64,000 bases of DNA from Planctomyces sp. (GTDB lineage Bacteria > Planctomycetota > Planctomycetia > Planctomycetales > Planctomycetaceae). The stretch is from the NCBI GenBank assembly GCA_016795105.1, contig JAEUIH010000004.1, positions 124,001 through 188,000 of the forward strand. The letters are read 5' to 3'. The position numbers and the translations under genes were made by a program. The notes under the pieces were generated by a model, which saw only the letters and a list, made by a program, of their open reading frames with translations, had not been told where the DNA came from and searched no databases. Below, piece by piece: positions 1-64,000 of this stretch. The first letter of the stretch is position 1. Every line of letters begins with the position of its first letter.

Positions 1-94
1 TTGAAGATAAGACTCTCCCGGATTGATCGCGTGCACACGCCGGATGCAATCCAGCCAGCCGGGCGATGTCGACCAGGAGCGGACCCAGTGACTC

Positions 95-124
95 GTCATC
101 ACGGCGGAGCGTGATGAGTACTTT
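95..124. repeat. 30-nt hairpin element, copy A
   Basis: A 30-base stretch that recurs exactly, in inverted orientation, at 13407-13436. It contains an 8-bp perfect stem (96-103 with 110-117) and a 6-nt loop. It lies 20 nt beyond the stop codon of the desaturase gene. This resembles a REP-like intergenic palindrome. The family is not one I recognise. Confidence 0.7.
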
Positions 125-143
125 GGCATCGTCGGTTGTGACG

Positions 144-1091
144 TCATGAGAGGATTCGGTGAAGCTCGGGTCGTGGTGGGAGATGCTGAGGTTCGATGAG
201 ATCCCATGCGAGACCGAGGCGTCTCAGTGTGCAGAGAAACCACCAGCCTGGATCGTTTTGACCGTGTTCGATTCCGAAACGTGCAGAGTCCGGGAATGCA
301 TGGTGGTTGTTGTGCCATGCTTCGCCCATGCTCAATAAACCGAATCCAGGCACATTGTGACCCTGCACTGAATGTCCCTCAAGGTGCCATGCTCGAGGTC
401 CAAAATTGTGTGCAAGAAATCCGACGAGCCAGTGGCCTGTGAGTGAAAGTGAAATCCGTACGCAGATTCCCCACACGACAAATGGCCATCCTCCCACAAA
501 GAACAGCAGGCCAGCCAAAGGCAGCTGAATGAGCATCCAGTTACGATCGAGAAATCGATAGTAGCGATCTTCTGATACTTCGGGTTCCGGACAGAACAGT
601 GGTGGATGTTTCAGCATGATGTCGCAATGAAGGTTCCACCACCAGTCGGTCAATAGCGAACTTTGGTGGATGAAGAACTCATGGCACTTGGGTTTCCTCT
701 GCGACCAGTCTCGAATTTCATGGAGGTAGATCATCTTTGTTGGTCCACCCATACCCACAAAGACACCGAGTGTGACGAGTGTCCGTTCGAGCCAGGCCGG
801 GCATTTGAAGCTGCGATGGATCAGGAGTCGATGAAGTCCCACTGAGTGACCTGCACAAAGGGTGATCACAGTGAGGCTGAAGGACATCAGTGATGTGTGC
901 CATGACCATGTCAGTGGACCTGCCAGCAATGCTGTGATCGCGAACCCCGAATACCAGATTGACTTAACGGGTGACCAGACGACTTTGCCTTCAACAGGAG
1001 CAGTCAGCGCGCAGCGGGAGTGCATTCGAGGTTCACGACACATGGGTACGACTCCTGAGGCCAACCGCTTTCGCGGGCGATTGGCGGCCAA
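144..1091 (-). CDS. Acyl-CoA/fatty acid desaturase-like membrane protein
   Basis: A probable membrane di-iron fatty-acid desaturase of 315 residues, expected to introduce a double bond into acyl chains of membrane lipids. Histidine box 1 is visible as H87-x4-H92-R93, and box 3 as H260-N-N-H263-H264. The usual middle HRxHH box is replaced by HEIRDW (124-129) and CHEFFIH (136-142), a layout I associate with a divergent bacterial subgroup. Hydrophobic segments lie near residues 45-80, 100-118 and 190-225. The start is uncertain because Met17 and Met23 are alternatives. It is transcribed divergently from the kinase gene. The family call is solid. Activity and double-bond position are inferred. 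Confidence 0.8.
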   Translation of the reverse strand: MAANRPRKRLASGVVPMCREPRMHSRCALTAPVEGKVVWSPVKSIWYSGFAITALLAGPLTWSWHTSLMSFSLTVITLCAGHSVGLHRLLIHRSFKCPAWLERTLVTLGVFVGMGGPTKMIYLHEIRDWSQRKPKCHEFFIHQSSLLTDWWWNLHCDIMLKHPPLFCPEPEVSEDRYYRFLDRNWMLIQLPLAGLLFFVGGWPFVVWGICVRISLSLTGHWLVGFLAHNFGPRAWHLEGHSVQGHNVPGFGLLSMGEAWHNNHHAFPDSARFGIEHGQNDPGWWFLCTLRRLGLAWDLIEPQHLPPRPELHRILS

Positions 1092-1246
1092 AAAGGAAGA
1101 AGTGTGGCTTCACTGAGCAGTAGGGGGAGTCTGCGAAACCGCAGACATCAGCAGTGGAGTTCTTTGCCAAACCGCAGTGAAAATCTGTCGATAACTCAAA
1201 ACGTTCACATTTTTTCCGATGCATTCCGAGGCAGAAAGCTTGCTGC

Positions 1247-1307
1247 AGGCGGCGGGAGTCGTTGAAATCACTGGACTTCCCTCGAAATCGCCTTCCTCCC
1301 GCCGCCT
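1247..1307 (+). promoter_or_regulatory. Long GC-rich hairpin before kinase gene
   Basis: A 12-bp perfect inverted repeat (1247-1258 with 1296-1307) encloses a 37-nt loop and ends 20 nt before the ATG at 1328. The alternative TTG start at 1262 would lie inside the loop, so folding would hide it. It may act as a leader structure controlling translation or as a binding site. The pairing is seen directly and the role is inferred. Confidence 0.45.
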
Positions 1308-3631
1308 CGCAATCGACTTCTACATCTATGTCAGACAGCACGAACCCGTCGAATGACAGAGTGATCCTGGAAGCGCTGGAGGATGACGTGGTCTGTGAAG
1401 ACATCAGCGGTTGTCTTGCCTTACTGCATGTGACGCCGGAAGCTGCCTTGGGAGATCGCACGTCGGTCCTGATGAAGGATCGGCTGACATCGACAGACTC
1501 AATTGTTGCACAGCGGACAAAGACGCCCGATCAGGTCGATCCTCAGGCGGATCGCAGTGGTTTCAACAGATCTGTTTTAGAAACTGGACAGAACTCTGCC
1601 GGGGTGTCAGATACGGTTTCTGCAGGAAACGGAGAGCTCTATGGCAGATTTGGGCAGATTCGATTCGTGGGAATCGGTGGATTTGGCGTCGTCTTTCGTG
1701 CGTTTGATACAGTGCTCAATAGAGACGTTGCTCTGAAGATGCTGCGACCTTCGTGGAGCGGCGCCGCCACTGTTCGACGCCGATTTGTGCATGAGGCTCA
1801 CGCAGTTTCGATGCTTGAGCATCCGGGAATCGTTCGCATCTTTGATGCAGGGCAGATTTCAGGTCAGCCTTATCTGACGACGGCATTTATTGATGGTCCG
1901 GCGCTCAGCAGTTTTCTTCGGGATCGTTCGGAACCACTGGCACCACGGCAGGCTGCAAGGCTGATGCAGCAGATTGCAGAAGCGGTCGGGTTTGCTCATC
2001 GACACGGTGTCCTTCACCGGGATCTCAAGCCGGCCAATATTCTGATGTCTCCTGTTGATCTGGTTCAGTCTGCTGATCATGACCCTTCAGAGGGTCTTGG
2101 ATATCAGCCGTGCATCACAGATTTTGGGCTTGCAAAGAAGGTGCTGCCAGACTCATCACAGTCAACGGATCTGACAGCCGGTGATGCAATGATCGGCACC
2201 GTTCGCTATATGTCACCCGAGCAGGCATCTGGGAGAGTCCGAGAGATCAGCACAGCATCCGATGTCTATTCGCTGGGTGTGATTCTGTTTCAGCTGCTGA
2301 CGGGACAACTGCCGTTTGAGGGGACATCTGAAGACGAGATTCGATATCACATTTGCCATGCAAATCCACAGAGACTCAGAAAGCTGAACTCCGCGTTACC
2401 GAGGGACCTCGAGACAATCATTTTAAAGTGTCTTGAGAAGGAGCCATCAAAGCGGTACACGGCTGGTGCGGATCTTGCGGAGGACCTTAAGAAGTTTCTG
2501 AACGGCGAGCCTGTGTCAGCTCGGCGTGTTGGTTTCGTCGAAGGCCTGTTCTACTGGGCTCGACGAAATCCAAAACTCTCAGCCGGAATTGGGCTGGCCA
2601 CAGTGGTGATCGCGATTTCTATTGTCGTCAACTCATGGGTGATCCTTGATCGACGACAGAAGGTGAATGAAGCTCACCGGATTGCTCGCGGTCAGATCAA
2701 CGACATTCTCGAGCATGTCGCGGATCGGGCCATGATGGGGACACCGCTTACGGAGGAAGAGTTGTATGTGCTTTGTCGGAAGTGGCTGTCGGCCTATGAG
2801 AGTATTGCGGTGCAGGCAGACTATGACGAAGTCAGCCGGCATTCTCTGAGCGTCGGACATCACTACGTCGCAGTATTTTCCCATCGAACCGGTCGATATG
2901 AAGAGGCGTTTAAGCATCGCAGAGAGTGCCTCAGATTTCTGGACGAGCTTGTGCTGGAGCATCCGGAGAACCGCTTCTACCGATATCAGCAGTTCTTTAG
3001 TCAGCAGTTGCTGATTGACTATGCGATATCAGCCGGCAGTGAGATCAATTCCGTTGAAGTGCTGATGGAAGCTGAACGGCAGATTCTGGATTTGCTGAAA
3101 CTGGATCCTGGAAACATTGACTATCTGGATGCATATGCAAACAACAAGTTCATGCTTGCCCACAAAGTGAACGGTCGCGATGAACGGATCGCCGGATTTC
3201 GGGAAGTGATCCGAGTTTCTGAAGCCAACTGGAAGCAGTCGCCGGATCGTCCTTTTCTGGCGAAACATTCAATTAACTCTCGAGTCGCAATTGCGAGTGA
3301 ACTCCTCAAAACGAATGATGTTGTTGATGCAAAACGTGAGCTTCAGCTGGCACATGAAATGACGGTGCAGGTTTGGGGAGACGATCGAAGTCAAACCCCG
3401 GTGGTGGAAATTGCACATCGTTTGCATGCGGGTCTTCTTCAGTTGCGACAGGCAGAAGAAGACTGGGAAGGGGTCGTTGAACAGTTGAGCTGTCTGATTC
3501 AGTTGAGTGCCGAGCTTCATAGTCGATTTCCGGCAAATACTGGTTTTGGGGAACTGGTCAACACCTACAGAAAGAGTCTTGCTGAGGCACAGGCGAGGAT
3601 CGTAGTGAAGAAGCTTGAGGTGCATCATTGA
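1262..3631 (+). CDS. Hanks-type Ser/Thr protein kinase, membrane-anchored
   Basis: A transmembrane Ser/Thr kinase of up to 789 residues. A low-complexity N-terminal region (1-125) precedes the kinase domain (about 127-415). Visible elements are the glycine loop GIGGFG, catalytic lysine K159 in VALKM, HRDLKPAN at 252-259, DFG at 287-289 and the GTVRYMSPE activation segment. A single membrane helix (about 440-462) leads to a roughly 325-residue helical, TPR-like C-terminal region that is probably outside the cytoplasm. The first start is TTG at 1262, with GGGAG 3 nt upstream. ATG 1328 (Met23) is equally plausible and lies beyond a strong hairpin. The stop overlaps the TTG start of the following ABC ATPase gene, so kinase and transporter are probably made together. 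Confidence 0.93.
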   Translation: MKSLDFPRNRLPPAASQSTSTSMSDSTNPSNDRVILEALEDDVVCEDISGCLALLHVTPEAALGDRTSVLMKDRLTSTDSIVAQRTKTPDQVDPQADRSGFNRSVLETGQNSAGVSDTVSAGNGELYGRFGQIRFVGIGGFGVVFRAFDTVLNRDVALKMLRPSWSGAATVRRRFVHEAHAVSMLEHPGIVRIFDAGQISGQPYLTTAFIDGPALSSFLRDRSEPLAPRQAARLMQQIAEAVGFAHRHGVLHRDLKPANILMSPVDLVQSADHDPSEGLGYQPCITDFGLAKKVLPDSSQSTDLTAGDAMIGTVRYMSPEQASGRVREISTASDVYSLGVILFQLLTGQLPFEGTSEDEIRYHICHANPQRLRKLNSALPRDLETIILKCLEKEPSKRYTAGADLAEDLKKFLNGEPVSARRVGFVEGLFYWARRNPKLSAGIGLATVVIAISIVVNSWVILDRRQKVNEAHRIARGQINDILEHVADRAMMGTPLTEEELYVLCRKWLSAYESIAVQADYDEVSRHSLSVGHHYVAVFSHRTGRYEEAFKHRRECLRFLDELVLEHPENRFYRYQQFFSQQLLIDYAISAGSEINSVEVLMEAERQILDLLKLDPGNIDYLDAYANNKFMLAHKVNGRDERIAGFREVIRVSEANWKQSPDRPFLAKHSINSRVAIASELLKTNDVVDAKRELQLAHEMTVQVWGDDRSQTPVVEIAHRLHAGLLQLRQAEEDWEGVVEQLSCLIQLSAELHSRFPANTGFGELVNTYRKSLAEAQARIVVKKLEVHH

Positions 3632-4380
3632 CGGAGGCGACGCCGGACGGCGCTGTAGTCGAAGCCGTGGAACTTTCCAAGTGCTTTTACCTGGAAGATG
3701 TTGAAGTCCATGCGCTAAGGGGAGTGTCGTTTTCAGTACCCGAAGGTCAGTTTCTCGCGGTCATGGGGCCCAGCGGAACCGGGAAGAGTACACTCCTGCA
3801 TATACTTTCAGGGCTGGAACCCCCCACATCAGGCAGAGTGACAATTGCGGGTCAGCTTCTCAGTGGTCTGTCAGATCTGGAATTGACGTTGCTCAGGCGC
3901 CGGAGGATTGGCTTCGTCTTTCAATCGTTTCATCTGGTCCCGACCATAAGCGTGATTGAAAACGTCTGTCTGCCACTCCTTCTCGATGGTGTCTCTCGCA
4001 GCCAGTCAAGAGAGCGAGCAGCAGCACTGCTGAGTCAGGTGGGGATGCAGCATCGGCTACACCACCTGCCGTCGCAGCTTTCCGGGGGTGAGCAGCAGCG
4101 AGTTGCAATTGCCAGGGCATTAATTATCCGTCCTCTGCTGATTCTTGCAGATGAACCCACAGGAAATCTGGATTCGGTTCGCGGACGGGAAATCACAGGG
4201 CTACTGCACGCGGTTGCTCGTGAACACCGCACGACAGTGATTGTTGTGACTCATGATCCCAGAGTGGCGTTACAGGCTGATCGACTGATTGTACTGCTGG
4301 ACGGAAAGATCGGATACGACGGCGTTCCGGTCGCAGACGCTGAGGCTCTCGCGAAGCTGCTGAGCGGAACGGTCACATGA
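3628..4380 (+). CDS. ABC transporter ATPase, MacB/LolD type
   Basis: The nucleotide-binding subunit (250 residues) of an extrusion-type ABC system acting with the permease encoded immediately downstream. The Walker A motif GPSGTGKST is at 47-55, the Q-loop glutamine at 99, the signature LSGGEQQ at 151-157, Walker B ILADE near 172-176 and the switch histidine at 209. The order and spacing are those of the LolD/MacB/FtsE group. Translation starts with TTG inside a TTGA overlap with the kinase stop, and ends in an ATGA overlap with the permease start, so all three genes look coupled. The substrate is unknown. Members of this group usually move lipoproteins or peptides, or act as mechanotransmitters. 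Confidence 0.93.
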
Positions 4381-6893
4381 TTCCACTTCGACTCATCGTG
4401 AGTGGACTTGTTCAGAGGCCCCTTCGTTCGATTCTGACTGTGTTGAGTGTTGTCTCTGCAGTTGCGAGTGTCGTGGCAGTTGCTCAGGCGATGCTGGCAA
4501 CGAAGCAACAGATGGCCGACTTTCACAACGCGGTTGCATCACGTGTGAGTTTTGAAATCGTGGCTATTGAGGGCGGCGAGTTCGATCCAAATACAGTGCC
4601 TGATCTGAAAGGAGTCAAAGGGGTTGCTTCTGTCGTACCAGTCTGCACGGTGTTTACATCGGTGAGTTTCGGTGAACGGCAGGTTCGAGTCGTGGGGACT
4701 GGTATCGAGCCTGAGTTGCTGGATGATCTTCGCGATGTTCGTTTGGCCGCGGGTCGATATTACGAAGTGGCTGCGGAGGCTTGTCTTGAGAAAAGTGTTG
4801 CCGACCGATTGGGAGTCGTGGTCGGAGACAAAGTGACGATTCGGACGCGTGGAGTTCCGCTGGCAGCAAGTCGGACAGTGGTTGGGATCATTGAGTTTCC
4901 GGGGCTTGGGATTCTCGAAGAGCATGGTTCTGTATTTCTGAGATCAGAAGAGGCTGCGCGGCTGAATCGAACGAAGGGGATGGCGTCTTCAGTCTATGTG
5001 GTGGTTTCAGATTCTGCTCAGGAAGCCAGTGTTCGGTCAGCGGTGCTGAGTTTGCTGCCCTCAGACCTTGTGATCGCAGATAAAGTTTCGCCTGCGGAAA
5101 TCATAGGCCCGACTGAAGTGCTGGTCGATGTAAGCCTGAATATTGTTGCTCTGTTATCGGTAGTCGCTGCGATTTTCATCGTAGTGAACACGTTTCAGAT
5201 TTCTGTTCGAGAACGGCAGCCATTGTTTGCTCTGCTTCGTGTTATTGGAGCGACACAGGGGCAAATTCGCAGCGCTATGGTGCTCGAAGCTCTGGTCTTT
5301 GGTGTTGTCGGAACGGTGTTTGGGATCATTGCCGGGATGATTGGCGGCAATCTGATTGCGGGAGCGATGAAGAACCTGTATTCCCTGCCGATGCCGGTTC
5401 CGAGCACGTCATTGGTGCCAATTGCTATGGGCGTTGTCTTTGGCCCGCTCGTCACATTGATCTCGGTCTGGTATCCATCCCGGATTGCGTGTGGCATTCC
5501 TCCGCTGTCGATTATGCGAGCACTTCCGGAAGTACGACGCGGTCTGGCAGTGAAGCAGCTCAGCATGGCTGGTGTTGTAGTTCTGGCAGGGGCGGTGGCG
5601 ATGCTGCTGATTGCTCGAACTTTGCGACTATCGTCCGTTGTTTCAGTTCCGGGGATTGTCGGGCTTCAGATTGCTGCTTTGCTGCTGTTGCCAGCGTTGA
5701 TCCGACCGGGAGTTCAGGTGGTGTATCGGGTGTTTGAGCGATTCTGTCCGGTTGAGTCTCTCCTGGGGTATCAGCAGATTGTTGACAACTTCGGCAGAAG
5801 TTCACTAACCACTGCAGTGATGTTTATCGTGACTGCCGCCAGCATCAGCATTGGCAATTCCATCCTGTATGTCACTCATGATATTCAGACGTGGGTTGAT
5901 AGTACGGTATCGTCAGATTTTCTCCTTCGAGCCAGCAGACCTCAGATCGATATGTCGGCGGCTGAGCATGTGCCGGATGAAGTTCGTGAGCGGCTCAGTG
6001 TCTTCAACGGGCTGGCGGATGTGGATCAGGTGTCCTTTTCACTGGTGACGGTGCGTGAGTTTACGGCGACGATGGCAATTCGGGAGTTTCGAAAGTACGA
6101 ATATCTGCCGCTGTCACTGATCGAGGGAGGGAATTCGGAAGTTCGCGACGGCATGATGAACGGCGACGTGGTGATTGGAACCGTGCTGGCGTCGAAGTTA
6201 GGTGTGCATCAGGGGGATTCGATCCGAATCCGAATGGGGTCGATCGAGCATGAATTCCGAATTGCTGGTGTTGCTCGCGAGTACACAGCCGGGGGATTGA
6301 TGATCATGATCGACAGAGCGATGGCGATGGAGTTGTTCCCCGTGGACTCGACCCACGTATATTTGATTCGCGCGCAGGTTGGAAAGAAGTCGGAGACTCA
6401 GGCGATTGCTCAAAAGCTTGCAGCCGAAGAGGGACTGATTTTTCAGTCGCTGGCCGACATTCGAGAACTGATACAACGGATGGTTGCAGGAATCACAAAC
6501 GGATTGTGGTTGATCTTGATGCTCTCATTTCTGATTGCCGCATTTGCGATTGTGAACACACTGACGATGAATGTGATCGAACAGACTCGTTACCTTGGCA
6601 TGCTCCGAGTCATTGGCATTGCTCGAGGGCAGGTGTTCCGTATGTTCCTGATGCAGGCGATTGCCTTGGCGGTCGTGGCCATCATTCCGGGAGTGTTGAT
6701 TGGGATCGGGATGTCATGGACGACGTCGGTGGCGTTTGAGGGAGTGTCTGATCACGCCGTGCAGTTTCGCCTGGATTCGAGACTGGTGATGGGGTACCCG
6801 ATTGCAGCTTTGACGCTTGCCGTATTGGCAGCCAGCCTTCCTTCATTTCGAGCAGGTCGACTTCGACCGCTGGAGGCGGTGCATGCGGACTGA
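4377..6893 (+). CDS. FtsX/MacB-like ABC transporter permease
   Basis: An 838-residue permease with two FtsX-like halves. An N-terminal helix (about 10-40) precedes a large extracytoplasmic domain. A helix cluster follows at about 245-370, whose first helix ends in a conserved VNTFQISVRERQP-type loop. There is a middle membrane region at about 395-445, a second extracytoplasmic domain, and a C-terminal cluster at about 705-830 with the equivalent VNTLTMNVIEQTR loop. The two matching loops show internal duplication, as in the large DUF214/MacB-like permeases. It overlaps the ATPase gene by ATGA. Its partner is that ATPase. Linkage to the upstream kinase suggests a signal-controlled exporter, which is inference. 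Confidence 0.9.
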   Translation: MIPLRLIVSGLVQRPLRSILTVLSVVSAVASVVAVAQAMLATKQQMADFHNAVASRVSFEIVAIEGGEFDPNTVPDLKGVKGVASVVPVCTVFTSVSFGERQVRVVGTGIEPELLDDLRDVRLAAGRYYEVAAEACLEKSVADRLGVVVGDKVTIRTRGVPLAASRTVVGIIEFPGLGILEEHGSVFLRSEEAARLNRTKGMASSVYVVVSDSAQEASVRSAVLSLLPSDLVIADKVSPAEIIGPTEVLVDVSLNIVALLSVVAAIFIVVNTFQISVRERQPLFALLRVIGATQGQIRSAMVLEALVFGVVGTVFGIIAGMIGGNLIAGAMKNLYSLPMPVPSTSLVPIAMGVVFGPLVTLISVWYPSRIACGIPPLSIMRALPEVRRGLAVKQLSMAGVVVLAGAVAMLLIARTLRLSSVVSVPGIVGLQIAALLLLPALIRPGVQVVYRVFERFCPVESLLGYQQIVDNFGRSSLTTAVMFIVTAASISIGNSILYVTHDIQTWVDSTVSSDFLLRASRPQIDMSAAEHVPDEVRERLSVFNGLADVDQVSFSLVTVREFTATMAIREFRKYEYLPLSLIEGGNSEVRDGMMNGDVVIGTVLASKLGVHQGDSIRIRMGSIEHEFRIAGVAREYTAGGLMIMIDRAMAMELFPVDSTHVYLIRAQVGKKSETQAIAQKLAAEEGLIFQSLADIRELIQRMVAGITNGLWLILMLSFLIAAFAIVNTLTMNVIEQTRYLGMLRVIGIARGQVFRMFLMQAIALAVVAIIPGVLIGIGMSWTTSVAFEGVSDHAVQFRLDSRLVMGYPIAALTLAVLAASLPSFRAGRLRPLEAVHAD

Positions 6894-7100
6894 ACTTTCG
6901 GCCGTGCATCAGAACAGAGCCGCCGAGGTGTTGGACTTGCACTGAGTGGGAGGCTGGTAGACTCCAATCGGAATTGTCTTCTGTGTACCTGTCCACCTGA
7001 CACAGCCTGAATAATTCAAAGATTCTGCGTAATTGGTGGGCAGGAGCCACGTATCTGAGAAGGAATCGAAGCCTGAGGCGGCAAAATTCGAGTGCCCGCC

Positions 7101-7130
7101 TTGAGATTGCCTGGAAAACGCCATTAGAAT
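7101..7130 (+). promoter_or_regulatory. Putative sigma-70-like promoter for liv operon
   Basis: TTGAGA at 7101-7106 and TAGAAT at 7125-7130 are separated by 18 nt, about 50 nt before the livK start. The rest of the 285-nt gap after the permease gene shows no credible gene. Consensus match only, with no experimental support. Confidence 0.4.
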
Positions 7131-7178
7131 CGTCGATTGGCACTCTTCATAAAAAACTCTTGGGAAAAGTAGCCCCCT

Positions 7179-8354
7179 ATGACGCACTTCCGTTTTCAGG
7201 GACCACGCCGGATAATTGCCGTGATGGTCGCAGCGGCGATGTCCCTTGCGATGACAGGCTGTCAGGAAAGTGGTTCAACCGCATCAGATGAAATTCTGAT
7301 CGGCCATTTTGCATCACTTACAGGATCTGAAGCGACCTTCGGGCAATCCACCGACAACGGGATCAAACTGGCAGTCGATGAGATCAACGAAGCTGGCGGT
7401 ATTCACGGAAAGAAAGTCCGCCTGGTGACGCTGGACGACAAAGGTGATGCTCGGGAAGCCGGGACTGCCGTCACACGACTCGTGACGAAAGACGGTGTTG
7501 TGGCGGTATTGGGCGAGGTGGCATCGAAGCTTTCTCTGGCAGGTGCTCCCATCTGTCAGGAAAACGGGGTGCCCATGATTTCACCATCGTCAACAAATCC
7601 GAAAGTCACGAAAGTGGGTGACATGATTTTCCGGGTTTGTTTTATCGATCCGTTTCAGGGGGCCGTCTGTGCCAGGTTTGCTCGAGAGAGTGACCGGATC
7701 AAGGCTACCAAGGCAGCGATCCTGACAGACCAGGCATCTCCCTACTCAGTAGGATTGCAGGAAGAGTTTGAAAAAGCGTTCACTGCGATGGGGGGCACGA
7801 TTGTCAGCAAGCAGACCTATAATGCTGGTGACCAGGACTTCTCAGCGCAGTTGACAGCCATTCGAGGTGCGGATCCGGAAGTTGTGTTTGTGCCCGGCTA
7901 TTACACGGATGTCGGCAACATAGCGATTCAGGCGCGAACACTGGGATTGACAAAGCCACTGCTTGGCGGAGACGGCTGGGACTCAGTGAAGCTCGGCGAA
8001 ATTGCCGGAGCGAACATTAACGGCTGTTTCTATTCGAACCACTATTCGCATGAAGATCCGAATCCCAAAGTTCAGGACTTCATTCGCAAATATGCTGAAC
8101 GTCACAAGCAGACTCCGGACGGCCTTGCTGCCCTTGGTTACGACGCCGCACGAATCCTGTTTGAAGCGATGCAGCGAACCCCAAACGTGGATGGCAAGTC
8201 GCTTGCCGCGGAGCTTTCAAAGACAAGTGGATTTGAAGGCGTCACCGGGAAGATCTCCATCGACGCAGAGCGAAATGCTGTGAAGTCTGCCGTGATTCTG
8301 GAAATGAAAGACGGCAATCCAACCTATGTTTCAACAATTCAGCCGGGCGAGTAA
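7179..8354 (+). CDS. livK: Branched-chain amino-acid ABC transporter, substrate-binding lipoprotein
   Basis: A 391-residue periplasmic binding protein of the Leu/Ile/Val (HAAT) family, presenting amide or branched-chain amino-acid substrates to the LivHM channel. An N-terminal signal sequence ends in a lipobox, LAMTGC, with Cys28 as the probable lipidated residue. The mature part begins with ILIGHFASLTGSEATFGQ, the type I periplasmic-binding fold entry, followed by the NEAGGIHGKKV and SPSSTNP segments typical of LivK. It is the first of five consecutive genes, and a promoter-like pair lies just upstream. The true ligand (branched-chain amino acid, amide or urea) cannot be decided from sequence. 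Confidence 0.93.
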   Translation: MTHFRFQGPRRIIAVMVAAAMSLAMTGCQESGSTASDEILIGHFASLTGSEATFGQSTDNGIKLAVDEINEAGGIHGKKVRLVTLDDKGDAREAGTAVTRLVTKDGVVAVLGEVASKLSLAGAPICQENGVPMISPSSTNPKVTKVGDMIFRVCFIDPFQGAVCARFARESDRIKATKAAILTDQASPYSVGLQEEFEKAFTAMGGTIVSKQTYNAGDQDFSAQLTAIRGADPEVVFVPGYYTDVGNIAIQARTLGLTKPLLGGDGWDSVKLGEIAGANINGCFYSNHYSHEDPNPKVQDFIRKYAERHKQTPDGLAALGYDAARILFEAMQRTPNVDGKSLAAELSKTSGFEGVTGKISIDAERNAVKSAVILEMKDGNPTYVSTIQPGE

Positions 8355-8419
8355 CGTCTGATCTGATTCGGACTGCTCCGGAAAGTTAGACAGTCCCGAT
8401 ATCGGGTCGACATTCAATC

Positions 8420-9388
8420 ATGTCAGACTTTACTCAAACATTGATCACTGCGATCGCCATTGGCAGTCTCTACGCGCTCATTGCACTCGGTTACACGATG
8501 GTCTATGGGATCCTGAAGTTTATCAACTTCGCCCATAGCGACATTGTTGTTCTGGGTGCATGGTCGAGCTACACGTTTTCCAACTGGCTTCTGAAGCTGA
8601 TTGGTGTTGAAACGAAAGGAATGACCACCCCGCCCGCAATCTGGGTGGCCGTGGTCGTTCTGGTTCTCTCGATGGCTTTTTGCGGAGTTGTTGGGTTCAC
8701 GATTGAGCGACTGGCTTACAGGCCTCTTCGTCGGGCGCCTCGTCTGAACGTATTAATTACCGCCATTGGAGTTTCTCTGCTGCTTCAGAATGTCGGGCAG
8801 CTGGATCAGGTTTTTGGGGCAAGTCCTCAGAAGATGCCGCAACTGCTGCCGGCAGCGGAACTCGCTTCGTTTACCTTCGGAGAAGGTGAATCTGCTCGAA
8901 AAGTCGTCATCGGACTGGTTGACGTGATGATTTTCGTCACAGCCAGCAGCCTGATGTTGTTGATGCAGTACCTTGTCTTCCATACGAAGCAGGGGGTCGC
9001 GATGCGAGCCGTGTCATACAACACTGACACCGCTGCCTTGATGGGGATTCCGGTCGATCGAGTTGTTTCAATTACATTTGTCCTTGGGTCGGTTCTTGCC
9101 GCCGCCGCTGGTTTTCTGTACGTAATGAAGTATCCGTCGCTGAACCAGCCCGCTCATACCATCTGGGTATTGCTCGGATTGAAAGCATTTGTTGCGGCGG
9201 TGATTGGAGGGATCGGGAATGTTCGCGGTGCAGTTTTGGGTGGATTTGTGATCGCATTCGTCGAACAGTTTGGCGCGTTTTATATCTCCACGAACTATCG
9301 CGACGTCTATGTGTTTGTGATGTTGATCCTGATCCTGCTTGTTCGCCCCGGTGGTTTGCTTGGCGTTACGACGCGGGAGAAGGTGTAG
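8420..9388 (+). CDS. livH: Branched-chain amino-acid ABC transporter permease LivH
   Basis: The first membrane channel subunit of the importer (322 residues, about eight helices). It opens with the conserved ITAIAIGSLYALIALGYTMVYG and INFAHSD segments, and has the MRAVSYNTDTAALMGIP coupling region near residues 195-215 and the GGIGNVRGAVLGG loop near 265-280. These identify it as LivH rather than LivM. Only two bases separate it from the following livM gene, so co-translation is likely. An insertion with LPAAELASFTFGEGESARK (about 145-165) sits in an extracytoplasmic loop, as is common in LivH. Confidence 0.93.
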   Translation: MSDFTQTLITAIAIGSLYALIALGYTMVYGILKFINFAHSDIVVLGAWSSYTFSNWLLKLIGVETKGMTTPPAIWVAVVVLVLSMAFCGVVGFTIERLAYRPLRRAPRLNVLITAIGVSLLLQNVGQLDQVFGASPQKMPQLLPAAELASFTFGEGESARKVVIGLVDVMIFVTASSLMLLMQYLVFHTKQGVAMRAVSYNTDTAALMGIPVDRVVSITFVLGSVLAAAAGFLYVMKYPSLNQPAHTIWVLLGLKAFVAAVIGGIGNVRGAVLGGFVIAFVEQFGAFYISTNYRDVYVFVMLILILLVRPGGLLGVTTREKV

Positions 9389-9390
9389 TC

Positions 9391-10515
9391 ATGACCCAGT
9401 CGGCAAACCGTTCCGGAACAGTTGAACGAACTGGCACTGCCGTACTTCCCTGGGGAGCGAACGGCTTCTTTGGGATGATGCCGATCATTGTTGGCATCGG
9501 GTTCGCGGTATTGCTGCACTTTGTACTTCCAAAGTCGATCGGCCCTTACTATTCACGAATCGTGACGGATGTTGGGATCGCCATAATCCTTGCCGTTTCA
9601 CTGAACATTGTGAACGGTTTGACGGGCCAATTTTCAATTGGTCATGCCGGGTTTATGACGTTGGGTGGATATGTTGCGGCATTTGTGACGTACTACGTGT
9701 CGTCGATTCTCTGGGAGTCGACGACTCGTCACGGAGGCTTTCTGGGTTCCGGTGAATGGCTGTTTCTGTTTTCCTGTATCATCGGTGGCATCGTGACCGC
9801 GATTGCCGGATATGTTGTCGGACTGCCATCTTTGCGATTGCGGGGCGACTATCTGGCAATTGTGACACTGGGGTTTGGCGAGATCATTCGCGTGATCCTG
9901 CAACAGACCGGAAAAGTGATTGATCCTGAGGCTGTGAAGTCTGCCACGTGGTCGCAGATCATACCTCCGCCGGTCGGGGGAGCAGTTGGTTTTGACGGAG
10001 TTCCCAAGTACACCAACCTGTTCTGGGTGTACACGATTATGGCGATTACTCTCGTTGTCGCCTACCGGCTCAAGAGTTCGAGCGTTGGTCGCGCGATGAT
10101 TAGTGTGCGTGAAGATGAAATCGCTGCACAGGCGATGGGCGTGAATATTTCTCGCGAGAAAGTCCGCTCGTTTGTAATTGCGGCATTCTTCGCGGGCGTG
10201 GGCGGTGGCCTGTATGCTCATGAGCCCGGCGTGATCATCAGCCCGAATGATGCCGGTTTTCAGCGGTCATTTGACTATGTGATCATGACGGTTCTTGGTG
10301 GTCGCGGATCGATTTCCGGCGTTGTGATTGCTGCCGCGATTTTGACTGCATTGCCGGAGTTTCTTCGAGACTTTGCTGAGTACCGTTTGATCGTGTATGC
10401 ATTGCTGCTGATCATTATGATGCTGGTCCGGCCGCAGGGGTTGTTGGGAATCCATGAGATCTGGAATCTCCGAAGAAAGCCAAAGTCGCCACCAATTGCT
10501 GAGGAGGTAAAGTGA
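9391..10515 (+). CDS. livM: Branched-chain amino-acid ABC transporter permease LivM
   Basis: The second channel subunit (374 residues). Typical LivM features are the SLNIVNGLTGQFSIGHAGFM motif near residues 70-90, the GDYLAIVTLGFGEIIRVIL segment near 150-170, the coupling region with AQAMGVN, and the conserved TVLGGRGSISGVV loop near 300. An N-terminal extension of about 30 polar residues precedes the first helix. The 3' end carries a strong GAGGAGG ribosome-binding sequence for livG, and its TGA overlaps the livG start region. Acts with LivH, LivG, LivF and LivK. Confidence 0.93.
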   Translation: MTQSANRSGTVERTGTAVLPWGANGFFGMMPIIVGIGFAVLLHFVLPKSIGPYYSRIVTDVGIAIILAVSLNIVNGLTGQFSIGHAGFMTLGGYVAAFVTYYVSSILWESTTRHGGFLGSGEWLFLFSCIIGGIVTAIAGYVVGLPSLRLRGDYLAIVTLGFGEIIRVILQQTGKVIDPEAVKSATWSQIIPPPVGGAVGFDGVPKYTNLFWVYTIMAITLVVAYRLKSSSVGRAMISVREDEIAAQAMGVNISREKVRSFVIAAFFAGVGGGLYAHEPGVIISPNDAGFQRSFDYVIMTVLGGRGSISGVVIAAAILTALPEFLRDFAEYRLIVYALLLIIMMLVRPQGLLGIHEIWNLRRKPKSPPIAEEVK

Positions 10516-11312
10516 TGAACTCAACCTCTGCCGCAAAGATACTGCTTGATGTGAACAGGATTGGTATTTCGTTTGGTGGGCTGAAAGCGGTGCAGGAGTT
10601 TTCTCTGCATCTTCCTCAGGGCGGGCTTTACGGCCTGATTGGTCCAAACGGTGCCGGCAAGACAACAGTTTTCAATCTGCTCACCGGCGTGTATCAGGCC
10701 GATACCGGAGCGATTCAGCTTTCGGGTGGGAATCTTTTTGGGAAGAAGCCACACCAGATTACTGCCGCCGGTATCGCGAGGACGTTTCAGAACATTCGTC
10801 TGTTTCCCAGTCTGAGTGTTCTGGATAATGTTCGACTTGCCGGCCAGCTTCACAACCGTCATGGGTTGTGGCACACAGTGTTAAGAAGTCGTCGATATCA
10901 TACGGCTGAAAAGAACCTGTGTGATAAAGCGTCAGAGTTGCTCGAGGTTTTCGACCTCCAGGATCGTGCGCATGAACTTGCCAGCAATCTGAGTTATGGT
11001 CACCAGCGTAAACTGGAGATCATCAGGGCCCTTGCGACGGACCCAAGTGTGTTATTGCTTGATGAGCCAGCGGCTGGATTGAACCCACAGGAAAAGAAGC
11101 TGTTGGCGGGGTCTATCCGGGACATCCGAGATCGATTCGGGGTGGCGGTCCTGCTGATTGAGCACGATATGGGACTTGTGATGGATATCTGTGAACGCAT
11201 TGTGGTGCTTGACCACGGAATCACCATCTGCGAAGGAACGCCGAAGGAAGTCCAAAACGATCCGCAGGTGATTACTGCATATCTCGGAAGCGGAGTTCCG
11301 GGAGAGGGATAA
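10515..11312 (+). CDS. livG: Branched-chain amino-acid ABC transporter ATPase LivG
   Basis: The ATPase that pairs with LivF to drive uptake (265 residues from this start). Walker [10 protein letters not shown] lies near residue 41, the LivG-specific GIARTFQNIRLFPSLSVLDNV segment near 90-115, the divergent signature LSYGHQRKLEI near 160, Walker B LLLDEPAAGLNP near 182, and the IEHDMGLVMDICERI switch region near 215. I prefer ATG 10515, which sits 7 nt after GAGGAGG, over the GTG at 10512. The last codons (GSGVPGEG) form the first unit of a 46-bp palindromic tandem array that runs into the livG-livF gap. Confidence 0.94.
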   Translation: MNSTSAAKILLDVNRIGISFGGLKAVQEFSLHLPQGGLYGLIGPNGAGKTTVFNLLTGVYQADTGAIQLSGGNLFGKKPHQITAAGIARTFQNIRLFPSLSVLDNVRLAGQLHNRHGLWHTVLRSRRYHTAEKNLCDKASELLEVFDLQDRAHELASNLSYGHQRKLEIIRALATDPSVLLLDEPAAGLNPQEKKLLAGSIRDIRDRFGVAVLLIEHDMGLVMDICERIVVLDHGITICEGTPKEVQNDPQVITAYLGSGVPGEG

Positions 11313-11396
11313 CAACGAGAGAACAGTTCCCGGAAGCGGACTTCCGGGAGTGAAATAGCAACAAGAGAACAGCTCCCGGAAGCGGACTTCCGGGAG
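11285..11396 (+). repeat. 46-bp tandem palindromic array between livG and livF
   Basis: A 20-bp core starts at 11285, 11331 and 11377, giving an exact 46-bp period over about 2.4 units. Unit 1 is the coding tail of livG, and units 2 and 3 lie beyond the stop. Unit 3 forms a perfect 10-bp stem (11373-11382 with 11387-11396) around a CGGA loop, and unit 2 has the same stem with one G-T pair. The hairpins could tune livF expression or protect the upstream transcript. Confidence 0.85.
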
Positions 11397-11444
11397 TAAA
11401 GTCACATTACCTTTTATTGCATTGATTGCAGTCGCGGCTGTCGC

Positions 11445-12158
11445 ATGTCTCTGCTGGAAGTTGAAAACCTGCATGTTTCGTACGGCGCCATTCAGGCACT
11501 GCGAGGCTGTTCGCTGCATGTCGATGAAGGCGAAATTGTTACGCTGATTGGTGGGAACGGTGCCGGTAAATCGACGATGTTGAGAACGATCTCGGGATTG
11601 TTGACTCCAAAGCAGGGTGAGATTCGCTTTGACGGAAATTCGATTCGCAAGGCGGCCCCACATCTCGTAGCACGAGCGGGTCTGATCCATGTTCCCGAAG
11701 GGCGCGGGATTTTTGCGAATCTCACCGTCGAAGAGAATCTGCAGCTGGGCGCATTTTCCCGTACTGATCATCAGCAGATTCGTGAAGATCGGGAGCGGGC
11801 GTTGACGCTGTTTCCTCGAGTTCGCGAGCGATTGCGTCAGGCGGCCGGGACGCTGTCCGGCGGCGAACAGCAGATGGTGGCGATTGCCCGAGCACTTCTT
11901 GCCCGGCCAAAGCTGTTGATGCTGGATGAGCCGTCTCTGGGCCTTGCACCACAGGTTGTGCAGACGATCTTTCAGGTGATTCGGGAGATTAATCGAACGG
12001 GCACAACGATCCTGCTGGTTGAGCAAAACGCGGCGATGGCATTGAATGTCGCGCATCGTGCATACGTGATTGAGGTCGGATCCATAGAGATGGAAGGGCC
12101 GGCATCTGAGCTCGCGAAAAGCGATGACATTCGCAAGGCTTATCTGGGGATTCACTAA
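11445..12158 (+). CDS. livF: Branched-chain amino-acid ABC transporter ATPase LivF
   Basis: The second ATPase of the importer (237 residues, the usual LivF length). Walker [12 protein letters not shown] lies near residue 40, with the LivF-type HVPEGRGIFANLTVEENL segment near 84-102, signature LSGGEQQMVAIARAL near 139, Walker B LLMLDEPSLGLAP near 158 and LLVEQNAAMALNVAHRAYV near 190. It is separated from livG by 132 nt carrying the palindromic array, unlike the tight spacing of the other liv genes, so livF may be expressed at a different level. The stop codon is inside a 20-bp palindrome shared with the converging methyltransferase gene. Confidence 0.94.
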   Translation: MSLLEVENLHVSYGAIQALRGCSLHVDEGEIVTLIGGNGAGKSTMLRTISGLLTPKQGEIRFDGNSIRKAAPHLVARAGLIHVPEGRGIFANLTVEENLQLGAFSRTDHQQIREDRERALTLFPRVRERLRQAAGTLSGGEQQMVAIARALLARPKLLMLDEPSLGLAPQVVQTIFQVIREINRTGTTILLVEQNAAMALNVAHRAYVIEVGSIEMEGPASELAKSDDIRKAYLGIH

Positions 12159-12171
12159 CAGCTGTTAGTGA
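12152..12171. terminator. 20-bp perfect palindrome spanning two converging stop codons
   Basis: The palindrome contains the TAA of livF (12156-12158) and the TAA of the opposing methyltransferase (12165-12167). Both reading frames end in His-stop because of the symmetry. It may serve as a compact bidirectional terminator, although there is no long T tract and no spacer loop, so the role is uncertain. Confidence 0.4.
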
Positions 12172-12854
12172 GCAGGTATTGGCTGAGCGATCACGAGAAA
12201 TCGTTTGGTTCGTATCGATGGGCACAGATTGGTGCGAGTCATTTCAGACACGATCTGAATTCGAAATCCGGTTTGCTCAAGCAGATAAGGGACCAGGGCG
12301 AGTGACTGAGACGCCGAGATAGGCAGCACGTCGACTTCTTCTTCCCACTGTCCCGTCCAGGATGATCGCCCGTAGAATCCATCAGTTACGATGAGTGTTC
12401 CCGTGGGTTTCAGCCAGTGGTGCCAGTTGCGAAAAGCGGCAAGCGGGTCGTACAAACCATTGACCAGTTGTCGAGAGACGATGAGGTCGAATGTTGCTTT
12501 CGGAAACAGAGTCTGATCCAGAGGGCTGTCGGTGAACCCTGTCACTGTTTCAACGGAGTGAAGTTCGGGTTTCTGTTTCAGCAGTTCCAGCATGGGAATG
12601 CAGGGTTCCAGTGCCGTCAGATGAATTCCCTGAACAGTTGCGAGTACGACGCTCATTCCGCCCGTTCCAGCGCCCGCTTCCAGTATCTTCATTCCTGGAT
12701 TGATGGTCACATGATCCCGCAGGTCATCGAGATAAGCGGCATTGTCTTCCGCAGAGATCTGTCGGACCCACGAATCGTAGAGGGCTGCTTCCTGCGAATT
12801 GTATTTTGCAAGGTAGCGGCTCCGCGATTCGGACTGAGAGATGCGCCAGTTCAT
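12165..12854 (-). CDS. Class I SAM-dependent methyltransferase
   Basis: A 229-residue methyltransferase. Motif I ILEAGAGTGGMSVVLA begins near residue 55 and is followed by an acidic residue at the end of the second strand (LTALEP). A later DLIVSRQLVNGLYDP segment corresponds to motif II, with a TGTLIVTDGFYGR strand afterwards. The substrate is not evident. A small-molecule or lipid acceptor is more likely than nucleic acid. The gene begins in an ATGA overlap with the upstream 159-residue gene, so the two are translationally coupled. It converges with livF. Confidence 0.8.
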   Translation of the reverse strand: MNWRISQSESRSRYLAKYNSQEAALYDSWVRQISAEDNAAYLDDLRDHVTINPGMKILEAGAGTGGMSVVLATVQGIHLTALEPCIPMLELLKQKPELHSVETVTGFTDSPLDQTLFPKATFDLIVSRQLVNGLYDPLAAFRNWHHWLKPTGTLIVTDGFYGRSSWTGQWEEEVDVLPISASQSLALVPYLLEQTGFRIQIVSEMTRTNLCPSIRTKRFLVIAQPIPAH

Positions 12855-13330
12855 TGGGGATGCTTCTTTGCATGGTCAATATCGCAGACTGCAAAATAGT
12901 GCACACTGTGTTGACTGCCTTCGTCGATGTAGCGGGCGATTTTATTGAGCGGCATTGACATTCGTTCTTCATCGACAAGGAACGCGCACGTTGGGGTTGT
13001 TCGATCAGGGATCATCTGTTTAAGTTCAGGATGGAGCGGGACGTAGTCATCGTAGTCCACCCACTGAAAGTGATTCTCCGTTTCGTTCCTTATGACTTCG
13101 CCCACATAGGCTCCGGCATACAGAACTGTGCTGTGCCATTCAGCCGCCAGTAGGTTGGCTCTGTGCTGATGCAGATAGTCCAGATATCGATCCACGACAC
13201 GAAGACTCTCGAGGGACAGATCGAGCTGATCCTGTTCGAGTTGTTCAGGAAAGCAGATCGGTTTGGCGTCTTCGAATGCTCCCGCAAACGCGCCTGCAAA
13301 TTCTCGGAAGATCTCGTTGAGTTCTGACAT
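12851..13330 (-). CDS. Conserved-looking hypothetical protein
   Basis: A 159-residue soluble acidic protein that I do not recognise. The start is set at the codon for MSELNEIF because GGAG stands 7 nt upstream. A longer open frame reaches 13420 but would begin inside the 30-nt repeat element. Helical N-terminal half (LDYLHQHRANLLAAEWHS), then a strand-rich part with NHFQWVDYDDYVPLHPEL, and a C-terminus containing HSVHYFAVCDIDHAKK. There is no signal peptide or membrane helix. Coupling to the methyltransferase by ATGA suggests a shared task, perhaps substrate recognition. That is inference only. Confidence 0.65.
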   Translation of the reverse strand: MSELNEIFREFAGAFAGAFEDAKPICFPEQLEQDQLDLSLESLRVVDRYLDYLHQHRANLLAAEWHSTVLYAGAYVGEVIRNETENHFQWVDYDDYVPLHPELKQMIPDRTTPTCAFLVDEERMSMPLNKIARYIDEGSQHSVHYFAVCDIDHAKKHPQ

Positions 13331-13406
13331 GAATTGTCTCCGTGCTGGAATTATCGCCGGGAATATAGCGACTTCATCTTCACGGGTGTAGCAGCCATTG
13401 CGCTCA

Positions 13407-13436
13407 AAAGTACTCATCACGCTCCGCCGTGATGAC
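13407..13436. repeat. 30-nt hairpin element, copy B
   Basis: An exact inverted copy of the element at 95-124, with the 8-bp stem at 13414-13421 and 13428-13435. Located in the gap between two divergent genes, 77 nt upstream of the hypothetical gene. Confidence 0.7.
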
Positions 13437-13526
13437 TCCTTTGGTTGAAGCGGGTAGAATGCCGGGGGGGCGGAAGTATTGACTTGAAGATTGACCTTGG
13501 CAGCAACGGATCAGGGCGGGAGCCAT

Positions 13527-14069
13527 ATGACGGGCGGTAGCGAGCCATATTGTGTTGAGCAGATTCACTCGGGAGGGCAGACCGGAGTAGACCGAGCGGC
13601 GCTGGACGCTGCGATGTTGATGGGAATTACGGTGGGCGGATGGTGTCCGCAGGGGCGGAGATCGGAAAAGGGGGCGATTCCCCTGAAGTACCCTCTGATG
13701 GAAACGCCTGCTCGATCCTACGCAGTTCGGACGGAATGGAACGCACGAGACACGGATGGCACGCTGATTTTGGTGCTCAGCGAGATCTCCAGTGGGACTC
13801 GGCTTACGATCGAAGCCGCCAAAAACTACGGAAAGCCGCTTCAGATCGTTCATCTTGAGCCGGACGAGCGTCCGGGACTGCTGGAGGATGAGAATTCCGG
13901 TGAGGAATCGATTGCTTTAGTTGTGGAGTGGCTTCAACGGCATAGAATTCGCAGATTAAACGTGGCCGGTCCTCGAGGGAGCTCAAACGTTCGAGTCTAT
14001 TCGCTTGCCAGAGACTTTATGACTCGACTGCTGAAACAGCTGCGGGCGCTGGGGTTGCTGGCCATTTAA
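13527..14069 (+). CDS. YpsA/MoCo-carrier-like Rossmann protein
   Basis: A 180-residue protein of the putative molybdenum-carrier family, related to YpsA, SLOG and DprA Rossmann folds. The signature SGGQTGVDRAALDAA follows immediately after the first strand, and GWCPQGRRSEKG comes next. TLILVLSEISSGTRLTIEAA, the second nucleotide-contact region, lies mid-protein. These motifs bind a nucleotide-like ligand in relatives. The biochemical activity is unproven. ATG 13527 is preferred, with GGGAG 4 nt upstream. A TTG at 13491 is in frame. It stands alone between a divergent gene and ettA. Confidence 0.75.
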   Translation: MTGGSEPYCVEQIHSGGQTGVDRAALDAAMLMGITVGGWCPQGRRSEKGAIPLKYPLMETPARSYAVRTEWNARDTDGTLILVLSEISSGTRLTIEAAKNYGKPLQIVHLEPDERPGLLEDENSGEESIALVVEWLQRHRIRRLNVAGPRGSSNVRVYSLARDFMTRLLKQLRALGLLAI

Positions 14070-14149
14070 ACACACGTTTCAGACGTCAGTTCCCAACAGG
14101 TATTTGCATTTTCTTAAATCCATCTTTTGTTTGAACCCGAGGTGAATTC

Positions 14150-15823
14150 ATGTCGCAGCAGTACATCATGACAATCGAGCATCTGACTCGGATGTACGAT
14201 GAGAAAGAAGTGCTGTCCGACATCTGGCTTGCATTTTATCCCGGTGCCAAGATTGGAGTTCTGGGTGGCAACGGAGCCGGCAAGAGCACACTGTTGAAGA
14301 TCATGGCGGGTGAAGACAAAGATTTCATGGGGACCGTTCGACCTGCAAAGGGGATACGGATTGGATATTTTCCTCAGGAGCCTCGACTCGATCCGAAGAA
14401 GACCGTTGGTGAATGCATCGAAGACGCGGTTGCAGAATCTCGAGCCATCCTCGAGCGGTTCAATGAGCTGAGTATGAAGCTGGGTGAGGACCTGACTCCG
14501 GAAGAGATGGACAAGGTTCTGGATCAGCAGGCGAAGGTGCAGGACCAGATCGATGCTGCGAATCTATGGGAGCTGGACCGAACCCTTGAAATCGCAGCCG
14601 ACGCGATGCAGTTGCCTCCGGCCGATGCAGTGGTGGAGAAGCTCTCGGGAGGAGAAAAACGCCGCGTTGCACTGTGCCAGTTGTTGCTGATGAATCCGGA
14701 TATGTTGTTACTGGATGAACCAACCAACCACCTGGATGCAAATTCCGTGTCGTGGCTGGAGACATTTCTGAAAGACTTCAAAGGGACGGTCGTCGCGATT
14801 ACTCACGACAGGTACTTCCTTGACAACGTTGCCGGCTGGATTCTTGAACTGGACCGAGGCAAGGGGATTCCGTTCGAAGGAAACTATACGTCCTGGCTGG
14901 AACAGAAGCAGAAGCGGCTTGAAATTGAAGAACGGCGTGAGAGTCGTCGGCAGAAGGAGCTGAAACGGGAGCTCGAGTGGGTTCGTATGTCTCCGAAGGC
15001 CCGAGCCACCAAGAATAAGGCTCGTCTGGAGCGATACCAGGAACTGGCATCGCAGGAATATGACGCTCGAGACGAAGCAGCCCAGATTCAAATCCCGACA
15101 TCACGACCTCTGGGAACACTGGTCGTGAAAGCCGAGAAACTCAAAAAGTCATTCGGGGACCGAATGCTGTTCGACGATATGAGCTTTGATCTGCCACCTG
15201 GCGGGATTGTGGGTGTTATTGGGCCAAACGGCGCAGGCAAGACAACTCTGTTTCGCATGATCATGGGCAGTGAGAAGCCGGATTCCGGAACGCTGAAGAT
15301 CGGCGAGACGGTTCAGTTGTCGTATGTCGATCAGTCCCGGGATTCTCTGGATGCGAAGAAGACTGTTTACGAAGAGATTTCGGGAGGCTACGACATTCTG
15401 GAGGTGGGGAACGTCAAGATTCATGCTCGAGCATACTGCGGCCGCTTCAATTTCAAGGGGCCTGACCAGCAAAAGTTTGTGGGGCAGCTTTCGGGGGGTG
15501 AGCGCAATCGAGTGCATCTTGCGAAGCTCCTGCGTTCTGGTGGAAATCTGTTGCTGCTGGACGAACCCACTAATGACCTCGACGTGGATACGCTGCGAGC
15601 ACTGGAAGAGGGGTTGTCATCATTTGGTGGCTGTGCAGTCGTTGTGAGCCACGACCGTTGGTTCCTCGACAGAATCGCGACCCATATTCTGGCGTTCGAG
15701 AGTGAAAAGGAAGTTGTTTGGTGCGAAGGAAATTATCGTATCTACGAACAACAGCGTCGTGAACGGCTGGGTGACAATGCGGATCGGGCGGCTGGCGGAA
15801 GGTTTAAGCCGCTGAACCGATAA
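14150..15823 (+). CDS. ettA: ABC-F protein EttA, energy-dependent translational throttle
   Basis: A 557-residue soluble ABC-F ATPase matching EttA in length and motif order. In relatives it binds the ribosomal E site and gates the first peptide-bond step according to ATP/ADP level. The first Walker [10 protein letters not shown] is at 39-47, its signature LSGGEKRR near 165 and Walker [13 protein letters not shown] near 184. The basic helical linker (about 240-305, [17 protein letters not shown]) is characteristic. The second Walker [10 protein letters not shown] lies near 358, signature LSGGERNR near 446 and [21 protein letters not shown] near 465. A GAGGTG sequence precedes the ATG at suitable spacing. 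Confidence 0.95.
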
Positions 15824-15879
15824 CCGGCATTGTCATTTGGCGTTGGATTGATCGAAGTCCGTTCAGGGACTGGAGTTTT

Positions 15880-17457
15880 ATGGCATCAATTCCGGATATT
15901 CAGCGAATTTTTCCCTGCGTTTGCGGGGCCGAAGTTCGCCTGGAAACTTCAGCGGGTGCCGGGCTCCAGTGTCCTCAATGTGGTCGAAAGATTGCTGAGG
16001 AGATGGTTCGTACAGCCGGTGCGGAGATGAGCTGTACGATTATTGGGCGATTGCCGGATGACGATGACAGCCTACCGGTAGCAACTGGTGATCAGCTGGA
16101 TCACTTCACGCTGCTGGAACCACTGGGGGCTGGCGGTATGGGGGCCGTCTTTAGAGCTCGGGACGAATCGCTTCAGCGTTTCGTAGCAATCAAAGTCATT
16201 AAGGGGCAGCAGGCAGGCAGTTTACGAAGGGATCGGCTGCTGCAGGAGGCACGTGCTCAGGCTCGAGTCAATCACCCTGGCGTAGTCCATATTTACTTCG
16301 TCGGGATTCACCACGATTGTCCATTCTTTGCAATGGAATTGGTGCAGGGCCAGTCATTGTCACAGATGATTCGCAATCAGCGTCTGTCCTTTGCTGATAC
16401 GGCTCGGGTTGCACTGGAGACGGCCGAAGCGCTTGCACATTCTGCATCGCTGGGGATTGTGCACGGAGACGTAAAGCCGTCGAATATTCTTATACGAGAC
16501 AACGGTCACATCAAACTTTCCGATTTTGGACTCTCCAGTTACACCGACAAGCCTGATGCTGAATCCAGCAGCTCAGGGCCCGCTGGAACATTGAACTACA
16601 TGGCTCCGGAAGTAGCCGCCGGGCAGGTCGCCGATATTCGCAGCGACATGTATTCGCTGGGAATCATGTTGTACGAAATGACGTTTGGTGCACTGCCGCT
16701 GCAGGCCTCATCCGAGAGTCTGGAAGAGAACCTTCGACAGCGACAGACAGCCACGATTCGCTTCCCGGAAAAATGGCCTGCGGATCGTCCGGAAGACTGG
16801 AAAGAGGTCTTGGAGAAACTGTTGGCAAAACGCCCTGAGGATCGTTTTGCGGACTATGACGACCTCGTGATCGAACTCAGGAAATGGCAACAAAATGCGG
16901 TGGTTCCCGCAGGTCGAATCAGTCGAGCCATCTCGATGTTTCTTGACACGAGTATGGTGGGAATCTTTTTTGGGATCACGCAGACCGTCGAAAATGAAGT
17001 GGGGACTACGAGTTACAGTATTGGCAAATCTCTGTATTCGCTTCCGGCCCTCGCGATCACAACGGCACTCATCTGGTGGATGGTACGGAGGTGGGGTTGC
17101 ACACCGGGCAAGAAGCTCATGCAGCTGCGAATTGTCGATCAGTTTGGAATTCGGCCGTCGCGTTCCCGACTGATCGCCAAAGTCGTGGGAACCTATGCGT
17201 TGTTCCTGACGTCACGCGTTCGGGATTTCGGTTCGATTTTGCGAGACATTTTGGGGATGTCTTTTTTACCCTCCGACGAAATACTCGGCATCACTTTTGG
17301 CATCTGCGCCAGTTTGTGGGTTGTCGTAAACGGATTCTGGCTGTTGATTTCTCGTCAGCGCCAGACGCTTTACGACAAGCTCTTGAAGCTTCGAGTTGTT
17401 TTGGACGTCCCTGTTTCATCCTCCGATCAGAAGGCCGCACGCAGGTTCGAAGAGTAA
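15880..17457 (+). CDS. Ser/Thr kinase with zinc-ribbon-like N-terminus and RDD membrane domain
   Basis: A 525-residue protein in three parts. Residues 1-40 hold CVCG and CPQCG, which could bind zinc. The kinase domain (about 76-336) has glycine loop GAGGMGAV, catalytic lysine K105, HGDVKPSN at 195-202, DFG at 215-217 and GTLNYMAPE. Asp197 is kept, but the usual HRD arginine is Gly, making this a non-RD kinase whose activation loop need not be phosphorylated. The C-terminal RDD domain (about 345-510) has three to four helices with the typical GCTPGKKLMQLRIVD segment. The order zinc-ribbon, kinase, RDD is found in planctomycetes. It follows ettA by 56 nt. Confidence 0.9.
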   Translation: MASIPDIQRIFPCVCGAEVRLETSAGAGLQCPQCGRKIAEEMVRTAGAEMSCTIIGRLPDDDDSLPVATGDQLDHFTLLEPLGAGGMGAVFRARDESLQRFVAIKVIKGQQAGSLRRDRLLQEARAQARVNHPGVVHIYFVGIHHDCPFFAMELVQGQSLSQMIRNQRLSFADTARVALETAEALAHSASLGIVHGDVKPSNILIRDNGHIKLSDFGLSSYTDKPDAESSSSGPAGTLNYMAPEVAAGQVADIRSDMYSLGIMLYEMTFGALPLQASSESLEENLRQRQTATIRFPEKWPADRPEDWKEVLEKLLAKRPEDRFADYDDLVIELRKWQQNAVVPAGRISRAISMFLDTSMVGIFFGITQTVENEVGTTSYSIGKSLYSLPALAITTALIWWMVRRWGCTPGKKLMQLRIVDQFGIRPSRSRLIAKVVGTYALFLTSRVRDFGSILRDILGMSFLPSDEILGITFGICASLWVVVNGFWLLISRQRQTLYDKLLKLRVVLDVPVSSSDQKAARRFEE

Positions 17458-17534
17458 GAGGTAAAACACGGTGAGACCTGCTATTCTGATTTCTCCTGTG
17501 TCGACTTTTGATTCACACAATCGGGAGGAATTCG

Positions 17535-19091
17535 ATGGCGCGAATGAGACAGTTCGAACTGTGGGGGACCGCTGCTTTACTGTTCATTTTGGCGTGCGGG
17601 GGCAGTGCTGCTTCAGCGTCTGATCTGCTGACTCTGCCTGCACGAACTCGGGTCGAGACCGAGCCCGGATCAAAACGCTGGCACTCCCTGACCAAACAAC
17701 TGGAGTGGAAAGCGGAAGAGACGGCTATTGTTGTCTGTGACATGTGGGACAATCACTGGTGTGAGAATTCTGCTCGACGAGTCAGTGAAATGGCGCCGCA
17801 TATGAATCGAGTGATTCATGCAGCCCGTCAGAAGGGTGTCATGATCGTTCATTGTCCAAGTGACACGATGGATTTTTATAAGGATACTCCGCAGCGAAAA
17901 CTGGCCATGTCGGCTCCGATTGTGGAGACTGTGATTCCGCTGGAACGCTGGTGTCGAATCGATCCTGAAAAGGAAGGTCCACAGCTTCCGATTGATGATT
18001 CTGATGGCGGTTGTGACTGTGAGGGGCCTGTTAAGAACTATCGCGCCTGGAGTCGCCAGCATGCCGCAATCGAGATTATGGAACAGGATGCAATCACGGA
18101 CAGTGCTGAAGCCTTCTATCTGATGAAGCAGAAAGGGATACGCAATGTCATTGTGATGGGGGTTCATACCAACATGTGTGTTCTTGGCAGACCATTTTCG
18201 ATTCGCCAGATGGTTCGACAGGGGCAAAATGTTGTTCTGATGAGAGACATGACGGATACAATGTACAACCCGTCAAAGGCGCCGTTTGTCAATCACTTTA
18301 CAGGCAACGATCTTGTTGTTGAACACATCGAACAATATTGGTGTCCGACGATTACCAGCTCAGTGTTTACCGGAGAACCCGCGTTTCGATTTTCTGACGA
18401 CAAACGTCCTCATGTCGTGGTTGTCTGTTCCGAGCCTGAATACCAGACGGAACTCTCGCTTCCGAAGTTTGCAATTGAACATCTGGGACGTGAATTCAAA
18501 GTCAGCTATCTGTTTGCCGATACTGCTGACAATAATCTGCTTCCGGGGTATGAAGTCGTTTCGGAAGCAGATTTGCTGTTGCTGAGTATGAGGAGACGCA
18601 CATTGCCGCCGGAGCAGCTCAATGTGTTTCGAACCTATATCGCGGCAGGAAAGCCGGTGCTTGGTATTCGCACAGCGAATCATGCCTTTTGTCTGAGAGA
18701 CCAGTCAGCGCCGGCAGGACGTGCGGACTGGCGAGAATTTGATCAGGACGTGATTGGTGGCAGCTATACCAATCACTGGGGCTATGGACCGAAGACAAAT
18801 GTGAGTATTGTCAGTGAACAGGCTGGACATCCGATTCTGCAGGATTTGGATGTTTCCCGACTGGTTGGAAATGGTTCTCTCTACAAAGTGAGTCCCCTGA
18901 GAGAATCTGCTCAGGCATTGCTGGTCGGCACAATCCCGGATGCTGCTTCTGAGCCAATTGCATGGGTCAATCGTCGCAGTGACGGCGGCACGACGTTCTA
19001 TACATCGTTTGGTCACATCGACGACTTTTCAGAGTCCGAGTTTACGAAACTGCTCTCCAACGCAGCCCACTGGCTGACACGAAAGGAATAG
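17535..19091 (+). CDS. Secreted isochorismatase-like hydrolase fused to ThuA-like domain
   Basis: A 518-residue two-domain protein with an N-terminal signal peptide (hydrophobic core LWGTAALLFILACG, then SAASA). Domain 1 (about 55-285) is a cysteine-hydrolase/isochorismatase fold. The first strand ends in VVCDMWD with the catalytic Asp, and Cys215 in GVHTNMCVLG is the probable nucleophile. Domain 2 (about 300-515) is ThuA-like, related to class I glutamine amidotransferase folds, with VVCSEPEYQTE, LLLLSMRRR, VLGIRTANHAF and TSFGHIDDF segments. ATG 17535 follows GGGAGGA at ideal spacing, and an upstream TTG was not used. Exported sugar or amide hydrolysis is inferred. Confidence 0.85.
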   Translation: MARMRQFELWGTAALLFILACGGSAASASDLLTLPARTRVETEPGSKRWHSLTKQLEWKAEETAIVVCDMWDNHWCENSARRVSEMAPHMNRVIHAARQKGVMIVHCPSDTMDFYKDTPQRKLAMSAPIVETVIPLERWCRIDPEKEGPQLPIDDSDGGCDCEGPVKNYRAWSRQHAAIEIMEQDAITDSAEAFYLMKQKGIRNVIVMGVHTNMCVLGRPFSIRQMVRQGQNVVLMRDMTDTMYNPSKAPFVNHFTGNDLVVEHIEQYWCPTITSSVFTGEPAFRFSDDKRPHVVVVCSEPEYQTELSLPKFAIEHLGREFKVSYLFADTADNNLLPGYEVVSEADLLLLSMRRRTLPPEQLNVFRTYIAAGKPVLGIRTANHAFCLRDQSAPAGRADWREFDQDVIGGSYTNHWGYGPKTNVSIVSEQAGHPILQDLDVSRLVGNGSLYKVSPLRESAQALLVGTIPDAASEPIAWVNRRSDGGTTFYTSFGHIDDFSESEFTKLLSNAAHWLTRKE

Positions 19092-19113
19092 CAGCGTTGA
19101 GTTGGCGGTTTCA

Positions 19114-19142
19114 GTAGCAGGCAGACTCCGTCTGCCGTCCGC
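19114..19142 (+). repeat. Inverted copy of hairpin element
   Basis: This 29-base unit matches the 3' part of the 74-bp repeats that follow, but in reverse orientation. Its 7-bp stem (19120-19126 with 19130-19136) differs from theirs at positions on both arms so that pairing is preserved. Confidence 0.7.
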
Positions 19143-19150
19143 CCGAGCGC

Positions 19151-19315
19151 CGGCAACGCGATGGCAGCGAACGCCTGTGTGCTGACTACAGCGTTGCGGA
19201 CGGCACTCGGAGAGTGCCTGCTACATTTGCCGCATGAGTGGCGGCAACGCGATGGCAACGACTGACAGTGTGCTGACTACAGCGTTGCGGACGGCACTCG
19301 GAGAGTGCCTGCTAC
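19151..19315 (+). repeat. Duplicated 74-bp unit with terminal hairpin
   Basis: Two copies, 19151-19224 and 19242-19315, with a 91-nt period. Only a short internal stretch differs. Each ends with a 7-bp stem (for example 19202-19208 with 19212-19218) and GGA loop. The second copy contains the stop codon of the converging EamA transporter. It may act as a terminator or transcript stabiliser between converging genes. Confidence 0.85.
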
Positions 19316-20328
19316 TTCGTCGTAATCACGAAGACGCCGGCGAGAATGCTGAGAATGCAGATGGCTTTGGGACGCCAGTTGAGTTCTCCGTAGAGTCGGA
19401 TTCCGGCGATGAATGCGATGATAACGGATGTGCGCCGAAGCGGAGAGATGACTGAGATAAGTCCACCGTTTTGTTCGATGGCGGAGAAATAAAGGAAGTC
19501 AGAAACGAGCAGCAGCAGAGCGATCATCGGGATGGACCACCGCCATTCAAACTTCGATGTCACCCGGTCGATTAGCAACCAGCGTAGAAACAGAGGGCTC
19601 ATAAAAGCGACCAGGTAGATTGAGAACCACGCCTGAACAGTGGCCGATCCGAGATGTCTCGACTGCAGCAGGTATTTGTCGTACAGGGCACTTGCGGCAC
19701 CAAGGAGTGTTGCGAGGACCATGAGGCCAATCCATCGATCGCGATGAAAATGAATTCCCTCTTTACTACCGACGATTGAAAACGCAAAGAACGAAAGCAC
19801 AACAATGATAACGCCGAACCACTGAGCGGTTGTTGGACGTTCCTGCATGAAGACGACTGCAAACAGGATGGTCACAAAAGGACTGCTGGCACGGATGGGG
19901 GCGGCAATGGACATCGGCAGATGCTTCAGGGCAAATGAAGCAAAGATCCATGAACTGCCGGCAATCAGTGCCTTCAGAAACAACCTCGCATGGTCCTCCC
20001 AGGAGATTGGGGTGACCATTAGCCAGCGAGGCGGCTGTGAGGCCAGTCGGGCGGCCGCAGCAGGCGAGCTTGTTGCGGCAGTCGTGCCTTGCGAGCCCGG
20101 CGTGCCTGCTGCGACAGGCGTAACTGACTTCTGATCGGTCACAATGCCTGCATCCTGATCTGTGGTCGAATATGACCACAGAATCACGGGCAAATAGATC
20201 AGGGCCGATGTCAGGACGTTGAAGAACAGGACTGGTGGAACGGCGTTGTTGCGGACGGACGCCTTCTTGGCAATTTCGTACAGGCCGAGAAACAGTGCGG
20301 ACAGGAGGCTAAGAAAAACCCAGTTCAT
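19312..20328 (-). CDS. EamA/DMT-family transporter
   Basis: A 338-residue polytopic membrane protein of the drug/metabolite transporter superfamily, with about ten helices in two EamA halves. The first helix region is WVFLSLLSALFLGLYEIAKKASV. A loop of about 50 polar and Ala-rich residues (about 58-110) is inserted before the next helices. APIRASSPFVTILFAVVFMQERPT is the conserved mid-protein segment, and SVISPLRRTSVIIAFIAGIRLYGE its C-terminal equivalent. Substrate unknown. It lies 70 nt downstream of the alpha/beta hydrolase gene and is probably co-transcribed. The stop codon lies within the duplicated hairpin repeat. Confidence 0.85.
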   Translation of the reverse strand: MNWVFLSLLSALFLGLYEIAKKASVRNNAVPPVLFFNVLTSALIYLPVILWSYSTTDQDAGIVTDQKSVTPVAAGTPGSQGTTAATSSPAAAARLASQPPRWLMVTPISWEDHARLFLKALIAGSSWIFASFALKHLPMSIAAPIRASSPFVTILFAVVFMQERPTTAQWFGVIIVVLSFFAFSIVGSKEGIHFHRDRWIGLMVLATLLGAASALYDKYLLQSRHLGSATVQAWFSIYLVAFMSPLFLRWLLIDRVTSKFEWRWSIPMIALLLLVSDFLYFSAIEQNGGLISVISPLRRTSVIIAFIAGIRLYGELNWRPKAICILSILAGVFVITTK

Positions 20329-20398
20329 TCCGTTGAGCAGCTTTCATCCATGGTTATCGCAGGTTCCGAACGTTGATCCATTTCAGGGATGCTGACTA

Positions 20399-21274
20399 TT
20401 AGTTCTGAGCCTTGAGATGTTCATCGAACCATGCGATCAGAGCCGCTTCGGCCTGCTGAGTCTGTTCCGGGTTGAAGCCATGGGCCGCACCTTTGACAAC
20501 GATCAGTTCACAGCGAACCCCGACTTTGTCCATGGCTTCTTTCTGACGTTCACTGTGGGAGATTGGAACGAGTTCATCTTTGTCGCCGTGAATCAGGAGC
20601 GAGGGTGCGTCATCGGAAGTGACAGCAAGCAGAGGCGAAATTCCGGGAGCTTCTTCGGTCGGGAACACGATGGCGGGAAACGTTTTGCTGAGTGTCTCGT
20701 GGTTGACGTATTCGCGAATATCGGTCGGAGGAAAGTAGGCGGCAACGGCCTGAACCCGGCTGCTCACTTGATTCAGCGGATCGCTGGAATTTGGATCGCC
20801 ATCTTCTCCCATTGTGCCAAGGCAAAGGGACAGGTGGCCGCCGGCACTTCCTCCACAGACACCAATTCGGTTCGGGTCAACATGAAACCGTTCGGCGTTT
20901 GACCGAATGTGGCGAATTGCAAGTTTGACATCGGAGACTGCATCAGGAACCTTGAAGTACGGACTGCTGCCGTGGCGAACGATGATCAGCGTATAGCCAT
21001 GATCGACAATTTTCTCGAAGAGGTTGTGGTTCTTTGGGGCGGGCCGCACGATGCTTTCCGGCGGGCTCCACGGAGATACCCAGCCGCCGCTCATCATAAA
21101 CAGGACTGCAACCCCCTTCGGAGATTTCACCGGCTGTACGACGTCATAGGTCAGAGCCATACCAGCTTTGTGTCCGTAGATGACGTCAGGAGTAATCGTT
21201 CGCCATTCTTCAGCGCGAGCACTTTGAGTCGCAACGAGGCTGAACATGCACGCGAGGGTAAGTAGTCTGCTCAT
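20399..21274 (-). CDS. Secreted alpha/beta hydrolase (esterase/peptidase-like)
   Basis: A 291-residue exported hydrolase. Signal peptide residues 1-21 end in SARA. The fold is visible as VAVLFMMSGGW (oxyanion-hole strand), GVCGGSAGGHLS with nucleophile Ser143, HGDKDELVP carrying the acid residue, and VKGAAHGFNP with the catalytic histidine. This is the arrangement of BD-FAE/dienelactone-hydrolase-like esterases. The substrate is probably a carbohydrate ester or small ester, unproven. AGGAG stands 8 nt before the ATG. It heads a two-gene run with the EamA transporter and diverges from murD across 231 nt without an obvious gene. Confidence 0.85.
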   Translation of the reverse strand: MSRLLTLACMFSLVATQSARAEEWRTITPDVIYGHKAGMALTYDVVQPVKSPKGVAVLFMMSGGWVSPWSPPESIVRPAPKNHNLFEKIVDHGYTLIIVRHGSSPYFKVPDAVSDVKLAIRHIRSNAERFHVDPNRIGVCGGSAGGHLSLCLGTMGEDGDPNSSDPLNQVSSRVQAVAAYFPPTDIREYVNHETLSKTFPAIVFPTEEAPGISPLLAVTSDDAPSLLIHGDKDELVPISHSERQKEAMDKVGVRCELIVVKGAAHGFNPEQTQQAEAALIAWFDEHLKAQN

Positions 21275-21505
21275 TTTATGACTCCTGAGAAGGCAATACG
21301 AAAAGACCTGAGATCAACGCCACCTGTGATCATCAGAGACAGAAGGCCATGATCAGCGACAGAGTGAAGGATACGTGTTAAGCTGTCTCGGGAACAGCAG
21401 CATTCCAGATGTTGAGATGGCTGCAATCGCTGATCCCGCGGGAATGCCGTATATTCTGTTGACGACGCCTGACTCTGTCGAGCGAATCAGAAACTTTGCC
21501 AGATC

Positions 21506-23005
21506 ATGACTCTTATTGATACTCAAGTCTACAGGGATCGCCGTGTCACCGTGATGGGGTTGGGGCGATTTGGTGGCGGACTTGGTGCCGTCCGGTTTCT
21601 CGCTCAAAACGGAGCTAAAGTCTCCATTACAGATACTCGTACGGCCGAACAACTGACGGATTCACTCGAGCTCATCCGTGATCTCCCGCTTGAACGACTT
21701 GAATTGGGGGGGCATACTGCTGAGATTTTTGCTGACTGCGACATGTTAGTCGTGAATCCTGCTGTGAAGCCCGGCGATCTCAACGTGCGTGCTGCTCGTG
21801 AGCGAGGGGTTGATGTCACGACGGAGATTGAGTTGTTTATTCGGCACAATCCGGCTCGGGTGATTGGGGTCACTGGTAGTAATGGCAAATCGACGACAAC
21901 GGCTCTGGTTCATCATCTGCTTCGACCACAACTGGAGAGAGCCGGACATCGCGCGTGGCTGGGCGGGAATATCGGAGGCAGTCTGCTGGAAGAGATTGCA
22001 CAAATCCGCAGCGGAGACTGGGTTGTACTCGAACTGAGCAGTTTTCAACTGGAGTATCTGCGACTCAGTCGATTTCGGCCGGACATTGCGGTCATTACCA
22101 ATCTGAGTCCGAATCACCTGGACTGGCATGGAACGATGAGTGACTATCAGCGTGCCAAGCAGGGAATTCTGGATGCTCAGACGCCAGATGATGCAGCCAT
22201 CCTTCCCGACGAATGCGACGTTGGTGCTGCACCAGCCGGCGGTGTTGGTTTAGCAGGAGACGGAATCAGTCGTGTGTCAGAGATCTTGCCATGGCGAACA
22301 CGTGGCCGACTTTATCGGTTTGGAATTCGTGATTCCGGAGAAGACGGAGCGTACGTTGAGGAGGGTTCACTGATTTTAAGATCATCGAAAGGTTTGATTG
22401 CAGAAGATGCCTTTCGGTTTGCAATGCCCGGTCAGCTTCCGGGAGTCCACAATCAGCTCAACATGGCAGCTGCTTCATGTGCCGCATGGCTGGCCGGCGC
22501 AGATGCAAGTCGATTCTCAGAGAAGTCGCGTACATTTCAGCCATTGCCCCACCGGCTGCAGTTGGTTGCTGAGCGAAGTGGACGACGATTCTATAACGAT
22601 TCCATTGCGACAACGCCGGAATCTGCAATCCAGGCCCTCAGAGTTTTCTCGCCGAAGCCCGGAGAACGGGCTCGTGTGATTTTGTTGGCGGGAGGATATG
22701 ACAAGCGGCAGGATCTGAGTTCATTTGCAGACGAGATGATTCCTGTTGTGCGGCATGTTGTGCTGATGGGGCAGACGGCGGCTGCTTTGGAATCTCTGCT
22801 GAAACAACGTCAATCGGCATCTTCCATGCAAATCGTGACTGGTAACGACTTTCCGGACTCGTTTGCCAGGGCCGTTGCATTCAGCCAGCCAGGTGATATT
22901 GTCCTGCTTTCACCAGGATGCGCCAGCTTCGGATGGTTTCGGGATTTTCGTGAACGCGGGGAATTGTTTGCTGAGTTGGCTCGGCAATGGAACTTCGCAG
23001 ACTGA
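21506..23005 (+). CDS. murD: UDP-N-acetylmuramoyl-L-alanine--D-glutamate ligase
   Basis: Cytoplasmic peptidoglycan precursor ligase (499 residues) that adds D-Glu to UDP-MurNAc-L-Ala using ATP. The N-terminal Rossmann domain starts VTVMGLGRFGGG. The P-loop GVTGSNGKST is at 121-130 with Lys128. LSSFQLEYL and NLSPNHLDWHG in the central domain are MurD hallmarks, followed by YNDSIATTPES and the GGYDKRQDL segment of the C-terminal domain. Slightly longer than typical MurD, mainly by an insertion around 225-290. It is not next to other mur genes, and murG is more than 40 kb away. Planctomycetes are known to make peptidoglycan, so an intact murD fits. Confidence 0.95.
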   Translation: MTLIDTQVYRDRRVTVMGLGRFGGGLGAVRFLAQNGAKVSITDTRTAEQLTDSLELIRDLPLERLELGGHTAEIFADCDMLVVNPAVKPGDLNVRAARERGVDVTTEIELFIRHNPARVIGVTGSNGKSTTTALVHHLLRPQLERAGHRAWLGGNIGGSLLEEIAQIRSGDWVVLELSSFQLEYLRLSRFRPDIAVITNLSPNHLDWHGTMSDYQRAKQGILDAQTPDDAAILPDECDVGAAPAGGVGLAGDGISRVSEILPWRTRGRLYRFGIRDSGEDGAYVEEGSLILRSSKGLIAEDAFRFAMPGQLPGVHNQLNMAAASCAAWLAGADASRFSEKSRTFQPLPHRLQLVAERSGRRFYNDSIATTPESAIQALRVFSPKPGERARVILLAGGYDKRQDLSSFADEMIPVVRHVVLMGQTAAALESLLKQRQSASSMQIVTGNDFPDSFARAVAFSQPGDIVLLSPGCASFGWFRDFRERGELFAELARQWNFAD

Positions 23006-23025
23006 TCTTTCTAAAGGATGTAACG

Positions 23026-23991
23026 ATGTGCTGCATCGTTCGGAAGGCAAATCGAATCACTCGGCTGGGGCCTTTCAGGGGTACGGTGAATTGTTGCCTG
23101 ATCGTCTTCTGTCTGGCAGGTTGTCAGGGGGAGAATTCACCGGCAGACACATCAGCGTCCGGGTCGACTGGAGCGTCCGAGGCGACCGGTTCTGATTCAG
23201 CACCCCCGGTGCGGACAGCCAGTGACGACGGAACCTGGGAAGTAACCCCTTCGGAGCTGAGGGTTCGACTTCGGGCCAATGAAATGGCAAAGTTCCGAAT
23301 GTCCGGTAACAAGGTTGTTCGGGCAGAGTTGTTTCAGTCGGGGATTTCTTCGATCGACGCCTTGAAAGGTTTGCCACTTGAATTCCTTGACATCGGAATG
23401 ACAGACGTGGCAGACCTGAGTGTGATCGAAGGTATGCCACTGAAAGAGATTGTGCTGGAGAAGACGCCGGTCAGTGATATCCGTGTTTTGCGTGGCATGC
23501 CTCTGGAAGTCGTCAAGCTGCAATCGACACAGGTCACCGACTTGTCACCTTTGTATGAGATGAAACTCAGGCAGCTGAATCTGATGGACATCCCTGTCAG
23601 TGATCTGACACCGTTTGCACAAATGCCGCTTGAAACGTTGTGGATACCCGGCACCAAAGTGACGGACCTGACTCCACTGACTGGCACAAAGACTCTGGTT
23701 AGCCTCGACCTTCAGGGGACAGGAGTTTCAAAACTGGATCCGATCAGCGGCCTGACAGGACTCAAACGCCTGAATATTGCCGGAACAGGTGTTGAAGATT
23801 TGACTCCATTGAAGGATTTACAGTTAGAGCGATTGACGCTGACCCCACAGACGATTCGTTCAGGCATGGACGTCATTCGTAACATGAAGTCACTGGTGGA
23901 CATTCAGCCGAGTATTGACACACCCATGTCGGCGGCAGACTTCTGGAAACGCTATGACCTTGGTGTTTGGCCAGTTCCAGCGTCGGAGTGA
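23026..23991 (+). CDS. Leucine-rich-repeat lipoprotein
   Basis: A 321-residue exported protein. ATG 23026 is chosen because AAAGGA precedes it at about 8 nt. An open frame reaching back to 22987 would overlap murD. The signal sequence ends in LAGC, with Cys33 as probable lipid attachment site, then a Ser/Gly/Ala-rich linker (about 35-65). From about 90 to 300 there are at least eight repeats of 21-23 residues with the pattern LxxLxLxxTxVxDLxPL, typical of bacterial LRR proteins. A C-terminal ADFWKRYDLG follows. It probably binds a partner at the envelope. No enzymatic domain is visible. Confidence 0.8.
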   Translation: MCCIVRKANRITRLGPFRGTVNCCLIVFCLAGCQGENSPADTSASGSTGASEATGSDSAPPVRTASDDGTWEVTPSELRVRLRANEMAKFRMSGNKVVRAELFQSGISSIDALKGLPLEFLDIGMTDVADLSVIEGMPLKEIVLEKTPVSDIRVLRGMPLEVVKLQSTQVTDLSPLYEMKLRQLNLMDIPVSDLTPFAQMPLETLWIPGTKVTDLTPLTGTKTLVSLDLQGTGVSKLDPISGLTGLKRLNIAGTGVEDLTPLKDLQLERLTLTPQTIRSGMDVIRNMKSLVDIQPSIDTPMSAADFWKRYDLGVWPVPASE

Positions 23992-24000
23992 GGAAGCCCT

Positions 24001-24122
24001 CGTCACAATCCGTCACAATCGTTCATCAGTTGTCATGATCCGTCACGAATAATGTCATTAAAGGTCGCAGGTTCATAAAGTTCGGCAGATCAGTCACGAG
24101 TATCAGCAGACACGAGTATCAG
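24001..24122 (+). repeat. Short direct repeats upstream of PQQ-propeller gene
   Basis: The 10-mer CGTCACAATC occurs at 24001 and 24011, with a variant at 24041. A 12-mer, CACGAGTATCAG, occurs at 24095 and 24111 with 16-nt spacing. These lie between the LRR and propeller genes. They could be slippage products or tandem regulator sites. Confidence 0.5.
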
Positions 24123-24139
24123 AAGGAGATGGGTGAGTG

Positions 24140-25399
24140 ATGAGAAACAGCCAGATGGATTCGAAGTGCTTGTGTGGAATTCTGTTGACTCTTGGCATCT
24201 TGTGCACACAAGTCACTGCCGGTGACTGGCCACAGTTTCTTGGGCCGGAACGAAACGGCTTATCGACAGAAACCGGACTCCTGAACGATTGGCCCGAAGG
24301 CGGACCGAAGATCGTCTGGCGAGTTCCCGGTGGAGTAGGGATGTCGGGCGTTTCGGTCTCGGAAGACATGGCCGCTACTCTTGTTCAGCGTGAGGGAAGA
24401 CAGTGGCTGCTGGCTGTCAGCGCTACAACAGGTCGAGAGCTCTGGAAGACCGATCTTGCTGAAGAATACAAGAACAGTATGGGGGATGGCCCACGAGGAA
24501 CTCCAACGATCACAAGTTCGCAGGTGTTTGCATTCACCGGAGATGGTCAGATATTTGCGGTCGATCGAAAATCCGGAAAGGTTCAGTGGTCTCATCATGT
24601 TGTAAAGGAGCAGGGAGCCAAAGAGGCGGACTACGGAATGGCAAGTTCTCCGCTCGTTGTGGGCGGGATCGTTGTCGTAACTCCGGGTGCCCCGACAGGA
24701 AGTCTGGTGGCACTCGATTGCACAACAGGGCGTACCGTCTGGACGGCGGGAGAAGAAACGGCGGGATACTCATCACCTGTTGTGCGAACATTCGCCGGAA
24801 AGGCTCAGATAGTCTCTTCGACAGGGTCGTCGGTATTGGGGATTGATCCGGAGGATGGTCAAATTCTCTGGCGTCTGCCCTTCGAGACGAACTACGAGTG
24901 CAATATTGCAGTCCCACTGGAGGTTGGTGGTCGACTGTTTGTTTCTGCCGGTGAAGACCACGGGAGTGTCCTTATCAATCTGAAGGCAGACGGAGACAAG
25001 TTCTCTCTTAAGCCAGTCTGGGAATCTTTGGGAAATCGAAGCGTGCTTCGAAGCGAATGGCAGACAGCGGTACTGGTAGACAAGTTTCTGTACGGCATGG
25101 ACAACGTTGGCGGTGCTGGTCCCGTCACACATTTGACGTGCATCGATCCGGAGACCGGCAAGCGGCAGTGGCAGGTGCCTCGATTTGGTAAGGGCAATCT
25201 TATCGCTGCTGACGGAAAGCTGTTCATGACGACGATGAAGGGCGAGTTGGTGATTGCTCGAGCCAATCCTCAGGAATACACCGAGATCGGCCGAATGACC
25301 TGCATTGAGACGACTCGGCAGGCACCATCACTCCAGAACGGGTTACTCTACATTCGGGATGATGCCGAGATTGTTTGTATTGATGTTCGCCAGAAATAG
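24140..25399 (+). CDS. Secreted PQQ-like beta-propeller protein
   Basis: A 419-residue exported protein with an N-terminal signal peptide (LCGILLTLGILCTQVTAG). The mature part begins DWPQFLGPERNGLS, the standard opening of planctomycete PQQ-binding-like repeat proteins. Blades of about 45-50 residues end in patterns such as LLAVSATTGRELW, IFAVDRKSGKVQW, LVALDCTTGRTVW, VLGIDPEDGQILW and LTCIDPETGKRQW. The dehydrogenase metal site of true quinoproteins is not apparent, so a binding or scaffold role is more likely than catalysis. ATG 24140 was taken. GTG 24137 is a close alternative. Confidence 0.85.
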   Translation: MRNSQMDSKCLCGILLTLGILCTQVTAGDWPQFLGPERNGLSTETGLLNDWPEGGPKIVWRVPGGVGMSGVSVSEDMAATLVQREGRQWLLAVSATTGRELWKTDLAEEYKNSMGDGPRGTPTITSSQVFAFTGDGQIFAVDRKSGKVQWSHHVVKEQGAKEADYGMASSPLVVGGIVVVTPGAPTGSLVALDCTTGRTVWTAGEETAGYSSPVVRTFAGKAQIVSSTGSSVLGIDPEDGQILWRLPFETNYECNIAVPLEVGGRLFVSAGEDHGSVLINLKADGDKFSLKPVWESLGNRSVLRSEWQTAVLVDKFLYGMDNVGGAGPVTHLTCIDPETGKRQWQVPRFGKGNLIAADGKLFMTTMKGELVIARANPQEYTEIGRMTCIETTRQAPSLQNGLLYIRDDAEIVCIDVRQK

Positions 25400-25443
25400 G
25401 GTGTGTGGTTTGATCTTTATTCAGGCTGAGCAGGAGATGACAG

Positions 25444-25803
25444 GTGCAAGACGATTCGAATGAGGTGCTTCAGCTTTTGCGTGCTCAGTGGCACGTGATT
25501 CCGATGTTGGTAGTCTACGGAATCGGCGCGTTAATGGCGATCATCAACTGGGGCCGGCACCCGCGAGTGTCTGCCTGCGCATTGGGAGCGTTCTCACTTT
25601 GGAGTCTGAGCGTGGTTGGCAATGCAGTGGTCTATGCATTTGTGGTGCATGAATTGAGCGTCGGTGGTGGTGATCATGAGGCGGTCGTGATGATTCAGGA
25701 CATTGCGAGAATGATGTTCATGGCACTCAGCATCACGGCATACGCGTTGATTATTTGTGCTGTGTTTGGCTGGCGCAGGGAGCCTTCAGGGGGCATGCAA
25801 TGA
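25444..25803 (+). CDS. Small integral membrane protein
   Basis: A 119-residue protein of unknown family with three probable helices, at about 15-37, 45-70 and 85-108, and short polar ends. GTG start with GGAG about 8 nt upstream. Its TGA overlaps the ATG of the amidohydrolase gene, so the two are translationally coupled. Function not recognisable. Confidence 0.65.
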   Translation: MQDDSNEVLQLLRAQWHVIPMLVVYGIGALMAIINWGRHPRVSACALGAFSLWSLSVVGNAVVYAFVVHELSVGGGDHEAVVMIQDIARMMFMALSITAYALIICAVFGWRREPSGGMQ

Positions 25804-27071
25804 AGAATGCGATTGGAGTCACAGTCGTCAGGAACGGGCAGATCATCGATGGCACCGGAAAACCACCTGTGCCTGATGGGGCAGTTGTCGTTGAGAATGG
25901 CACGATCACGTGGGTTGGAGTTGCGAAGGACCTTCCCGAGATTGCACCGGGTTATGACGTGGTTGATGCTCTGGGCGGAACCATCATGCCCGGACTCGTT
26001 GAAGCCCATTTCCATCCGACCTACTTCAATGTTGCAGCACTGGAAGATCTGGATATCAAGTATCCTGTTGAATATGTGACATTACTGGCCGCGTGTAATG
26101 CTCGACTTGCATTCGAATGTGGCTACACAGCGGCTCGCAGCGGAGGCAGCCTGTTTAACATAGACGTCTGGCTCAAGAAGGCGATCGAAAACGATCTGGT
26201 GGTGGGTCCTCGGCTTGCATCCAGCGGGCGTGAAATTTGTGGTGTGGCCGGACTGATGGACTGGAATCCGGACTATCGAAAGATTGGCATGGAAGGGCTG
26301 GTATTGCTCATCAACGGAGCCGACGAAGCACGCGCGGCCGTCCGGAAGCTGGTCAAAGATGGCGTTGAGTGGGTCAAGACATACCCGACGGGAGACGCAG
26401 CGGCCCCCGATGTCAATGACCATCATACTCTGTGTATGACGCTTGAAGAAATGACGGCTGTCGTACGAACGGCCCACAACCACGGCCTGAAAGTCACCGG
26501 CCACTGTCGTGCAACGGAAGGAATTCGCAATGCGCTGCTGGCTGGATATGATGCGATCGAACACGGTACGTTCATGGACGACGAGACCATGGAGTTGCTG
26601 CTGAAGCGGGACGTTCCGTGCGTGCCTGCGTTGTACTTTGAGTACGCAAGTATTCAGCGTGGCCCTGAGTTTGGAATGCCACAGTCGGTGATTGACGGAC
26701 ATCAGGAGACTCTGGAAGGCGGTGCTGCCAGTGCAAGACGTATCCTTGAAGCTGGCGGGCGACTCGGCATGGGTGGCGACTATGGATTCGCCTGGAACCC
26801 TCATGGTGATTACGCCAGAGAGCTGACCTTCTTCGTGAACTACGTGGGCCTGAAACCGCTGGATGTGATCCGATGTGCGACAAAAAACGGCGCCGAGATC
26901 ATGGGACGCGGCAAGGAGTTCGGCACATTGGAAGCTGGGAAGCTGGCGGATATCCTTGTTGTTGAAGGAGACGTAGCCGCCGACATTCAGCTGCTGGAAG
27001 ATCGTTCGAAGTTTATCGCCGTGATGCAGGGAGGGATTGTCAAGGCGGCTCGTGGAAAGTCATGCTTTTAG
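25800..27071 (+). CDS. Metal-dependent amidohydrolase (imidazolonepropionase/prolidase-like)
   Basis: A 423-residue hydrolase of the amidohydrolase superfamily. The small N-terminal beta domain contains IIDGTGKPPVPDGAVVVENG. The metal site is visible as HFH in GLVEAHFHPT, a lysine in WVKTYPTGD that could be carbamylated, histidines in VTGHCRA and DAIEHGTFMD, and the aspartate in MGGDYGF. The C-terminal NGAEIMGRGKEFGTLEAGKLADILVV strand pair is typical. No signal peptide, so it is cytoplasmic. Substrate unknown. Relatives cleave cyclic amides or prolyl-like dipeptides. The start is at the ATGA overlap with the small membrane protein gene. Confidence 0.88.
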   Translation: MKNAIGVTVVRNGQIIDGTGKPPVPDGAVVVENGTITWVGVAKDLPEIAPGYDVVDALGGTIMPGLVEAHFHPTYFNVAALEDLDIKYPVEYVTLLAACNARLAFECGYTAARSGGSLFNIDVWLKKAIENDLVVGPRLASSGREICGVAGLMDWNPDYRKIGMEGLVLLINGADEARAAVRKLVKDGVEWVKTYPTGDAAAPDVNDHHTLCMTLEEMTAVVRTAHNHGLKVTGHCRATEGIRNALLAGYDAIEHGTFMDDETMELLLKRDVPCVPALYFEYASIQRGPEFGMPQSVIDGHQETLEGGAASARRILEAGGRLGMGGDYGFAWNPHGDYARELTFFVNYVGLKPLDVIRCATKNGAEIMGRGKEFGTLEAGKLADILVVEGDVAADIQLLEDRSKFIAVMQGGIVKAARGKSCF

Positions 27072-27173
27072 AAACCAGGTCTCAACAGTTTAACGGCAAG
27101 CCACAGGCGACGAGGGTCTCCTGTGGAAAGCTTTCGAACGCGATCGGCATTCGGTTTTGATACGGGGGCACGA

Positions 27174-29837
27174 ATGAAGTCTCGAAGAAGAATCACCCGA
27201 TTGAGCCAGAGTGTTGAATCGTGTGAGTCACGTTTGTTGCTCTCCGGCAATCCAGTACTGGTCTCAAATATCAGAACCGGTGGAGCGGATTCCATGCCCG
27301 GTTCCCTTGTCAATGTTGGGGGAACTTTGTTTTTCGCTGCGAATGATGGTACGACAGGTCGAGAACTGTGGAAATCGGACGGCACTGTTTCAGGGACAGT
27401 TAGAGTACGCGATATACGAACCGGCTCGACCAGCTCAAATCCGGATAGTCTGCTCAACGTAAACGGGGTGCTTTACTTCACAGCGGACGACGGAACATCC
27501 GGGGTTGAGTTGTGGAAGAGCGACGGAACGTCGGAGGGCACCGTTCGGGTACTGGATATCGAATCCGGAGGATCAGGTTCAAACCCAGTCTATCTGACGA
27601 ACGTTGCTGGAACACTGTTTTTTGTTGCAGAGACCAGTTCTGCCGGCCGGGAGCTTTGGAAGAGTAATGGGACCGCCGCTGGTACGGCTCTTGTACGAGA
27701 TTTGGTGGCGGGTAGTGGTAGTTCCGGACCAGTTCGACTGACTGAAATGTCAGGGCAACTGTATTTCGCGGCCTGGACGCCTGCAACGGGTGAGGAGTTG
27801 TGGAAGTCCGATGGAACACTGGCGGGTACGCAAATCGTACGAGATGCGATTGTCGGCTCTGAGGGAATTAATCCTCGAGACCTGACAAATGTCAGCGGCA
27901 CTTTGTTTTTCTCCGCCTTTCATCCTGAAGCTGGATACGAACTGTGGAAAAGTAATGGAACAGCCGGTGGCACCATTTTGGTGAAAGACATATATCCCGG
28001 AACATACTCAGACTACGGAAACCTGTACTCATATAATTCGAACCCTTCATACTTGACGAACGTGAACGGAACACTGTACTTCACGGCGGTGTCGGCCGTT
28101 AAGGACGATCAAGTCTGGAAAAGTGATGGTACGGCAGCCGGTACGGAGATCGTAAAAGAAATAGATAGCTCCGCTCCATACACGGGTCCAGGTCAGTTAC
28201 AAAATGTCGCGGGTGAGCTGTACTTTCTGTTCAGTCCGGGTGTCGGCGGCAATGACATCTATCGCTCGAACGGTACATCTGCCGGCACTCTACTCGTTGC
28301 CGATGGCAGCAACTTCACGTCGAATGGCGAATTCACGGTGCTGAAATCGATCGGAACACAGATTTACTTTAACGCATCGGATTCATCGGGTGGTCAGGAA
28401 CTCTGGAAGACGGATGGCACACCGGCAGGCACGAGTCGCGTGGCCGATTTGCGTCCTGGCAGCGTCGGCTCAATTCCATCAGAGTTGACCAATGTCAACG
28501 GGACCTTGTTTTTCCGAGCGAACGATGGAGTTTCAGGAATGGAACTCTGGAAAATCAGCCAATTGGTCCCGCCAACAACCGTACCCACCGTCAACGGACC
28601 GGTGCCGGTTGTCGCACAGCAGCGTCCGACGATTACCTGGACAGCCGTTGAAACGGCAGATCGTTATGAAGTCTGGATCAAGAACCAGAGCACAAACACG
28701 AATCCGTTCCGCGTCGTCACAGTTCAGACAAATCAGTATCTGCCGGACGTAGACTTTGGGATCGGCCGATTCAATGTCTGGGTTCGTGCGGGTAATGAGA
28801 GTGGTTGGGGACCATGGTCGAGTCAGTACAATTTTCAGATCAATACGCAGGTGACAGCGATCGACCCCGGACGGTATCTGTCGACACACCTTCCGACACT
28901 CTCATGGGAAACGCTGCCCGGAGCAGTTCGATACGACCTCTGGGTCAACAACAAATCTGCCGGCGTCAGTCAGGTGATTCGGAACTCGAATGTTTCAGGA
29001 ACCTCATTTGTTCCGGGTAGTGAATTGCCTCTGGGACTGTATGAAGCGTGGGTCAGGGGGATTGATGCAAGTGGTGTTCCCGGGCAATGGTCTCGAACAA
29101 CTACATTTCATGTCATGCCTCCACCGACGATCACTGAGGGACTGAATCCGACGTTTGATCGAACACCCACGTTTTCCTGGCAAAGTCTGAATGGTGCTTC
29201 GAAGTACGAGGTCTTCGTCCGGAACCAGATCACAGGAACGACTGCGGTCTATGCTCAGAACATCGCGGCTCTTTCCTACACGTTTCCAACGGACCTCGCC
29301 TCTGGACCTTATCGCTGGTGGTTGTTGGGAGTCTCCGCTCAGAATATTCGCAGTTTCTGGACGAGTCCGGCAGACATTTTTGTCGGAGGCCGAACGGATC
29401 TGCTGACTCCCACAGGTTCGACCACCGACACGACTCCAACGTTCACATGGAGACCCGTTGATGGCGCAGAGCGTTATGACTTGTGGGTAGATCAGGTTGG
29501 AGGCACGACTCAGATCATCCGCCAGCAGAACATTGTGTCAGCTGAATATACTGCTGCGGTATCACTTCCCGCCGGCAACTACCGCGTCTGGGTCCGCGCC
29601 ATCAGTGTCTTTGGCGAGATTGGGCCGTGGAGTCTGACCTGGAATTTTTCGATTAGTCATCTGGACAACAACGTTCTTCCGCACCTTTTCGAAGATGAGG
29701 TTCCTGAGTTCGTTGAGAAATCTACTCAGCTTATTGTTATTGAGGAATCAGAAACTGAGGGGAGCATCTCCGAACGCATTTGGCCATGGGTGACGACGTT
29801 TCAGCCTGTAGAAGAAAGTTGGCCGACTCCGCTTTAG
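27174..29837 (+). CDS. ELWxxDGT-repeat surface protein with fibronectin-like modules
   Basis: An 887-residue exported protein. The N-terminus has basic residues and ESCESRLLLSG, a variant of the planctomycete LEPRxLLSG-type export motif. Residues about 25-460 hold eight repeats containing ELWKSDGTxxGT or close variants, plus a ninth degenerate copy (GMELWK). The spacing is 48-60 residues, which suggests a beta-propeller. Residues about 475-830 hold four beta-sandwich modules with PTITW or PTFSW strands and YEVWI, YDLWV or YEVFV strands, resembling fibronectin type III. The acidic C-terminal tail has no visible anchor. Adhesion or surface-layer use is inferred. The stop overlaps that of the converging RraB-like gene. 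Confidence 0.85.
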   Translation: MKSRRRITRLSQSVESCESRLLLSGNPVLVSNIRTGGADSMPGSLVNVGGTLFFAANDGTTGRELWKSDGTVSGTVRVRDIRTGSTSSNPDSLLNVNGVLYFTADDGTSGVELWKSDGTSEGTVRVLDIESGGSGSNPVYLTNVAGTLFFVAETSSAGRELWKSNGTAAGTALVRDLVAGSGSSGPVRLTEMSGQLYFAAWTPATGEELWKSDGTLAGTQIVRDAIVGSEGINPRDLTNVSGTLFFSAFHPEAGYELWKSNGTAGGTILVKDIYPGTYSDYGNLYSYNSNPSYLTNVNGTLYFTAVSAVKDDQVWKSDGTAAGTEIVKEIDSSAPYTGPGQLQNVAGELYFLFSPGVGGNDIYRSNGTSAGTLLVADGSNFTSNGEFTVLKSIGTQIYFNASDSSGGQELWKTDGTPAGTSRVADLRPGSVGSIPSELTNVNGTLFFRANDGVSGMELWKISQLVPPTTVPTVNGPVPVVAQQRPTITWTAVETADRYEVWIKNQSTNTNPFRVVTVQTNQYLPDVDFGIGRFNVWVRAGNESGWGPWSSQYNFQINTQVTAIDPGRYLSTHLPTLSWETLPGAVRYDLWVNNKSAGVSQVIRNSNVSGTSFVPGSELPLGLYEAWVRGIDASGVPGQWSRTTTFHVMPPPTITEGLNPTFDRTPTFSWQSLNGASKYEVFVRNQITGTTAVYAQNIAALSYTFPTDLASGPYRWWLLGVSAQNIRSFWTSPADIFVGGRTDLLTPTGSTTDTTPTFTWRPVDGAERYDLWVDQVGGTTQIIRQQNIVSAEYTAAVSLPAGNYRVWVRAISVFGEIGPWSLTWNFSISHLDNNVLPHLFEDEVPEFVEKSTQLIVIEESETEGSISERIWPWVTTFQPVEESWPTPL

Positions 29838-30253
29838 TCTTCACCGGCGATATTGTCATCCATGACGTTTGCTTCCCAGCCGTCGTATTCACCATTGCAG
29901 CGAGAAGCGATATTGGAAAATGTCGTGGTGATCTGTTTGATCTTTGCTTCATCAAGAGCCATCTCGCGGGTGACGGAGAGGGACCATTGAGGTTTTGCAA
30001 AGAGTCGTTTCCACCACGGAGGGTTGATGCAGAACTTCTCCGATGCGATCTGCTCTTGGGCCAGCATTCCTGCCGCTCGGTCGGCGTCTGACTCCGAAGG
30101 AAAGACGAAGTAGAAATTGAGTTCGCGTATTCTGTCGAAATCGACTCCGAAATTGCGAAGGACATTTAAGAGCACATCATCTTCGTCATGGGAATGCACG
30201 ATGAACTCTCTTTCCAGCTGGAGATTACCCATTCCGCAATTACCAAGGCTCAC
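29834..30253 (-). CDS. RraB-family ribonuclease-E-inhibitor-like protein
   Basis: A 139-residue cytoplasmic protein. The core has LNFYFVFPSESDADRAAGML, WSLSVTREMALDEAKIKQIT and a closing acidic YDGWEANV. This order fits the RraB fold, in which Escherichia coli RraB binds RNase E and lowers its activity. Whether a suitable RNase E exists in this organism cannot be seen here. GTG 30253 gives 139 residues, and ATG 30232 (MGNLQLE) is a possible start. The family assignment comes from pattern memory and is moderately certain. Confidence 0.65.
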   Translation of the reverse strand: MSLGNCGMGNLQLEREFIVHSHDEDDVLLNVLRNFGVDFDRIRELNFYFVFPSESDADRAAGMLAQEQIASEKFCINPPWWKRLFAKPQWSLSVTREMALDEAKIKQITTTFSNIASRCNGEYDGWEANVMDDNIAGED

Positions 30254-30324
30254 GTTGAGTGTGCCAATGCGCTGAACTGCATCAACCTAACATGCGGCAA
30301 GCTATGAAACCGTTTCGTTCCGGC

Positions 30325-31035
30325 CTACTGAACTCGGTCAGAGTGGTTCTGTTTGGGGATTCGCAGGGACATACCGACTTGAAGGTGGTCGGGGCCTTTC
30401 ATGCGGTCTTTGTTTGCTTCATAGATCTGGCGATATTTGGCCTGAGAGCCCAGAAACTTTTCCGCGATTTGAGAAAGCGTATCTCCATACCGAACCACGT
30501 ATTCTTCAAACTCCGTTTCAGCAGGAAACGAATCAGGCGGTGACACTGGCGGTTCTGTGCCAGTTGGTTCTGTGCCAGTTGGTTCTGTGCCAGTTGGTTC
30601 TGTGGTTGTGGGAATCGTGACGGCGGGTTTCTGCGATGACTCGGGAAACAGCGGAGGGAAGTCAGAGTCAGCAACAGAGCGGAAGTCCTCGGGAGCGTGA
30701 AATCCATCTTCCGTTTTGGCTTGATCTGATGTCACGACTGGTTCTCCCTGCATACCGACGGGCAGGGGAACACCGGCGTTACGAGCGTCGAGATCCTTCA
30801 GAAGTTCCGGGAGAGTCCAGCGGGGTTCGGCGGTTGTGCCTGACGACGAATCGCGTGCGCCATCCTCGAGATAGACCGCGACGTCACGGTCGCGAAGGTG
30901 TTCGTTGAGTTCTTTCTCACGGCGCACCCTCGGCACATCGTCCACTGTCAGAGGCTCGTTTCGGAAAAACAGAGCACCAACAATGCCGATCAGCAGAATA
31001 CCCATCGCAAACCCAATTTTTCGATCAGGATGCAT
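30325..31035 (-). CDS. LysM-domain membrane protein
   Basis: A 236-residue protein with a single N-terminal membrane helix (about 7-24, GFAMGILLIGIVGALFF), a long polar linker, and a C-terminal LysM domain (about 182-230) with YVVRYGDTLSQIAEKFLG, YEANKDRM and LQVGMSLRIP. LysM binds N-acetylglucosamine polymers, so it probably touches peptidoglycan. The linker has a PTGTE repeat before the LysM domain, encoded by 15-bp DNA repeats whose copy number may vary. It is divergent from the structured 31.1-31.6 kb region. Confidence 0.85.
   Translation of the reverse strand: MHPDRKIGFAMGILLIGIVGALFFRNEPLTVDDVPRVRREKELNEHLRDRDVAVYLEDGARDSSSGTTAEPRWTLPELLKDLDARNAGVPLPVGMQGEPVVTSDQAKTEDGFHAPEDFRSVADSDFPPLFPESSQKPAVTIPTTTEPTGTEPTGTEPTGTEPPVSPPDSFPAETEFEEYVVRYGDTLSQIAEKFLGSQAKYRQIYEANKDRMKGPDHLQVGMSLRIPKQNHSDRVQ
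30551..30604 (-). repeat. 15-bp tandem repeat inside LysM gene
   Basis: Three full copies (30551, 30566, 30581) and a 9-nt partial copy, identical in sequence. They encode the Pro-Thr-Gly-Thr-Glu linker. Length variation by slippage would stay in frame. Confidence 0.9.
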
Positions 31036-31235
31036 CGAGGGGCCCTTGGGTAATCAGAAGGTACCGGCAGAAATTGCCGAACAACGTCACATCGTCGTCA
31101 TCGACCAAAGTTGTCGAACATTTGAGGCTGTTTTTGAATGCTGTTCGGAATTCGGAATTCAACCCATTGATTGATCCGGTTATGGAGGTTGCGGAGGATC
31201 GACCGATTTTGCATTAATCGGCAGGAAGCGCGGAC

Positions 31236-31590
31236 ATGAAATCGTATGTGCCGCAGACTGCTGAAGATGGCAAGACCGATTCATGGGTGGCGCAAAAATT
31301 CAACCCGGAGGTAAAAGACAGAGTCAACGTGTCGTTCGCGACAGGACGAAGAGACCCGCATCACCAGCGTTTGACAGAAGTTTGTTGTCAATCGCATGTG
31401 AAGTCAGAATGGTTGACTTTCGAATTCTCTGATCTGAATCGGTCACAGCCGTCCACACACCGGCTGAGAGGAAATCGCGAGGGGACGCATCACCAACAAC
31501 CTTTTCTGGCAGTCCGGCGATTGAGTCGGGCTACCCGTTCAATCGGGCTATAAAAAGGGAAGCAGCTCTCACCGGCCGCTTCCTTTTTTC
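31236..31590 (+). ncRNA. Candidate small RNA ending at intrinsic terminator
   Basis: A rho-independent terminator with no recognised gene in front of it implies a plus-strand transcript. Immediately upstream is a stem (31518-31524 with 31539-31545) holding an inner CGGG/CCCG stem. The 5' end is a guess. No tmRNA, RNase P or SRP motif was found. A 105-residue open frame ending at 31553 is the alternative explanation. Confidence 0.3.
31552..31590 (+). terminator. Rho-independent terminator
   Basis: A GGAAGC/GCTTCC stem (31558-31563 with 31578-31583) is extended by an A run pairing with T residues (31552-31556 with 31585-31589), followed by the T tract. The A/T symmetry could let it work in both directions. 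Confidence 0.75.
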
Positions 31591-31739
31591 ATGCGCCGCC
31601 TTTTGTAGGGCACTTAATTTACTGAGCTGAATTAGTTCCGGGGAGAACCTGGCAGAAGGCCGGAATTCTCTCGACACCCGAACCCTGTCTGTGTGTTTTG
31701 AGGGTTGGACGTGGAAGGAACTTAACGAAGGACTCAGTG

Positions 31740-31946
31740 ATGACAATTTTCAACATGATTGAACAGCCGGTGTTTGCGTACCTGGACCCGGGTGCTGGAA
31801 GTATGCTGCTTCAGGCCCTGATCGGGGGAGGCGCTGGATTATATGTTTTTCTGAAACATTTTCTGAAAATGTTTCGAGCGGGTGCCTTCAGACCTGCACG
31901 CAGGCAGACAGCTTGTGTCACTGGGAAACATGCGGAAGGTACTTAG
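31740..31946 (+). CDS. YLDPG-motif small membrane protein
   Basis: A 68-residue protein with the sequence AYLDPGAGSMLLQ leading into one hydrophobic helix (about 18-42) and a basic tail. This motif marks a widespread family of tiny membrane proteins of unknown function that I associate with envelope glycan or sulfatase loci. ATG 31740 follows AAGGA at about 8-nt spacing. A longer frame from 31698 lacks such a signal. Three bases separate it from the methyltransferase start, and the sulfatase follows, so a three-gene unit is likely. Confidence 0.75.
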   Translation: MTIFNMIEQPVFAYLDPGAGSMLLQALIGGGAGLYVFLKHFLKMFRAGAFRPARRQTACVTGKHAEGT

Positions 31947-31949
31947 GCC

Positions 31950-33389
31950 GTGTCTTCAGTCATTGATGATGTGCAGGTGGTGGACGGTTCATTCCGCGAT
32001 CGTTGCGGTCGTGTGTTTTTGCACGGTGACCGAGTCTTCCGATCACTGACTGATGAGGGGCTTTCAGACTGGCGTCAGATTTCCCGGACACGGTTTTTCA
32101 GGGAAGGCAGCGAAAGCGGACAGATTGTTCGAACCTGGGAAAGTCATCCAGCTGCACTTCCTGCAGATCTATCGGATGCCGTTCTGGTTCTGGAGCATGA
32201 ACGGATTCCGGCGGTGACGTGGCCCTGGGAGTGGTCATTTTCGATGTTGAAAGATGCGGCGCTTTCGCATCTTGAGCTGATGCTCGCTGCTTTGTCGGAG
32301 GACTGTATTCTCAAGGACGCAACACCATTGAATTGGCAGTTCAGCGGTGGACGGTGGGTTTTGATGGATACGGGATCGGTAGTACCGCATACGTCCGGAC
32401 ACACGTGGGAAGGCTATCGTCAGTTTTGTGAGACGTTTCTGTTTCCACTGATGCTTCAGGCATGGAAGGAAGTCCACTTTCAGCCGTGGCTGCGTGGCAG
32501 GATCAGCGGAATACCGGTTGATCAGTTTGCGAGGATGCTCTCCTTCCGTGACATGTTTCGCAGAGGTGCAATGATCCATGTCTGGCTGCATTCAAAACTG
32601 CAGACGAAGCGACTGTCATCCAGTGCGGTATCCGACAGTGTTCGGGAAGGCGGGTTTGATCGAAGTATGATCGTTCGCAATGTGGAGTCATTGCAGGGTG
32701 TTGTTCAGGGACTGCACTGGCGGGAATCAGAATCTGAATGGTCAGACTATGATCAGTCTTCCGAGCCGGTTCAGAGAGACTCTGCGGAAAAAGAAGCATT
32801 CGTTGAATGTGTATGCAGCAGTCGACGTTGGACGACAATCTGGGATCTTGGATGTAATCTTGGCCGGTATTCAGAGATCGCAGCTCGTTTTTCAGACCTT
32901 GTCCTGGCATTTGACTCTGACCACCTGACGATTGATCAGATGTATCGGAAGATCCGCCGAAAGGAAATTCGTAACATCATTCCGCTGGTGATGGATTTGA
33001 CTGATCCGAGTCCATCACTTGGCTGGCGGCATCGGGAGCGACTGAACTTGGAGCAGCGGTCAACTCCGGAATTGATCCTGTGCCTTGCACTCATTCATCA
33101 TCTTGTGATCAGCGGTCAACTGTTACTGCACGATGTGATGGATTGGCTCGCATCTTTTCATGCTGAAGTCGTCTTCGAATACGTCGATCGCCAGGATGCT
33201 CAGACAAAAGTACTCCTGCAGAATCGCCGCGATGTGTTTATAGATTACAGTCGCGAGAATTTTCTTGCTGCAGTACAGGCACGGTTCGAGATCGTCGACG
33301 AGTATAGTCTGCCATGTGGCACGCGAACATTGTATCACCTTCGACCGCATACGCGGAGGTTTGAGTCAATTGAGACCAATGGTGTGTGA
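31950..33389 (+). CDS. NoeA-like SAM-dependent methyltransferase
   Basis: A 479-residue cytoplasmic protein. The N-terminal part (about 20-230) has LKDATPLNWQF, WVLMDTGSV and WEGYRQFCETFLFPLML, an arrangement recalling the catalytic and metal-binding loops of kinase-like folds seen in this methyltransferase family. The C-terminal part (about 285-470) is a class I methyltransferase with WDLGCNLGRYSEIAA as motif I, LAFDSDH following, and LALIHHLVI and YSLPCGTRTLYHL later. NoeA relatives modify nodulation factors or envelope glycans. The acceptor here is unknown. GTG start with GGAAGG 10 nt upstream. Sits between the YLDPG and sulfatase genes. Confidence 0.78.
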   Translation: MSSVIDDVQVVDGSFRDRCGRVFLHGDRVFRSLTDEGLSDWRQISRTRFFREGSESGQIVRTWESHPAALPADLSDAVLVLEHERIPAVTWPWEWSFSMLKDAALSHLELMLAALSEDCILKDATPLNWQFSGGRWVLMDTGSVVPHTSGHTWEGYRQFCETFLFPLMLQAWKEVHFQPWLRGRISGIPVDQFARMLSFRDMFRRGAMIHVWLHSKLQTKRLSSSAVSDSVREGGFDRSMIVRNVESLQGVVQGLHWRESESEWSDYDQSSEPVQRDSAEKEAFVECVCSSRRWTTIWDLGCNLGRYSEIAARFSDLVLAFDSDHLTIDQMYRKIRRKEIRNIIPLVMDLTDPSPSLGWRHRERLNLEQRSTPELILCLALIHHLVISGQLLLHDVMDWLASFHAEVVFEYVDRQDAQTKVLLQNRRDVFIDYSRENFLAAVQARFEIVDEYSLPCGTRTLYHLRPHTRRFESIETNGV

Positions 33390-33415
33390 GCGGATTCTGA
33401 AACTGGAAGGTTGTC

Positions 33416-35587
33416 ATGAAGAGTCGCGACTCTGCTACACTCAATGGTACTGTGCCGCAAAATTTTCTGTACCTGACCACTTTGAACGCATTTGCCGTTC
33501 TGCAGCCGGCTCTTGATCAAATGGCGAAGAACCCTGGCTTCCTGAGGCTGGAAGGGTTCAGCGCTGGTGCGATCATCTGTTCCGTCCTGATTTTCATGCT
33601 GGCAGTCCCCGCATTTTTTACGGCGATTGCATACGCGGCCGTCCGGCTGAAGATGCATCGGACGGCCCTGGGAGTATTTCGGGGGACTTCGGCAGTCTTA
33701 TGCTGTCTGATAATGCTCTACTTCTTCCGCTGGATGTCGGCGACCTTTCATTTGCTGTCTGCTGGAGTTCCTGACTTCGCACTGGCCCCGATGGCGCTGA
33801 TTGCCGGAGGATTCGCGACTTACGCTTTAACTCGATCCAATGCAGTTCGCCAGATCGTGAAGATCGCAGCTGTGGGTGTCATACTGTTTCCGGTCAGCTT
33901 TCTCATGACACCTGCGATTCAGGAACTGGTTTTGGGGATCGAGCAGCGGGAATATCATCGGGCTACGAATGTGGCGAATCCGGTACCTGTCGTCATGATT
34001 GTGTTTGATGGGATGTGTGGAATGTCGCTGCTTGACATGCAGCATGAGGTTGACCAGCAGCGTTTTCCATCGTTTGCTCGGCTTGCAGAAATGAGTACTC
34101 ATTTTCGCAATGCGACAACCGTGCACACGAGAACTGACCATGCATTGCCTGCAATGCTCTCCAGCTGCTTTCCGGAGGAAATCCAGGAGCCCGTTGAGTC
34201 AGACTATCCGGCGAATCTGTTTCGGCTGATTTACAACAGCAATCAGTATGCAATGACCGTGTTTGAGCCTGTCACGCAGATGGCACCGGACGAGTTGAGG
34301 CAGATTGAGCAGGAATTGTCCGGAAGGGAGCAGGTGCTCCGGCTGACTGGTACTCTGACACGAGTGCTGGCGAGAATGTGGATGCCCCGCGATCTCGAGG
34401 TTGCTGAAGTCTCCATACCATCAGCGTGGTTTGGTCTGCCGGATGTGAAGGGGACTGAGAAGACTCGCATGCGTGGCAAGGTCGTCTACAGCTGGGATAC
34501 GGATCGGGGAGAACAGTTCAGACATTTCATTTCAACGATCAAACCATCGGATCAGCCTGCGTTTCGTTTCTTTCATGTGGCGCTGCCTCATTATCCCTGG
34601 ACACTGTTTCCATCAGGGAAGTCCTATAGTCGTGTGTGTTCGCTTTCGGAGCCCATTTATGGGCTTCGGTTCGAAGAATGGAGTTCTGATGAGTGGCCAG
34701 TAAATCTTGCATGGCAGAGGAATCTGATGCAGATGCAAATGGCAGATCGCTGTCTTGGCGAGTTACTGGATACGCTTGAAGAAAACGGAGAGCTGAGGGA
34801 CTGCTTGCTGATAGTGACAGCAGATCACGGAATGGCATTCTCCGCCGGCCGCGAAATGCGGACACCGGAAGAATCAACACTCGGTGATATCATTTCAGTG
34901 CCGCTGTTTCTGAAGCTACCATCGCAGAATACCGGAGTAGTGACAGATCGGAACGTGGAGATTGTGGATATCCTGCCGACAATTGCAGAGGTTCTTGGGC
35001 TGGCTCCCGATGAGTCCTGGGAAGGAGTATCGCTGTTGTCAGCTGGTCCGGAGCGTCCTCGAAAGACAGTTCGTGGGGCCGTAGACACAGTGCTTTCACC
35101 CGAGTTTCCGGAGCGTTTTGACCATGTGGAACGACTCCATCGAGTATTTGGCAGTGGGGGATCGAATGACCAGCTTGGGCAGTTGAGCGTACTGCCGGAG
35201 TTGACTGGGCGATCAATTCGTGAATTCTTACAGACGGGTGTCTCAGCTTATGAAAGTGTTCTGAGGTCCTCTCCCGTTCGATTACCAGCCGATCGTCCGG
35301 AGTTCATACCGGGATTGATCGAGGGGCGCATATCAGAGAACCCGCAGACGACATCGCCCGTTATGATCGCTGTCGCCATTGATGATGTCATTGTGACTGT
35401 GACTCGTACCAGTACCGATCCACACTGGGAGGGTCAATGGTCCGCTCTGCTGCCCGACGGAACGTTTGCTCAGGACCCTGCAAGTCTCAAACTGTACGTG
35501 ATCACAGCGGTCGGAAATGAAGCGTCCGGAAGTACATATCAACTCTCCGAGCTTTCGTGGAGAGTTGGTGAAGGCGGTGCATCGTAG
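33416..35587 (+). CDS. Membrane-anchored sulfatase/AlkP-superfamily protein
   Basis: A 723-residue protein with five or so membrane helices in the first 190 residues, then an extracytoplasmic AlkP/sulfatase-type domain. Metal-site elements are VVMIVFDGMCG (about 195-205), a nucleophile region RTDHALPAML where Thr would replace the sulfatase Cys/Ser, FHVALPHYPW, and VTADHGMAF near 465. The Thr and the helix-plus-domain layout are like phosphoethanolamine or lipoteichoic-acid transferases rather than classic sulfatases, so it may transfer a phospho-group to a glycan. It converges with the helicase gene across 17 nt. Together with the two genes before it, it suggests glycan decoration. Confidence 0.8.
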   Translation: MKSRDSATLNGTVPQNFLYLTTLNAFAVLQPALDQMAKNPGFLRLEGFSAGAIICSVLIFMLAVPAFFTAIAYAAVRLKMHRTALGVFRGTSAVLCCLIMLYFFRWMSATFHLLSAGVPDFALAPMALIAGGFATYALTRSNAVRQIVKIAAVGVILFPVSFLMTPAIQELVLGIEQREYHRATNVANPVPVVMIVFDGMCGMSLLDMQHEVDQQRFPSFARLAEMSTHFRNATTVHTRTDHALPAMLSSCFPEEIQEPVESDYPANLFRLIYNSNQYAMTVFEPVTQMAPDELRQIEQELSGREQVLRLTGTLTRVLARMWMPRDLEVAEVSIPSAWFGLPDVKGTEKTRMRGKVVYSWDTDRGEQFRHFISTIKPSDQPAFRFFHVALPHYPWTLFPSGKSYSRVCSLSEPIYGLRFEEWSSDEWPVNLAWQRNLMQMQMADRCLGELLDTLEENGELRDCLLIVTADHGMAFSAGREMRTPEESTLGDIISVPLFLKLPSQNTGVVTDRNVEIVDILPTIAEVLGLAPDESWEGVSLLSAGPERPRKTVRGAVDTVLSPEFPERFDHVERLHRVFGSGGSNDQLGQLSVLPELTGRSIREFLQTGVSAYESVLRSSPVRLPADRPEFIPGLIEGRISENPQTTSPVMIAVAIDDVIVTVTRTSTDPHWEGQWSALLPDGTFAQDPASLKLYVITAVGNEASGSTYQLSELSWRVGEGGAS

Positions 35588-35604
35588 AGTGGCAGCGTCC
35601 TGAA

Positions 35605-36807
35605 TCAGCCGAATTTCTTAATATCACGGGCTTCACGATTGCGAGGTGCAAACGCTTCGAAGTCCTCGACGAGGTATTCAGGGAGTACGGTGTTGATTCG
35701 TTTTTCAATATTTGTCAGTTCACCACCTTGAGCAAGTGTGACAAAGGTGATGGCTCGACCCTGGCGAGACGACGACATTCTTCCGGTTCGTCCCACGCGA
35801 TGTACGTAGTCATCGCAGAATTCCGGAATGTCGTAGTTAATGATATGAGAAATCCCGCTGATATCGATTCCTCGGCCGACGACATCCGTTGCGATGAGCA
35901 GCCGCAACTGTCCGGAGCGGAGTTCCCTGATGACTTTGTCACGCTGGCGCTGAGGCAGGTCACCGTGGATGGCCGCAATACGATTCGACTTCAGGCGTTT
36001 GGAATACATCTGAAACAGAGCGTCAGCACCACGTTTAGTGCGAGTGAACACGATGACTTGCGAGGGCTTTTCTTTGGCAAGAATTCTGAGCAGCAGCGAG
36101 CGTTTTCGGTCTTCATCGACAGTGACATAAAACTGTTCGATAGTGTCAACAACAACGCGGTCTTCAGACAGGTCCACCATTTCGGGCGAGACCATATAGC
36201 GATGAGCCAGTTTTTCGACCGGAGGCGCCATGGTGGCAGACAGCAGCAGAGTCTGACGGTCCTCAGGGCAGGCTTTTAGGATTTTTTCGATGTCTGGTCG
36301 GAAACCGATATCGAGCATGCGGTCGGCTTCGTCGAGAACTGCGATTTGAAGGGCATCGAGCTTAAGTTCGCGTCGTTTGAGCAGGTCAATGACTCGCCCT
36401 GGAGTCCCGATGACGACCTGAACGCCTTTGCGAAGAGCTTCGATCTGTCGATGGATGGGGCGACCGCCCACGGCAAGACCGAACTCGAAGCCGGAGTTTC
36501 CGGCGAACTTCATAGACTCAGAATAGACCTGTTCACTGAGTTCGCGGGTGGGGACGAGCACAATCATCTGGACTCGTTTTCGACTTGGATCCAGTTGCTC
36601 CAGAGACGGAAGCATGAAAGCCGCGGTTTTGCCGGTCCCGGTTCGAGCCTGTCCAATGCAGTCTTTTCCGGTCAGAGCGACCGGGATAAAGGCGGCCTGA
36701 ATCGGGCTTGGCATCTTGTAGCCGATTTGAGCCAGGCGATTGAGTGTTGCGGGACTGAGACCAAGTTGAGCGAACGATTTTTCTGTGACGACGTCCAATT
36801 TCTGCAC
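35605..36807 (-). CDS. DEAD-box RNA helicase
   Basis: A 400-residue ATP-dependent RNA helicase. The Q motif (Phe12, then GYKMPSPIQ) precedes motif I ARTGTGKT (54-61). Then PTRELSEQV, GTPGR, the DEAD box in VLDEADRML, SATM, IVFTRTKRG, ATDVVGRGIDI and YVHRVGRTGR follow in canonical order. The C-terminal extension is short, ending soon after motif VI, so it is a minimal RhlE/SrmB-like enzyme. A role in ribosome assembly or RNA decay is typical of the family. Confidence 0.93.
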   Translation of the reverse strand: MQKLDVVTEKSFAQLGLSPATLNRLAQIGYKMPSPIQAAFIPVALTGKDCIGQARTGTGKTAAFMLPSLEQLDPSRKRVQMIVLVPTRELSEQVYSESMKFAGNSGFEFGLAVGGRPIHRQIEALRKGVQVVIGTPGRVIDLLKRRELKLDALQIAVLDEADRMLDIGFRPDIEKILKACPEDRQTLLLSATMAPPVEKLAHRYMVSPEMVDLSEDRVVVDTIEQFYVTVDEDRKRSLLLRILAKEKPSQVIVFTRTKRGADALFQMYSKRLKSNRIAAIHGDLPQRQRDKVIRELRSGQLRLLIATDVVGRGIDISGISHIINYDIPEFCDDYVHRVGRTGRMSSSRQGRAITFVTLAQGGELTNIEKRINTVLPEYLVEDFEAFAPRNREARDIKKFG

Positions 36808-37384
36808 TTTCGGTAGAAATGTTTCAGGATGACTGCTGAGTGACCCGCAGAAAAATCAGCGAGGAAATCCTGAACGTCACAGGAATCCTGAGAGGGCAAC
36901 AGCCCGTGCTGATCAATGCCTCAAACTGGAGCAAACAGCAGTCTGAAGCGAAATCTACGTGCGGTGCCAAGCCAACACCCTGCTCTCAATCGGAGACAGG
37001 TGTCCACCAGCATTGGGTAACGATGAACTGCTTACGGTGATTGACTGTTGACCGAGTCACGTTGTAAACGTGCACCACAGTCCCCTGCAAAACAGCAACT
37101 TCGGTAAGTGCAGTGAGCTAGTGAGGACAGAGAATCCCTTGAATCGGGAGATCTCTACAAGTTCAGATTGGTTGAGGATCGCTTAGCAATTACTCAATGG
37201 AGGACTTTAGCGCACGAAACTGTTGCCGTCAACAAGGGATCGAGCGGAGACTGGAATTCGCCGGAAACTCGTCCGTCGGGACCGGAAATATGGAAGTTGG
37301 CGGGTAGAATCGGAGGACTGTCGCCGAATGTGATCGCGCGATAGGGAGAGTTGCAAAACGAATTGTTGGGACAGGGACCTGCGG
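36808..37384. other. 577-nt gap before the radical SAM gene
   Basis: No credible gene is seen. A TTGACT (37041-37046) and TGTAAA (37063-37068) pair with 16-nt spacing could be a promoter. It overlaps a CACGTT-GTA-AACGTG inverted repeat at 37058-37072 that could be an operator. These would place a leader of about 300 nt before the long 37.4-58.4 kb gene run. Confidence 0.3.
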
Positions 37385-38686
37385 ATGTACACGCTTCGGA
37401 TGGCAAAACGCATGCTGTTTGAGACCAACAAACGGCTGCTTTGGAAGTTGATCTGGAACCTGGGAGTGAAGGGTTCGCGATCCGTATTTCTGCACAAGCG
37501 GAGAATGAAGAAGGGGCAGTACTTTCCGCCGTTTCTTTATGTGTCAATCATCAACAGCTGCAACCTGCGGTGTCAGGGATGCTGGGTGGACGTCGCCCAC
37601 AAGCAGCAGACGATTGATCTGAAGGCGATGAACAAGCTGATTGGGGAGGCTCGGCAGGTTGGCAACAGTTTCTTTGGGATCGTGGGGGGTGAGCCTTTCA
37701 TGCATCCGGAGCTGTTCGATATTTTTGCCGCCCATCCGGACTGTTATTTTCAGGTATTCACCAATGGCCAGTTCATTACCGACGAGAAGGCTCGTCGCAT
37801 GTTTGAGCTTGGCAATGTAACACCGCTCATCAGCGTTGAGGGGAACGAGATCATCAGCGACCAGCGTCGTGGACGGCTGGATGTTTACAGTAAGACGCTC
37901 GCAGGAATCGACGCATGTCTGCGAAACAAAGTGATGACGGGTGTCTGTACCAGTCTTGCGAAATCCAATATTGATCACTTACTGACAGAAGCATGGGTAG
38001 ACCGGCTGATCGAAATGGGTGTGCTCTATACCTGGTTCCACGTTTATCGTCCGATGGGACCGGATGCCAATCCGGAGCTTTGCCTGACACCTGAGCAGCA
38101 ACGGCGGGCTCGGCAGTTTGTTGTTGAGATGCGAGCAAAGAAGCCGATCATCATTATTGATGCTTACTACGATGGTGACGGAAAGGCATTGTGTCCGGCG
38201 GCTAACGGAATCAGCCACCATATCAATCCGTGGGGCGACATCGAGCCATGTCCGATTGTTCAGTTCTCAAAGGAGTCGATTCATTCCGGCAAGGACGAAC
38301 GGACACTGTTTGAGAAGTTCACTCAGTCTGAATATCTGGCCGACTTCCGCAAGCTCTCTCAGGAAACGACTCGGGGATGCATCGTCCTTGAGAGACCGGA
38401 CCTGCTGGCAAAGCTTGTGGAAAAGCACGAAGCGAAGGACTCCACTGCTCGCGCGACTGCAATGCAGGAACTGCGTTCGATGACAAGCCGAACGTCTCAA
38501 TATCATCCGGGGTATGAGATCCCTGAGAAGAATATTTATTACCGCATTGCGAAGAAGTTGCTGTTCAATGACTTCGGTGTCTACGAAGGTCATGACCACA
38601 GCCGGACTTCGGCCTATGGGCAGGAGCGTGTTCAGCAGGAGTCTGTTTCGCAGGAGCCTGTTCAGCCTGAACCCGCTCAGAGGTAG
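37385..38686 (+). CDS. Radical SAM protein
   Basis: A 433-residue radical SAM enzyme. The 4Fe-4S site is C59-x3-C63-x2-C66 within NSCNLRCQGCW. GIVGGEPFMHPE is the glycine-rich SAM contact, and FTNGQFIT, PLISVEGNE and the later CPAANGISHHINPWGDIEPCPIVQF follow. Those later cysteines, together with Cys in RGCIVLERP, may bind a second cluster as in SPASM-like enzymes. An N-terminal basic amphipathic stretch (1-45) could lie on the membrane. The last 30 residues are a Gln/Glu/Pro/Val repeat encoded by imperfect DNA repeats. GGGA precedes the ATG by 7 nt. It heads the large envelope gene run. Substrate unknown. Confidence 0.85.
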   Translation: MYTLRMAKRMLFETNKRLLWKLIWNLGVKGSRSVFLHKRRMKKGQYFPPFLYVSIINSCNLRCQGCWVDVAHKQQTIDLKAMNKLIGEARQVGNSFFGIVGGEPFMHPELFDIFAAHPDCYFQVFTNGQFITDEKARRMFELGNVTPLISVEGNEIISDQRRGRLDVYSKTLAGIDACLRNKVMTGVCTSLAKSNIDHLLTEAWVDRLIEMGVLYTWFHVYRPMGPDANPELCLTPEQQRRARQFVVEMRAKKPIIIIDAYYDGDGKALCPAANGISHHINPWGDIEPCPIVQFSKESIHSGKDERTLFEKFTQSEYLADFRKLSQETTRGCIVLERPDLLAKLVEKHEAKDSTARATAMQELRSMTSRTSQYHPGYEIPEKNIYYRIAKKLLFNDFGVYEGHDHSRTSAYGQERVQQESVSQEPVQPEPAQR

Positions 38687-38704
38687 TTCGATCTGTTTCA
38701 GACA

Positions 38705-39763
38705 GTGACGGATACTGAGGTGCTGAGCGAGGGTGTGGAACTCATGAGCAGTGATGAGCCCGCAGAACAGAGGATCCTGTACGACCTCGATTCCGTTTAC
38801 CTCGGCAATCAGCAGAATTCTCGACTGAAATCCGTCACCTTGACGATTCGATCCGGAGTGACGGCCGTTGTCGGGATGTCGGGGGCCGGGAAAACGTCTC
38901 TTTTGAATCTGCTGTCTGGATTTGAGCATCCGGACAGTGGTACGATTCGGCGGGGCGGCGAGTTCAACCGTGCAGGTGGCGGGCGATTGCCGATGTTCTG
39001 GGTCCCATCGGGTGGGGGGCTATGGCCCCACATGACGGCAGGCGAGCACTTGATCAACGTGCATCCTGACCGCGAATTTGCAGTCCGGGCTGGATTTGCA
39101 GACAAAATTCTGAAAGCCTTTGATCTAACCCACCGGACCGGAGCGTATCCTGCAGAATTGTCTCAGGGGGAGCGTTCTCGCCTGTCGCTGGCCAGAGCGA
39201 TTGTGACTGGTGCGGAGATTCTGATACTCGATGAACCACTGTCTCATGTTGATACGATTCGTCAGCCAAAGTACTGGCAGATCCTTCGTGAAGCGGTGGA
39301 GGAGCAGGGTGTCAGTATGATTTTTTCGTCGCACGAACCCGAAACAATCCTGAGGGAATCATCACACGTGATTTGCCTTGACTCCGGACAGGTCGTCTGG
39401 TTTGGGTCTACCGGAGCTTTGTACCACCAGCCATCGAGTCGGGAGGCTGCCATGTTTCTTGGCCCGGTGAACTGGGTGGGCGGGGACCAGGAGAAGGACT
39501 CACTGCCGGCAGCCTGGATTCAGGGAAGTGACTTGGAGAGAGTCACGGGCCTTCGTCCGGAGTCTATTGAGGCGGAGGGGGATGAACGTTCCGCCTTGAA
39601 AGTGGTTGTTTCCGTACATCGAGGCTGGATGTCAGAAACTCAGGTTGTTGACACATTGGTCGGGCGTACGGGCGTCATTCTCCATTTGACGACAGGAGAA
39701 CACCTGAGGTCAGGGCAGGGAGTTCGATTTGTGGTTCGGTCCTCGACGAAACGAGGGTGCTAA
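38705..39763 (+). CDS. Stand-alone ABC transporter ATPase
   Basis: A 352-residue ABC ATPase of the sugar/iron importer type. Walker A GMSGAGKTSLL lies near 57-67, a signature variant LSQGERSR near 155, Walker B ILILDEP near 175 and the SSHEPE histidine near 207. A C-terminal part (about 250-350) resembles a TOBE-like regulatory domain. No permease gene adjoins it, since the neighbours are a radical SAM gene and an NHL lipoprotein, so its membrane partner lies elsewhere or it has a non-transport role. GTG 38705 gives the longest frame. ATG 38744 (MSSDEP) is an alternative. Confidence 0.85.
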   Translation: MTDTEVLSEGVELMSSDEPAEQRILYDLDSVYLGNQQNSRLKSVTLTIRSGVTAVVGMSGAGKTSLLNLLSGFEHPDSGTIRRGGEFNRAGGGRLPMFWVPSGGGLWPHMTAGEHLINVHPDREFAVRAGFADKILKAFDLTHRTGAYPAELSQGERSRLSLARAIVTGAEILILDEPLSHVDTIRQPKYWQILREAVEEQGVSMIFSSHEPETILRESSHVICLDSGQVVWFGSTGALYHQPSSREAAMFLGPVNWVGGDQEKDSLPAAWIQGSDLERVTGLRPESIEAEGDERSALKVVVSVHRGWMSETQVVDTLVGRTGVILHLTTGEHLRSGQGVRFVVRSSTKRGC

Positions 39764-39764
39764 A

Positions 39765-40751
39765 TTGCGTTTGCATTCGGGCTGGAATGAAGATTCACCT
39801 CGCAGTGGTTCTGTGAATACCTGCCGACTCAGGTTTCGTTTCGTATGCTGGCTGATGATGTTGGCTGGTGTGTTGGGTATGGCTGGTTGCGGGGCATCAT
39901 CTGAAAGCACGATGACGATGAGTCGTTTTGATGTCTGGAAGGTGCCGGCGGCGGGGCGTCAATTGCCTGCTCCACGGTCTTTATATTCGGATGCGGAAGA
40001 TAATGTCTACTGTCTGGACGATGCCGGACGCGTGCTGGTGTATACACCGGACGGGCAGATCCGAGCCCAGTGGTTCATGCCGGCCTGGGACATCGGACGT
40101 CCGGAGGGGATTTGGAAGCTGCTGGACGGTCGGATTGCCGTCGCGGATACTCATTACCACCGCATCGTGATTTTCTCTGCCGACCTGGATGGCAAAGTGA
40201 GTCATATGTTTGGGACGAAGGGGGCAGAAGCCGGACAATTTGTTTTTCCGGTTGCAGTGACTCAGGATCCCCAGGGATTTCTCTACGTCGGCGAATATGG
40301 AGACAAACAACGCATTCAGAAATTCACCGTTGACGGAACCTTCGTCGCCGAATTTGGAGAACATGGGACTGGCGACGGTCAGTTTCAGAGTCCTCGCAAG
40401 GTGTTATGGAAAGACAAGACAGTATATATCGTGGACGCCTTCAATAATCGGTTACAGGTATTTTCGGAGGACGGGGAATTTCTGCGAGTTCTGGGATTGC
40501 CGGAGGGCGCCGACCCGCTGAAGTTTCCGTACGACATCAAAATTGACGACAGTGGTCGATTATTTGTGATTGAAAACAAAGCCGGACGACTCACGATTTT
40601 GAATCCGGATGGTACCATTCAGGGGAGATTTGGCCGCCCCAGTCGGGGGCTTGAAGGATTCTTCAATCCCTGGGCAGTCGCGGTTCTGAAAGATGGACGG
40701 ATTCTTGTAGCGGACACCGGAAATCACCGACTTGTGGAACTGACTCCATGA
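39765..40751 (+). CDS. NHL-repeat lipoprotein
   Basis: An exported six-bladed NHL-type propeller of about 328 residues. The signal sequence ends in LGMAGC, so the protein is probably lipidated. Blades contain YCLDDAGRVLVYTPDG, IAVADTHYHRIVIFS, LYVGEYGDKQRIQKF, VYIVDAFNNRLQVFS, LFVIENKAGRLTILN and ILVADTGNHRLVEL. The start is uncertain. TTG 39765 has GAGGGTG 5 nt upstream and abuts the previous stop, GTG 39813 would give the most compact signal peptide, and an open frame begins at 39729. The TGA overlaps the next start in ATGA. Probably an extracytoplasmic binding or sensing scaffold for the VWA protein. Confidence 0.8.
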   Translation: MRLHSGWNEDSPRSGSVNTCRLRFRFVCWLMMLAGVLGMAGCGASSESTMTMSRFDVWKVPAAGRQLPAPRSLYSDAEDNVYCLDDAGRVLVYTPDGQIRAQWFMPAWDIGRPEGIWKLLDGRIAVADTHYHRIVIFSADLDGKVSHMFGTKGAEAGQFVFPVAVTQDPQGFLYVGEYGDKQRIQKFTVDGTFVAEFGEHGTGDGQFQSPRKVLWKDKTVYIVDAFNNRLQVFSEDGEFLRVLGLPEGADPLKFPYDIKIDDSGRLFVIENKAGRLTILNPDGTIQGRFGRPSRGLEGFFNPWAVAVLKDGRILVADTGNHRLVELTP

Positions 40752-43700
40752 ACGCAGCCCTCAAACAGCATTTCAGGCAGGTCGTTTTGCGACTTGTTCC
40801 GCCGGCACGAACTCCGGTGACGTGGCAGTCGGCAATTCCCATGATTGTGTTTGCGGTCCTGTTTGCTGGACTTTCGATTGGCTGGATTCCGCTGCCGCGG
40901 CCCGTGTTTCTGAGAAAGAATATTGATATTGGTCCGGTGGAAGTCGATCAGGCGCCTTTGATTTGGTTTGAGTTGATTCCGGAGCTGGAGTTCTTGAGTC
41001 CATGGATGCTGAGCCTTGTCGTGTTTACACCATGGATCTGGTGGATGCAGGCTGCGGGACATGCCGGAATGCCGAGAGTCCGTGGCGCGTTTGCTGCATT
41101 TTGTCGGCTCGCAATCTGTGGATTGCTGATCTTCGTACTCGCGGAGCCCAGGGCTGTTCGCACGAGTGACGTTGTGTCGGTTGTCTATGCCGTTGACGTA
41201 TCGGATTCAGTGAATGACTATAAGAACCAGGCGTTGGAGCTGGTTGCCGGAACATCCACAGAACGGGAAGGTCGGGACCAGGCCGGGCTTGTCGTTTTCG
41301 GGCGAACGGCAGCAGTCGAGTTTCCGCCGAGGGAATCGTTTCCGTTCGAGGGGCACCTGAACACTCTGGTCTCGCAGGACGCCACAAATCTTGAACAGTC
41401 CTTAGCTCTGAGTGCTGCGATGCTGCCCGAGGAGAATAACGGGCGAGTGGTGCTGATCAGTGACGGCACAGAAACTGTAGGACAATTGAAGGATGTTGTG
41501 GACGGACTTCAGTCCCGAGGTGTTGAAGTTCATGTTGTGCCGATTGAATACAACTACGAACACGAAGTCTTACTGGAGCGGCTTGATCTGCCTCGATTTG
41601 TTCGGCTTGGTGAGACATATGAAGCATCGGTTGTTCTGAGTTCCTTATCTCCCGGTTCCGGAACTTTGGTGCTGATGCAGGGTTCAGAGACGATTGAGCG
41701 TCGAGAGATTCAGTTTCCGGCGGGTAAGAGTCGCTATACGTTTCCAATCTCTGTCGACGCTGCCGGATACTTTGAGTACACAGCTCGAATAGAGGTGTCT
41801 CCGGAATTTGACAATCGGTCAGAGAACAACATTGTTCAGAACTATCTGTTCATCGAAGGTCCTGGCCGGATTCTGGTTGTGACGGATCCGAATTCGGATG
41901 CAAACGAATGGTCGTTTTTCGAAAAGGCTCTGAGGCAGGGTGAACGACAGGTTGAAGTCATCAGTGCGTTTGCGATGCCCGATGATCCTCTGTCACTGAT
42001 GCCATATGACGTGGTCATTTTTGCCGATGTCGCAGCAGATTCGCTGAATGGCAAACAGATGGACGCGCTTCACGACAGTATCAGAAACCTTGGAATTGGC
42101 TTTCTGATGGTCGGTGGCCCCAACAGTTTTGGGCCGGGCGGTTATCAGGGTTCGGTCATTGAGGATGCTCTTCCGATATCGATGGAAATCAGCAATAAGA
42201 AAGTGCTGCCTAAAGGTGCGCTGGCCATCATTCTGCACACTTGTGAATTCCCGTCGGGCAACAGCTGGGCAAAGCGAATCACGAAGAAGGCCATTCAGGT
42301 ACTGAATGGGGAGGACATTGTCGGTGCGCTGGCATATGGGATGAACGGCGAAGAGTGGATCTTCGAGATGACGCCTGCGAAGGAATATGACTCCCTTGTG
42401 CCAAAGATCAATAACTCGCAGATCGGAGACATGCCGGACTTTGCCAGCACGATGAAGATGGGGCTGGACGCCCTGATAAAGACGGATGCAAACAGTCATC
42501 ACATGATTATTATCTCGGACGGTGACGCCAGCCCGCCGCCGGAACCACTGATCAAGGAGTTTATTGATAACCAGGTGTCAGTTTCGACGGTGGCCGTGTT
42601 TCCACACGATGGAGATACTCGGACTCTGGAAATGATTTCAGGCGTTACCGGAGGGCGGTTCTACTTTCCGGATAACCCCAATGAGCTTCCGTCGATTTTC
42701 ATCAAGGAAGCGAAGACTCTGCGTCGCAGTCAGATTCAGAAGCGTGACTTCGTTCCTCAACTGGAGAATGTTGATCCGATCATCCGTGACATCGGAGTTC
42801 CACCGGAACTCCATGGATATGTGCTGACATCACCCAAAGAGGATCCTCGGGCAGTCGTTGTTCTAACGGCACCGCCTGGAGAGAACGAAGCGGCGATCAC
42901 CGATGGTGAAGGTGACCCGATTCTGGCAGTTTGGCGATATGGGTTGGGAGTTACAGCCGCATTTACATCAGACCTGAGTCCTCGGTGGGGCAATGACTGG
43001 TTGAAGTGGGACCAGTTTCAGGCGTTTGTCAATCAGACGGTGACTCGAGTTGGGCGTGTTCGGCGAGAACAGTTTCTGCGCGTTTATACGTATACAAACG
43101 GCAATGAGGGCGTTGTTGTGGTTGAGGACTTTCATCCGGAGGAGAGCCTTCTGGATGTTGCAGTCAGTGTCTCGGGGCCAAACAATTTCCAGACAACTCA
43201 GCCAGTCCGTCAGATTGCTCCTCGGCGATATCAGACAAGTATGCCGCTGAAGGGTGAGGGACGGTATCAGGTTCAGGTGAGTGCTGTCGGGTCGGATCGG
43301 AAAGAATCTTCGTATGCCGGCTTTATTGTGTCTTACTCACCTGAGTATCTGCGGTTTCGTTCGAATCCGATTGTACTGAATGATATTGCAGCTCGAACCG
43401 GCGGTAAGGAACTGGACTCCGGAAAAGAACTCAAGGAGCTGGGCGAAGAAATCTACGGGGATCGAAAGGTTAAACGCAGCAGTCGTCCAATCTTTGATGG
43501 ACTACTCATGGCGCTTGCCTGTCTGTTTCCGCTGGATGTTGCTCTGCGGAGAGTTCAGCTGGATTTTGGCTGGATACGGACGATGTTTCGCAGAGAAAAG
43601 AAGGAGTCCACCGCGACACTGGGAACGCTGCTTCAGAAGAAAGGCGAGGTTTCGTCGACGCTGGCGGGGATGCGAGAAGAAATTCGCAAACAGACCGGCA

Positions 43701-43897
43701 ATAACGAATCACGGCCTGTGATGAATCGACCCGTTCCGCAGCGACCGTCGCCGCAGACGCCTGCGAAAGCAACTCCGTCAGCGGACCAGAAGCCACCGGC
43801 CGGTCAGCAGCCTCCATCGGGAGATGATGGAACCACGACGAGCAGGTTGCTGGCGCTGAAGAAGAAGCGTGATCAGGATGGCGGAACCAAAGAGTGA
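40748..43897 (+). CDS. Giant membrane protein with VWA and glutamine-amidotransferase-like domains
   Basis: A 1049-residue protein. Helices lie at about 28-48, 75-97 and 113-132. A von Willebrand A domain follows (about 140-270) with MIDAS start VYAVDVSDS. The region about 370-480 (ILVVTDPNSD, VVIFADVAAD, GIGFLMVGGPNSFGPGGY) resembles class I glutamine amidotransferase-like folds but lacks a clear catalytic Cys. A second VWA-like part has HHMIIISDGDASPP near 580. A C-terminal helix (about 915-935) leads to a Pro/Gln/Lys-rich cytoplasmic tail. Such proteins accompany MoxR ATPases. Coupled by ATGA to the NHL gene. Inferred role: scaffold of an envelope complex. Confidence 0.85.
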   Translation: MNAALKQHFRQVVLRLVPPARTPVTWQSAIPMIVFAVLFAGLSIGWIPLPRPVFLRKNIDIGPVEVDQAPLIWFELIPELEFLSPWMLSLVVFTPWIWWMQAAGHAGMPRVRGAFAAFCRLAICGLLIFVLAEPRAVRTSDVVSVVYAVDVSDSVNDYKNQALELVAGTSTEREGRDQAGLVVFGRTAAVEFPPRESFPFEGHLNTLVSQDATNLEQSLALSAAMLPEENNGRVVLISDGTETVGQLKDVVDGLQSRGVEVHVVPIEYNYEHEVLLERLDLPRFVRLGETYEASVVLSSLSPGSGTLVLMQGSETIERREIQFPAGKSRYTFPISVDAAGYFEYTARIEVSPEFDNRSENNIVQNYLFIEGPGRILVVTDPNSDANEWSFFEKALRQGERQVEVISAFAMPDDPLSLMPYDVVIFADVAADSLNGKQMDALHDSIRNLGIGFLMVGGPNSFGPGGYQGSVIEDALPISMEISNKKVLPKGALAIILHTCEFPSGNSWAKRITKKAIQVLNGEDIVGALAYGMNGEEWIFEMTPAKEYDSLVPKINNSQIGDMPDFASTMKMGLDALIKTDANSHHMIIISDGDASPPPEPLIKEFIDNQVSVSTVAVFPHDGDTRTLEMISGVTGGRFYFPDNPNELPSIFIKEAKTLRRSQIQKRDFVPQLENVDPIIRDIGVPPELHGYVLTSPKEDPRAVVVLTAPPGENEAAITDGEGDPILAVWRYGLGVTAAFTSDLSPRWGNDWLKWDQFQAFVNQTVTRVGRVRREQFLRVYTYTNGNEGVVVVEDFHPEESLLDVAVSVSGPNNFQTTQPVRQIAPRRYQTSMPLKGEGRYQVQVSAVGSDRKESSYAGFIVSYSPEYLRFRSNPIVLNDIAARTGGKELDSGKELKELGEEIYGDRKVKRSSRPIFDGLLMALACLFPLDVALRRVQLDFGWIRTMFRREKKESTATLGTLLQKKGEVSSTLAGMREEIRKQTGNNESRPVMNRPVPQRPSPQTPAKATPSADQKPPAGQQPPSGDDGTTTSRLLALKKKRDQDGGTKE

Positions 43898-43940
43898 AAA
43901 CTGAATGTGAATCGAGAACCTCAGAACAGAGATACAGATC

Positions 43941-44975
43941 ATGAGTGATGTGTCCGGTGAAAAGTCAGGCGGAAGTGGGTTAAGTGCCGCAGAGCTGCAG
44001 GCTGAAGCAAGTCAGTTTCGAACTGAGTTTCAGGACGTGCAGGAGGCCGTGGGCAAGGTCATCGTGGGGCAGCAGCGAGTCGTGGAAGCGACGCTGACAG
44101 CGTTGTTCTGCGGGGGCAACGTTCTCCTGGAAGGGGTGCCTGGGCTTGGGAAGACGGAGCTTGTGAAGGCACTCAGTAACGTCCTGCGGCTGGATTTTCG
44201 TCGCATTCAGTTCACTCCGGACCTGATGCCTGCGGACGTCATCGGAACGAATATGATGACGACGGATGAAACCGGCGGATATCGGTTCGAATTCAGGCGT
44301 GGCCCGATTTTTACTCAGCTGTTGCTTGCTGATGAAATCAACCGTGCAACACCCAAAACTCAGTCCGCGCTTCTGGAGACGATGCAGGAAGGGACAGTGA
44401 CAACCGGTGGAACGACCTACCGGCTTGATCCACCTTTCTTTGTGCTGGCGACTCAGAACCCGATTGAACAGGAAGGAACATTTCCCCTGCCGGAAGCTCA
44501 GCTTGACCGCTTCATGTACAAGGTTGTGGTTCCGTTTCTGAGCCGCGAAGAGCTGAATGAGGTTGTCAGTCGTACAATTCTGAGGAAGAAGTATGAAGCG
44601 GCCCCCATTCTGGACGGCCCCCGTATTCTGCACCTGCGAACAGTTCTGGATCGAGTAGTGGTTAGTGATCCGATGCGTGATTACGCATGTCGAATGGTTC
44701 TGGCTACGCATCCGGGAAGTCCATATGCACCGGAACGAGTCACAAAGTTCCTGCGATGGGGAGCAAGTCCCCGAGCAGCTCAGGCGTTGATTCGCGGTGC
44801 GCGAGTTCGGGCTTTGAGTCAGGGGCGACCTCATGTGGCGTTTGAAGACATTCGTTATTTTGCCGTTGAAGTCCTGCAGCATCGAGCACTGTTGAACTAC
44901 GATGGTCAGGCTGAAAACATTTCAGTCCGTGAAGTCGTGGAAGAGTGTATTCAAAAACTGCCAACTGAGGCCTGA
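43941..44975 (+). CDS. MoxR-family AAA+ ATPase
   Basis: A 344-residue AAA+ ATPase. Walker A GVPGLGKT is at 65-72, Walker B LLLADEINRATPKTQSALLE near 130-150, sensor 1 ATQNPIEQEGTFPLPEAQLDRF near 170-190, and an arginine-rich C-terminal lid with WGASPRAAQALI near 275-290. MoxR proteins act as chaperones that mature or activate partner complexes, usually together with VWA and DUF58 proteins. Exactly that neighbourhood is present here. It is followed by the DUF58 gene after 5 nt. Confidence 0.95.
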   Translation: MSDVSGEKSGGSGLSAAELQAEASQFRTEFQDVQEAVGKVIVGQQRVVEATLTALFCGGNVLLEGVPGLGKTELVKALSNVLRLDFRRIQFTPDLMPADVIGTNMMTTDETGGYRFEFRRGPIFTQLLLADEINRATPKTQSALLETMQEGTVTTGGTTYRLDPPFFVLATQNPIEQEGTFPLPEAQLDRFMYKVVVPFLSREELNEVVSRTILRKKYEAAPILDGPRILHLRTVLDRVVVSDPMRDYACRMVLATHPGSPYAPERVTKFLRWGASPRAAQALIRGARVRALSQGRPHVAFEDIRYFAVEVLQHRALLNYDGQAENISVREVVEECIQKLPTEA

Positions 44976-44980
44976 GTTCA

Positions 44981-45889
44981 GTGACAATTCCTTCATCGAG
45001 CAGCCAGTTAACGTCATTGTTTGAGAATTCAGTTCTCAATCAGATTGAGCGGATGCGGCTGAAGCCAATGCGACGACTGACGAACCGCAGTCGTGGAGAG
45101 CATTTGTCGGGTAAGGGTGGCAGCAGTACAGACTTTGCTGACTACCGGGACTATGCGGCCGGCGATGACCTGCGGTATGTTGACTGGAATATTTTTGCCC
45201 GACTGCATCGTCCGTATATCAAGCAGTTTCAGCATGAAGAAGAGCTGCATGTTGTATTGATTATCGATGCATCGACGTCAATGCTGTTTGAGAACAAGCT
45301 GCTGCGAGCCCGTCAGCTGGCTGCGGCGTTTGGGATTATGGGGTTGTTGAATGTCGAACGAGTGAGCGCGTATGCGGTTCATCAGAAACAGGGTGAGCAG
45401 TGGATTCTTCCGCCAGGGTCCGGTCGACAGAAGATTCGCCCGCTTCTTACGTTTCTTGAGCAGATCGGAGGAGGTGGAAATGTTCCGGTCGAAAAGGCCA
45501 TTGAAACGGCTTTAAGATTTCATCGGGGGCGGGGAATTGTCGTCATATTGAGTGACTTCCTGACGCTTGGCGATCTGACTCGGCCGCTCAATCTGTTGTA
45601 TAGCAGTGGGTTGGAAGTCTGGGGTGTGCAGATTCTTGGCGATTCGGAAATCAATCCCGTTATGCAGGGAGACCTCAGACTGGTTGACAGTGAAACGGGT
45701 GAAACTCTGGATATCACGAACGCATCAGAGCTGGTCAATATCTACCACGATCAGCGACTGTGGCTTCAGGAAACACTCGACACGCTTTGTCGTCGAAGAA
45801 ACGGGCGTTTTGTTTCAACCAATTCGGCTGCCGATTTGCGATCTGTCCTTTTTGATCAGCTATGTCGACAGGGATGGGTGACACGATGA
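44981..45889 (+). CDS. DUF58/VWA-like protein
   Basis: A 302-residue soluble protein. The DUF58 motif occurs as SGKGGSSTDFADYRDYAAGDDLRYVDWNIFARL (described here only by its key elements SxxxDFADYRxYxxGDD and DWxxxAR), around residues 43-75. A VWA-type fold follows, with LIIDASTSM as metal-site start near 88-96 and IVVILSDFL near 185. There is no membrane helix. DUF58 proteins are the standard partners of MoxR ATPases. GTG start. The end overlaps the following VWA membrane protein gene in ATGA. Confidence 0.92.
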   Translation: MTIPSSSSQLTSLFENSVLNQIERMRLKPMRRLTNRSRGEHLSGKGGSSTDFADYRDYAAGDDLRYVDWNIFARLHRPYIKQFQHEEELHVVLIIDASTSMLFENKLLRARQLAAAFGIMGLLNVERVSAYAVHQKQGEQWILPPGSGRQKIRPLLTFLEQIGGGGNVPVEKAIETALRFHRGRGIVVILSDFLTLGDLTRPLNLLYSSGLEVWGVQILGDSEINPVMQGDLRLVDSETGETLDITNASELVNIYHDQRLWLQETLDTLCRRRNGRFVSTNSAADLRSVLFDQLCRQGWVTR

Positions 45890-47766
45890 GTTGGCTGTCA
45901 TTCACTTTCGCGGCTGGAGCCTGGTTTCTCGCGGCATCTGTGCCACTGATCATACTCTACTTTCTGAAGCTGAAGCGGCCAAAGCTTGAGATTCCTTCGC
46001 TGGTCCTTTGGCAGTCTGTGGTGAATGACCAGCGAGTCAATTCGCCGTTTCAGAAGTTCCGTCGGAATTTGTTGTTACTGTTGCAGCTGCTGCTGCTGTT
46101 TCTGATTGTTCTTGCGCTGATGCAGCCCCGAGTTCAGAGCGGAGCTGGTGCCAGCGAATATATGCCGATTCTGGTGGACTGTTCGGCGAGCATGGGAGCA
46201 AAAGACGAAGCGACCGGAAAGACTCGGCTGGACCTGGTCAAAGAGCAGCTGCTTGATCGTATTGATCGACTCGGACCGGACCAGAAACTCGCATTGTTTT
46301 CGTTTGCGGATACCGGACGGAGACTTACTGAATTTACCAGTGATCGACGAGACCTCAAACGAGCAGTAAATGCCTTGACCGCATCCGATCTTCCCGGACG
46401 TCTGGACGATGTTCTGCGGATGACGGCAGCTTATACCAGGACGTTTCCGATCGATCGGATTACGGTCATGACTGATGGCAACATCAGCAGTCAGATTGAC
46501 TTTGAACTTCCATTTAAGATTGATGTTGTGAAAGTGGATCCACCTGGTCCAAATATTGGGATTACAGAATTCAGTGCCCGAAGAAGCGGACCAGAAGACT
46601 GGGAAGTATTTGTGCGGGTGGCTGGCGCTTCGGCGGACATGAGAGAAGGCACACTCGAACTCTACGAAAACGGACAGAAGACGGCAGACCAGAAGTTAGA
46701 AGTGGCTGTGGATGAATCGCAGCGGTTGGTGTTTCCGGTCACCACGACGGAGCCCACACTGCTTGAAGCCAGACTGGTGCCGACCGGATTCGATTCGATG
46801 CAGACAGATAACTCGGTGTGGCTCACACTTCCGGCAGCCCGTCCGCTCAGGGTTTGGGTATCCTCTGAACTGAATGCATGGAAGCACGCTGTGCGAGTTC
46901 TGACACAGGTGGAACTTGCTGGCGCCGAAGGCGGCGGACCCGGTGCACTCGACTATGACATGGTTGTTTCCGAGTCTGAAGACATTGAGGGTGCAGAATC
47001 GCCTGTCTCAATTTTTGTGGGAGTGATTCCCTCCGACCTGGCTGGTATCGTTGAGCTTCGGGAAGAGATCGCGACAGTGGTGGACTGGAACAGGACATCA
47101 CCACTCCTCCGACACGTGCAACTTGGGGATGTTCAGGTTGGCGAGAGTCCGGCATACATTGCCGGGAAAGGAGTGAAGGATCTTGAAGAACGCGGCTATG
47201 AAGTTCTGATCGACGGGAACCTTGGGCCGCTTCTGGTACAGCGACGTGAAGGCCTGCATGTTGCCTTTTACTTCCTGTTCCATACCGATCGTTCGACTCT
47301 CCCCTATCGGCTTGGATTTCCAATCATGGTCGCCAACGGCGTCGAGGCCTCTCTGAAGCAGGCAGCATTGTCGGAAGTGGCATCGGCGCCTACCGGCGTG
47401 CTTCCGGCGCTTTCCGTTGAACCTGATCGGGAATACCGAGTGCGAGGGCCTGGCGGTGATGAAGTCACGCTCAGATCATCAGGAGGTGGGATGCTGAGTG
47501 GTGCGGCTGCAGGGACTGTGGGCAGGTATGACATTCTTGATGGTGCAGACGTTATCACTTCGATCGGTACCGGGCTGTTGAATCCACTGGAGTCCAGCCT
47601 TGCTCAGGTACAGGAGCTGCAGTTTACAGAAGTGACAGTCAAGTCTGAAGAGGGTGAAGTTCTTGACAGCGACTTCCCGCTGTGGTGGACAGCAGCGTTG
47701 ATTGCCTTTGGCCTGATGTTGTACGAGTGGTGGTACTTTCAGCGTGGTCGTGGAGTCATGACATGA
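45886..47766 (+). CDS. BatA-like VWA membrane protein
   Basis: A 626-residue protein with an N-terminal BatA domain: helix about 6-28 ending in FLKLKRPKLEIPSLVLWQ, then helix about 58-80 before PRVQSG. The VWA domain (about 90-230) begins PILVDCSASM with a MIDAS-like DxSxS and contains ITVMTDGN. A long extracytoplasmic beta-rich region follows, and a final helix lies near 600-620 (WWTAALIAFGLMLYEWWYF). ATG 45886 in the ATGA overlap with the DUF58 stop is preferred over the longer frame at 45862. It forms with MoxR and DUF58 the classic Bat/aerotolerance-type trio. Confidence 0.9.
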   Translation: MSWLSFTFAAGAWFLAASVPLIILYFLKLKRPKLEIPSLVLWQSVVNDQRVNSPFQKFRRNLLLLLQLLLLFLIVLALMQPRVQSGAGASEYMPILVDCSASMGAKDEATGKTRLDLVKEQLLDRIDRLGPDQKLALFSFADTGRRLTEFTSDRRDLKRAVNALTASDLPGRLDDVLRMTAAYTRTFPIDRITVMTDGNISSQIDFELPFKIDVVKVDPPGPNIGITEFSARRSGPEDWEVFVRVAGASADMREGTLELYENGQKTADQKLEVAVDESQRLVFPVTTTEPTLLEARLVPTGFDSMQTDNSVWLTLPAARPLRVWVSSELNAWKHAVRVLTQVELAGAEGGGPGALDYDMVVSESEDIEGAESPVSIFVGVIPSDLAGIVELREEIATVVDWNRTSPLLRHVQLGDVQVGESPAYIAGKGVKDLEERGYEVLIDGNLGPLLVQRREGLHVAFYFLFHTDRSTLPYRLGFPIMVANGVEASLKQAALSEVASAPTGVLPALSVEPDREYRVRGPGGDEVTLRSSGGGMLSGAAAGTVGRYDILDGADVITSIGTGLLNPLESSLAQVQELQFTEVTVKSEEGEVLDSDFPLWWTAALIAFGLMLYEWWYFQRGRGVMT

Positions 47767-50102
47767 CAGGCAGGTTACTCCTTGTAATCGCACTCCTGCT
47801 GGGTGGTTTTTGGGGGACAGCGAGTGCTCAGGAAAAGCCGCCGGTTCGGCTGAGGCTCTCTTCGCTGTCGGTCCGAAATCGGTCCTGTGCGCCGATCGCG
47901 GTTCAGGTGAAGCTGGAGTACAACGACCCGAAGATTCTGGAAGGCGATCTGGAACTTTATCTCTATGATGCGCTCGATATCGTGTCACCGGAAGACATGC
48001 TTGCCAGTATGAAGTATGAGGGAATTGTACTTTCCGGATCGGACTACATCTTTCATACGATTCTGCCACCGGTACCAACATCGACGCTGCAGAATCTGGC
48101 CGTTCAGGCATGGTTCCGAACAAAAGACGGCAACAGGATTCCGCTCAGCTCATCGCTGAAAGATATCAGCCCTCCCAAGCCTCATGATTTGCTGATGATC
48201 AGTCCGCTGGAGCGAGCAACCACGATTTGTTCATGTCGAGCGTCCACGACAGCTGGTCAGTCGTCGGCGAATCGTGAGTTTTTGGAGAAATCGCTTTCAT
48301 TGGAGAACTACAATCCGGCATTTCGGGCGGAGGGGACTGTTGAGACAGTGGCGGGAGGGCGCTCGCCTCAGTTGATGGGGCGGCATATACAGTATTATCC
48401 GGTAGACTGGGCCAGTCGAGACCTTCCATCGAATCCGTTGATGTTGTGTGCCTTCGACATGGTGCTGTTTAGTGACGGCGGCCTGGGGGCTCTGTCCGCC
48501 GAACAACTCGACGCTGTACTTGCCTGGGTACAAGCAGGAGGAAGCGCATGCTTCGTGGCCGATTCGCCGCTCAAAGGTTACCACCTGAACATGATTCAGA
48601 CAGTATTTCAGGGACCGCAAAGTAATCAACAGTTCGTACTTGACGACAGTGGAAGACTCATGGTCCTTACCGGTGAACAGCCTCAGGCTCGTTTTCAGCA
48701 TTTCGGGTTGGGCCGCATGGTGCTCTTGCGGGCCGAAGAGGACTGGTCAAAGACGCTTCCACCGGAAACGATGGGACTGTTGAACGGGTTTCTCTGGAAG
48801 GTGCGGATGGATTCGCCGATCCATTCAGGCCAGAAGTGGAGTTCCCCCGGAATAGAAGACCTGTTGACTTCGAAAGGCGTACCGTGGGAGAAGAATGATG
48901 CTGGCAACTACAACATTAAAAACCACTACAATGGTCGCCAGTATTTTGCGGAAGCGTTCAATCTGACACCCGAACAGCTTCGAGAAACTTATACACTTGA
49001 AACTCAACTGGCACCGTTGACGGAATCGCTCGTTTCGACCGCCAGCGTGGGCCTGATGCCTGAAGACGTTGAGATGGTTCCCACGTGGGTCATCGCTCTG
49101 ATCCTGGCGGCCTATGTGACCGTCATTGGTCCGGTGGACTATGTTGTGTTGGGATGGTTTCGACTTCGTAAATTCACATGGATTGCTTTTCCCGTTGTGA
49201 CAGCCGCTTTCACGGCGTTTACGATCTGGATTGCTCATGTTTATATGGGCAGTACAGAAACGGGCGGTTCGATCGAGATCGTAGATGTTGTCGAAGACGG
49301 AAAAGCAATTCGTCAGACTCGACTCGAAATGTTGTTCTACGGAAGCCGGACCACACATAAGTCGAGTCATCGCAATGAAATTTCGGTTGCGGTAGCCGAC
49401 GTGATGTCACCTGCGGATTACCTTCGTGGAAATTATCGGATGGATAATCCGGTGCGTGCTTCAGGCACTCCGAAGCTGGGTTTTGTCGGCCGGTTTCCTG
49501 ATAACTACACAATTTCTCAGACAGTCCAGCAGTGGTCGCCACAAATGATGCGAACAACGGCAATCCTGCCTGAAGGAGTTCAGGTTCCGCAGCTGGATTG
49601 GAATGATGCGACCCTGGTGTCAACGGCGGGAGGCCGTGTGCGGCTGAGTCAAACGATTATGAAGCTGGGGACGGGCTCTGGTGAAGCAGCGGCATTCAGT
49701 GTGCCCAGTGTTCGCGCGTGGGTACTGCACAAAGAGAAGCTCTACGATCTCTCGAGGAATCCGGAACAGTCGATGCCTGGTGTGCAGCCGGCGGTGATGA
49801 CGAATTCGTATATGTACAGCGATCCTTACAGTAGTGGCATGTACGGGATGAACATGAAGGACGCTCTGCTGCACTGTTTTCTGGATTCGACAGTAGCAAC
49901 AAAGAGGAATTCATTTATGTCGATTGTCAGCCAGGTGTCCCCTGAGGGATCGGCCCAGCTGGAAGATCTCCCGTTTCTGGACTCAACTGATCCTCGACAA
50001 TGGGCCCTGGTAATCGTTGTTCCGGAACAGAACGTATACCGAGTCTATCGCAAGTTATACATTGTTGAACCGCAGGGTGACGGAGAGATGTCCGATGAGT
50101 AA
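47763..50102 (+). CDS. Large exported membrane protein, module 1
   Basis: A 779-residue protein. The signal peptide (1-23) ends GTASAQ. An extracytoplasmic part contains a glutamine-amidotransferase-like stretch (LDAVLAWVQAGGSACFVADS, residues about 240-265). Two helices at about 440-495 include AAYVTVIGPVDYVVL. A further domain of about 280 residues follows. It overlaps the preceding stop by ATGA and the following ATPase start by 8 nt. The helix pair and the preceding WxxxGG pattern are shared with the 645-residue protein at 53257, so these are paralogous. Relatives near ABC-2 transporters include GldG-like proteins. Function unknown. Confidence 0.75.
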   Translation: MTGRLLLVIALLLGGFWGTASAQEKPPVRLRLSSLSVRNRSCAPIAVQVKLEYNDPKILEGDLELYLYDALDIVSPEDMLASMKYEGIVLSGSDYIFHTILPPVPTSTLQNLAVQAWFRTKDGNRIPLSSSLKDISPPKPHDLLMISPLERATTICSCRASTTAGQSSANREFLEKSLSLENYNPAFRAEGTVETVAGGRSPQLMGRHIQYYPVDWASRDLPSNPLMLCAFDMVLFSDGGLGALSAEQLDAVLAWVQAGGSACFVADSPLKGYHLNMIQTVFQGPQSNQQFVLDDSGRLMVLTGEQPQARFQHFGLGRMVLLRAEEDWSKTLPPETMGLLNGFLWKVRMDSPIHSGQKWSSPGIEDLLTSKGVPWEKNDAGNYNIKNHYNGRQYFAEAFNLTPEQLRETYTLETQLAPLTESLVSTASVGLMPEDVEMVPTWVIALILAAYVTVIGPVDYVVLGWFRLRKFTWIAFPVVTAAFTAFTIWIAHVYMGSTETGGSIEIVDVVEDGKAIRQTRLEMLFYGSRTTHKSSHRNEISVAVADVMSPADYLRGNYRMDNPVRASGTPKLGFVGRFPDNYTISQTVQQWSPQMMRTTAILPEGVQVPQLDWNDATLVSTAGGRVRLSQTIMKLGTGSGEAAAFSVPSVRAWVLHKEKLYDLSRNPEQSMPGVQPAVMTNSYMYSDPYSSGMYGMNMKDALLHCFLDSTVATKRNSFMSIVSQVSPEGSAQLEDLPFLDSTDPRQWALVIVVPEQNVYRVYRKLYIVEPQGDGEMSDE

Positions 50103-51174
50103 TGAAGACGATCTGGACGTATCAGACTGGATCGCTGAAGGGCCGTTTTCGAAGCCACACAGTGCGTCGCAGAGCGTCCCTGTACCCGCGCCGGCTGCAA
50201 TGTCCTCTGCGGCCGCAGCAATGCAGCCAGGTCATGGAAAACCACTGGCTGTTTGCATTCGGGACCTGCGAGTTTCGTATGGTAAATTTGATGCAGTCAA
50301 GGGAATTTCGCTCGATATTCCTCAAGGGGAAGTCTTCGGGTTTATCGGTCCGAATGGCGCTGGAAAGTCGTCCACGATTCGAGTTTTGGCAACGTTGCAG
50401 CCAAAGTTTCGAGGGTTGGCGATGGTGTGTGGGCTGGATGTGCTGACACAGCCCCAGAGAGTTCGCGAAGTCATGGGATATATGCCTGACTTCTTTGGAG
50501 TTTATGAAGACCTGACGGCACTGGAGTATCTTCATTTCTTTGCAGCGGCTTATAAATTGCCGGTCGCAAAACGGCGTGGAGTCATCGACGATGTTCTGGC
50601 ATTGACCGACCTGACCCACAAGGCGGATTCTCCTGTTGAAGGACTGTCTCGCGGGATGAAACAGCGGCTGGCCCTGGCCAGAGTTCTGTTGCATGATCCT
50701 CAGGTATTGTTGCTGGATGAACCCACAAGCGGTCTGGATCCACGTGCGAGAATTGAAGTTCGCGAGCTGTTGAAGGCACTTCGCGGAATGGGAAAAACGA
50801 TTCTGATCAGTAGTCATATTCTCGAAGAGCTGAGTCAGCTTTGTACTCGGATCGGGATCATCGAGACGGGATTATTGGTGGCGCACGGTTCGCTGACGGA
50901 CATTTACCGTCAGCTGCAGTTGAAGCGAGTGATTCACATTCGCTGTGTTGATCCGGCCTCGGATTTACTGGACAGGGTGCGAAGAATCCAGGGTGTGGAT
51001 TCCGTTGAGCAGCAGGTTGACCGCTGGGCGATCAAACTTCACGAAGATCAGATGTCTGTTGCGGACCTCCATCAGGCGCTTGTTGAAGAAAAGGCCAGGC
51101 TTGTCATGTTCCAGCCGGAAGCCATGGATATGGAGACGGCCTTTATGAAACTCACCGAAGGCAAGACCGCTTAG
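50095..51174 (+). CDS. CcmA-type ABC ATPase, module 1
   Basis: A 359-residue ABC-2 exporter ATPase. A Pro/Ala-rich N-terminal extension of about 55 residues precedes the ABC domain. Walker A GPNGAGKSSTI lies near 86-96, MGYMPDFFGVYEDLTALEYL near 130-150, signature LSRGMKQRLALARVL near 185, Walker B LLLDEPTSGLDPRARIE near 207 and ISSHILEELSQL near 240. A C-terminal part (about 285-359) is typical of this group. ATG 50095, with GGAGAG upstream, overlaps the previous gene by 8 nt. It energises the permease at 51289. Confidence 0.93.
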   Translation: MSNEDDLDVSDWIAEGPFSKPHSASQSVPVPAPAAMSSAAAAMQPGHGKPLAVCIRDLRVSYGKFDAVKGISLDIPQGEVFGFIGPNGAGKSSTIRVLATLQPKFRGLAMVCGLDVLTQPQRVREVMGYMPDFFGVYEDLTALEYLHFFAAAYKLPVAKRRGVIDDVLALTDLTHKADSPVEGLSRGMKQRLALARVLLHDPQVLLLDEPTSGLDPRARIEVRELLKALRGMGKTILISSHILEELSQLCTRIGIIETGLLVAHGSLTDIYRQLQLKRVIHIRCVDPASDLLDRVRRIQGVDSVEQQVDRWAIKLHEDQMSVADLHQALVEEKARLVMFQPEAMDMETAFMKLTEGKTA

Positions 51175-51288
51175 TCTCTGGTATCTCAGTCACTGGCAAG
51201 TCCGTGCGGGGCGTGTTGGTGTCTGGATTCGTTGTGTTTATTACTGATCAGAATTCCGGAAGCCGAACTGGAGATACAGGAAGACCGA

Positions 51289-53226
51289 ATGTTGTTGCCT
51301 CAGCTTCCACTACTGAGACGTGAACTGACGGAACTGTCAAACCGTCGGCGCACGTATATCATCCGCATGTTGGGGGCAATTGGGCTGCTGTTTGCGGTGT
51401 TTATTGTGTTTCAGAGGTCGGTTGCCACAAATCTGGGCCTTCAGCCCAATGTAGTGGGCGTCAATCGGTTCCTTGGGATTGGGGGACCCATCTTTTCGGA
51501 TGTCGTTCCGTTGTTGTTTCGGACAATTCAGTTACTGATGCCGGCGCTTTGTTGTTCGGCTATTACAATTGAGAAAGAACGAAACACCATAGGGACGCTG
51601 TTCCTGACTCGACTCTCGCCCTTTGCCATCATTCTTGAGAAGCTGGGCAGTCGCATGATTCCGATGTTCACTCTGCTGCTGCTGACGTTTCCGGTACTGG
51701 CTTACGTGTATTCACTGGGCGGCGTTGATACTCAGTTATTACTGGGGACGCTTTGGCTGTTGTGGTGTGAGACGTTTTTGTATGCAGCGATTGCGATGGC
51801 CTGCAGTGTCTGGTGCCGCACGACGGTTTCTGCATTCATTGCAGCATATACGATTTCGATGTTTATGCTGATGTTCTCCAGTTCGCTCGGAGTTCTGACG
51901 CTGACACCTTACGATATCTGGTTGTGGGCATTTTCGTCGTCCAACGGAAATCCACCTCAGCTAATGAGCATCCTGAGTCGGAGTCGGTTGTTTGGCGGAA
52001 TGCAGCCACTCGCGCTGACCCTCATGACGTTCTTTGCTTCGATTCCATCGTTGATGCTCTCTGTCGGATGTGTTGTGTTCTCGAGGCTTTTTCTATATCG
52101 CCGGGCATTTGTCACGCCTTCAAACCGGCTCATGAAAATGTTTCGCTCGATTGATAAGTTCTTTGTTGAGCTGAACGAGAGGACAACTCGTGGTGTTGAA
52201 CTTGTAAAAGACCACAACGAAATGCCGGAGTTCAATCCGATTGCCTGGCGAGAGAGAACCAGAAAGTCTCTCGGCAAAGCTCGTTACCTGTTCCGGATTC
52301 TGACAGCACTCGAAGTACCCACGATTTTCATCTGTGGACTGGCAGCAATCAGTTCATCGAGTCAGAGTTTTGAGGGGCTTCGGTATCTGCTGGTGCTGTT
52401 GTGGGGACTGTCATTCCTGATCATCAGTGTCAGGGCATCAACTGCGATATCATCAGAGAGAGCACGAGAGACGATTGAACCACTGCTGTCGACACCGATG
52501 ACCGGATCGCAGATTCTGCGAGAGAAGATTCAGGGCATGAGTCGGCTCTTGATCGTCCTGACGGTGCCGATGCTGACAATTCATCTGACGCTCTTAACTG
52601 CCTATGTCGACTTTTCGCAGGTCGTGCGAGCTGGTATTGATTTTGGTGCTTTGGCCCTGATTTTCTTTTATACATTGTTTGCCGTGATCGGGACGGTGCT
52701 TGCGATGCGAATGGTGGCATGGACATCGATTGCCATTGGTGTTCGGTTTGCGTCTCAGACAAAATCGGTCCTTGCAGCTGTGTCAGTGAATGTCTGCTGG
52801 ATTCTGATGCCTGCCGGGGCCGCAATTTTGATGTTTCTCCTGTCTGGATGGTTGTCGATTGGGTATCCCTCAGATCCACGTCAAATTCTGATGGGAGAAA
52901 TGAATGGTCCTGAAGATTTTATCTCGGTTGCACTGTCGTCGTTATCACCGCAGGGAGCGATTGTGCTGAATGAACGTTATCTCATAGCTGCCAGCGGGAT
53001 GCGATACGGTTACAGTTATGCTTCTCAGAACGACACAAATTTGTTGACTGTCCTTCCGTTTCTTGTGGCAGGCATGCTGATGATCCAGGCACTGATGCTG
53101 TTTGTGATTCGGTGGTATGTGTTATGGCGGGCGCCCGCGTTTCTGAAACGACTTGATCAGGATCCGAGTCGATCACAACTGCAGGACGCAATACAGGCCG
53201 CATCACTTCAGCCGGTGCAGGTCTGA
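51289..53226 (+). CDS. ABC-2 type permease, module 1
   Basis: A 645-residue polytopic protein with about twelve helices in two sets. The first set (about 25-290) includes ITIEKERNTIGTLFLTRLSP, the signature loop of ABC-2 permeases. The second set (about 350-620) has AISSERARETIEPLLSTPMTGSQIL, its counterpart. The duplication of this loop suggests a fused double permease. ATG 51289 with AGGAAG about 6 nt upstream is preferred over the frame starting at 51232. It partners the preceding ATPase. The substrate is not evident. Confidence 0.85.
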   Translation: MLLPQLPLLRRELTELSNRRRTYIIRMLGAIGLLFAVFIVFQRSVATNLGLQPNVVGVNRFLGIGGPIFSDVVPLLFRTIQLLMPALCCSAITIEKERNTIGTLFLTRLSPFAIILEKLGSRMIPMFTLLLLTFPVLAYVYSLGGVDTQLLLGTLWLLWCETFLYAAIAMACSVWCRTTVSAFIAAYTISMFMLMFSSSLGVLTLTPYDIWLWAFSSSNGNPPQLMSILSRSRLFGGMQPLALTLMTFFASIPSLMLSVGCVVFSRLFLYRRAFVTPSNRLMKMFRSIDKFFVELNERTTRGVELVKDHNEMPEFNPIAWRERTRKSLGKARYLFRILTALEVPTIFICGLAAISSSSQSFEGLRYLLVLLWGLSFLIISVRASTAISSERARETIEPLLSTPMTGSQILREKIQGMSRLLIVLTVPMLTIHLTLLTAYVDFSQVVRAGIDFGALALIFFYTLFAVIGTVLAMRMVAWTSIAIGVRFASQTKSVLAAVSVNVCWILMPAGAAILMFLLSGWLSIGYPSDPRQILMGEMNGPEDFISVALSSLSPQGAIVLNERYLIAASGMRYGYSYASQNDTNLLTVLPFLVAGMLMIQALMLFVIRWYVLWRAPAFLKRLDQDPSRSQLQDAIQAASLQPVQV

Positions 53227-53256
53227 TACTTTCGGAACGAGACTTGAGACTGAACA

Positions 53257-55194
53257 ATGATACGAATGACAATGGATTCCCTCAGACCATCGCAGCTGTT
53301 CATGAAGCTGCTGATGCAGCTGCAATTGATGATTCCAGTGTTCATGACGATCACCGTAGTTGGTGAGACACAGGCTGCTGCTCAGACCGTTACGGTGAAA
53401 GTCGTTTCCACGGTCTGGGGCTTCGATGGACGTGTGGTTCCCGGTCAGTTCATGCCTCTCTCGATTCTGTTGGACAATTTGTCCGAGGATGCGATCGAAG
53501 GTCAGGTTTCGCTGCGGGCGACATCCGCCATGATGAGGGATTCCGGCGGTGTGATGGTGGAACCTGTCTATCTGGCTCCAAGGACTCGGCGATGGGTTCA
53601 GTTCTATCCGTATATATCCGGGTATTCGTCCACATGGCGATTTACTCTTGCGTCCGGTGGAACGACGTTGCTGTCTGAATCGATAGAACAGCCACGCGCA
53701 GCCTATGGCGGGTATGGAAATCAGGAAGAAAAATCGCAGCCGGTTGTGATTCTCGACCGGCCCGGAGGTATGGGAAATCGAATTCCAGGGACTGTGAAGC
53801 ACATGCCCGCGGAAATTTTTCCACCGTATTCAACGGCGACGGGCGGATTGAGGGCCATGTATCTGGACTTTGTTCCTGACTGGGAAGAGCCGCGACAGGA
53901 GGCCTTAATTTCGTGGCTGCGAAGCGGCGGGCAGCTGCATCTGCTGCTCGACAGCAATGCGCTTCGACTGAAGTTCTCGGGTGTGCTGTCGCCGTTAAAT
54001 GAGCCCTTTACAACGTTCTATGTTGGCAGCGGGAAGGTGATCCGCCATGAGTATCAGAGAGACGGACTCACGGCCGAAGTTGTGGCCCCGGTTCTGAGAC
54101 CTTCCATCACAGAAAACGTACAGGAGACACAGCAGACGCAAAACTACCAGTATGAGCCGTACCAGAGTACGATTGACCCGGGGAGCATGGATTCAGAGAT
54201 GATCATGGGACTCCGCGAACTGACACGGCCGGAGCACAACTGGTTTCTGATCTTTCTGTTGTCCGTGTGTTATGTGGGCCTGATCTTTCCAGGCTGCTGG
54301 CTGATTTCGAGAGTTCGAACGGTCCATTTTCTGACAACATATGCGGCCATTGCTGGTGCAGCAATTGTATTCAGTGTGCTGTTTCTGTTTATTGGTCGGC
54401 GAGGTTACGGAGAATCAACCGTTCAGCATTGTCTGTCAGTTGCCAGATATGATAGCGAGGGCCGCTGGACTGCAACGCAGTGGGGAACACTGTTTGTGAC
54501 ATCCGGCGATCAGTACATCATTGAGAGCGAGAACGAGCAGGCGATGATGTCGGTTGGTGGAGCCGATGACTCCGTGGATGCCATCGTACAGAGTGGCAAC
54601 AAGGCATCAATCGACGTTCGCATCCCCCCGTTTAGTTCGCAGGCCATTGTTGCACGTCGTCAGCTTTCGCTCCCTGACTGGACAGCCGACATTCGCAACG
54701 TCGAGATCAGTGGAGACGGGCTTGTGAAGCTTGAAGTGGAGGTCGGAGCTGCGGCACCACGTGGCGAAGAAGTGACCTATATGCTTCTCCGACAACGAAG
54801 TCTCTACAAAGGGGCATTATCCGATGACGGTAAATCGATTGTACTGGGCCAGGCACTCGGCCAGATTGCCTCGTGGTGTGATGATACGACATATGGCAGC
54901 TATCGGTCTGGTGGATGGCTCTGGGGCGGTCAATTTGATTCGGAGCTTTCAGAGGAAGAACGTTTCTACGAGGTTGCTCGACGTCAAATGGTTCGACGTT
55001 CACTCTTTGATGAGGGCGCTGAGAATACTCGAAGCTGGAGTCTGGCGCCTGATCGAATTCGTCTGTTGATTCTGGCGCCGACGGATAAGGATATGAGTCT
55101 GAAAACCGGGCTTGAAATGCGAGTCGATGGGCGAACCCTGTTTATCAGAGATCTGTTGCTGTCCTCAACTGAAGAAGAAAAGTCTGATGTCTGA
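53257..55194 (+). CDS. Large exported membrane protein, module 2
   Basis: A 645-residue protein. The signal region (about 15-42) ends ETQAAAQ. The extracytoplasmic part contains EALISWLRSGGQLHLLLDSNA (about 210-230), matching the stretch at the same place in the 779-residue protein of module 1. Helices at about 327-375 follow, then a beta-rich domain. Shorter than its paralogue mainly after the helices. It overlaps the next ATPase start by 8 nt, again as in module 1. The unit looks like a second, diverged copy of the three-gene module. Confidence 0.75.
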   Translation: MIRMTMDSLRPSQLFMKLLMQLQLMIPVFMTITVVGETQAAAQTVTVKVVSTVWGFDGRVVPGQFMPLSILLDNLSEDAIEGQVSLRATSAMMRDSGGVMVEPVYLAPRTRRWVQFYPYISGYSSTWRFTLASGGTTLLSESIEQPRAAYGGYGNQEEKSQPVVILDRPGGMGNRIPGTVKHMPAEIFPPYSTATGGLRAMYLDFVPDWEEPRQEALISWLRSGGQLHLLLDSNALRLKFSGVLSPLNEPFTTFYVGSGKVIRHEYQRDGLTAEVVAPVLRPSITENVQETQQTQNYQYEPYQSTIDPGSMDSEMIMGLRELTRPEHNWFLIFLLSVCYVGLIFPGCWLISRVRTVHFLTTYAAIAGAAIVFSVLFLFIGRRGYGESTVQHCLSVARYDSEGRWTATQWGTLFVTSGDQYIIESENEQAMMSVGGADDSVDAIVQSGNKASIDVRIPPFSSQAIVARRQLSLPDWTADIRNVEISGDGLVKLEVEVGAAAPRGEEVTYMLLRQRSLYKGALSDDGKSIVLGQALGQIASWCDDTTYGSYRSGGWLWGGQFDSELSEEERFYEVARRQMVRRSLFDEGAENTRSWSLAPDRIRLLILAPTDKDMSLKTGLEMRVDGRTLFIRDLLLSSTEEEKSDV

Positions 55195-56155
55195 GTTAAC
55201 AAAAGATACGATCCCGGCGATTTCAGTGAGTCAGTTGTCTCATTCATTTAAGGGACATCAGGCGCTGAACCAGGTGACATTCTGTGTGTTACCGGGAACG
55301 ATTCATGGATTCGTCGGCCCAAACGGTGCCGGCAAAACGACAACGCTAAAGGTCATCTGCACTCTACTGAAACCCAATTGGGGCGAAGTGAGCGTGTTTG
55401 GTCACAGTGTTCGTGGCGATACGGCTGCTGTTCGCAGAATGATTGGATATATGCCCGACCACTTCAGCATGTATCGGCAGATGACAGTCTATGAATACCT
55501 GGACTTTTTCGCTGCAGCCTATGGTCTGGGAGTTACACAGCGGGATCAGGTAATTACGGACGTGCTGACACTCACGGATATGGATGTCCGCCGGAATGAC
55601 CTGATCAATGGGTTGTCGCGAGGGATGCAGCAACGCGTGAGTCTGGCTCGAGTGCTGGTTCATGATCCAAACCTGCTGCTGCTGGATGAACCCGCGAGTG
55701 GTCTCGATCCAAGAGCCCGAATAGAACTCATGGAGATTCTTCGGGAGCTTCGCAGGATGGGTAAGACTATCTTCATCAGTTCGCACATTCTGAGTGAACT
55801 GGCAGAACTGTGTGACAGCGTGACGATCATTGATCGTGGGCAGGTTCGTTTCAGTGGCCCGATTGATCACCTGCTGGACAATTCTCAGGATCATCCGACC
55901 TACAATCTGAAACTGGCCGATGTAATCCCGGATGTCCTTCCAAAGCTCAAAGCATTGCCGGGCGTTGAAGAAGCCACGGAGCCGGAGTTCGTGACCGGCC
56001 GCGATTTCATTCTGCAGCTGTCTCCGTCAACAACAGCGAATGAGATTTTGAGATCGCTGTTGTCTCTTGAGATTCCGATCGTGGCCTTCAGTCAGCAGCG
56101 GCGTCAGTTGAATCAGGCATTCATGGACCTGACCACGCGCGGAGTTCGTTCGTGA
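55187..56155 (+). CDS. CcmA-type ABC ATPase, module 2
   Basis: A 322-residue ABC-2 ATPase close in sequence to the module 1 ATPase. Walker [12 protein letters not shown] lies near 45-55, the MIGYMPDHFSMYRQMTVYEYL segment near 88-108, signature LSRGMQQRVSLARVL near 145, Walker B LLLDEPASGLDPRARIELMEIL near 165 and ISSHILSELAELC near 200. It lacks the Pro/Ala-rich N-terminal extension of its paralogue. ATG 55187 lies in an 8-nt overlap with the preceding gene, and its stop overlaps the permease GTG in GTGA. Confidence 0.93.
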   Translation: MSELTKDTIPAISVSQLSHSFKGHQALNQVTFCVLPGTIHGFVGPNGAGKTTTLKVICTLLKPNWGEVSVFGHSVRGDTAAVRRMIGYMPDHFSMYRQMTVYEYLDFFAAAYGLGVTQRDQVITDVLTLTDMDVRRNDLINGLSRGMQQRVSLARVLVHDPNLLLLDEPASGLDPRARIELMEILRELRRMGKTIFISSHILSELAELCDSVTIIDRGQVRFSGPIDHLLDNSQDHPTYNLKLADVIPDVLPKLKALPGVEEATEPEFVTGRDFILQLSPSTTANEILRSLLSLEIPIVAFSQQRRQLNQAFMDLTTRGVRS

Positions 56156-57714
56156 ACAACGGGACTCTGATTCTGTTTCAGTGGTCGCTGCGAGCCGATT
56201 CGCGGGCGTTTTGGCCGCATGCAGTTCGGGCCGGGTTTGCCCTGCTGATGATGGCCGGGATTGTGGTTGTGCTTGCGGATCCATTTGGGACGACCGGGCC
56301 AGGTTTGCTGTATTTCCAGCAAATCTGTCGGCTGAATATGGTCCTGATTTTTGCAGCAGGAATCACCTACTTTGTCTCGGCCGTCTCAGAAGAGAAGGAC
56401 TCGGGAACACTGGCGCTTTTGCGGCTCGCCGGAGTCACACCACTGGCGATCCTGCTGGGGAAATCCACGTCTCGGCTGATCAGTTCTTTGATGCTGTTGG
56501 CAATTCAGCTTCCTTTCACTCTGTTGTCGATTACGCTGGGAGGCGTCACCTGGAAGCAGGTCATTGCAGCCTATCTGGCGCTGGCGGCATGGATGGCACT
56601 TGTTGCAAATCTGGCGTTGTTCTGCAGCGTTCGATGTCAGACGATGGGCAGAGCTGCAACGCTGACAGTATTGCTTCTTGTCCTGCTGATGATCTTAAGT
56701 CCGTTGATCCAGCTGGCACTTCCCACGCTGCAGGCTGTATCCACGCCGGCATGGATGCTTGGCTTTTTTGAGTCTCTTCGTTCATGGGTTGAAGATTCAC
56801 TGATCAATCGTCGGCTGACAGAGATTCTTTCACCAGCCGGCCAGTCCACAGAATTGCTGGGAGCACAGTTTTTCTGGAATTCATTGATGTCGCTGGTGCT
56901 GTTTGGTATGTCCGTTCTGGTTTATAACCGCTGGTCACTGGGGTCGGAACAGTCAGTTTCAGGGGACCTTCGATCAATTCGACTGAAATCTCACGGACGC
57001 TGCTGGAAATGGGCGGTGGTCTGGAAGGACTTTTTGTTTCTGACCGGAGGCCGGACTGCAGTTGCTGGAAAGCTGATCGGCTACGGATTGCTGGTGGCCG
57101 GATGCAGCTGGTGGCATCATGTCAATGCTCCGTTGTCCCGGATGCTGCTGGATGGTGACACCGCATGGATTACTTTGATCCTTCTGGCCCTTGCTCTGTG
57201 TGTCGAGGTGCTTCTGTTTTCAGCGGGCTCACTGTTCTCAGAAGTTCGGCAGACAACCTTATCAACTCTGCAGATGGTACCGATCAGTACGCCGATTCTG
57301 CTGCTTCAGAAGGTCTGTGCGACCGTTCTGGCGGTTATGCCAGCTGGTCTATGGATGGTCGTCGTGTTTTTCATGGCTCCGCAGGCTGTGATGGAACGAT
57401 GTTCTATCACAATGGTCATTTCTTACATTCTGGTTGTTATGCTGAGCAGCCACTTGACGGTTCTGTTGTCACTGTACGCCCGCTGGGCTGCATTGCCACT
57501 GGCGATATTGATTACAGCGACATCATTCATGTGTTGTCCTATGGTGATCATGGGAACTTTGGCAATGACCGAGTCTGTGGCACGGCAGCACAACATTCAG
57601 GTTGGTTTGTTACTTGGAGGCCTGATCAACCTGCTTTGGGTTTGGGTGTTTATTCTGCTTCCGATTGAACTTGAAATCGTAAAACGATGGGATCGGCTCG
57701 GCCAGGAATCATAG
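56152..57714 (+). CDS. ABC-2 type permease, module 2
   Basis: A 520-residue polytopic membrane protein with about twelve helices. The loop VSAVSEEKDSGTLALLRLAGVTPLAILLGKSTSRL (key residues EKDxGTLxLLxLxxxxP), about 75-108, marks it as an ABC-2 permease. A second half (about 290-515) is helical with SEVRQTTLSTLQMVPIST as a weak counterpart loop. It starts with GTG in a GTGA overlap with its ATPase and overlaps the next DUF2071 gene by 28 nt. Shorter than the module 1 permease. Substrate unknown. Confidence 0.85.
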   Translation: MNNGTLILFQWSLRADSRAFWPHAVRAGFALLMMAGIVVVLADPFGTTGPGLLYFQQICRLNMVLIFAAGITYFVSAVSEEKDSGTLALLRLAGVTPLAILLGKSTSRLISSLMLLAIQLPFTLLSITLGGVTWKQVIAAYLALAAWMALVANLALFCSVRCQTMGRAATLTVLLLVLLMILSPLIQLALPTLQAVSTPAWMLGFFESLRSWVEDSLINRRLTEILSPAGQSTELLGAQFFWNSLMSLVLFGMSVLVYNRWSLGSEQSVSGDLRSIRLKSHGRCWKWAVVWKDFLFLTGGRTAVAGKLIGYGLLVAGCSWWHHVNAPLSRMLLDGDTAWITLILLALALCVEVLLFSAGSLFSEVRQTTLSTLQMVPISTPILLLQKVCATVLAVMPAGLWMVVVFFMAPQAVMERCSITMVISYILVVMLSSHLTVLLSLYARWAALPLAILITATSFMCCPMVIMGTLAMTESVARQHNIQVGLLLGGLINLLWVWVFILLPIELEIVKRWDRLGQES

Positions 57715-58430
57715 TCGCCGGATATCAGTCGTGGCGGCGTCTGACGTTTATCCACTGGCGAGTTCCGGTGGAATCAGTTCAGCGACTGTTGCCGAATCCA
57801 CTGAAGGTCGACAGTTTCGACGGCTCGGCGTGGATCGGACTCGTTCCGTTTTCCATGGAACGTATTCGTCCCTGGTGGTCACCTTCGGTACCAGGCATTT
57901 CATGGTTTCTTGAGACGAATGTTCGCACGTATGTTCGGTATCCGGATGGAACGACCGGAGTCTGGTTCTTCAGCCTTGAGGCAAACTCGTGGCTGGCGGT
58001 TACGATTGCACGACGAATCTGGAACCTTCCCTATTATCGTGCCGTCCTCGAACTCAGCAGCAGCCCGCGGGATATGACAGAACGCATCAACTGCTATGGT
58101 GTTCGTCGTTCGGACGCCCAGGTTGGGTACACGCTCACCACAGATGTGCCAGTCAGTCGCAGGCCGGCTGAAGCTGTCCCGGGGTCACTCGAACATTTTC
58201 TTGTTGAACGCTACACGCTGTTTGCCGTTGATCACCGAGGAACACTGTTTTCCGGACAGGTCCATCATGATCCGTATCAGATTTGTCCTGCCAGCGTTGA
58301 GATTGAGAAGAACTCACTGGTCAGCGCCTCAGGGTGTTGCATAGAGCATCCCGAAACTCCGGATCATGTTGCGTGGTCTGACGGAGTGGATGTTGTTGTG
58401 TCTCCACTCGTCAGACTTTCCTCGCACTGA
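57687..58430 (+). CDS. YqjF/DUF2071 family protein
   Basis: A 247-residue cytoplasmic protein of the DUF2071/YqjF family, an acetoacetate-decarboxylase-like beta fold. Visible landmarks are LTFIHWRVPVESVQRLLP near the start, SAWIGLVPFSMERIRP, ETNVRTYVRYPDGTTGVWFFSLEANS, and LVERYTLFAVDHRG in the second half. Function in this family is uncharacterised. It overlaps the end of the last permease gene by 28 nt, making it the probable last gene of the long run, and converges with the aldolase gene across 8 nt. Confidence 0.85.
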   Translation: MGSARPGIIVAGYQSWRRLTFIHWRVPVESVQRLLPNPLKVDSFDGSAWIGLVPFSMERIRPWWSPSVPGISWFLETNVRTYVRYPDGTTGVWFFSLEANSWLAVTIARRIWNLPYYRAVLELSSSPRDMTERINCYGVRRSDAQVGYTLTTDVPVSRRPAEAVPGSLEHFLVERYTLFAVDHRGTLFSGQVHHDPYQICPASVEIEKNSLVSASGCCIEHPETPDHVAWSDGVDVVVSPLVRLSSH

Positions 58431-58438
58431 ATCAGGCA

Positions 58439-59380
58439 CTATTTGCCCGGCCAGTTCTTCCACCATTTACGGAAGAGAGACCACTGCTGATCGATGAACG
58501 CTCGCTGGCTTGAGCTGAGCTTGTCGTAAGGATTGATTTGATGGCAGTATTCGGGGTTTCCTTCGAGCACCATCAAATACTTGTAGAAGAGAACGAGATC
58601 GGGACCTTCGTCATAAGTTGAGAGTACTTTGAGAGCGTTATCGAGTTCGGCGGCAAGGCGACGCGCTTCCACGTCTCCCGCGGCTGCCTTTTCACAGAGT
58701 TCCACGAGACGAAGAACTTCTTTGGGAAGCGCATTTCCAACACCGGTAATTGCGCCCACGGCTCCACAGTGGACAAAACCATGAAAGACTTGTGTATCCA
58801 CACCCACCATCAGAGATAGATTCGGATCTCCCGTGGTGATGTGCTCCGCTGCGTAGGTGAGACTTTCTCGACCGCCGAATTCCTTGAATCCGACGAGATT
58901 CGAGTGGTTCTTTCGCAATTCAAAAAACAGGTCAGCTTTGGTTTCGAAGCCATAGTATGGACTGTTGTAGATGACTGCCGGTAGTCTGCTGGCGGCTGAG
59001 AGGACTTCTGTGAAGTGGGCTTTCTGAGCGGCTGATGAGGTACCTCGCGAAAGTACACGTGGAATTACCATCAGTCCGGTGGCACCTACATCCTGTGCGT
59101 GTTTCGCATGGGCGGCCGCCAGCCGAGTATTTTGGGCACCGGTGCCTACGACAACCGGTACGCCGCCGGCTGTGAGCTGAGCAACCCCTTCCATCCGCTG
59201 TTCGTCAGTCAGAAGCGGCCAGTCCCCCATTGAGCCGCAATAGATGACGGCTTTCATCCCCGACGCAATCAGTTCCTGTCCCTTGCGGACGAGGGCCTTA
59301 AAATCGGGAACACCCTTCTCGCTGCAGGGTGTCATCAAGGCGGGCATACATCCGCGAAAAACAGTTGAATCAGCGGCCAC
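58439..59380 (-). CDS. DapA/N-acetylneuraminate-lyase family aldolase
   Basis: A 313-residue class I aldolase of the dihydrodipicolinate synthase superfamily. The Schiff-base lysine is K166 in VGFKEFGG, and the tyrosine Y138 is in VIYNSPYYGF. The entrance motif is CGSMGDWPLL rather than GTTGE, and GVGNALPKEV follows. The altered first motif argues against true DapA. A role in keto-acid metabolism (for example 2-keto-3-deoxy sugar acids) is more likely but unproven. It follows the polytopic membrane protein gene by 49 nt. Confidence 0.85.
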   Translation of the reverse strand: MAADSTVFRGCMPALMTPCSEKGVPDFKALVRKGQELIASGMKAVIYCGSMGDWPLLTDEQRMEGVAQLTAGGVPVVVGTGAQNTRLAAAHAKHAQDVGATGLMVIPRVLSRGTSSAAQKAHFTEVLSAASRLPAVIYNSPYYGFETKADLFFELRKNHSNLVGFKEFGGRESLTYAAEHITTGDPNLSLMVGVDTQVFHGFVHCGAVGAITGVGNALPKEVLRLVELCEKAAAGDVEARRLAAELDNALKVLSTYDEGPDLVLFYKYLMVLEGNPEYCHQINPYDKLSSSQRAFIDQQWSLFRKWWKNWPGK

Positions 59381-59429
59381 AATTACGTCCTCGGTCCTGG
59401 AAATTTCAAAGTCGTGGGGTAGGTGAAAA

Positions 59430-60755
59430 TCATTGCGGGAAGTCTAGCGATTCCATTCGGGCTCTTCGACCTTCGATGATCCGGTATTGACGATTCCACC
59501 AGGGAAAAATCGAGGGTTCACTGATTTCCACTCTGAGATCGTGACCGTCCGGGAGTCCTGATGTGACGGCGAAAATCAATGCCGACTGATATCGGTCTTC
59601 CGGATAGATCGGGGCCCCCGTTTGATTCAGGACCCAGCGGTCGAGTCTGACGGGACACCATTCGTCGAGTGGTCGTGCTATGCGGACATACGGCTGCAGA
59701 GTTTTTGGAAGAGCTGGGATGGTCTCCTGCTTTACAAACATTGCCCAGACTTCAGGGCGTGATGAGTAAAGTTGCCAGCCCGGCCAGTTGTCTGCCAATC
59801 CGAAGAGGCTGCTGACGGGAAAGACGAACAGGACTACCGTAAGGCCGCGGCGGAGCAGATGGTGATTTGGAGGAATCACCTGCTCCTGCGAAGACGTATC
59901 GGTTGGTGGTGCTGTGAGAGGTAAACTCCAGAAACGCCTGAACAGCCTGACGGGGCTGAACAGATTGTAGAGAACCGGGAGCAGGCACAGGAAACAGAGA
60001 TTCCACGTGAGAACGCCTGCGTGGTGGTTCAGTCCCAAAGGCCCAAGACCTGTCAACAGGATCGTATGCAGAATCATGGCGGATATCGCTCCGAATTTCT
60101 GGATTCGGGGGATCAGCAACAAGATGCCGATCAGAAGTTCTCCAATGGCGAAGGTCCATGCAAGTCTGTAGACCAGTTCAGGACTTTCTGCGGCCATCCG
60201 CAGGTTCGCTGATTTCAGCAAGGCACTTACGACCTGACCGGTCATGGACTGATCTATCTCCGGAGAGAACCTCGAAAGTGCCGAACAGAGATAAATGATC
60301 GCCGGGATTTTTTGCAGCACATATCTACGGTCAGAAGAATTGCGAAGGACGCAGATCACCAGCAGGCACTGCATCAACAGCCAGTGCCACGCCTGCAGTC
60401 GGTGCATGCTGGTGAGAATGAGTGCGGTTGCCATGATGAGTGTCAGAGTGGCCGTTGACCGAATAAATCCTTCAAACCTGCGAAGCGTCAGTACAGCGGC
60501 CAGCGCCAAAATTGCTGAGCAAAACAGGGCGAGGACAATCGAGTCAGCGACGGCGGGCAGCCGCTGCAGAAACCCGAACAATGGGATCCTCGGAACTTCG
60601 GATTCTCCATGCCAGACAGGAAATGTCATCGCTGTGAGCAGGAGTTCAAACCCGCACAAAACAAGCATCGACCTGCGGACGATGCGATCGTCGTGAACTT
60701 CCGGGCTCATTGACACTGGAAGGTGATTCGGAGATTGTTCGACTGAGTTCGGCAT
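59430..60755 (-). CDS. Polytopic membrane protein (DoxX/HTTM-like)
   Basis: A 441-residue membrane protein with about ten helices and a C-terminal soluble tail of about 110 residues containing several Trp and Arg. It resembles DoxX/MauE or HTTM-type proteins in general layout (LLLIPRIQKFGAISAMILHTILLTGLGP, LNHHAGVLTWNLCFL), with a conserved His pair. I cannot assign a function. Possible starts are TTG 60770, ATG 60755 and ATG 60710. None has a clear ribosome-binding sequence. Upstream of and co-directional with the aldolase gene, and divergent from bioD. Confidence 0.7.
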   Translation of the reverse strand: MPNSVEQSPNHLPVSMSPEVHDDRIVRRSMLVLCGFELLLTAMTFPVWHGESEVPRIPLFGFLQRLPAVADSIVLALFCSAILALAAVLTLRRFEGFIRSTATLTLIMATALILTSMHRLQAWHWLLMQCLLVICVLRNSSDRRYVLQKIPAIIYLCSALSRFSPEIDQSMTGQVVSALLKSANLRMAAESPELVYRLAWTFAIGELLIGILLLIPRIQKFGAISAMILHTILLTGLGPLGLNHHAGVLTWNLCFLCLLPVLYNLFSPVRLFRRFWSLPLTAPPTDTSSQEQVIPPNHHLLRRGLTVVLFVFPVSSLFGLADNWPGWQLYSSRPEVWAMFVKQETIPALPKTLQPYVRIARPLDEWCPVRLDRWVLNQTGAPIYPEDRYQSALIFAVTSGLPDGHDLRVEISEPSIFPWWNRQYRIIEGRRARMESLDFPQ

Positions 60756-60835
60756 GAATAGAACCAGCAACTGGTGTGCGTCGATCCTGAAACTGAATCA
60801 ATGAGCAAATCGGAAACTGATCAAAGGCAGATGTT

Positions 60836-61576
60836 GTGAAAACGCTGATTGTGACAGGTACAGATACGGGTGTTGGTAAGACCTGGATTAGTACTTTGCT
60901 GATACGAGGATTCCACCGTCAAGGATATCAGACTGGCGCGTATAAGCCTGTGTGCAGTGGTGCAGAATTTCGAACCGGGGAAAACGAACCATTCTGGGAA
61001 GATGCAGATCGGCTTAGAGCGGCCTGTTCAGGAAGTCCACCACCTTCGCTTGTTTGTCCGCAACGGTTTATTGCACCGCTGGCCCCCCCGGAAGCTGCTC
61101 GCTGCGAAGGTCGGACCGTGGACGCGGAACAACTGAAATCCGGTTTAGAAGCATGGCGGGGGCAGGCCGAGATTGTTGTTGTGGAAGGCGCGGGCGGATT
61201 CTTAAGTCCCCTGACTGACAATCAAACGCTGGCAAGCCTTGCGGTTGACTGGCAGGCACCGATATTCGTTGTTGCGGCGAATCGCCTGGGAGTCGTGAAT
61301 CATACTTTGCTCACGATTGAAGCAATCAGATATCGAAAGCTGAAGGTTGCAGGTATCGTTTTGAACGATGTGAGTCCGGACAACTCCGGATCTGACGGAA
61401 AACCGGTGGATTTGTCTCGACGGAGCAATTTATCGCAGCTTCAGCGGTGGCTGCCGGACATTTCCATCTTTACCTGCGACTGGAAAGGTGAAGTTCTGAA
61501 AAACTGTTCAACTGGTCAGGAAAACGAACCTGTCCAGATGTTGACTGACGTCTTATACTCTGATGAACTTCCCTGA
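60836..61576 (+). CDS. bioD: Dethiobiotin synthetase
   Basis: A 246-residue ATP-dependent carboxylase that closes the ureido ring of dethiobiotin, the penultimate step of biotin synthesis. The P-loop GTDTGVGKT is at 8-16, with YKPVCSGAE next, FIAPLAPPEAARCEGRTVD (substrate pocket), VVVEGAGGFLSPLTDNQT near 105-120, and VVAANRLGVVNHTLLTIEAI near 140-160. These are all the standard BioD elements. GTG start. No other biotin gene adjoins it. Confidence 0.94.
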   Translation: MKTLIVTGTDTGVGKTWISTLLIRGFHRQGYQTGAYKPVCSGAEFRTGENEPFWEDADRLRAACSGSPPPSLVCPQRFIAPLAPPEAARCEGRTVDAEQLKSGLEAWRGQAEIVVVEGAGGFLSPLTDNQTLASLAVDWQAPIFVVAANRLGVVNHTLLTIEAIRYRKLKVAGIVLNDVSPDNSGSDGKPVDLSRRSNLSQLQRWLPDISIFTCDWKGEVLKNCSTGQENEPVQMLTDVLYSDELP

Positions 61577-61631
61577 AAGTTAACAACAGAGTCAAAGCGG
61601 TACCCGGCTGAAATCGGGAAGGCGAGCATCT

Positions 61632-62984
61632 ATGGCTGATGACCAGCAGAATGCCACCAACGGATCGAAAGGTGCTCGCACGCGAGTCCGCGGACCTGCG
61701 AATTGGTTTTCGTTCCTTTGTCCGGCGAATGCCATCATTCAGCAGGAAGCGATGATCACGGAGATTCGTCTGTCCGTGGCTCAGGTGCCAACTTCGCCTG
61801 CCGATTCAGTCTCTGATGTATCAAGTCAGTGTCATACACTTGTCATCCATGGATACTGGCCGGAGAAGTCGGACGAATCTGTTGAGCTGACTGAGCTCGA
61901 TACAACCCTGATGTTTCCAACCGTGATTTATCGACAGTGCGACCTGCCACTGCAGAAAGTCGCTTCGAGTCGTGTGAGTTCGGGAGTATCTCGAGTCACA
62001 TCCGATGGGCCATGGTGGAAACGCTGGCTGCTGCAGAGGCAGACCTACCAATGGAAAATCTGGGTCATTCAGCGTGGTCCGATTCTGATTGTGGCCAACA
62101 TCCAGTCTGTTCCAGGGCATACCATGCGGCCGGAAGTGCTGCTGGAAATGGAAACGATTCTGGAGTCACTCGAAATCAGTGAAACACCCGCATGGCCACC
62201 AGATTTGTATCGCCGTCATGCGGTTGAACTGGCTCGCCGCAAATTTCCATTGTTGCGGGTGGAAGCAGGCAGCGGGTTTGCATTGAGGATCGAAGACTCT
62301 CAGATTCAACTGGCAAACTTCTATCGTACCTACCTTCGTTCTCCCGACCTGTTTGAATCGATCCTGCTTCCGGGGATCACGGCAATGGTTCGACTTCTGG
62401 AGTTAGGTCCGGAGCAGCTGGTGCCTCCACTGAGTGAAGTACGAACACGAATTCTTCCAATGTTAAGTCCCGTCGGAGAGTCGCACGGGCATCGGCTGGC
62501 GGAAGTTCCGTGGGTCGGTGGTCTGAGTGTTCGTTTTGTACTGGATGAGGATGATTCGTATCGGTTCATTCCGGAAGAGATGCTGAGTCGCTGGAACATT
62601 TCAGAGGACGAACTTCATCAGATCGCGTTGGACAATCTCGCAACTTACTCAGCGGAACATCCTTTGGAAGTTTCGGTGGTGGGAGATGATGCCGATCCTC
62701 GAATGCTGATTCCAACGCGACCCGACGTCTACAACTGTTCGAGAATTCTTGATCAGGGTCTTCATGGTCGACTACGAGAGCTGTTGGGAGCGGAATTGCT
62801 GGTTGGAATTCCCAATCGTGATTTCTTCGTTGCTCTGTCACTCAAACACCCTGGTCTGATTGACGAAGTGCAGTCAAAGATTTCAGAAGATTACACAACT
62901 CTTCACCATCCCCTTACGCAGCGACTGTTGGTGATTTCGGCTGACGGCGTCAGTGAATACTGCGGTCCGCTCGGCGATCGTTGA
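61632..62984 (+). CDS. DUF1444/YtpQ-like protein with extra N-terminal domain
   Basis: A 450-residue soluble protein. The C-terminal half (about 195-445) has LARRKFPLLRVEAG, GLSVRFVLDEDDSYRFIPEEMLSRWNISEDELHQIALDNL (key pattern RFI-E-W-SExxLHxxAxxNL) and NRDFFVALS, matching the DUF1444/YtpQ group from memory. The N-terminal half (about 20-180) is a separate beta-rich domain with TLVIHGYWPE and WKIWVIQRGPILIVANIQS. No function known. It ends 14 nt before murG and may be co-transcribed with bioD and murG. Confidence 0.65.
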   Translation: MADDQQNATNGSKGARTRVRGPANWFSFLCPANAIIQQEAMITEIRLSVAQVPTSPADSVSDVSSQCHTLVIHGYWPEKSDESVELTELDTTLMFPTVIYRQCDLPLQKVASSRVSSGVSRVTSDGPWWKRWLLQRQTYQWKIWVIQRGPILIVANIQSVPGHTMRPEVLLEMETILESLEISETPAWPPDLYRRHAVELARRKFPLLRVEAGSGFALRIEDSQIQLANFYRTYLRSPDLFESILLPGITAMVRLLELGPEQLVPPLSEVRTRILPMLSPVGESHGHRLAEVPWVGGLSVRFVLDEDDSYRFIPEEMLSRWNISEDELHQIALDNLATYSAEHPLEVSVVGDDADPRMLIPTRPDVYNCSRILDQGLHGRLRELLGAELLVGIPNRDFFVALSLKHPGLIDEVQSKISEDYTTLHHPLTQRLLVISADGVSEYCGPLGDR

Positions 62985-62998
62985 GTGTGTCTGCAACG

Positions 62999-64000
62999 AT
63001 GGCAGCAACAGGATCCGACGAAACCGGGCCAAAGTGCATCTTCCTTTGCGGAGGCGGATCCGGGGGGCACTTGACTCCGGGAATTGCGGTTGCTGAAGAG
63101 CTTGGTCGTCTGTATCCGGATTGTCGGATCGTGTTTCTGACGAGTGACCGACCTGTTGATCGAAGACTGCCCGAACTTATCCATCTTCCGATCGGGCAAT
63201 TGACCGTGATTTCTCTCCGTATCCCTCCGGCCCGGGATGCCTTTCGTAAACCATGGTCATTCTTTCCACTGATGACTCTCGCGTTCATCGGAGCAATTGT
63301 CGCGAATATTCGCTATTGGCCCGACCGCGTAATAGGACTTGGTGGAATCGCAAGCGTTCCGGGAGTACTGATCGGGCGACTGTTTCGGCGGAGAGTGCTG
63401 TTGATGGAGCAGAACACGTCGATGGGTTCGGCGAATCAATGGTTGTGTCGCTTCGCTGACGTATTGTGTACGGGCCTGCCACTGGATTCTGAATTGTCCG
63501 GAAATCGTCGACTGAGAATTATCCACACGGGGATACCACTCCGACGTGCTTTCACATCTGCGATTTCTGTCGCATCAAGTCATTCAGACCCCGCTGGGAT
63601 TCAAGGTCATTTGAGGATTCTGATCCTTGGGGGAAGTCAGGGGGCTGCTCGGTTGAATCAGCTGGTTGTCCGAGCGCTGTGTTCGCTCGAGGAGTCTGGG
63701 GACTGGGCGATTCTACATCAAGCTGGCGAAGCTGACCGGGACCTTGTGCTGAACTTGTATCGCAGTCAGGGTTTGAACGCTGAGGTACGTACATTCATTG
63801 ACGACGTTGCTACAGAGATGCGAAGCTGTTCGATCGCCATCAGTCGAGCGGGGGCAACGACGATTGCGGAATTGTGCTCAACGGAAACTCCTGCGATTTT
63901 GGTTCCACTCAAAACTTCCGCCCGGAATCATCAGGTTCGAAATGCAGAATGGTATAGTCTGACGAGTGGATTGAAGTGGATTGATGAAGATGCTGAGGAT
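62999..64000 (+). CDS. murG: MurG glycosyltransferase, 3' truncated by window
   Basis: 334 residues of UDP-GlcNAc:undecaprenyl-PP-MurNAc-pentapeptide GlcNAc transferase are present. The frame is open to the window edge. The N-terminal glycine loop is CGGGSGGHLTPGIAVAEEL, and the region VIGLGGIASVPGVLIGRLF, EQNTSMGSANQWL, ILGGSQGAARLN, SRAGATTIAELCSTETPAILVPL and HQVRNAEWY follow in MurG order. It makes lipid II at the inner face of the membrane. Divergent in some motifs (SGLKWI near the end). An in-frame GTG at 62987 is an alternative start. Confidence 0.9.
   Translation, partial: MAATGSDETGPKCIFLCGGGSGGHLTPGIAVAEELGRLYPDCRIVFLTSDRPVDRRLPELIHLPIGQLTVISLRIPPARDAFRKPWSFFPLMTLAFIGAIVANIRYWPDRVIGLGGIASVPGVLIGRLFRRRVLLMEQNTSMGSANQWLCRFADVLCTGLPLDSELSGNRRLRIIHTGIPLRRAFTSAISVASSHSDPAGIQGHLRILILGGSQGAARLNQLVVRALCSLEESGDWAILHQAGEADRDLVLNLYRSQGLNAEVRTFIDDVATEMRSCSIAISRAGATTIAELCSTETPAILVPLKTSARNHQVRNAEWYSLTSGLKWIDEDAED

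Follow-up and report, generated by a model that had tools for sequence, protein, structure and literature searches.

A widespread YLDPG-NoeA-AlkP cassette in a planctomycete contig and its possible role in modifying the cell envelope

The window, a stretch of 64,000 nucleotides of Planctomyces sp. DNA, carries a compact operon of three genes on its forward strand: a small membrane protein with a YLDPG motif, a NoeA-like kinase-methyltransferase, and a NoeB-like membrane protein of the AlkP superfamily. The same cassette is present across many bacterial phyla, and that the three genes form one unit is strongly supported. Its probable task is to attach a small phosphate group to a sugar or lipid at the cell surface, the chemistry being one that we infer. 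The reading given here, to which a probability of about 0.5 is assigned, is that of a three-part envelope-modification machine in which NoeA works inside, AlkP works outside, and YLDPG is the membrane partner.

The operon and the co-occurrence of its genes

The earlier note had claimed that three adjacent genes form a cassette, and the ORF list bears this out, with intergenic gaps of 3 bp (YLDPG/NoeA-like) and 26 bp (NoeA-like/AlkP) (Table 1). The operon looks to be limited to these three genes because the recognisable flanking genes on both sides lie on the opposite strand. By eye, no glycan gene was recognised next to the operon and no nod gene within positions 28000-40000 of the window; no O-antigen polymerase gene was recognised beside the operon either. 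A promoter scan gave 3 sites against a mean of 3.1 in shuffles, and a terminator scan gave 7 terminator-like sites against 4.1.

Table 1. Coordinates of the operon, its neighbours, and key protein features (window positions)
Feature	Position	Strand	Remark
LysM-like gene	30325-31035	-	named by eye; neighbour on one side
YLDPG small membrane protein gene	31740..31946	+	68 aa, AYLDPGAGS; first gene
YLDPG motif Y14-G18	31779-31793	+	within the 68-aa protein
NoeA-like kinase-methyltransferase gene	31950..33389	+	479 aa, GTG start; second gene
Kinase catalytic residues R31 (32040), D123 (32316), N128 (32331), D140 (32367)	32040..32369	+	
Methyltransferase half, residues 259-468	32724..33353	+	motif DLGCN, invariant H383-H384
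NoeB-like membrane AlkP-superfamily protein gene	33416..35587	+	723 aa; third gene
N-terminal helical, presumably membrane, part of AlkP, residues 12-173	33449..33934	+	from model
Presumed metal set D198, H392, D470-H471	34007, 34589, 34823-34828	+	roles by analogy
Thr240, AlkP nucleophile position	34133..34135	+	alignment of 71
DEAD-box helicase-like gene	35605-36807	-	named by eye; neighbour on other side

Co-occurrence elsewhere carries the case for a functional unit. The earlier note had named two findings that would refute its idea, an absence of co-occurrence beyond this locus and a Thr out of register with the AlkP nucleophile; neither came about. Of 80 loci with a NoeA relative, 79 have a YLDPG gene no more than 2.5 kb away, the sole miss being a locus cut by a contig end, and 69 have an AlkP gene no more than 3 kb away. 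Of 132 flanking segments at 0-3 kb from NoeA, 64 hold an AlkP gene, versus 5 of 107 at 4-7 kb (distal flanks). Among 294 genomes of the window's phylum, 19 have both YLDPG and NoeA, 3 NoeA alone, 2 YLDPG alone, and 270 neither, so that presence is concordant in 289 (Fisher p 9e-25, in a test that treats genomes as independent). A reverse search started from YLDPG in four other phyla (88 confirmed loci) placed NoeA within 2.5 kb in 76, AlkP within 3 kb in 58, and NoeA and/or AlkP beside 84. AlkP is not always nearby, since it was not found within 3 kb at 26 of these 76 loci with NoeA; 20 of these are acidobacterial (Acidobacteriota) and two lie on contigs shorter than 4.5 kb. Clustering of the flanking ORFs of the 80 loci, a rough look in which antisense frames blur the clusters, gave no fourth common partner with the reach of the three families: the representative of the largest cluster (59 loci) is an antisense frame over NoeA/AlkP, and the next real-looking cluster is a glycosyltransferase, named by eye, at 17 loci.

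Loci without NoeA at which YLDPG stands beside AlkP occur as well, and they are new here. At two of them, in two phyla, the pair stands with phosphonate genes (PEP mutase-cytidylyltransferase, TPP decarboxylase, and Fe-alcohol dehydrogenase), accompanied in one case by a glycerophosphotransferase-like enzyme; at two others, again in two phyla, it stands with a sulfotransferase. The YLDPG copies with neither a NoeA nor an AlkP match alongside are G133:C50, G011:C487, and the weak acidobacterial L298, L299, L301, and L302. The copy in G029:C119 adjoins a Cys-type sulfatase, perhaps unrelated, and in G011:C365 the contig end cuts inside NoeA. Weak matches were left out, namely G048 (E 0.006, two stops), G164 (L163, E 0.005), G343:C45 (L212), and the unconfirmed L259 and L303.

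Features of the three proteins

YLDPG is a small membrane protein and the near-constant partner of the cassette. Residues Y14 and D16 are invariant in an alignment of 50 family members, and an AxA-like site directly precedes the Tyr in 26 of 31 long forms. Net charge averages -1.0 across the motif and +2.0 across residues 28-48 beyond the motif start. No Pfam family matches the protein at E<=10, NCBIfam gave chance-level matches alone (0.085 and above), and a search for "YLDPG" among open-licence papers gave no match; BLASTP, on the other hand, pairs it with the S. meliloti ORF preceding noeA (2e-9). The family is an addition of the present analysis to the published NoeA/AlkP neighbourhood.

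The second protein belongs to the NoeA family by full-length homology to S. meliloti NoeA (32.0% identity over 94% of the query, 5e-65), and at least 587 relatives exist. A tblastn search with it returned 65 plasmid records, 64 covering at least 80% of the query and 57 of them Sinorhizobium. In its model (pLDDT 92.9, pTM 0.92), the kinase motifs at residues 123-140 precede the methyltransferase half. A two-part enzyme with a kinase-like N-terminal half had been proposed; the methyltransferase half stands with a clear fold, while the kinase-like half is suggested by conserved residues and weak alignments. The published family trait consists of kinase D, N, and D with an Arg replacing the catalytic Lys, and roles for these residues are proposed in the same paper (PMC9758233). 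This trait was found in the window protein, where we read R31 as the Arg meant; R31, D123, N128, and D140 are invariant in 55 NoeA relatives. When a profile of the N-terminal half was compared with PDB sequences up to E 10, the sole match was a weak one to the catalytic loop of RIO3 kinase (E 0.79). The kinase half is best described as supported by sequence rather than demonstrated by structure.

In a structure search of the model, the methyltransferase fold matched NodS (Z 17.7, rmsd 2.7, 176 aligned) and the methylphosphate-capping MePCE (Z 17.6, rmsd 3.4, 193 aligned), a ranking that amounts to a tie among many methyltransferases. Methyltransferases filled the matches listed, and neither WbdD nor a kinase was among them, which excludes nothing. 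When the NoeA profile was run against the whole set of PDB sequences, WbdD took the first four places, with whole-sequence E-values of 3.4e-5 to 9e-4. Each of these values adds up two or three short segments, none of which falls below 0.001 by itself (best 0.0022, 4azs); Trm5b follows at 9.9e-4. The alignment runs through the SAM motif and HH region, and the WbdD kinase loop also aligns, with a negative score. That a methylphosphate-capping enzyme appears as the best PDB sequence match is new here. A defence system was considered and rejected, PADLOC giving just a weak mad2 match to the methyltransferase half (5.4e-4).

The third protein matches Pfam Sulfatase (1.8e-15), and its model (pLDDT 89.1) aligns with AlkP-fold structures at Z up to 28.7. 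Over the catalytic domain, sulfatases score top, at that value, above the membrane transferases; a phosphonate monoester hydrolase reaches 27.4, the YejM periplasmic domain 26.7, LtaP 25.5, and LtaS 25.4. Full-length PbgA/YejM aligns to residues 1-569 over 418 residues, but with an rmsd of 12.3. The modelled N-terminal helices span residues 12-38, 50-77, 81-110, 120-140, 142-151, 154-163, and 166-173. Thr240 aligns with the AlkP nucleophile, a column that holds T in 68 and S in 3 of 71 AlkP proteins; two of the 16 extra ORFs in this set (L214, L215) repeat L057 and L094. D198 and H392 are kept in 71/71, D470 in 70/71 (one gap), and H471 in 66/71, with E in 4 and one gap. LtaS/EptA-type membrane transferases usually have Thr as their nucleophile; the Thr noted earlier at the Cys/Ser position of sulfatases is indeed present and is not odd. 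Formylglycine sulfatases carry Cys or Ser in a C/S-x-P-x-R motif at the nucleophile. The corresponding stretch of the window protein is TDHALPAM, and an ordinary formylglycine sulfatase is ruled out, since that Cys/Ser motif is missing. Of the aligned proteins, L219 alone has Cys at the nucleophile position, and this sulfatase has no NoeA close by.

Proposed pathway and competing explanations

In the cytoplasm, the kinase half of NoeA would put a phosphate on a sugar that probably belongs to a lipid-linked glycan or a glycolipid, and the methyltransferase half would add a methyl to this phosphate or to a group close by, in the way that WbdD caps O-antigen with methylphosphate. AlkP, with about five predicted membrane helices and its metal site and Thr240 placed outside, would act on the exported product via a covalent Thr-phospho step, the phospho-group being passed to an envelope acceptor or trimmed. 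YLDPG may cross the membrane once, its conserved YLDPGxGS end facing outwards and a basic tail facing inwards, and could tie the inner and outer steps together or recruit the enzymes. Modification of an envelope glycan would agree with what the relatives and part of the neighbourhoods suggest. The earlier note had called the pathway unknown, which holds only in part, as NoeA had been described as a kinase plus methyltransferase with NoeB as an AlkP-fold neighbour in 2022 (PMC9758233).

Several competing explanations bear on parts of this scheme. Planctomycetes have many sulfatase-like genes, and in such a genome the three genes could be chance neighbours; the identical trio in other phyla and the enrichment of AlkP near NoeA over the distal flanks refute this, leaving it a negligible probability. 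A more serious contender, although still rather unlikely, is that AlkP is a hydrolase or a non-catalytic YejM-like sensor that removes or senses the group NoeA adds. The top sulfatase scores, the phosphonate monoester hydrolase match, and the full-length PbgA/YejM alignment (at its high rmsd) lend it weight; the sulfatase Cys is absent, and nearly all 71 proteins retain the Thr/Ser along with the presumed metal ligands, which makes a dead enzyme unlikely. The near-constant adjacency with NoeA could also mean that YLDPG is a substrate phosphorylated or methylated by NoeA. This is improbable, as the end with the conserved YLDPGxGS seems to face outwards, the NoeA model shows no obvious membrane helix, and YLDPG accompanies AlkP without NoeA at 8 of the loci found from the YLDPG side and also at L211, L213, L216, and L217.

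The cassette might instead decorate a small secreted signal or lipo-oligosaccharide rather than a structural envelope glycan. The location of noeA and noeB in the nodL operon and the hypothesis that they modify Nod factor (PMC9048898) point this way, as does a methyltransferase fold nearest NodS by a hair. Against it, the relatives occur, by record titles, in many groups where Nod factors are unexpected. Ardourel's 1995 study, under the title by which it is cited, is said to find noeA and noeB required for nodulation of particular Medicago species, and the mutants reportedly showed no change in Nod factor. A secreted-signal role is an unlikely one.

Beyond the three-part machine itself, a tentative generalisation is that YLDPG and the Thr-type membrane AlkP form an outer-face module that moves small acidic head groups onto envelope molecules and is fed by interchangeable cytoplasmic makers: NoeA (sugar-linked methylphosphate), phosphonate enzymes (2-hydroxyethylphosphonate), or a sulfotransferase. 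The host-range genes noeA/noeB would in that case be a single branch of it, and a third gene overlooked so far would matter to them. 2-Hydroxyethylphosphonate is close to methylphosphate in shape. The phosphonate versions suggest that phosphates and phosphonates share a step on the outer face, and they offer a role that can be tested for YLDPG, a family so far without a name. The chemistry of noeA/noeB is still just supposed in the literature consulted here; if the pair is part of an envelope cassette that is widespread and includes a small third partner, the focus moves from Nod factors to envelope glycans and lipids.

Comparison with known systems

A close known counterpart is the nodL-noeA-noeB host-range operon of the alfalfa symbiont S. 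meliloti, with the same gene order as the window. On pSymA, nodL precedes a small ORF, annotated only as hypothetical and overlapping noeA by 23 bp, followed by noeA and noeB. With 553 aa, NoeB is shorter than the window AlkP and resembles it only distantly: pairwise BLASTP is weak (9e-5), while hhalign, with NoeB outside the profile, gives a probability of 97.5% (E 6.5e-12). The AlkP protein that follows NoeA in the window is a distant NoeB homolog. NoeA as a kinase plus methyltransferase and NoeB as its AlkP-fold neighbour were published in 2022 (PMC9758233). The same paper describes the kinase-methyltransferase Lani_1194, placed in the NoeA family by the paper's own NoeA/NoeB link and likewise having an AlkP-fold neighbour; the neighbours Lani_1193 and Lani_1195 are conserved in 65% and 38% of 816 neighbourhoods. 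Lani_1193 is without description in the main text, so its identity with YLDPG cannot be told from there.

LtaS, LtaP, EptA, and YejM share with the window AlkP a helical N-terminal part joined to an AlkP catalytic domain. The Thr nucleophile position matches that of LtaS/EptA, although EptA is absent from the structure matches listed, and the Asp and Asp-His metal ligands of this type are present by analogy. LtaS/EptA-type enzymes use a phospholipid head group as donor and have five membrane helices ahead of a catalytic domain that lies outside; for the window protein, the model gives long helices within residues 12-173. Sequence similarity to the four is low, and the window protein has about 150 extra C-terminal residues, rich in beta structure.

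WbdD, the E. coli O9a O-antigen kinase-methyltransferase that ranks first among PDB sequences for the NoeA profile, combines a kinase and a class I methyltransferase in one chain; in NoeA, the methyltransferase fold is clear and the kinase half is recognised via its motif and weak alignments. WbdD runs from methyltransferase to kinase to a coiled-coil ruler, whereas NoeA has the reverse order and no ruler.

Gene order and products of the cassette

The three cassette genes lie in an 8.9 Mb genome (G000), separated by 3 bp (first and second genes) and 26 bp (second and third), and the recognisable genes flanking them on either side are on the opposite strand. The small protein has no Pfam match up to E ≤ 10, the NoeA-like protein has a single, sub-threshold methyltransferase match, and the AlkP protein matches Pfam Sulfatase (1.8e-15). 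A 904-aa ORF with repeated ELWKSDGT-type motifs, recognised by eye, lies about 1.9 kb 5′ of the operon. The AlkP protein also matches phage family phrog_19870 (5.4e-15), and a related AlkP gene therefore exists in phage records.

Coordinates of features in the window and in extracted loci (L-numbers)
Feature	Location	Strand	Remarks
Small protein ORF	window 31740-31946	+	68 aa
NoeA-like ORF	window 31950-33389	+	479 aa, GTG start
AlkP ORF	window 33416-35587	+	723 aa
ORF with ELWKSDGT-type repeats	window 27123-29837		904 aa
Planctomycetota cluster resembling that of L251	L216:6324-17488		with MBOAT acyltransferase
Protein in L216	L216:7892-9064		no Pfam match
Actinomycetota candidate phosphonate envelope cluster	L251:4379-14341		two YLDPG genes, several AlkP ORFs, PEP mutase-cytidylyltransferase, TPP enzyme, Fe-alcohol dehydrogenase, glycerophosphotransferase-like protein
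Repeated YLDPG and AlkP genes	L081:844-7877		beside one NoeA relative
Carbamoyltransferase	L209:244-2007		Carbam_trans N and C

Among 79 small proteins, the motif is most frequently YLDPG (30), followed by YLDAG (20). It is preceded by at most 12 residues in 48 and by more than 12 in 31; 26 of these 31 long forms carry an AxA-like site directly before the Tyr. Net charge averages −1.0 across motif residues 1-8 and +2.0 across residues 28-48 after the motif start. With the stretch in between treated as a membrane helix, these sequence features would place the motif outside and the basic tail inside, joined by a single membrane helix.

The NoeA-like protein yields a confident structure model (pLDDT 92.9, pTM 0.92), and its R31, D123, N128, and D140 are unchanged across 55 sequences; kinase roles for such residues have been proposed for the NoeA family (PMC9758233). 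Searched against PDB sequences up to E 10, a profile of the N-terminal half has one match, the catalytic loop of RIO3 kinase (E 0.79). In a structure search, the methyltransferase half matches NodS (Z 17.7), MePCE (Z 17.6), and many others in a tie.

The AlkP protein (model pLDDT 89.1) has a catalytic domain (about 186-570) whose structural matches include sulfatases (Z up to 28.7), YejM (26.7), LtaP (25.5), and LtaS (25.4). At position 240, where the earlier note had read Thr in place of the sulfatase Cys or Ser, an alignment of 71 proteins (the window protein, 67 of the 69 locus AlkPs, and three plasmid proteins) has Thr in 68 and Ser in three. D198 and H392 are present in all 71, D470 in 70 (one gap), and H471 in 66 (Glu in four, one gap). 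Another 16 AlkP ORFs, including two repeats, have Thr (14), Ser (1), or Cys (1, in L219) at the nucleophile position. Thr is the usual nucleophile of LtaS and EptA.

Co-occurrence of the three genes

Scanning genome contigs with the NoeA-family alignment gave at least 587 NoeA relatives. The best-scoring 80 of these were retained; going by record titles, they belong to Planctomycetota, Acidobacteriota, Actinomycetota, Pseudomonadota, Chloroflexota, and further groups, and they are biased to window-like sequences and Micromonospora (14 loci). Within this best 80 of at least 587, NoeA has a YLDPG gene no more than 2.5 kb away in 79 and an AlkP relative no more than 3 kb away in 69. The profiles used for both started from sequences of the window and of plasmids or relatives and were iterated over the same loci, so they are tuned to these 80. 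The one locus with no YLDPG gene in this range, L055, has just 81 bp before its NoeA gene. The YLDPG gene is downstream of NoeA on the opposite strand in L054, downstream in L087, and about 1.7 kb upstream in L081; at other positions within the 80 loci, its profile (E 1e-3) found nothing except a second copy in L081. That locus holds repeated YLDPG (two) and AlkP (four) genes beside one NoeA relative. Among the 11 loci with no AlkP relative within 3 kb, L059, L065, L095, and L098 have less than 1.1 kb of sequence on one side, and L034 contains two weak AlkP fragments. As a density control, of 132 whole windows at 0-3 kb, 64 held an AlkP midpoint, versus 5 of 107 at 4-7 kb.

Counting from the small protein, YLDPG matches occurred in 8 of 348 Pseudomonadota, 7 of 277 Bacteroidota, 31 of 276 Actinomycetota, and 46 of 237 Acidobacteriota genomes sampled, with phyla assigned from locus titles. 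Once loci in six genomes (G334, G336, G338, G340, G342, and G345) were set aside, YLDPG was confirmed in 88 of 90 loci from these four phyla: 76 have NoeA within 2.5 kb, 58 have AlkP within 3 kb, 84 have at least one of the two, and four have neither. AlkP occurs without NoeA in eight of the 88 and NoeA without AlkP within 3 kb in 26, of which 20 are in Acidobacteriota.

Among 59 related genomes, NoeA is found in 14, the small protein in 13, and both in 12. In G017 (a partial match) and in G021 (at 26% identity) NoeA stands alone, as does the small protein in G048 (E 0.006, with two stops). A larger set, 294 genomes of the window's phylum, Planctomycetota (90% completeness requested), splits into 19 with both, three with NoeA only, two with the small protein only, and 270 with neither; the two genes are adjacent on one contig in all 19. 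The NoeA-only genomes (G021, G081, G269) are the three weakest NoeA matches and the small-only genomes (G164, G221) the two weakest small-protein matches; G221 turned out to hold a YLDPG-AlkP pair without NoeA. Fisher p values are 1e-9 (59 genomes) and 9e-25 (294 genomes); both count genomes as independent, which related genomes are not.

Plasmid and NoeA-less versions

With tblastn, the window NoeA-like gene matched 65 plasmid records (64 at ≥80% query coverage), 57 of them from Sinorhizobium. Gene order on S. meliloti ml47 pSymA is nodL, a 71-aa hypothetical ORF (AYLDPGTGSMLVQ), noeA, and noeB. The 71-aa ORF matches the window small protein (BLASTP 2e-9, identity 15/20), and a profile built from 43 cassette AlkP proteins, NoeB not among them, aligns with NoeB (hhalign 97.5%, E 6.5e-12). 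A YLDPG-like ORF also adjoins the NoeA relative in all four other plasmid loci fetched (L017-L020). According to PMC4053727, noeA is truncated in a strain that fails on 17 M. truncatula genotypes out of 27.

Two NoeA-less versions are each supported by two loci. In the phosphonate version, a Planctomycetota contig (G099:C57) carries, after the small gene, a fused PEP mutase-cytidylyltransferase (PEP_mutase 8e-55, CTP_transf_like 2e-13) and genes for a TPP enzyme and an Fe-alcohol dehydrogenase; one AlkP ORF lies at each end of the cluster, which also has an MBOAT gene. An Actinomycetota contig (G1156:C12) encodes a PEP mutase-cytidylyltransferase, a TPP enzyme, an Fe-alcohol dehydrogenase, and a Glyphos_transf protein (1.2e-6), interspersed with two YLDPG genes and four ORFs matching the AlkP profile, two of which pass the Pfam Sulfatase cut-off. 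From pathway logic, we take both to be putative hydroxyethylphosphonate clusters. In the sulfotransferase version, a YLDPG-AlkP pair neighbours Sulfotransfer_3 in G221 (Planctomycetota) and G457 (Pseudomonadota). A carbamoyltransferase lies near a YLDPG-AlkP-sulfotransferase group in L209.

Comparison with known systems

The term YLDPG was not found in the open-licence papers searched. PMC9758233 describes (i) the kinase-methyltransferase architecture and AlkP neighbour, (ii) a further conserved neighbour in 65% of 816 neighbourhoods, and (iii) a second family compared with WbdD. The additions made here are the small partner and its place in the noeA operon, new unless Lani_1193, the conserved neighbour of Lani_1194, is the YLDPG protein, together with the phosphonate and sulfotransferase versions and a WbdD sequence match with reversed order. 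All functions assigned to the cassette proteins are putative.

Against PDB sequences, the full NoeA profile ranks WbdD top (four sequences, whole-sequence E 3.4e-5 to 9e-4), followed by Trm5b (9.9e-4). The WbdD match runs via the SAM motif and HH region, its best single stretch having E 0.0022; for the kinase loop of WbdD, the alignment score is negative. WbdD caps E. coli O9/K. pneumoniae O3 glycans with terminal methylphosphate (PMC11231755), and the domain order of the NoeA-like protein is reversed relative to it.
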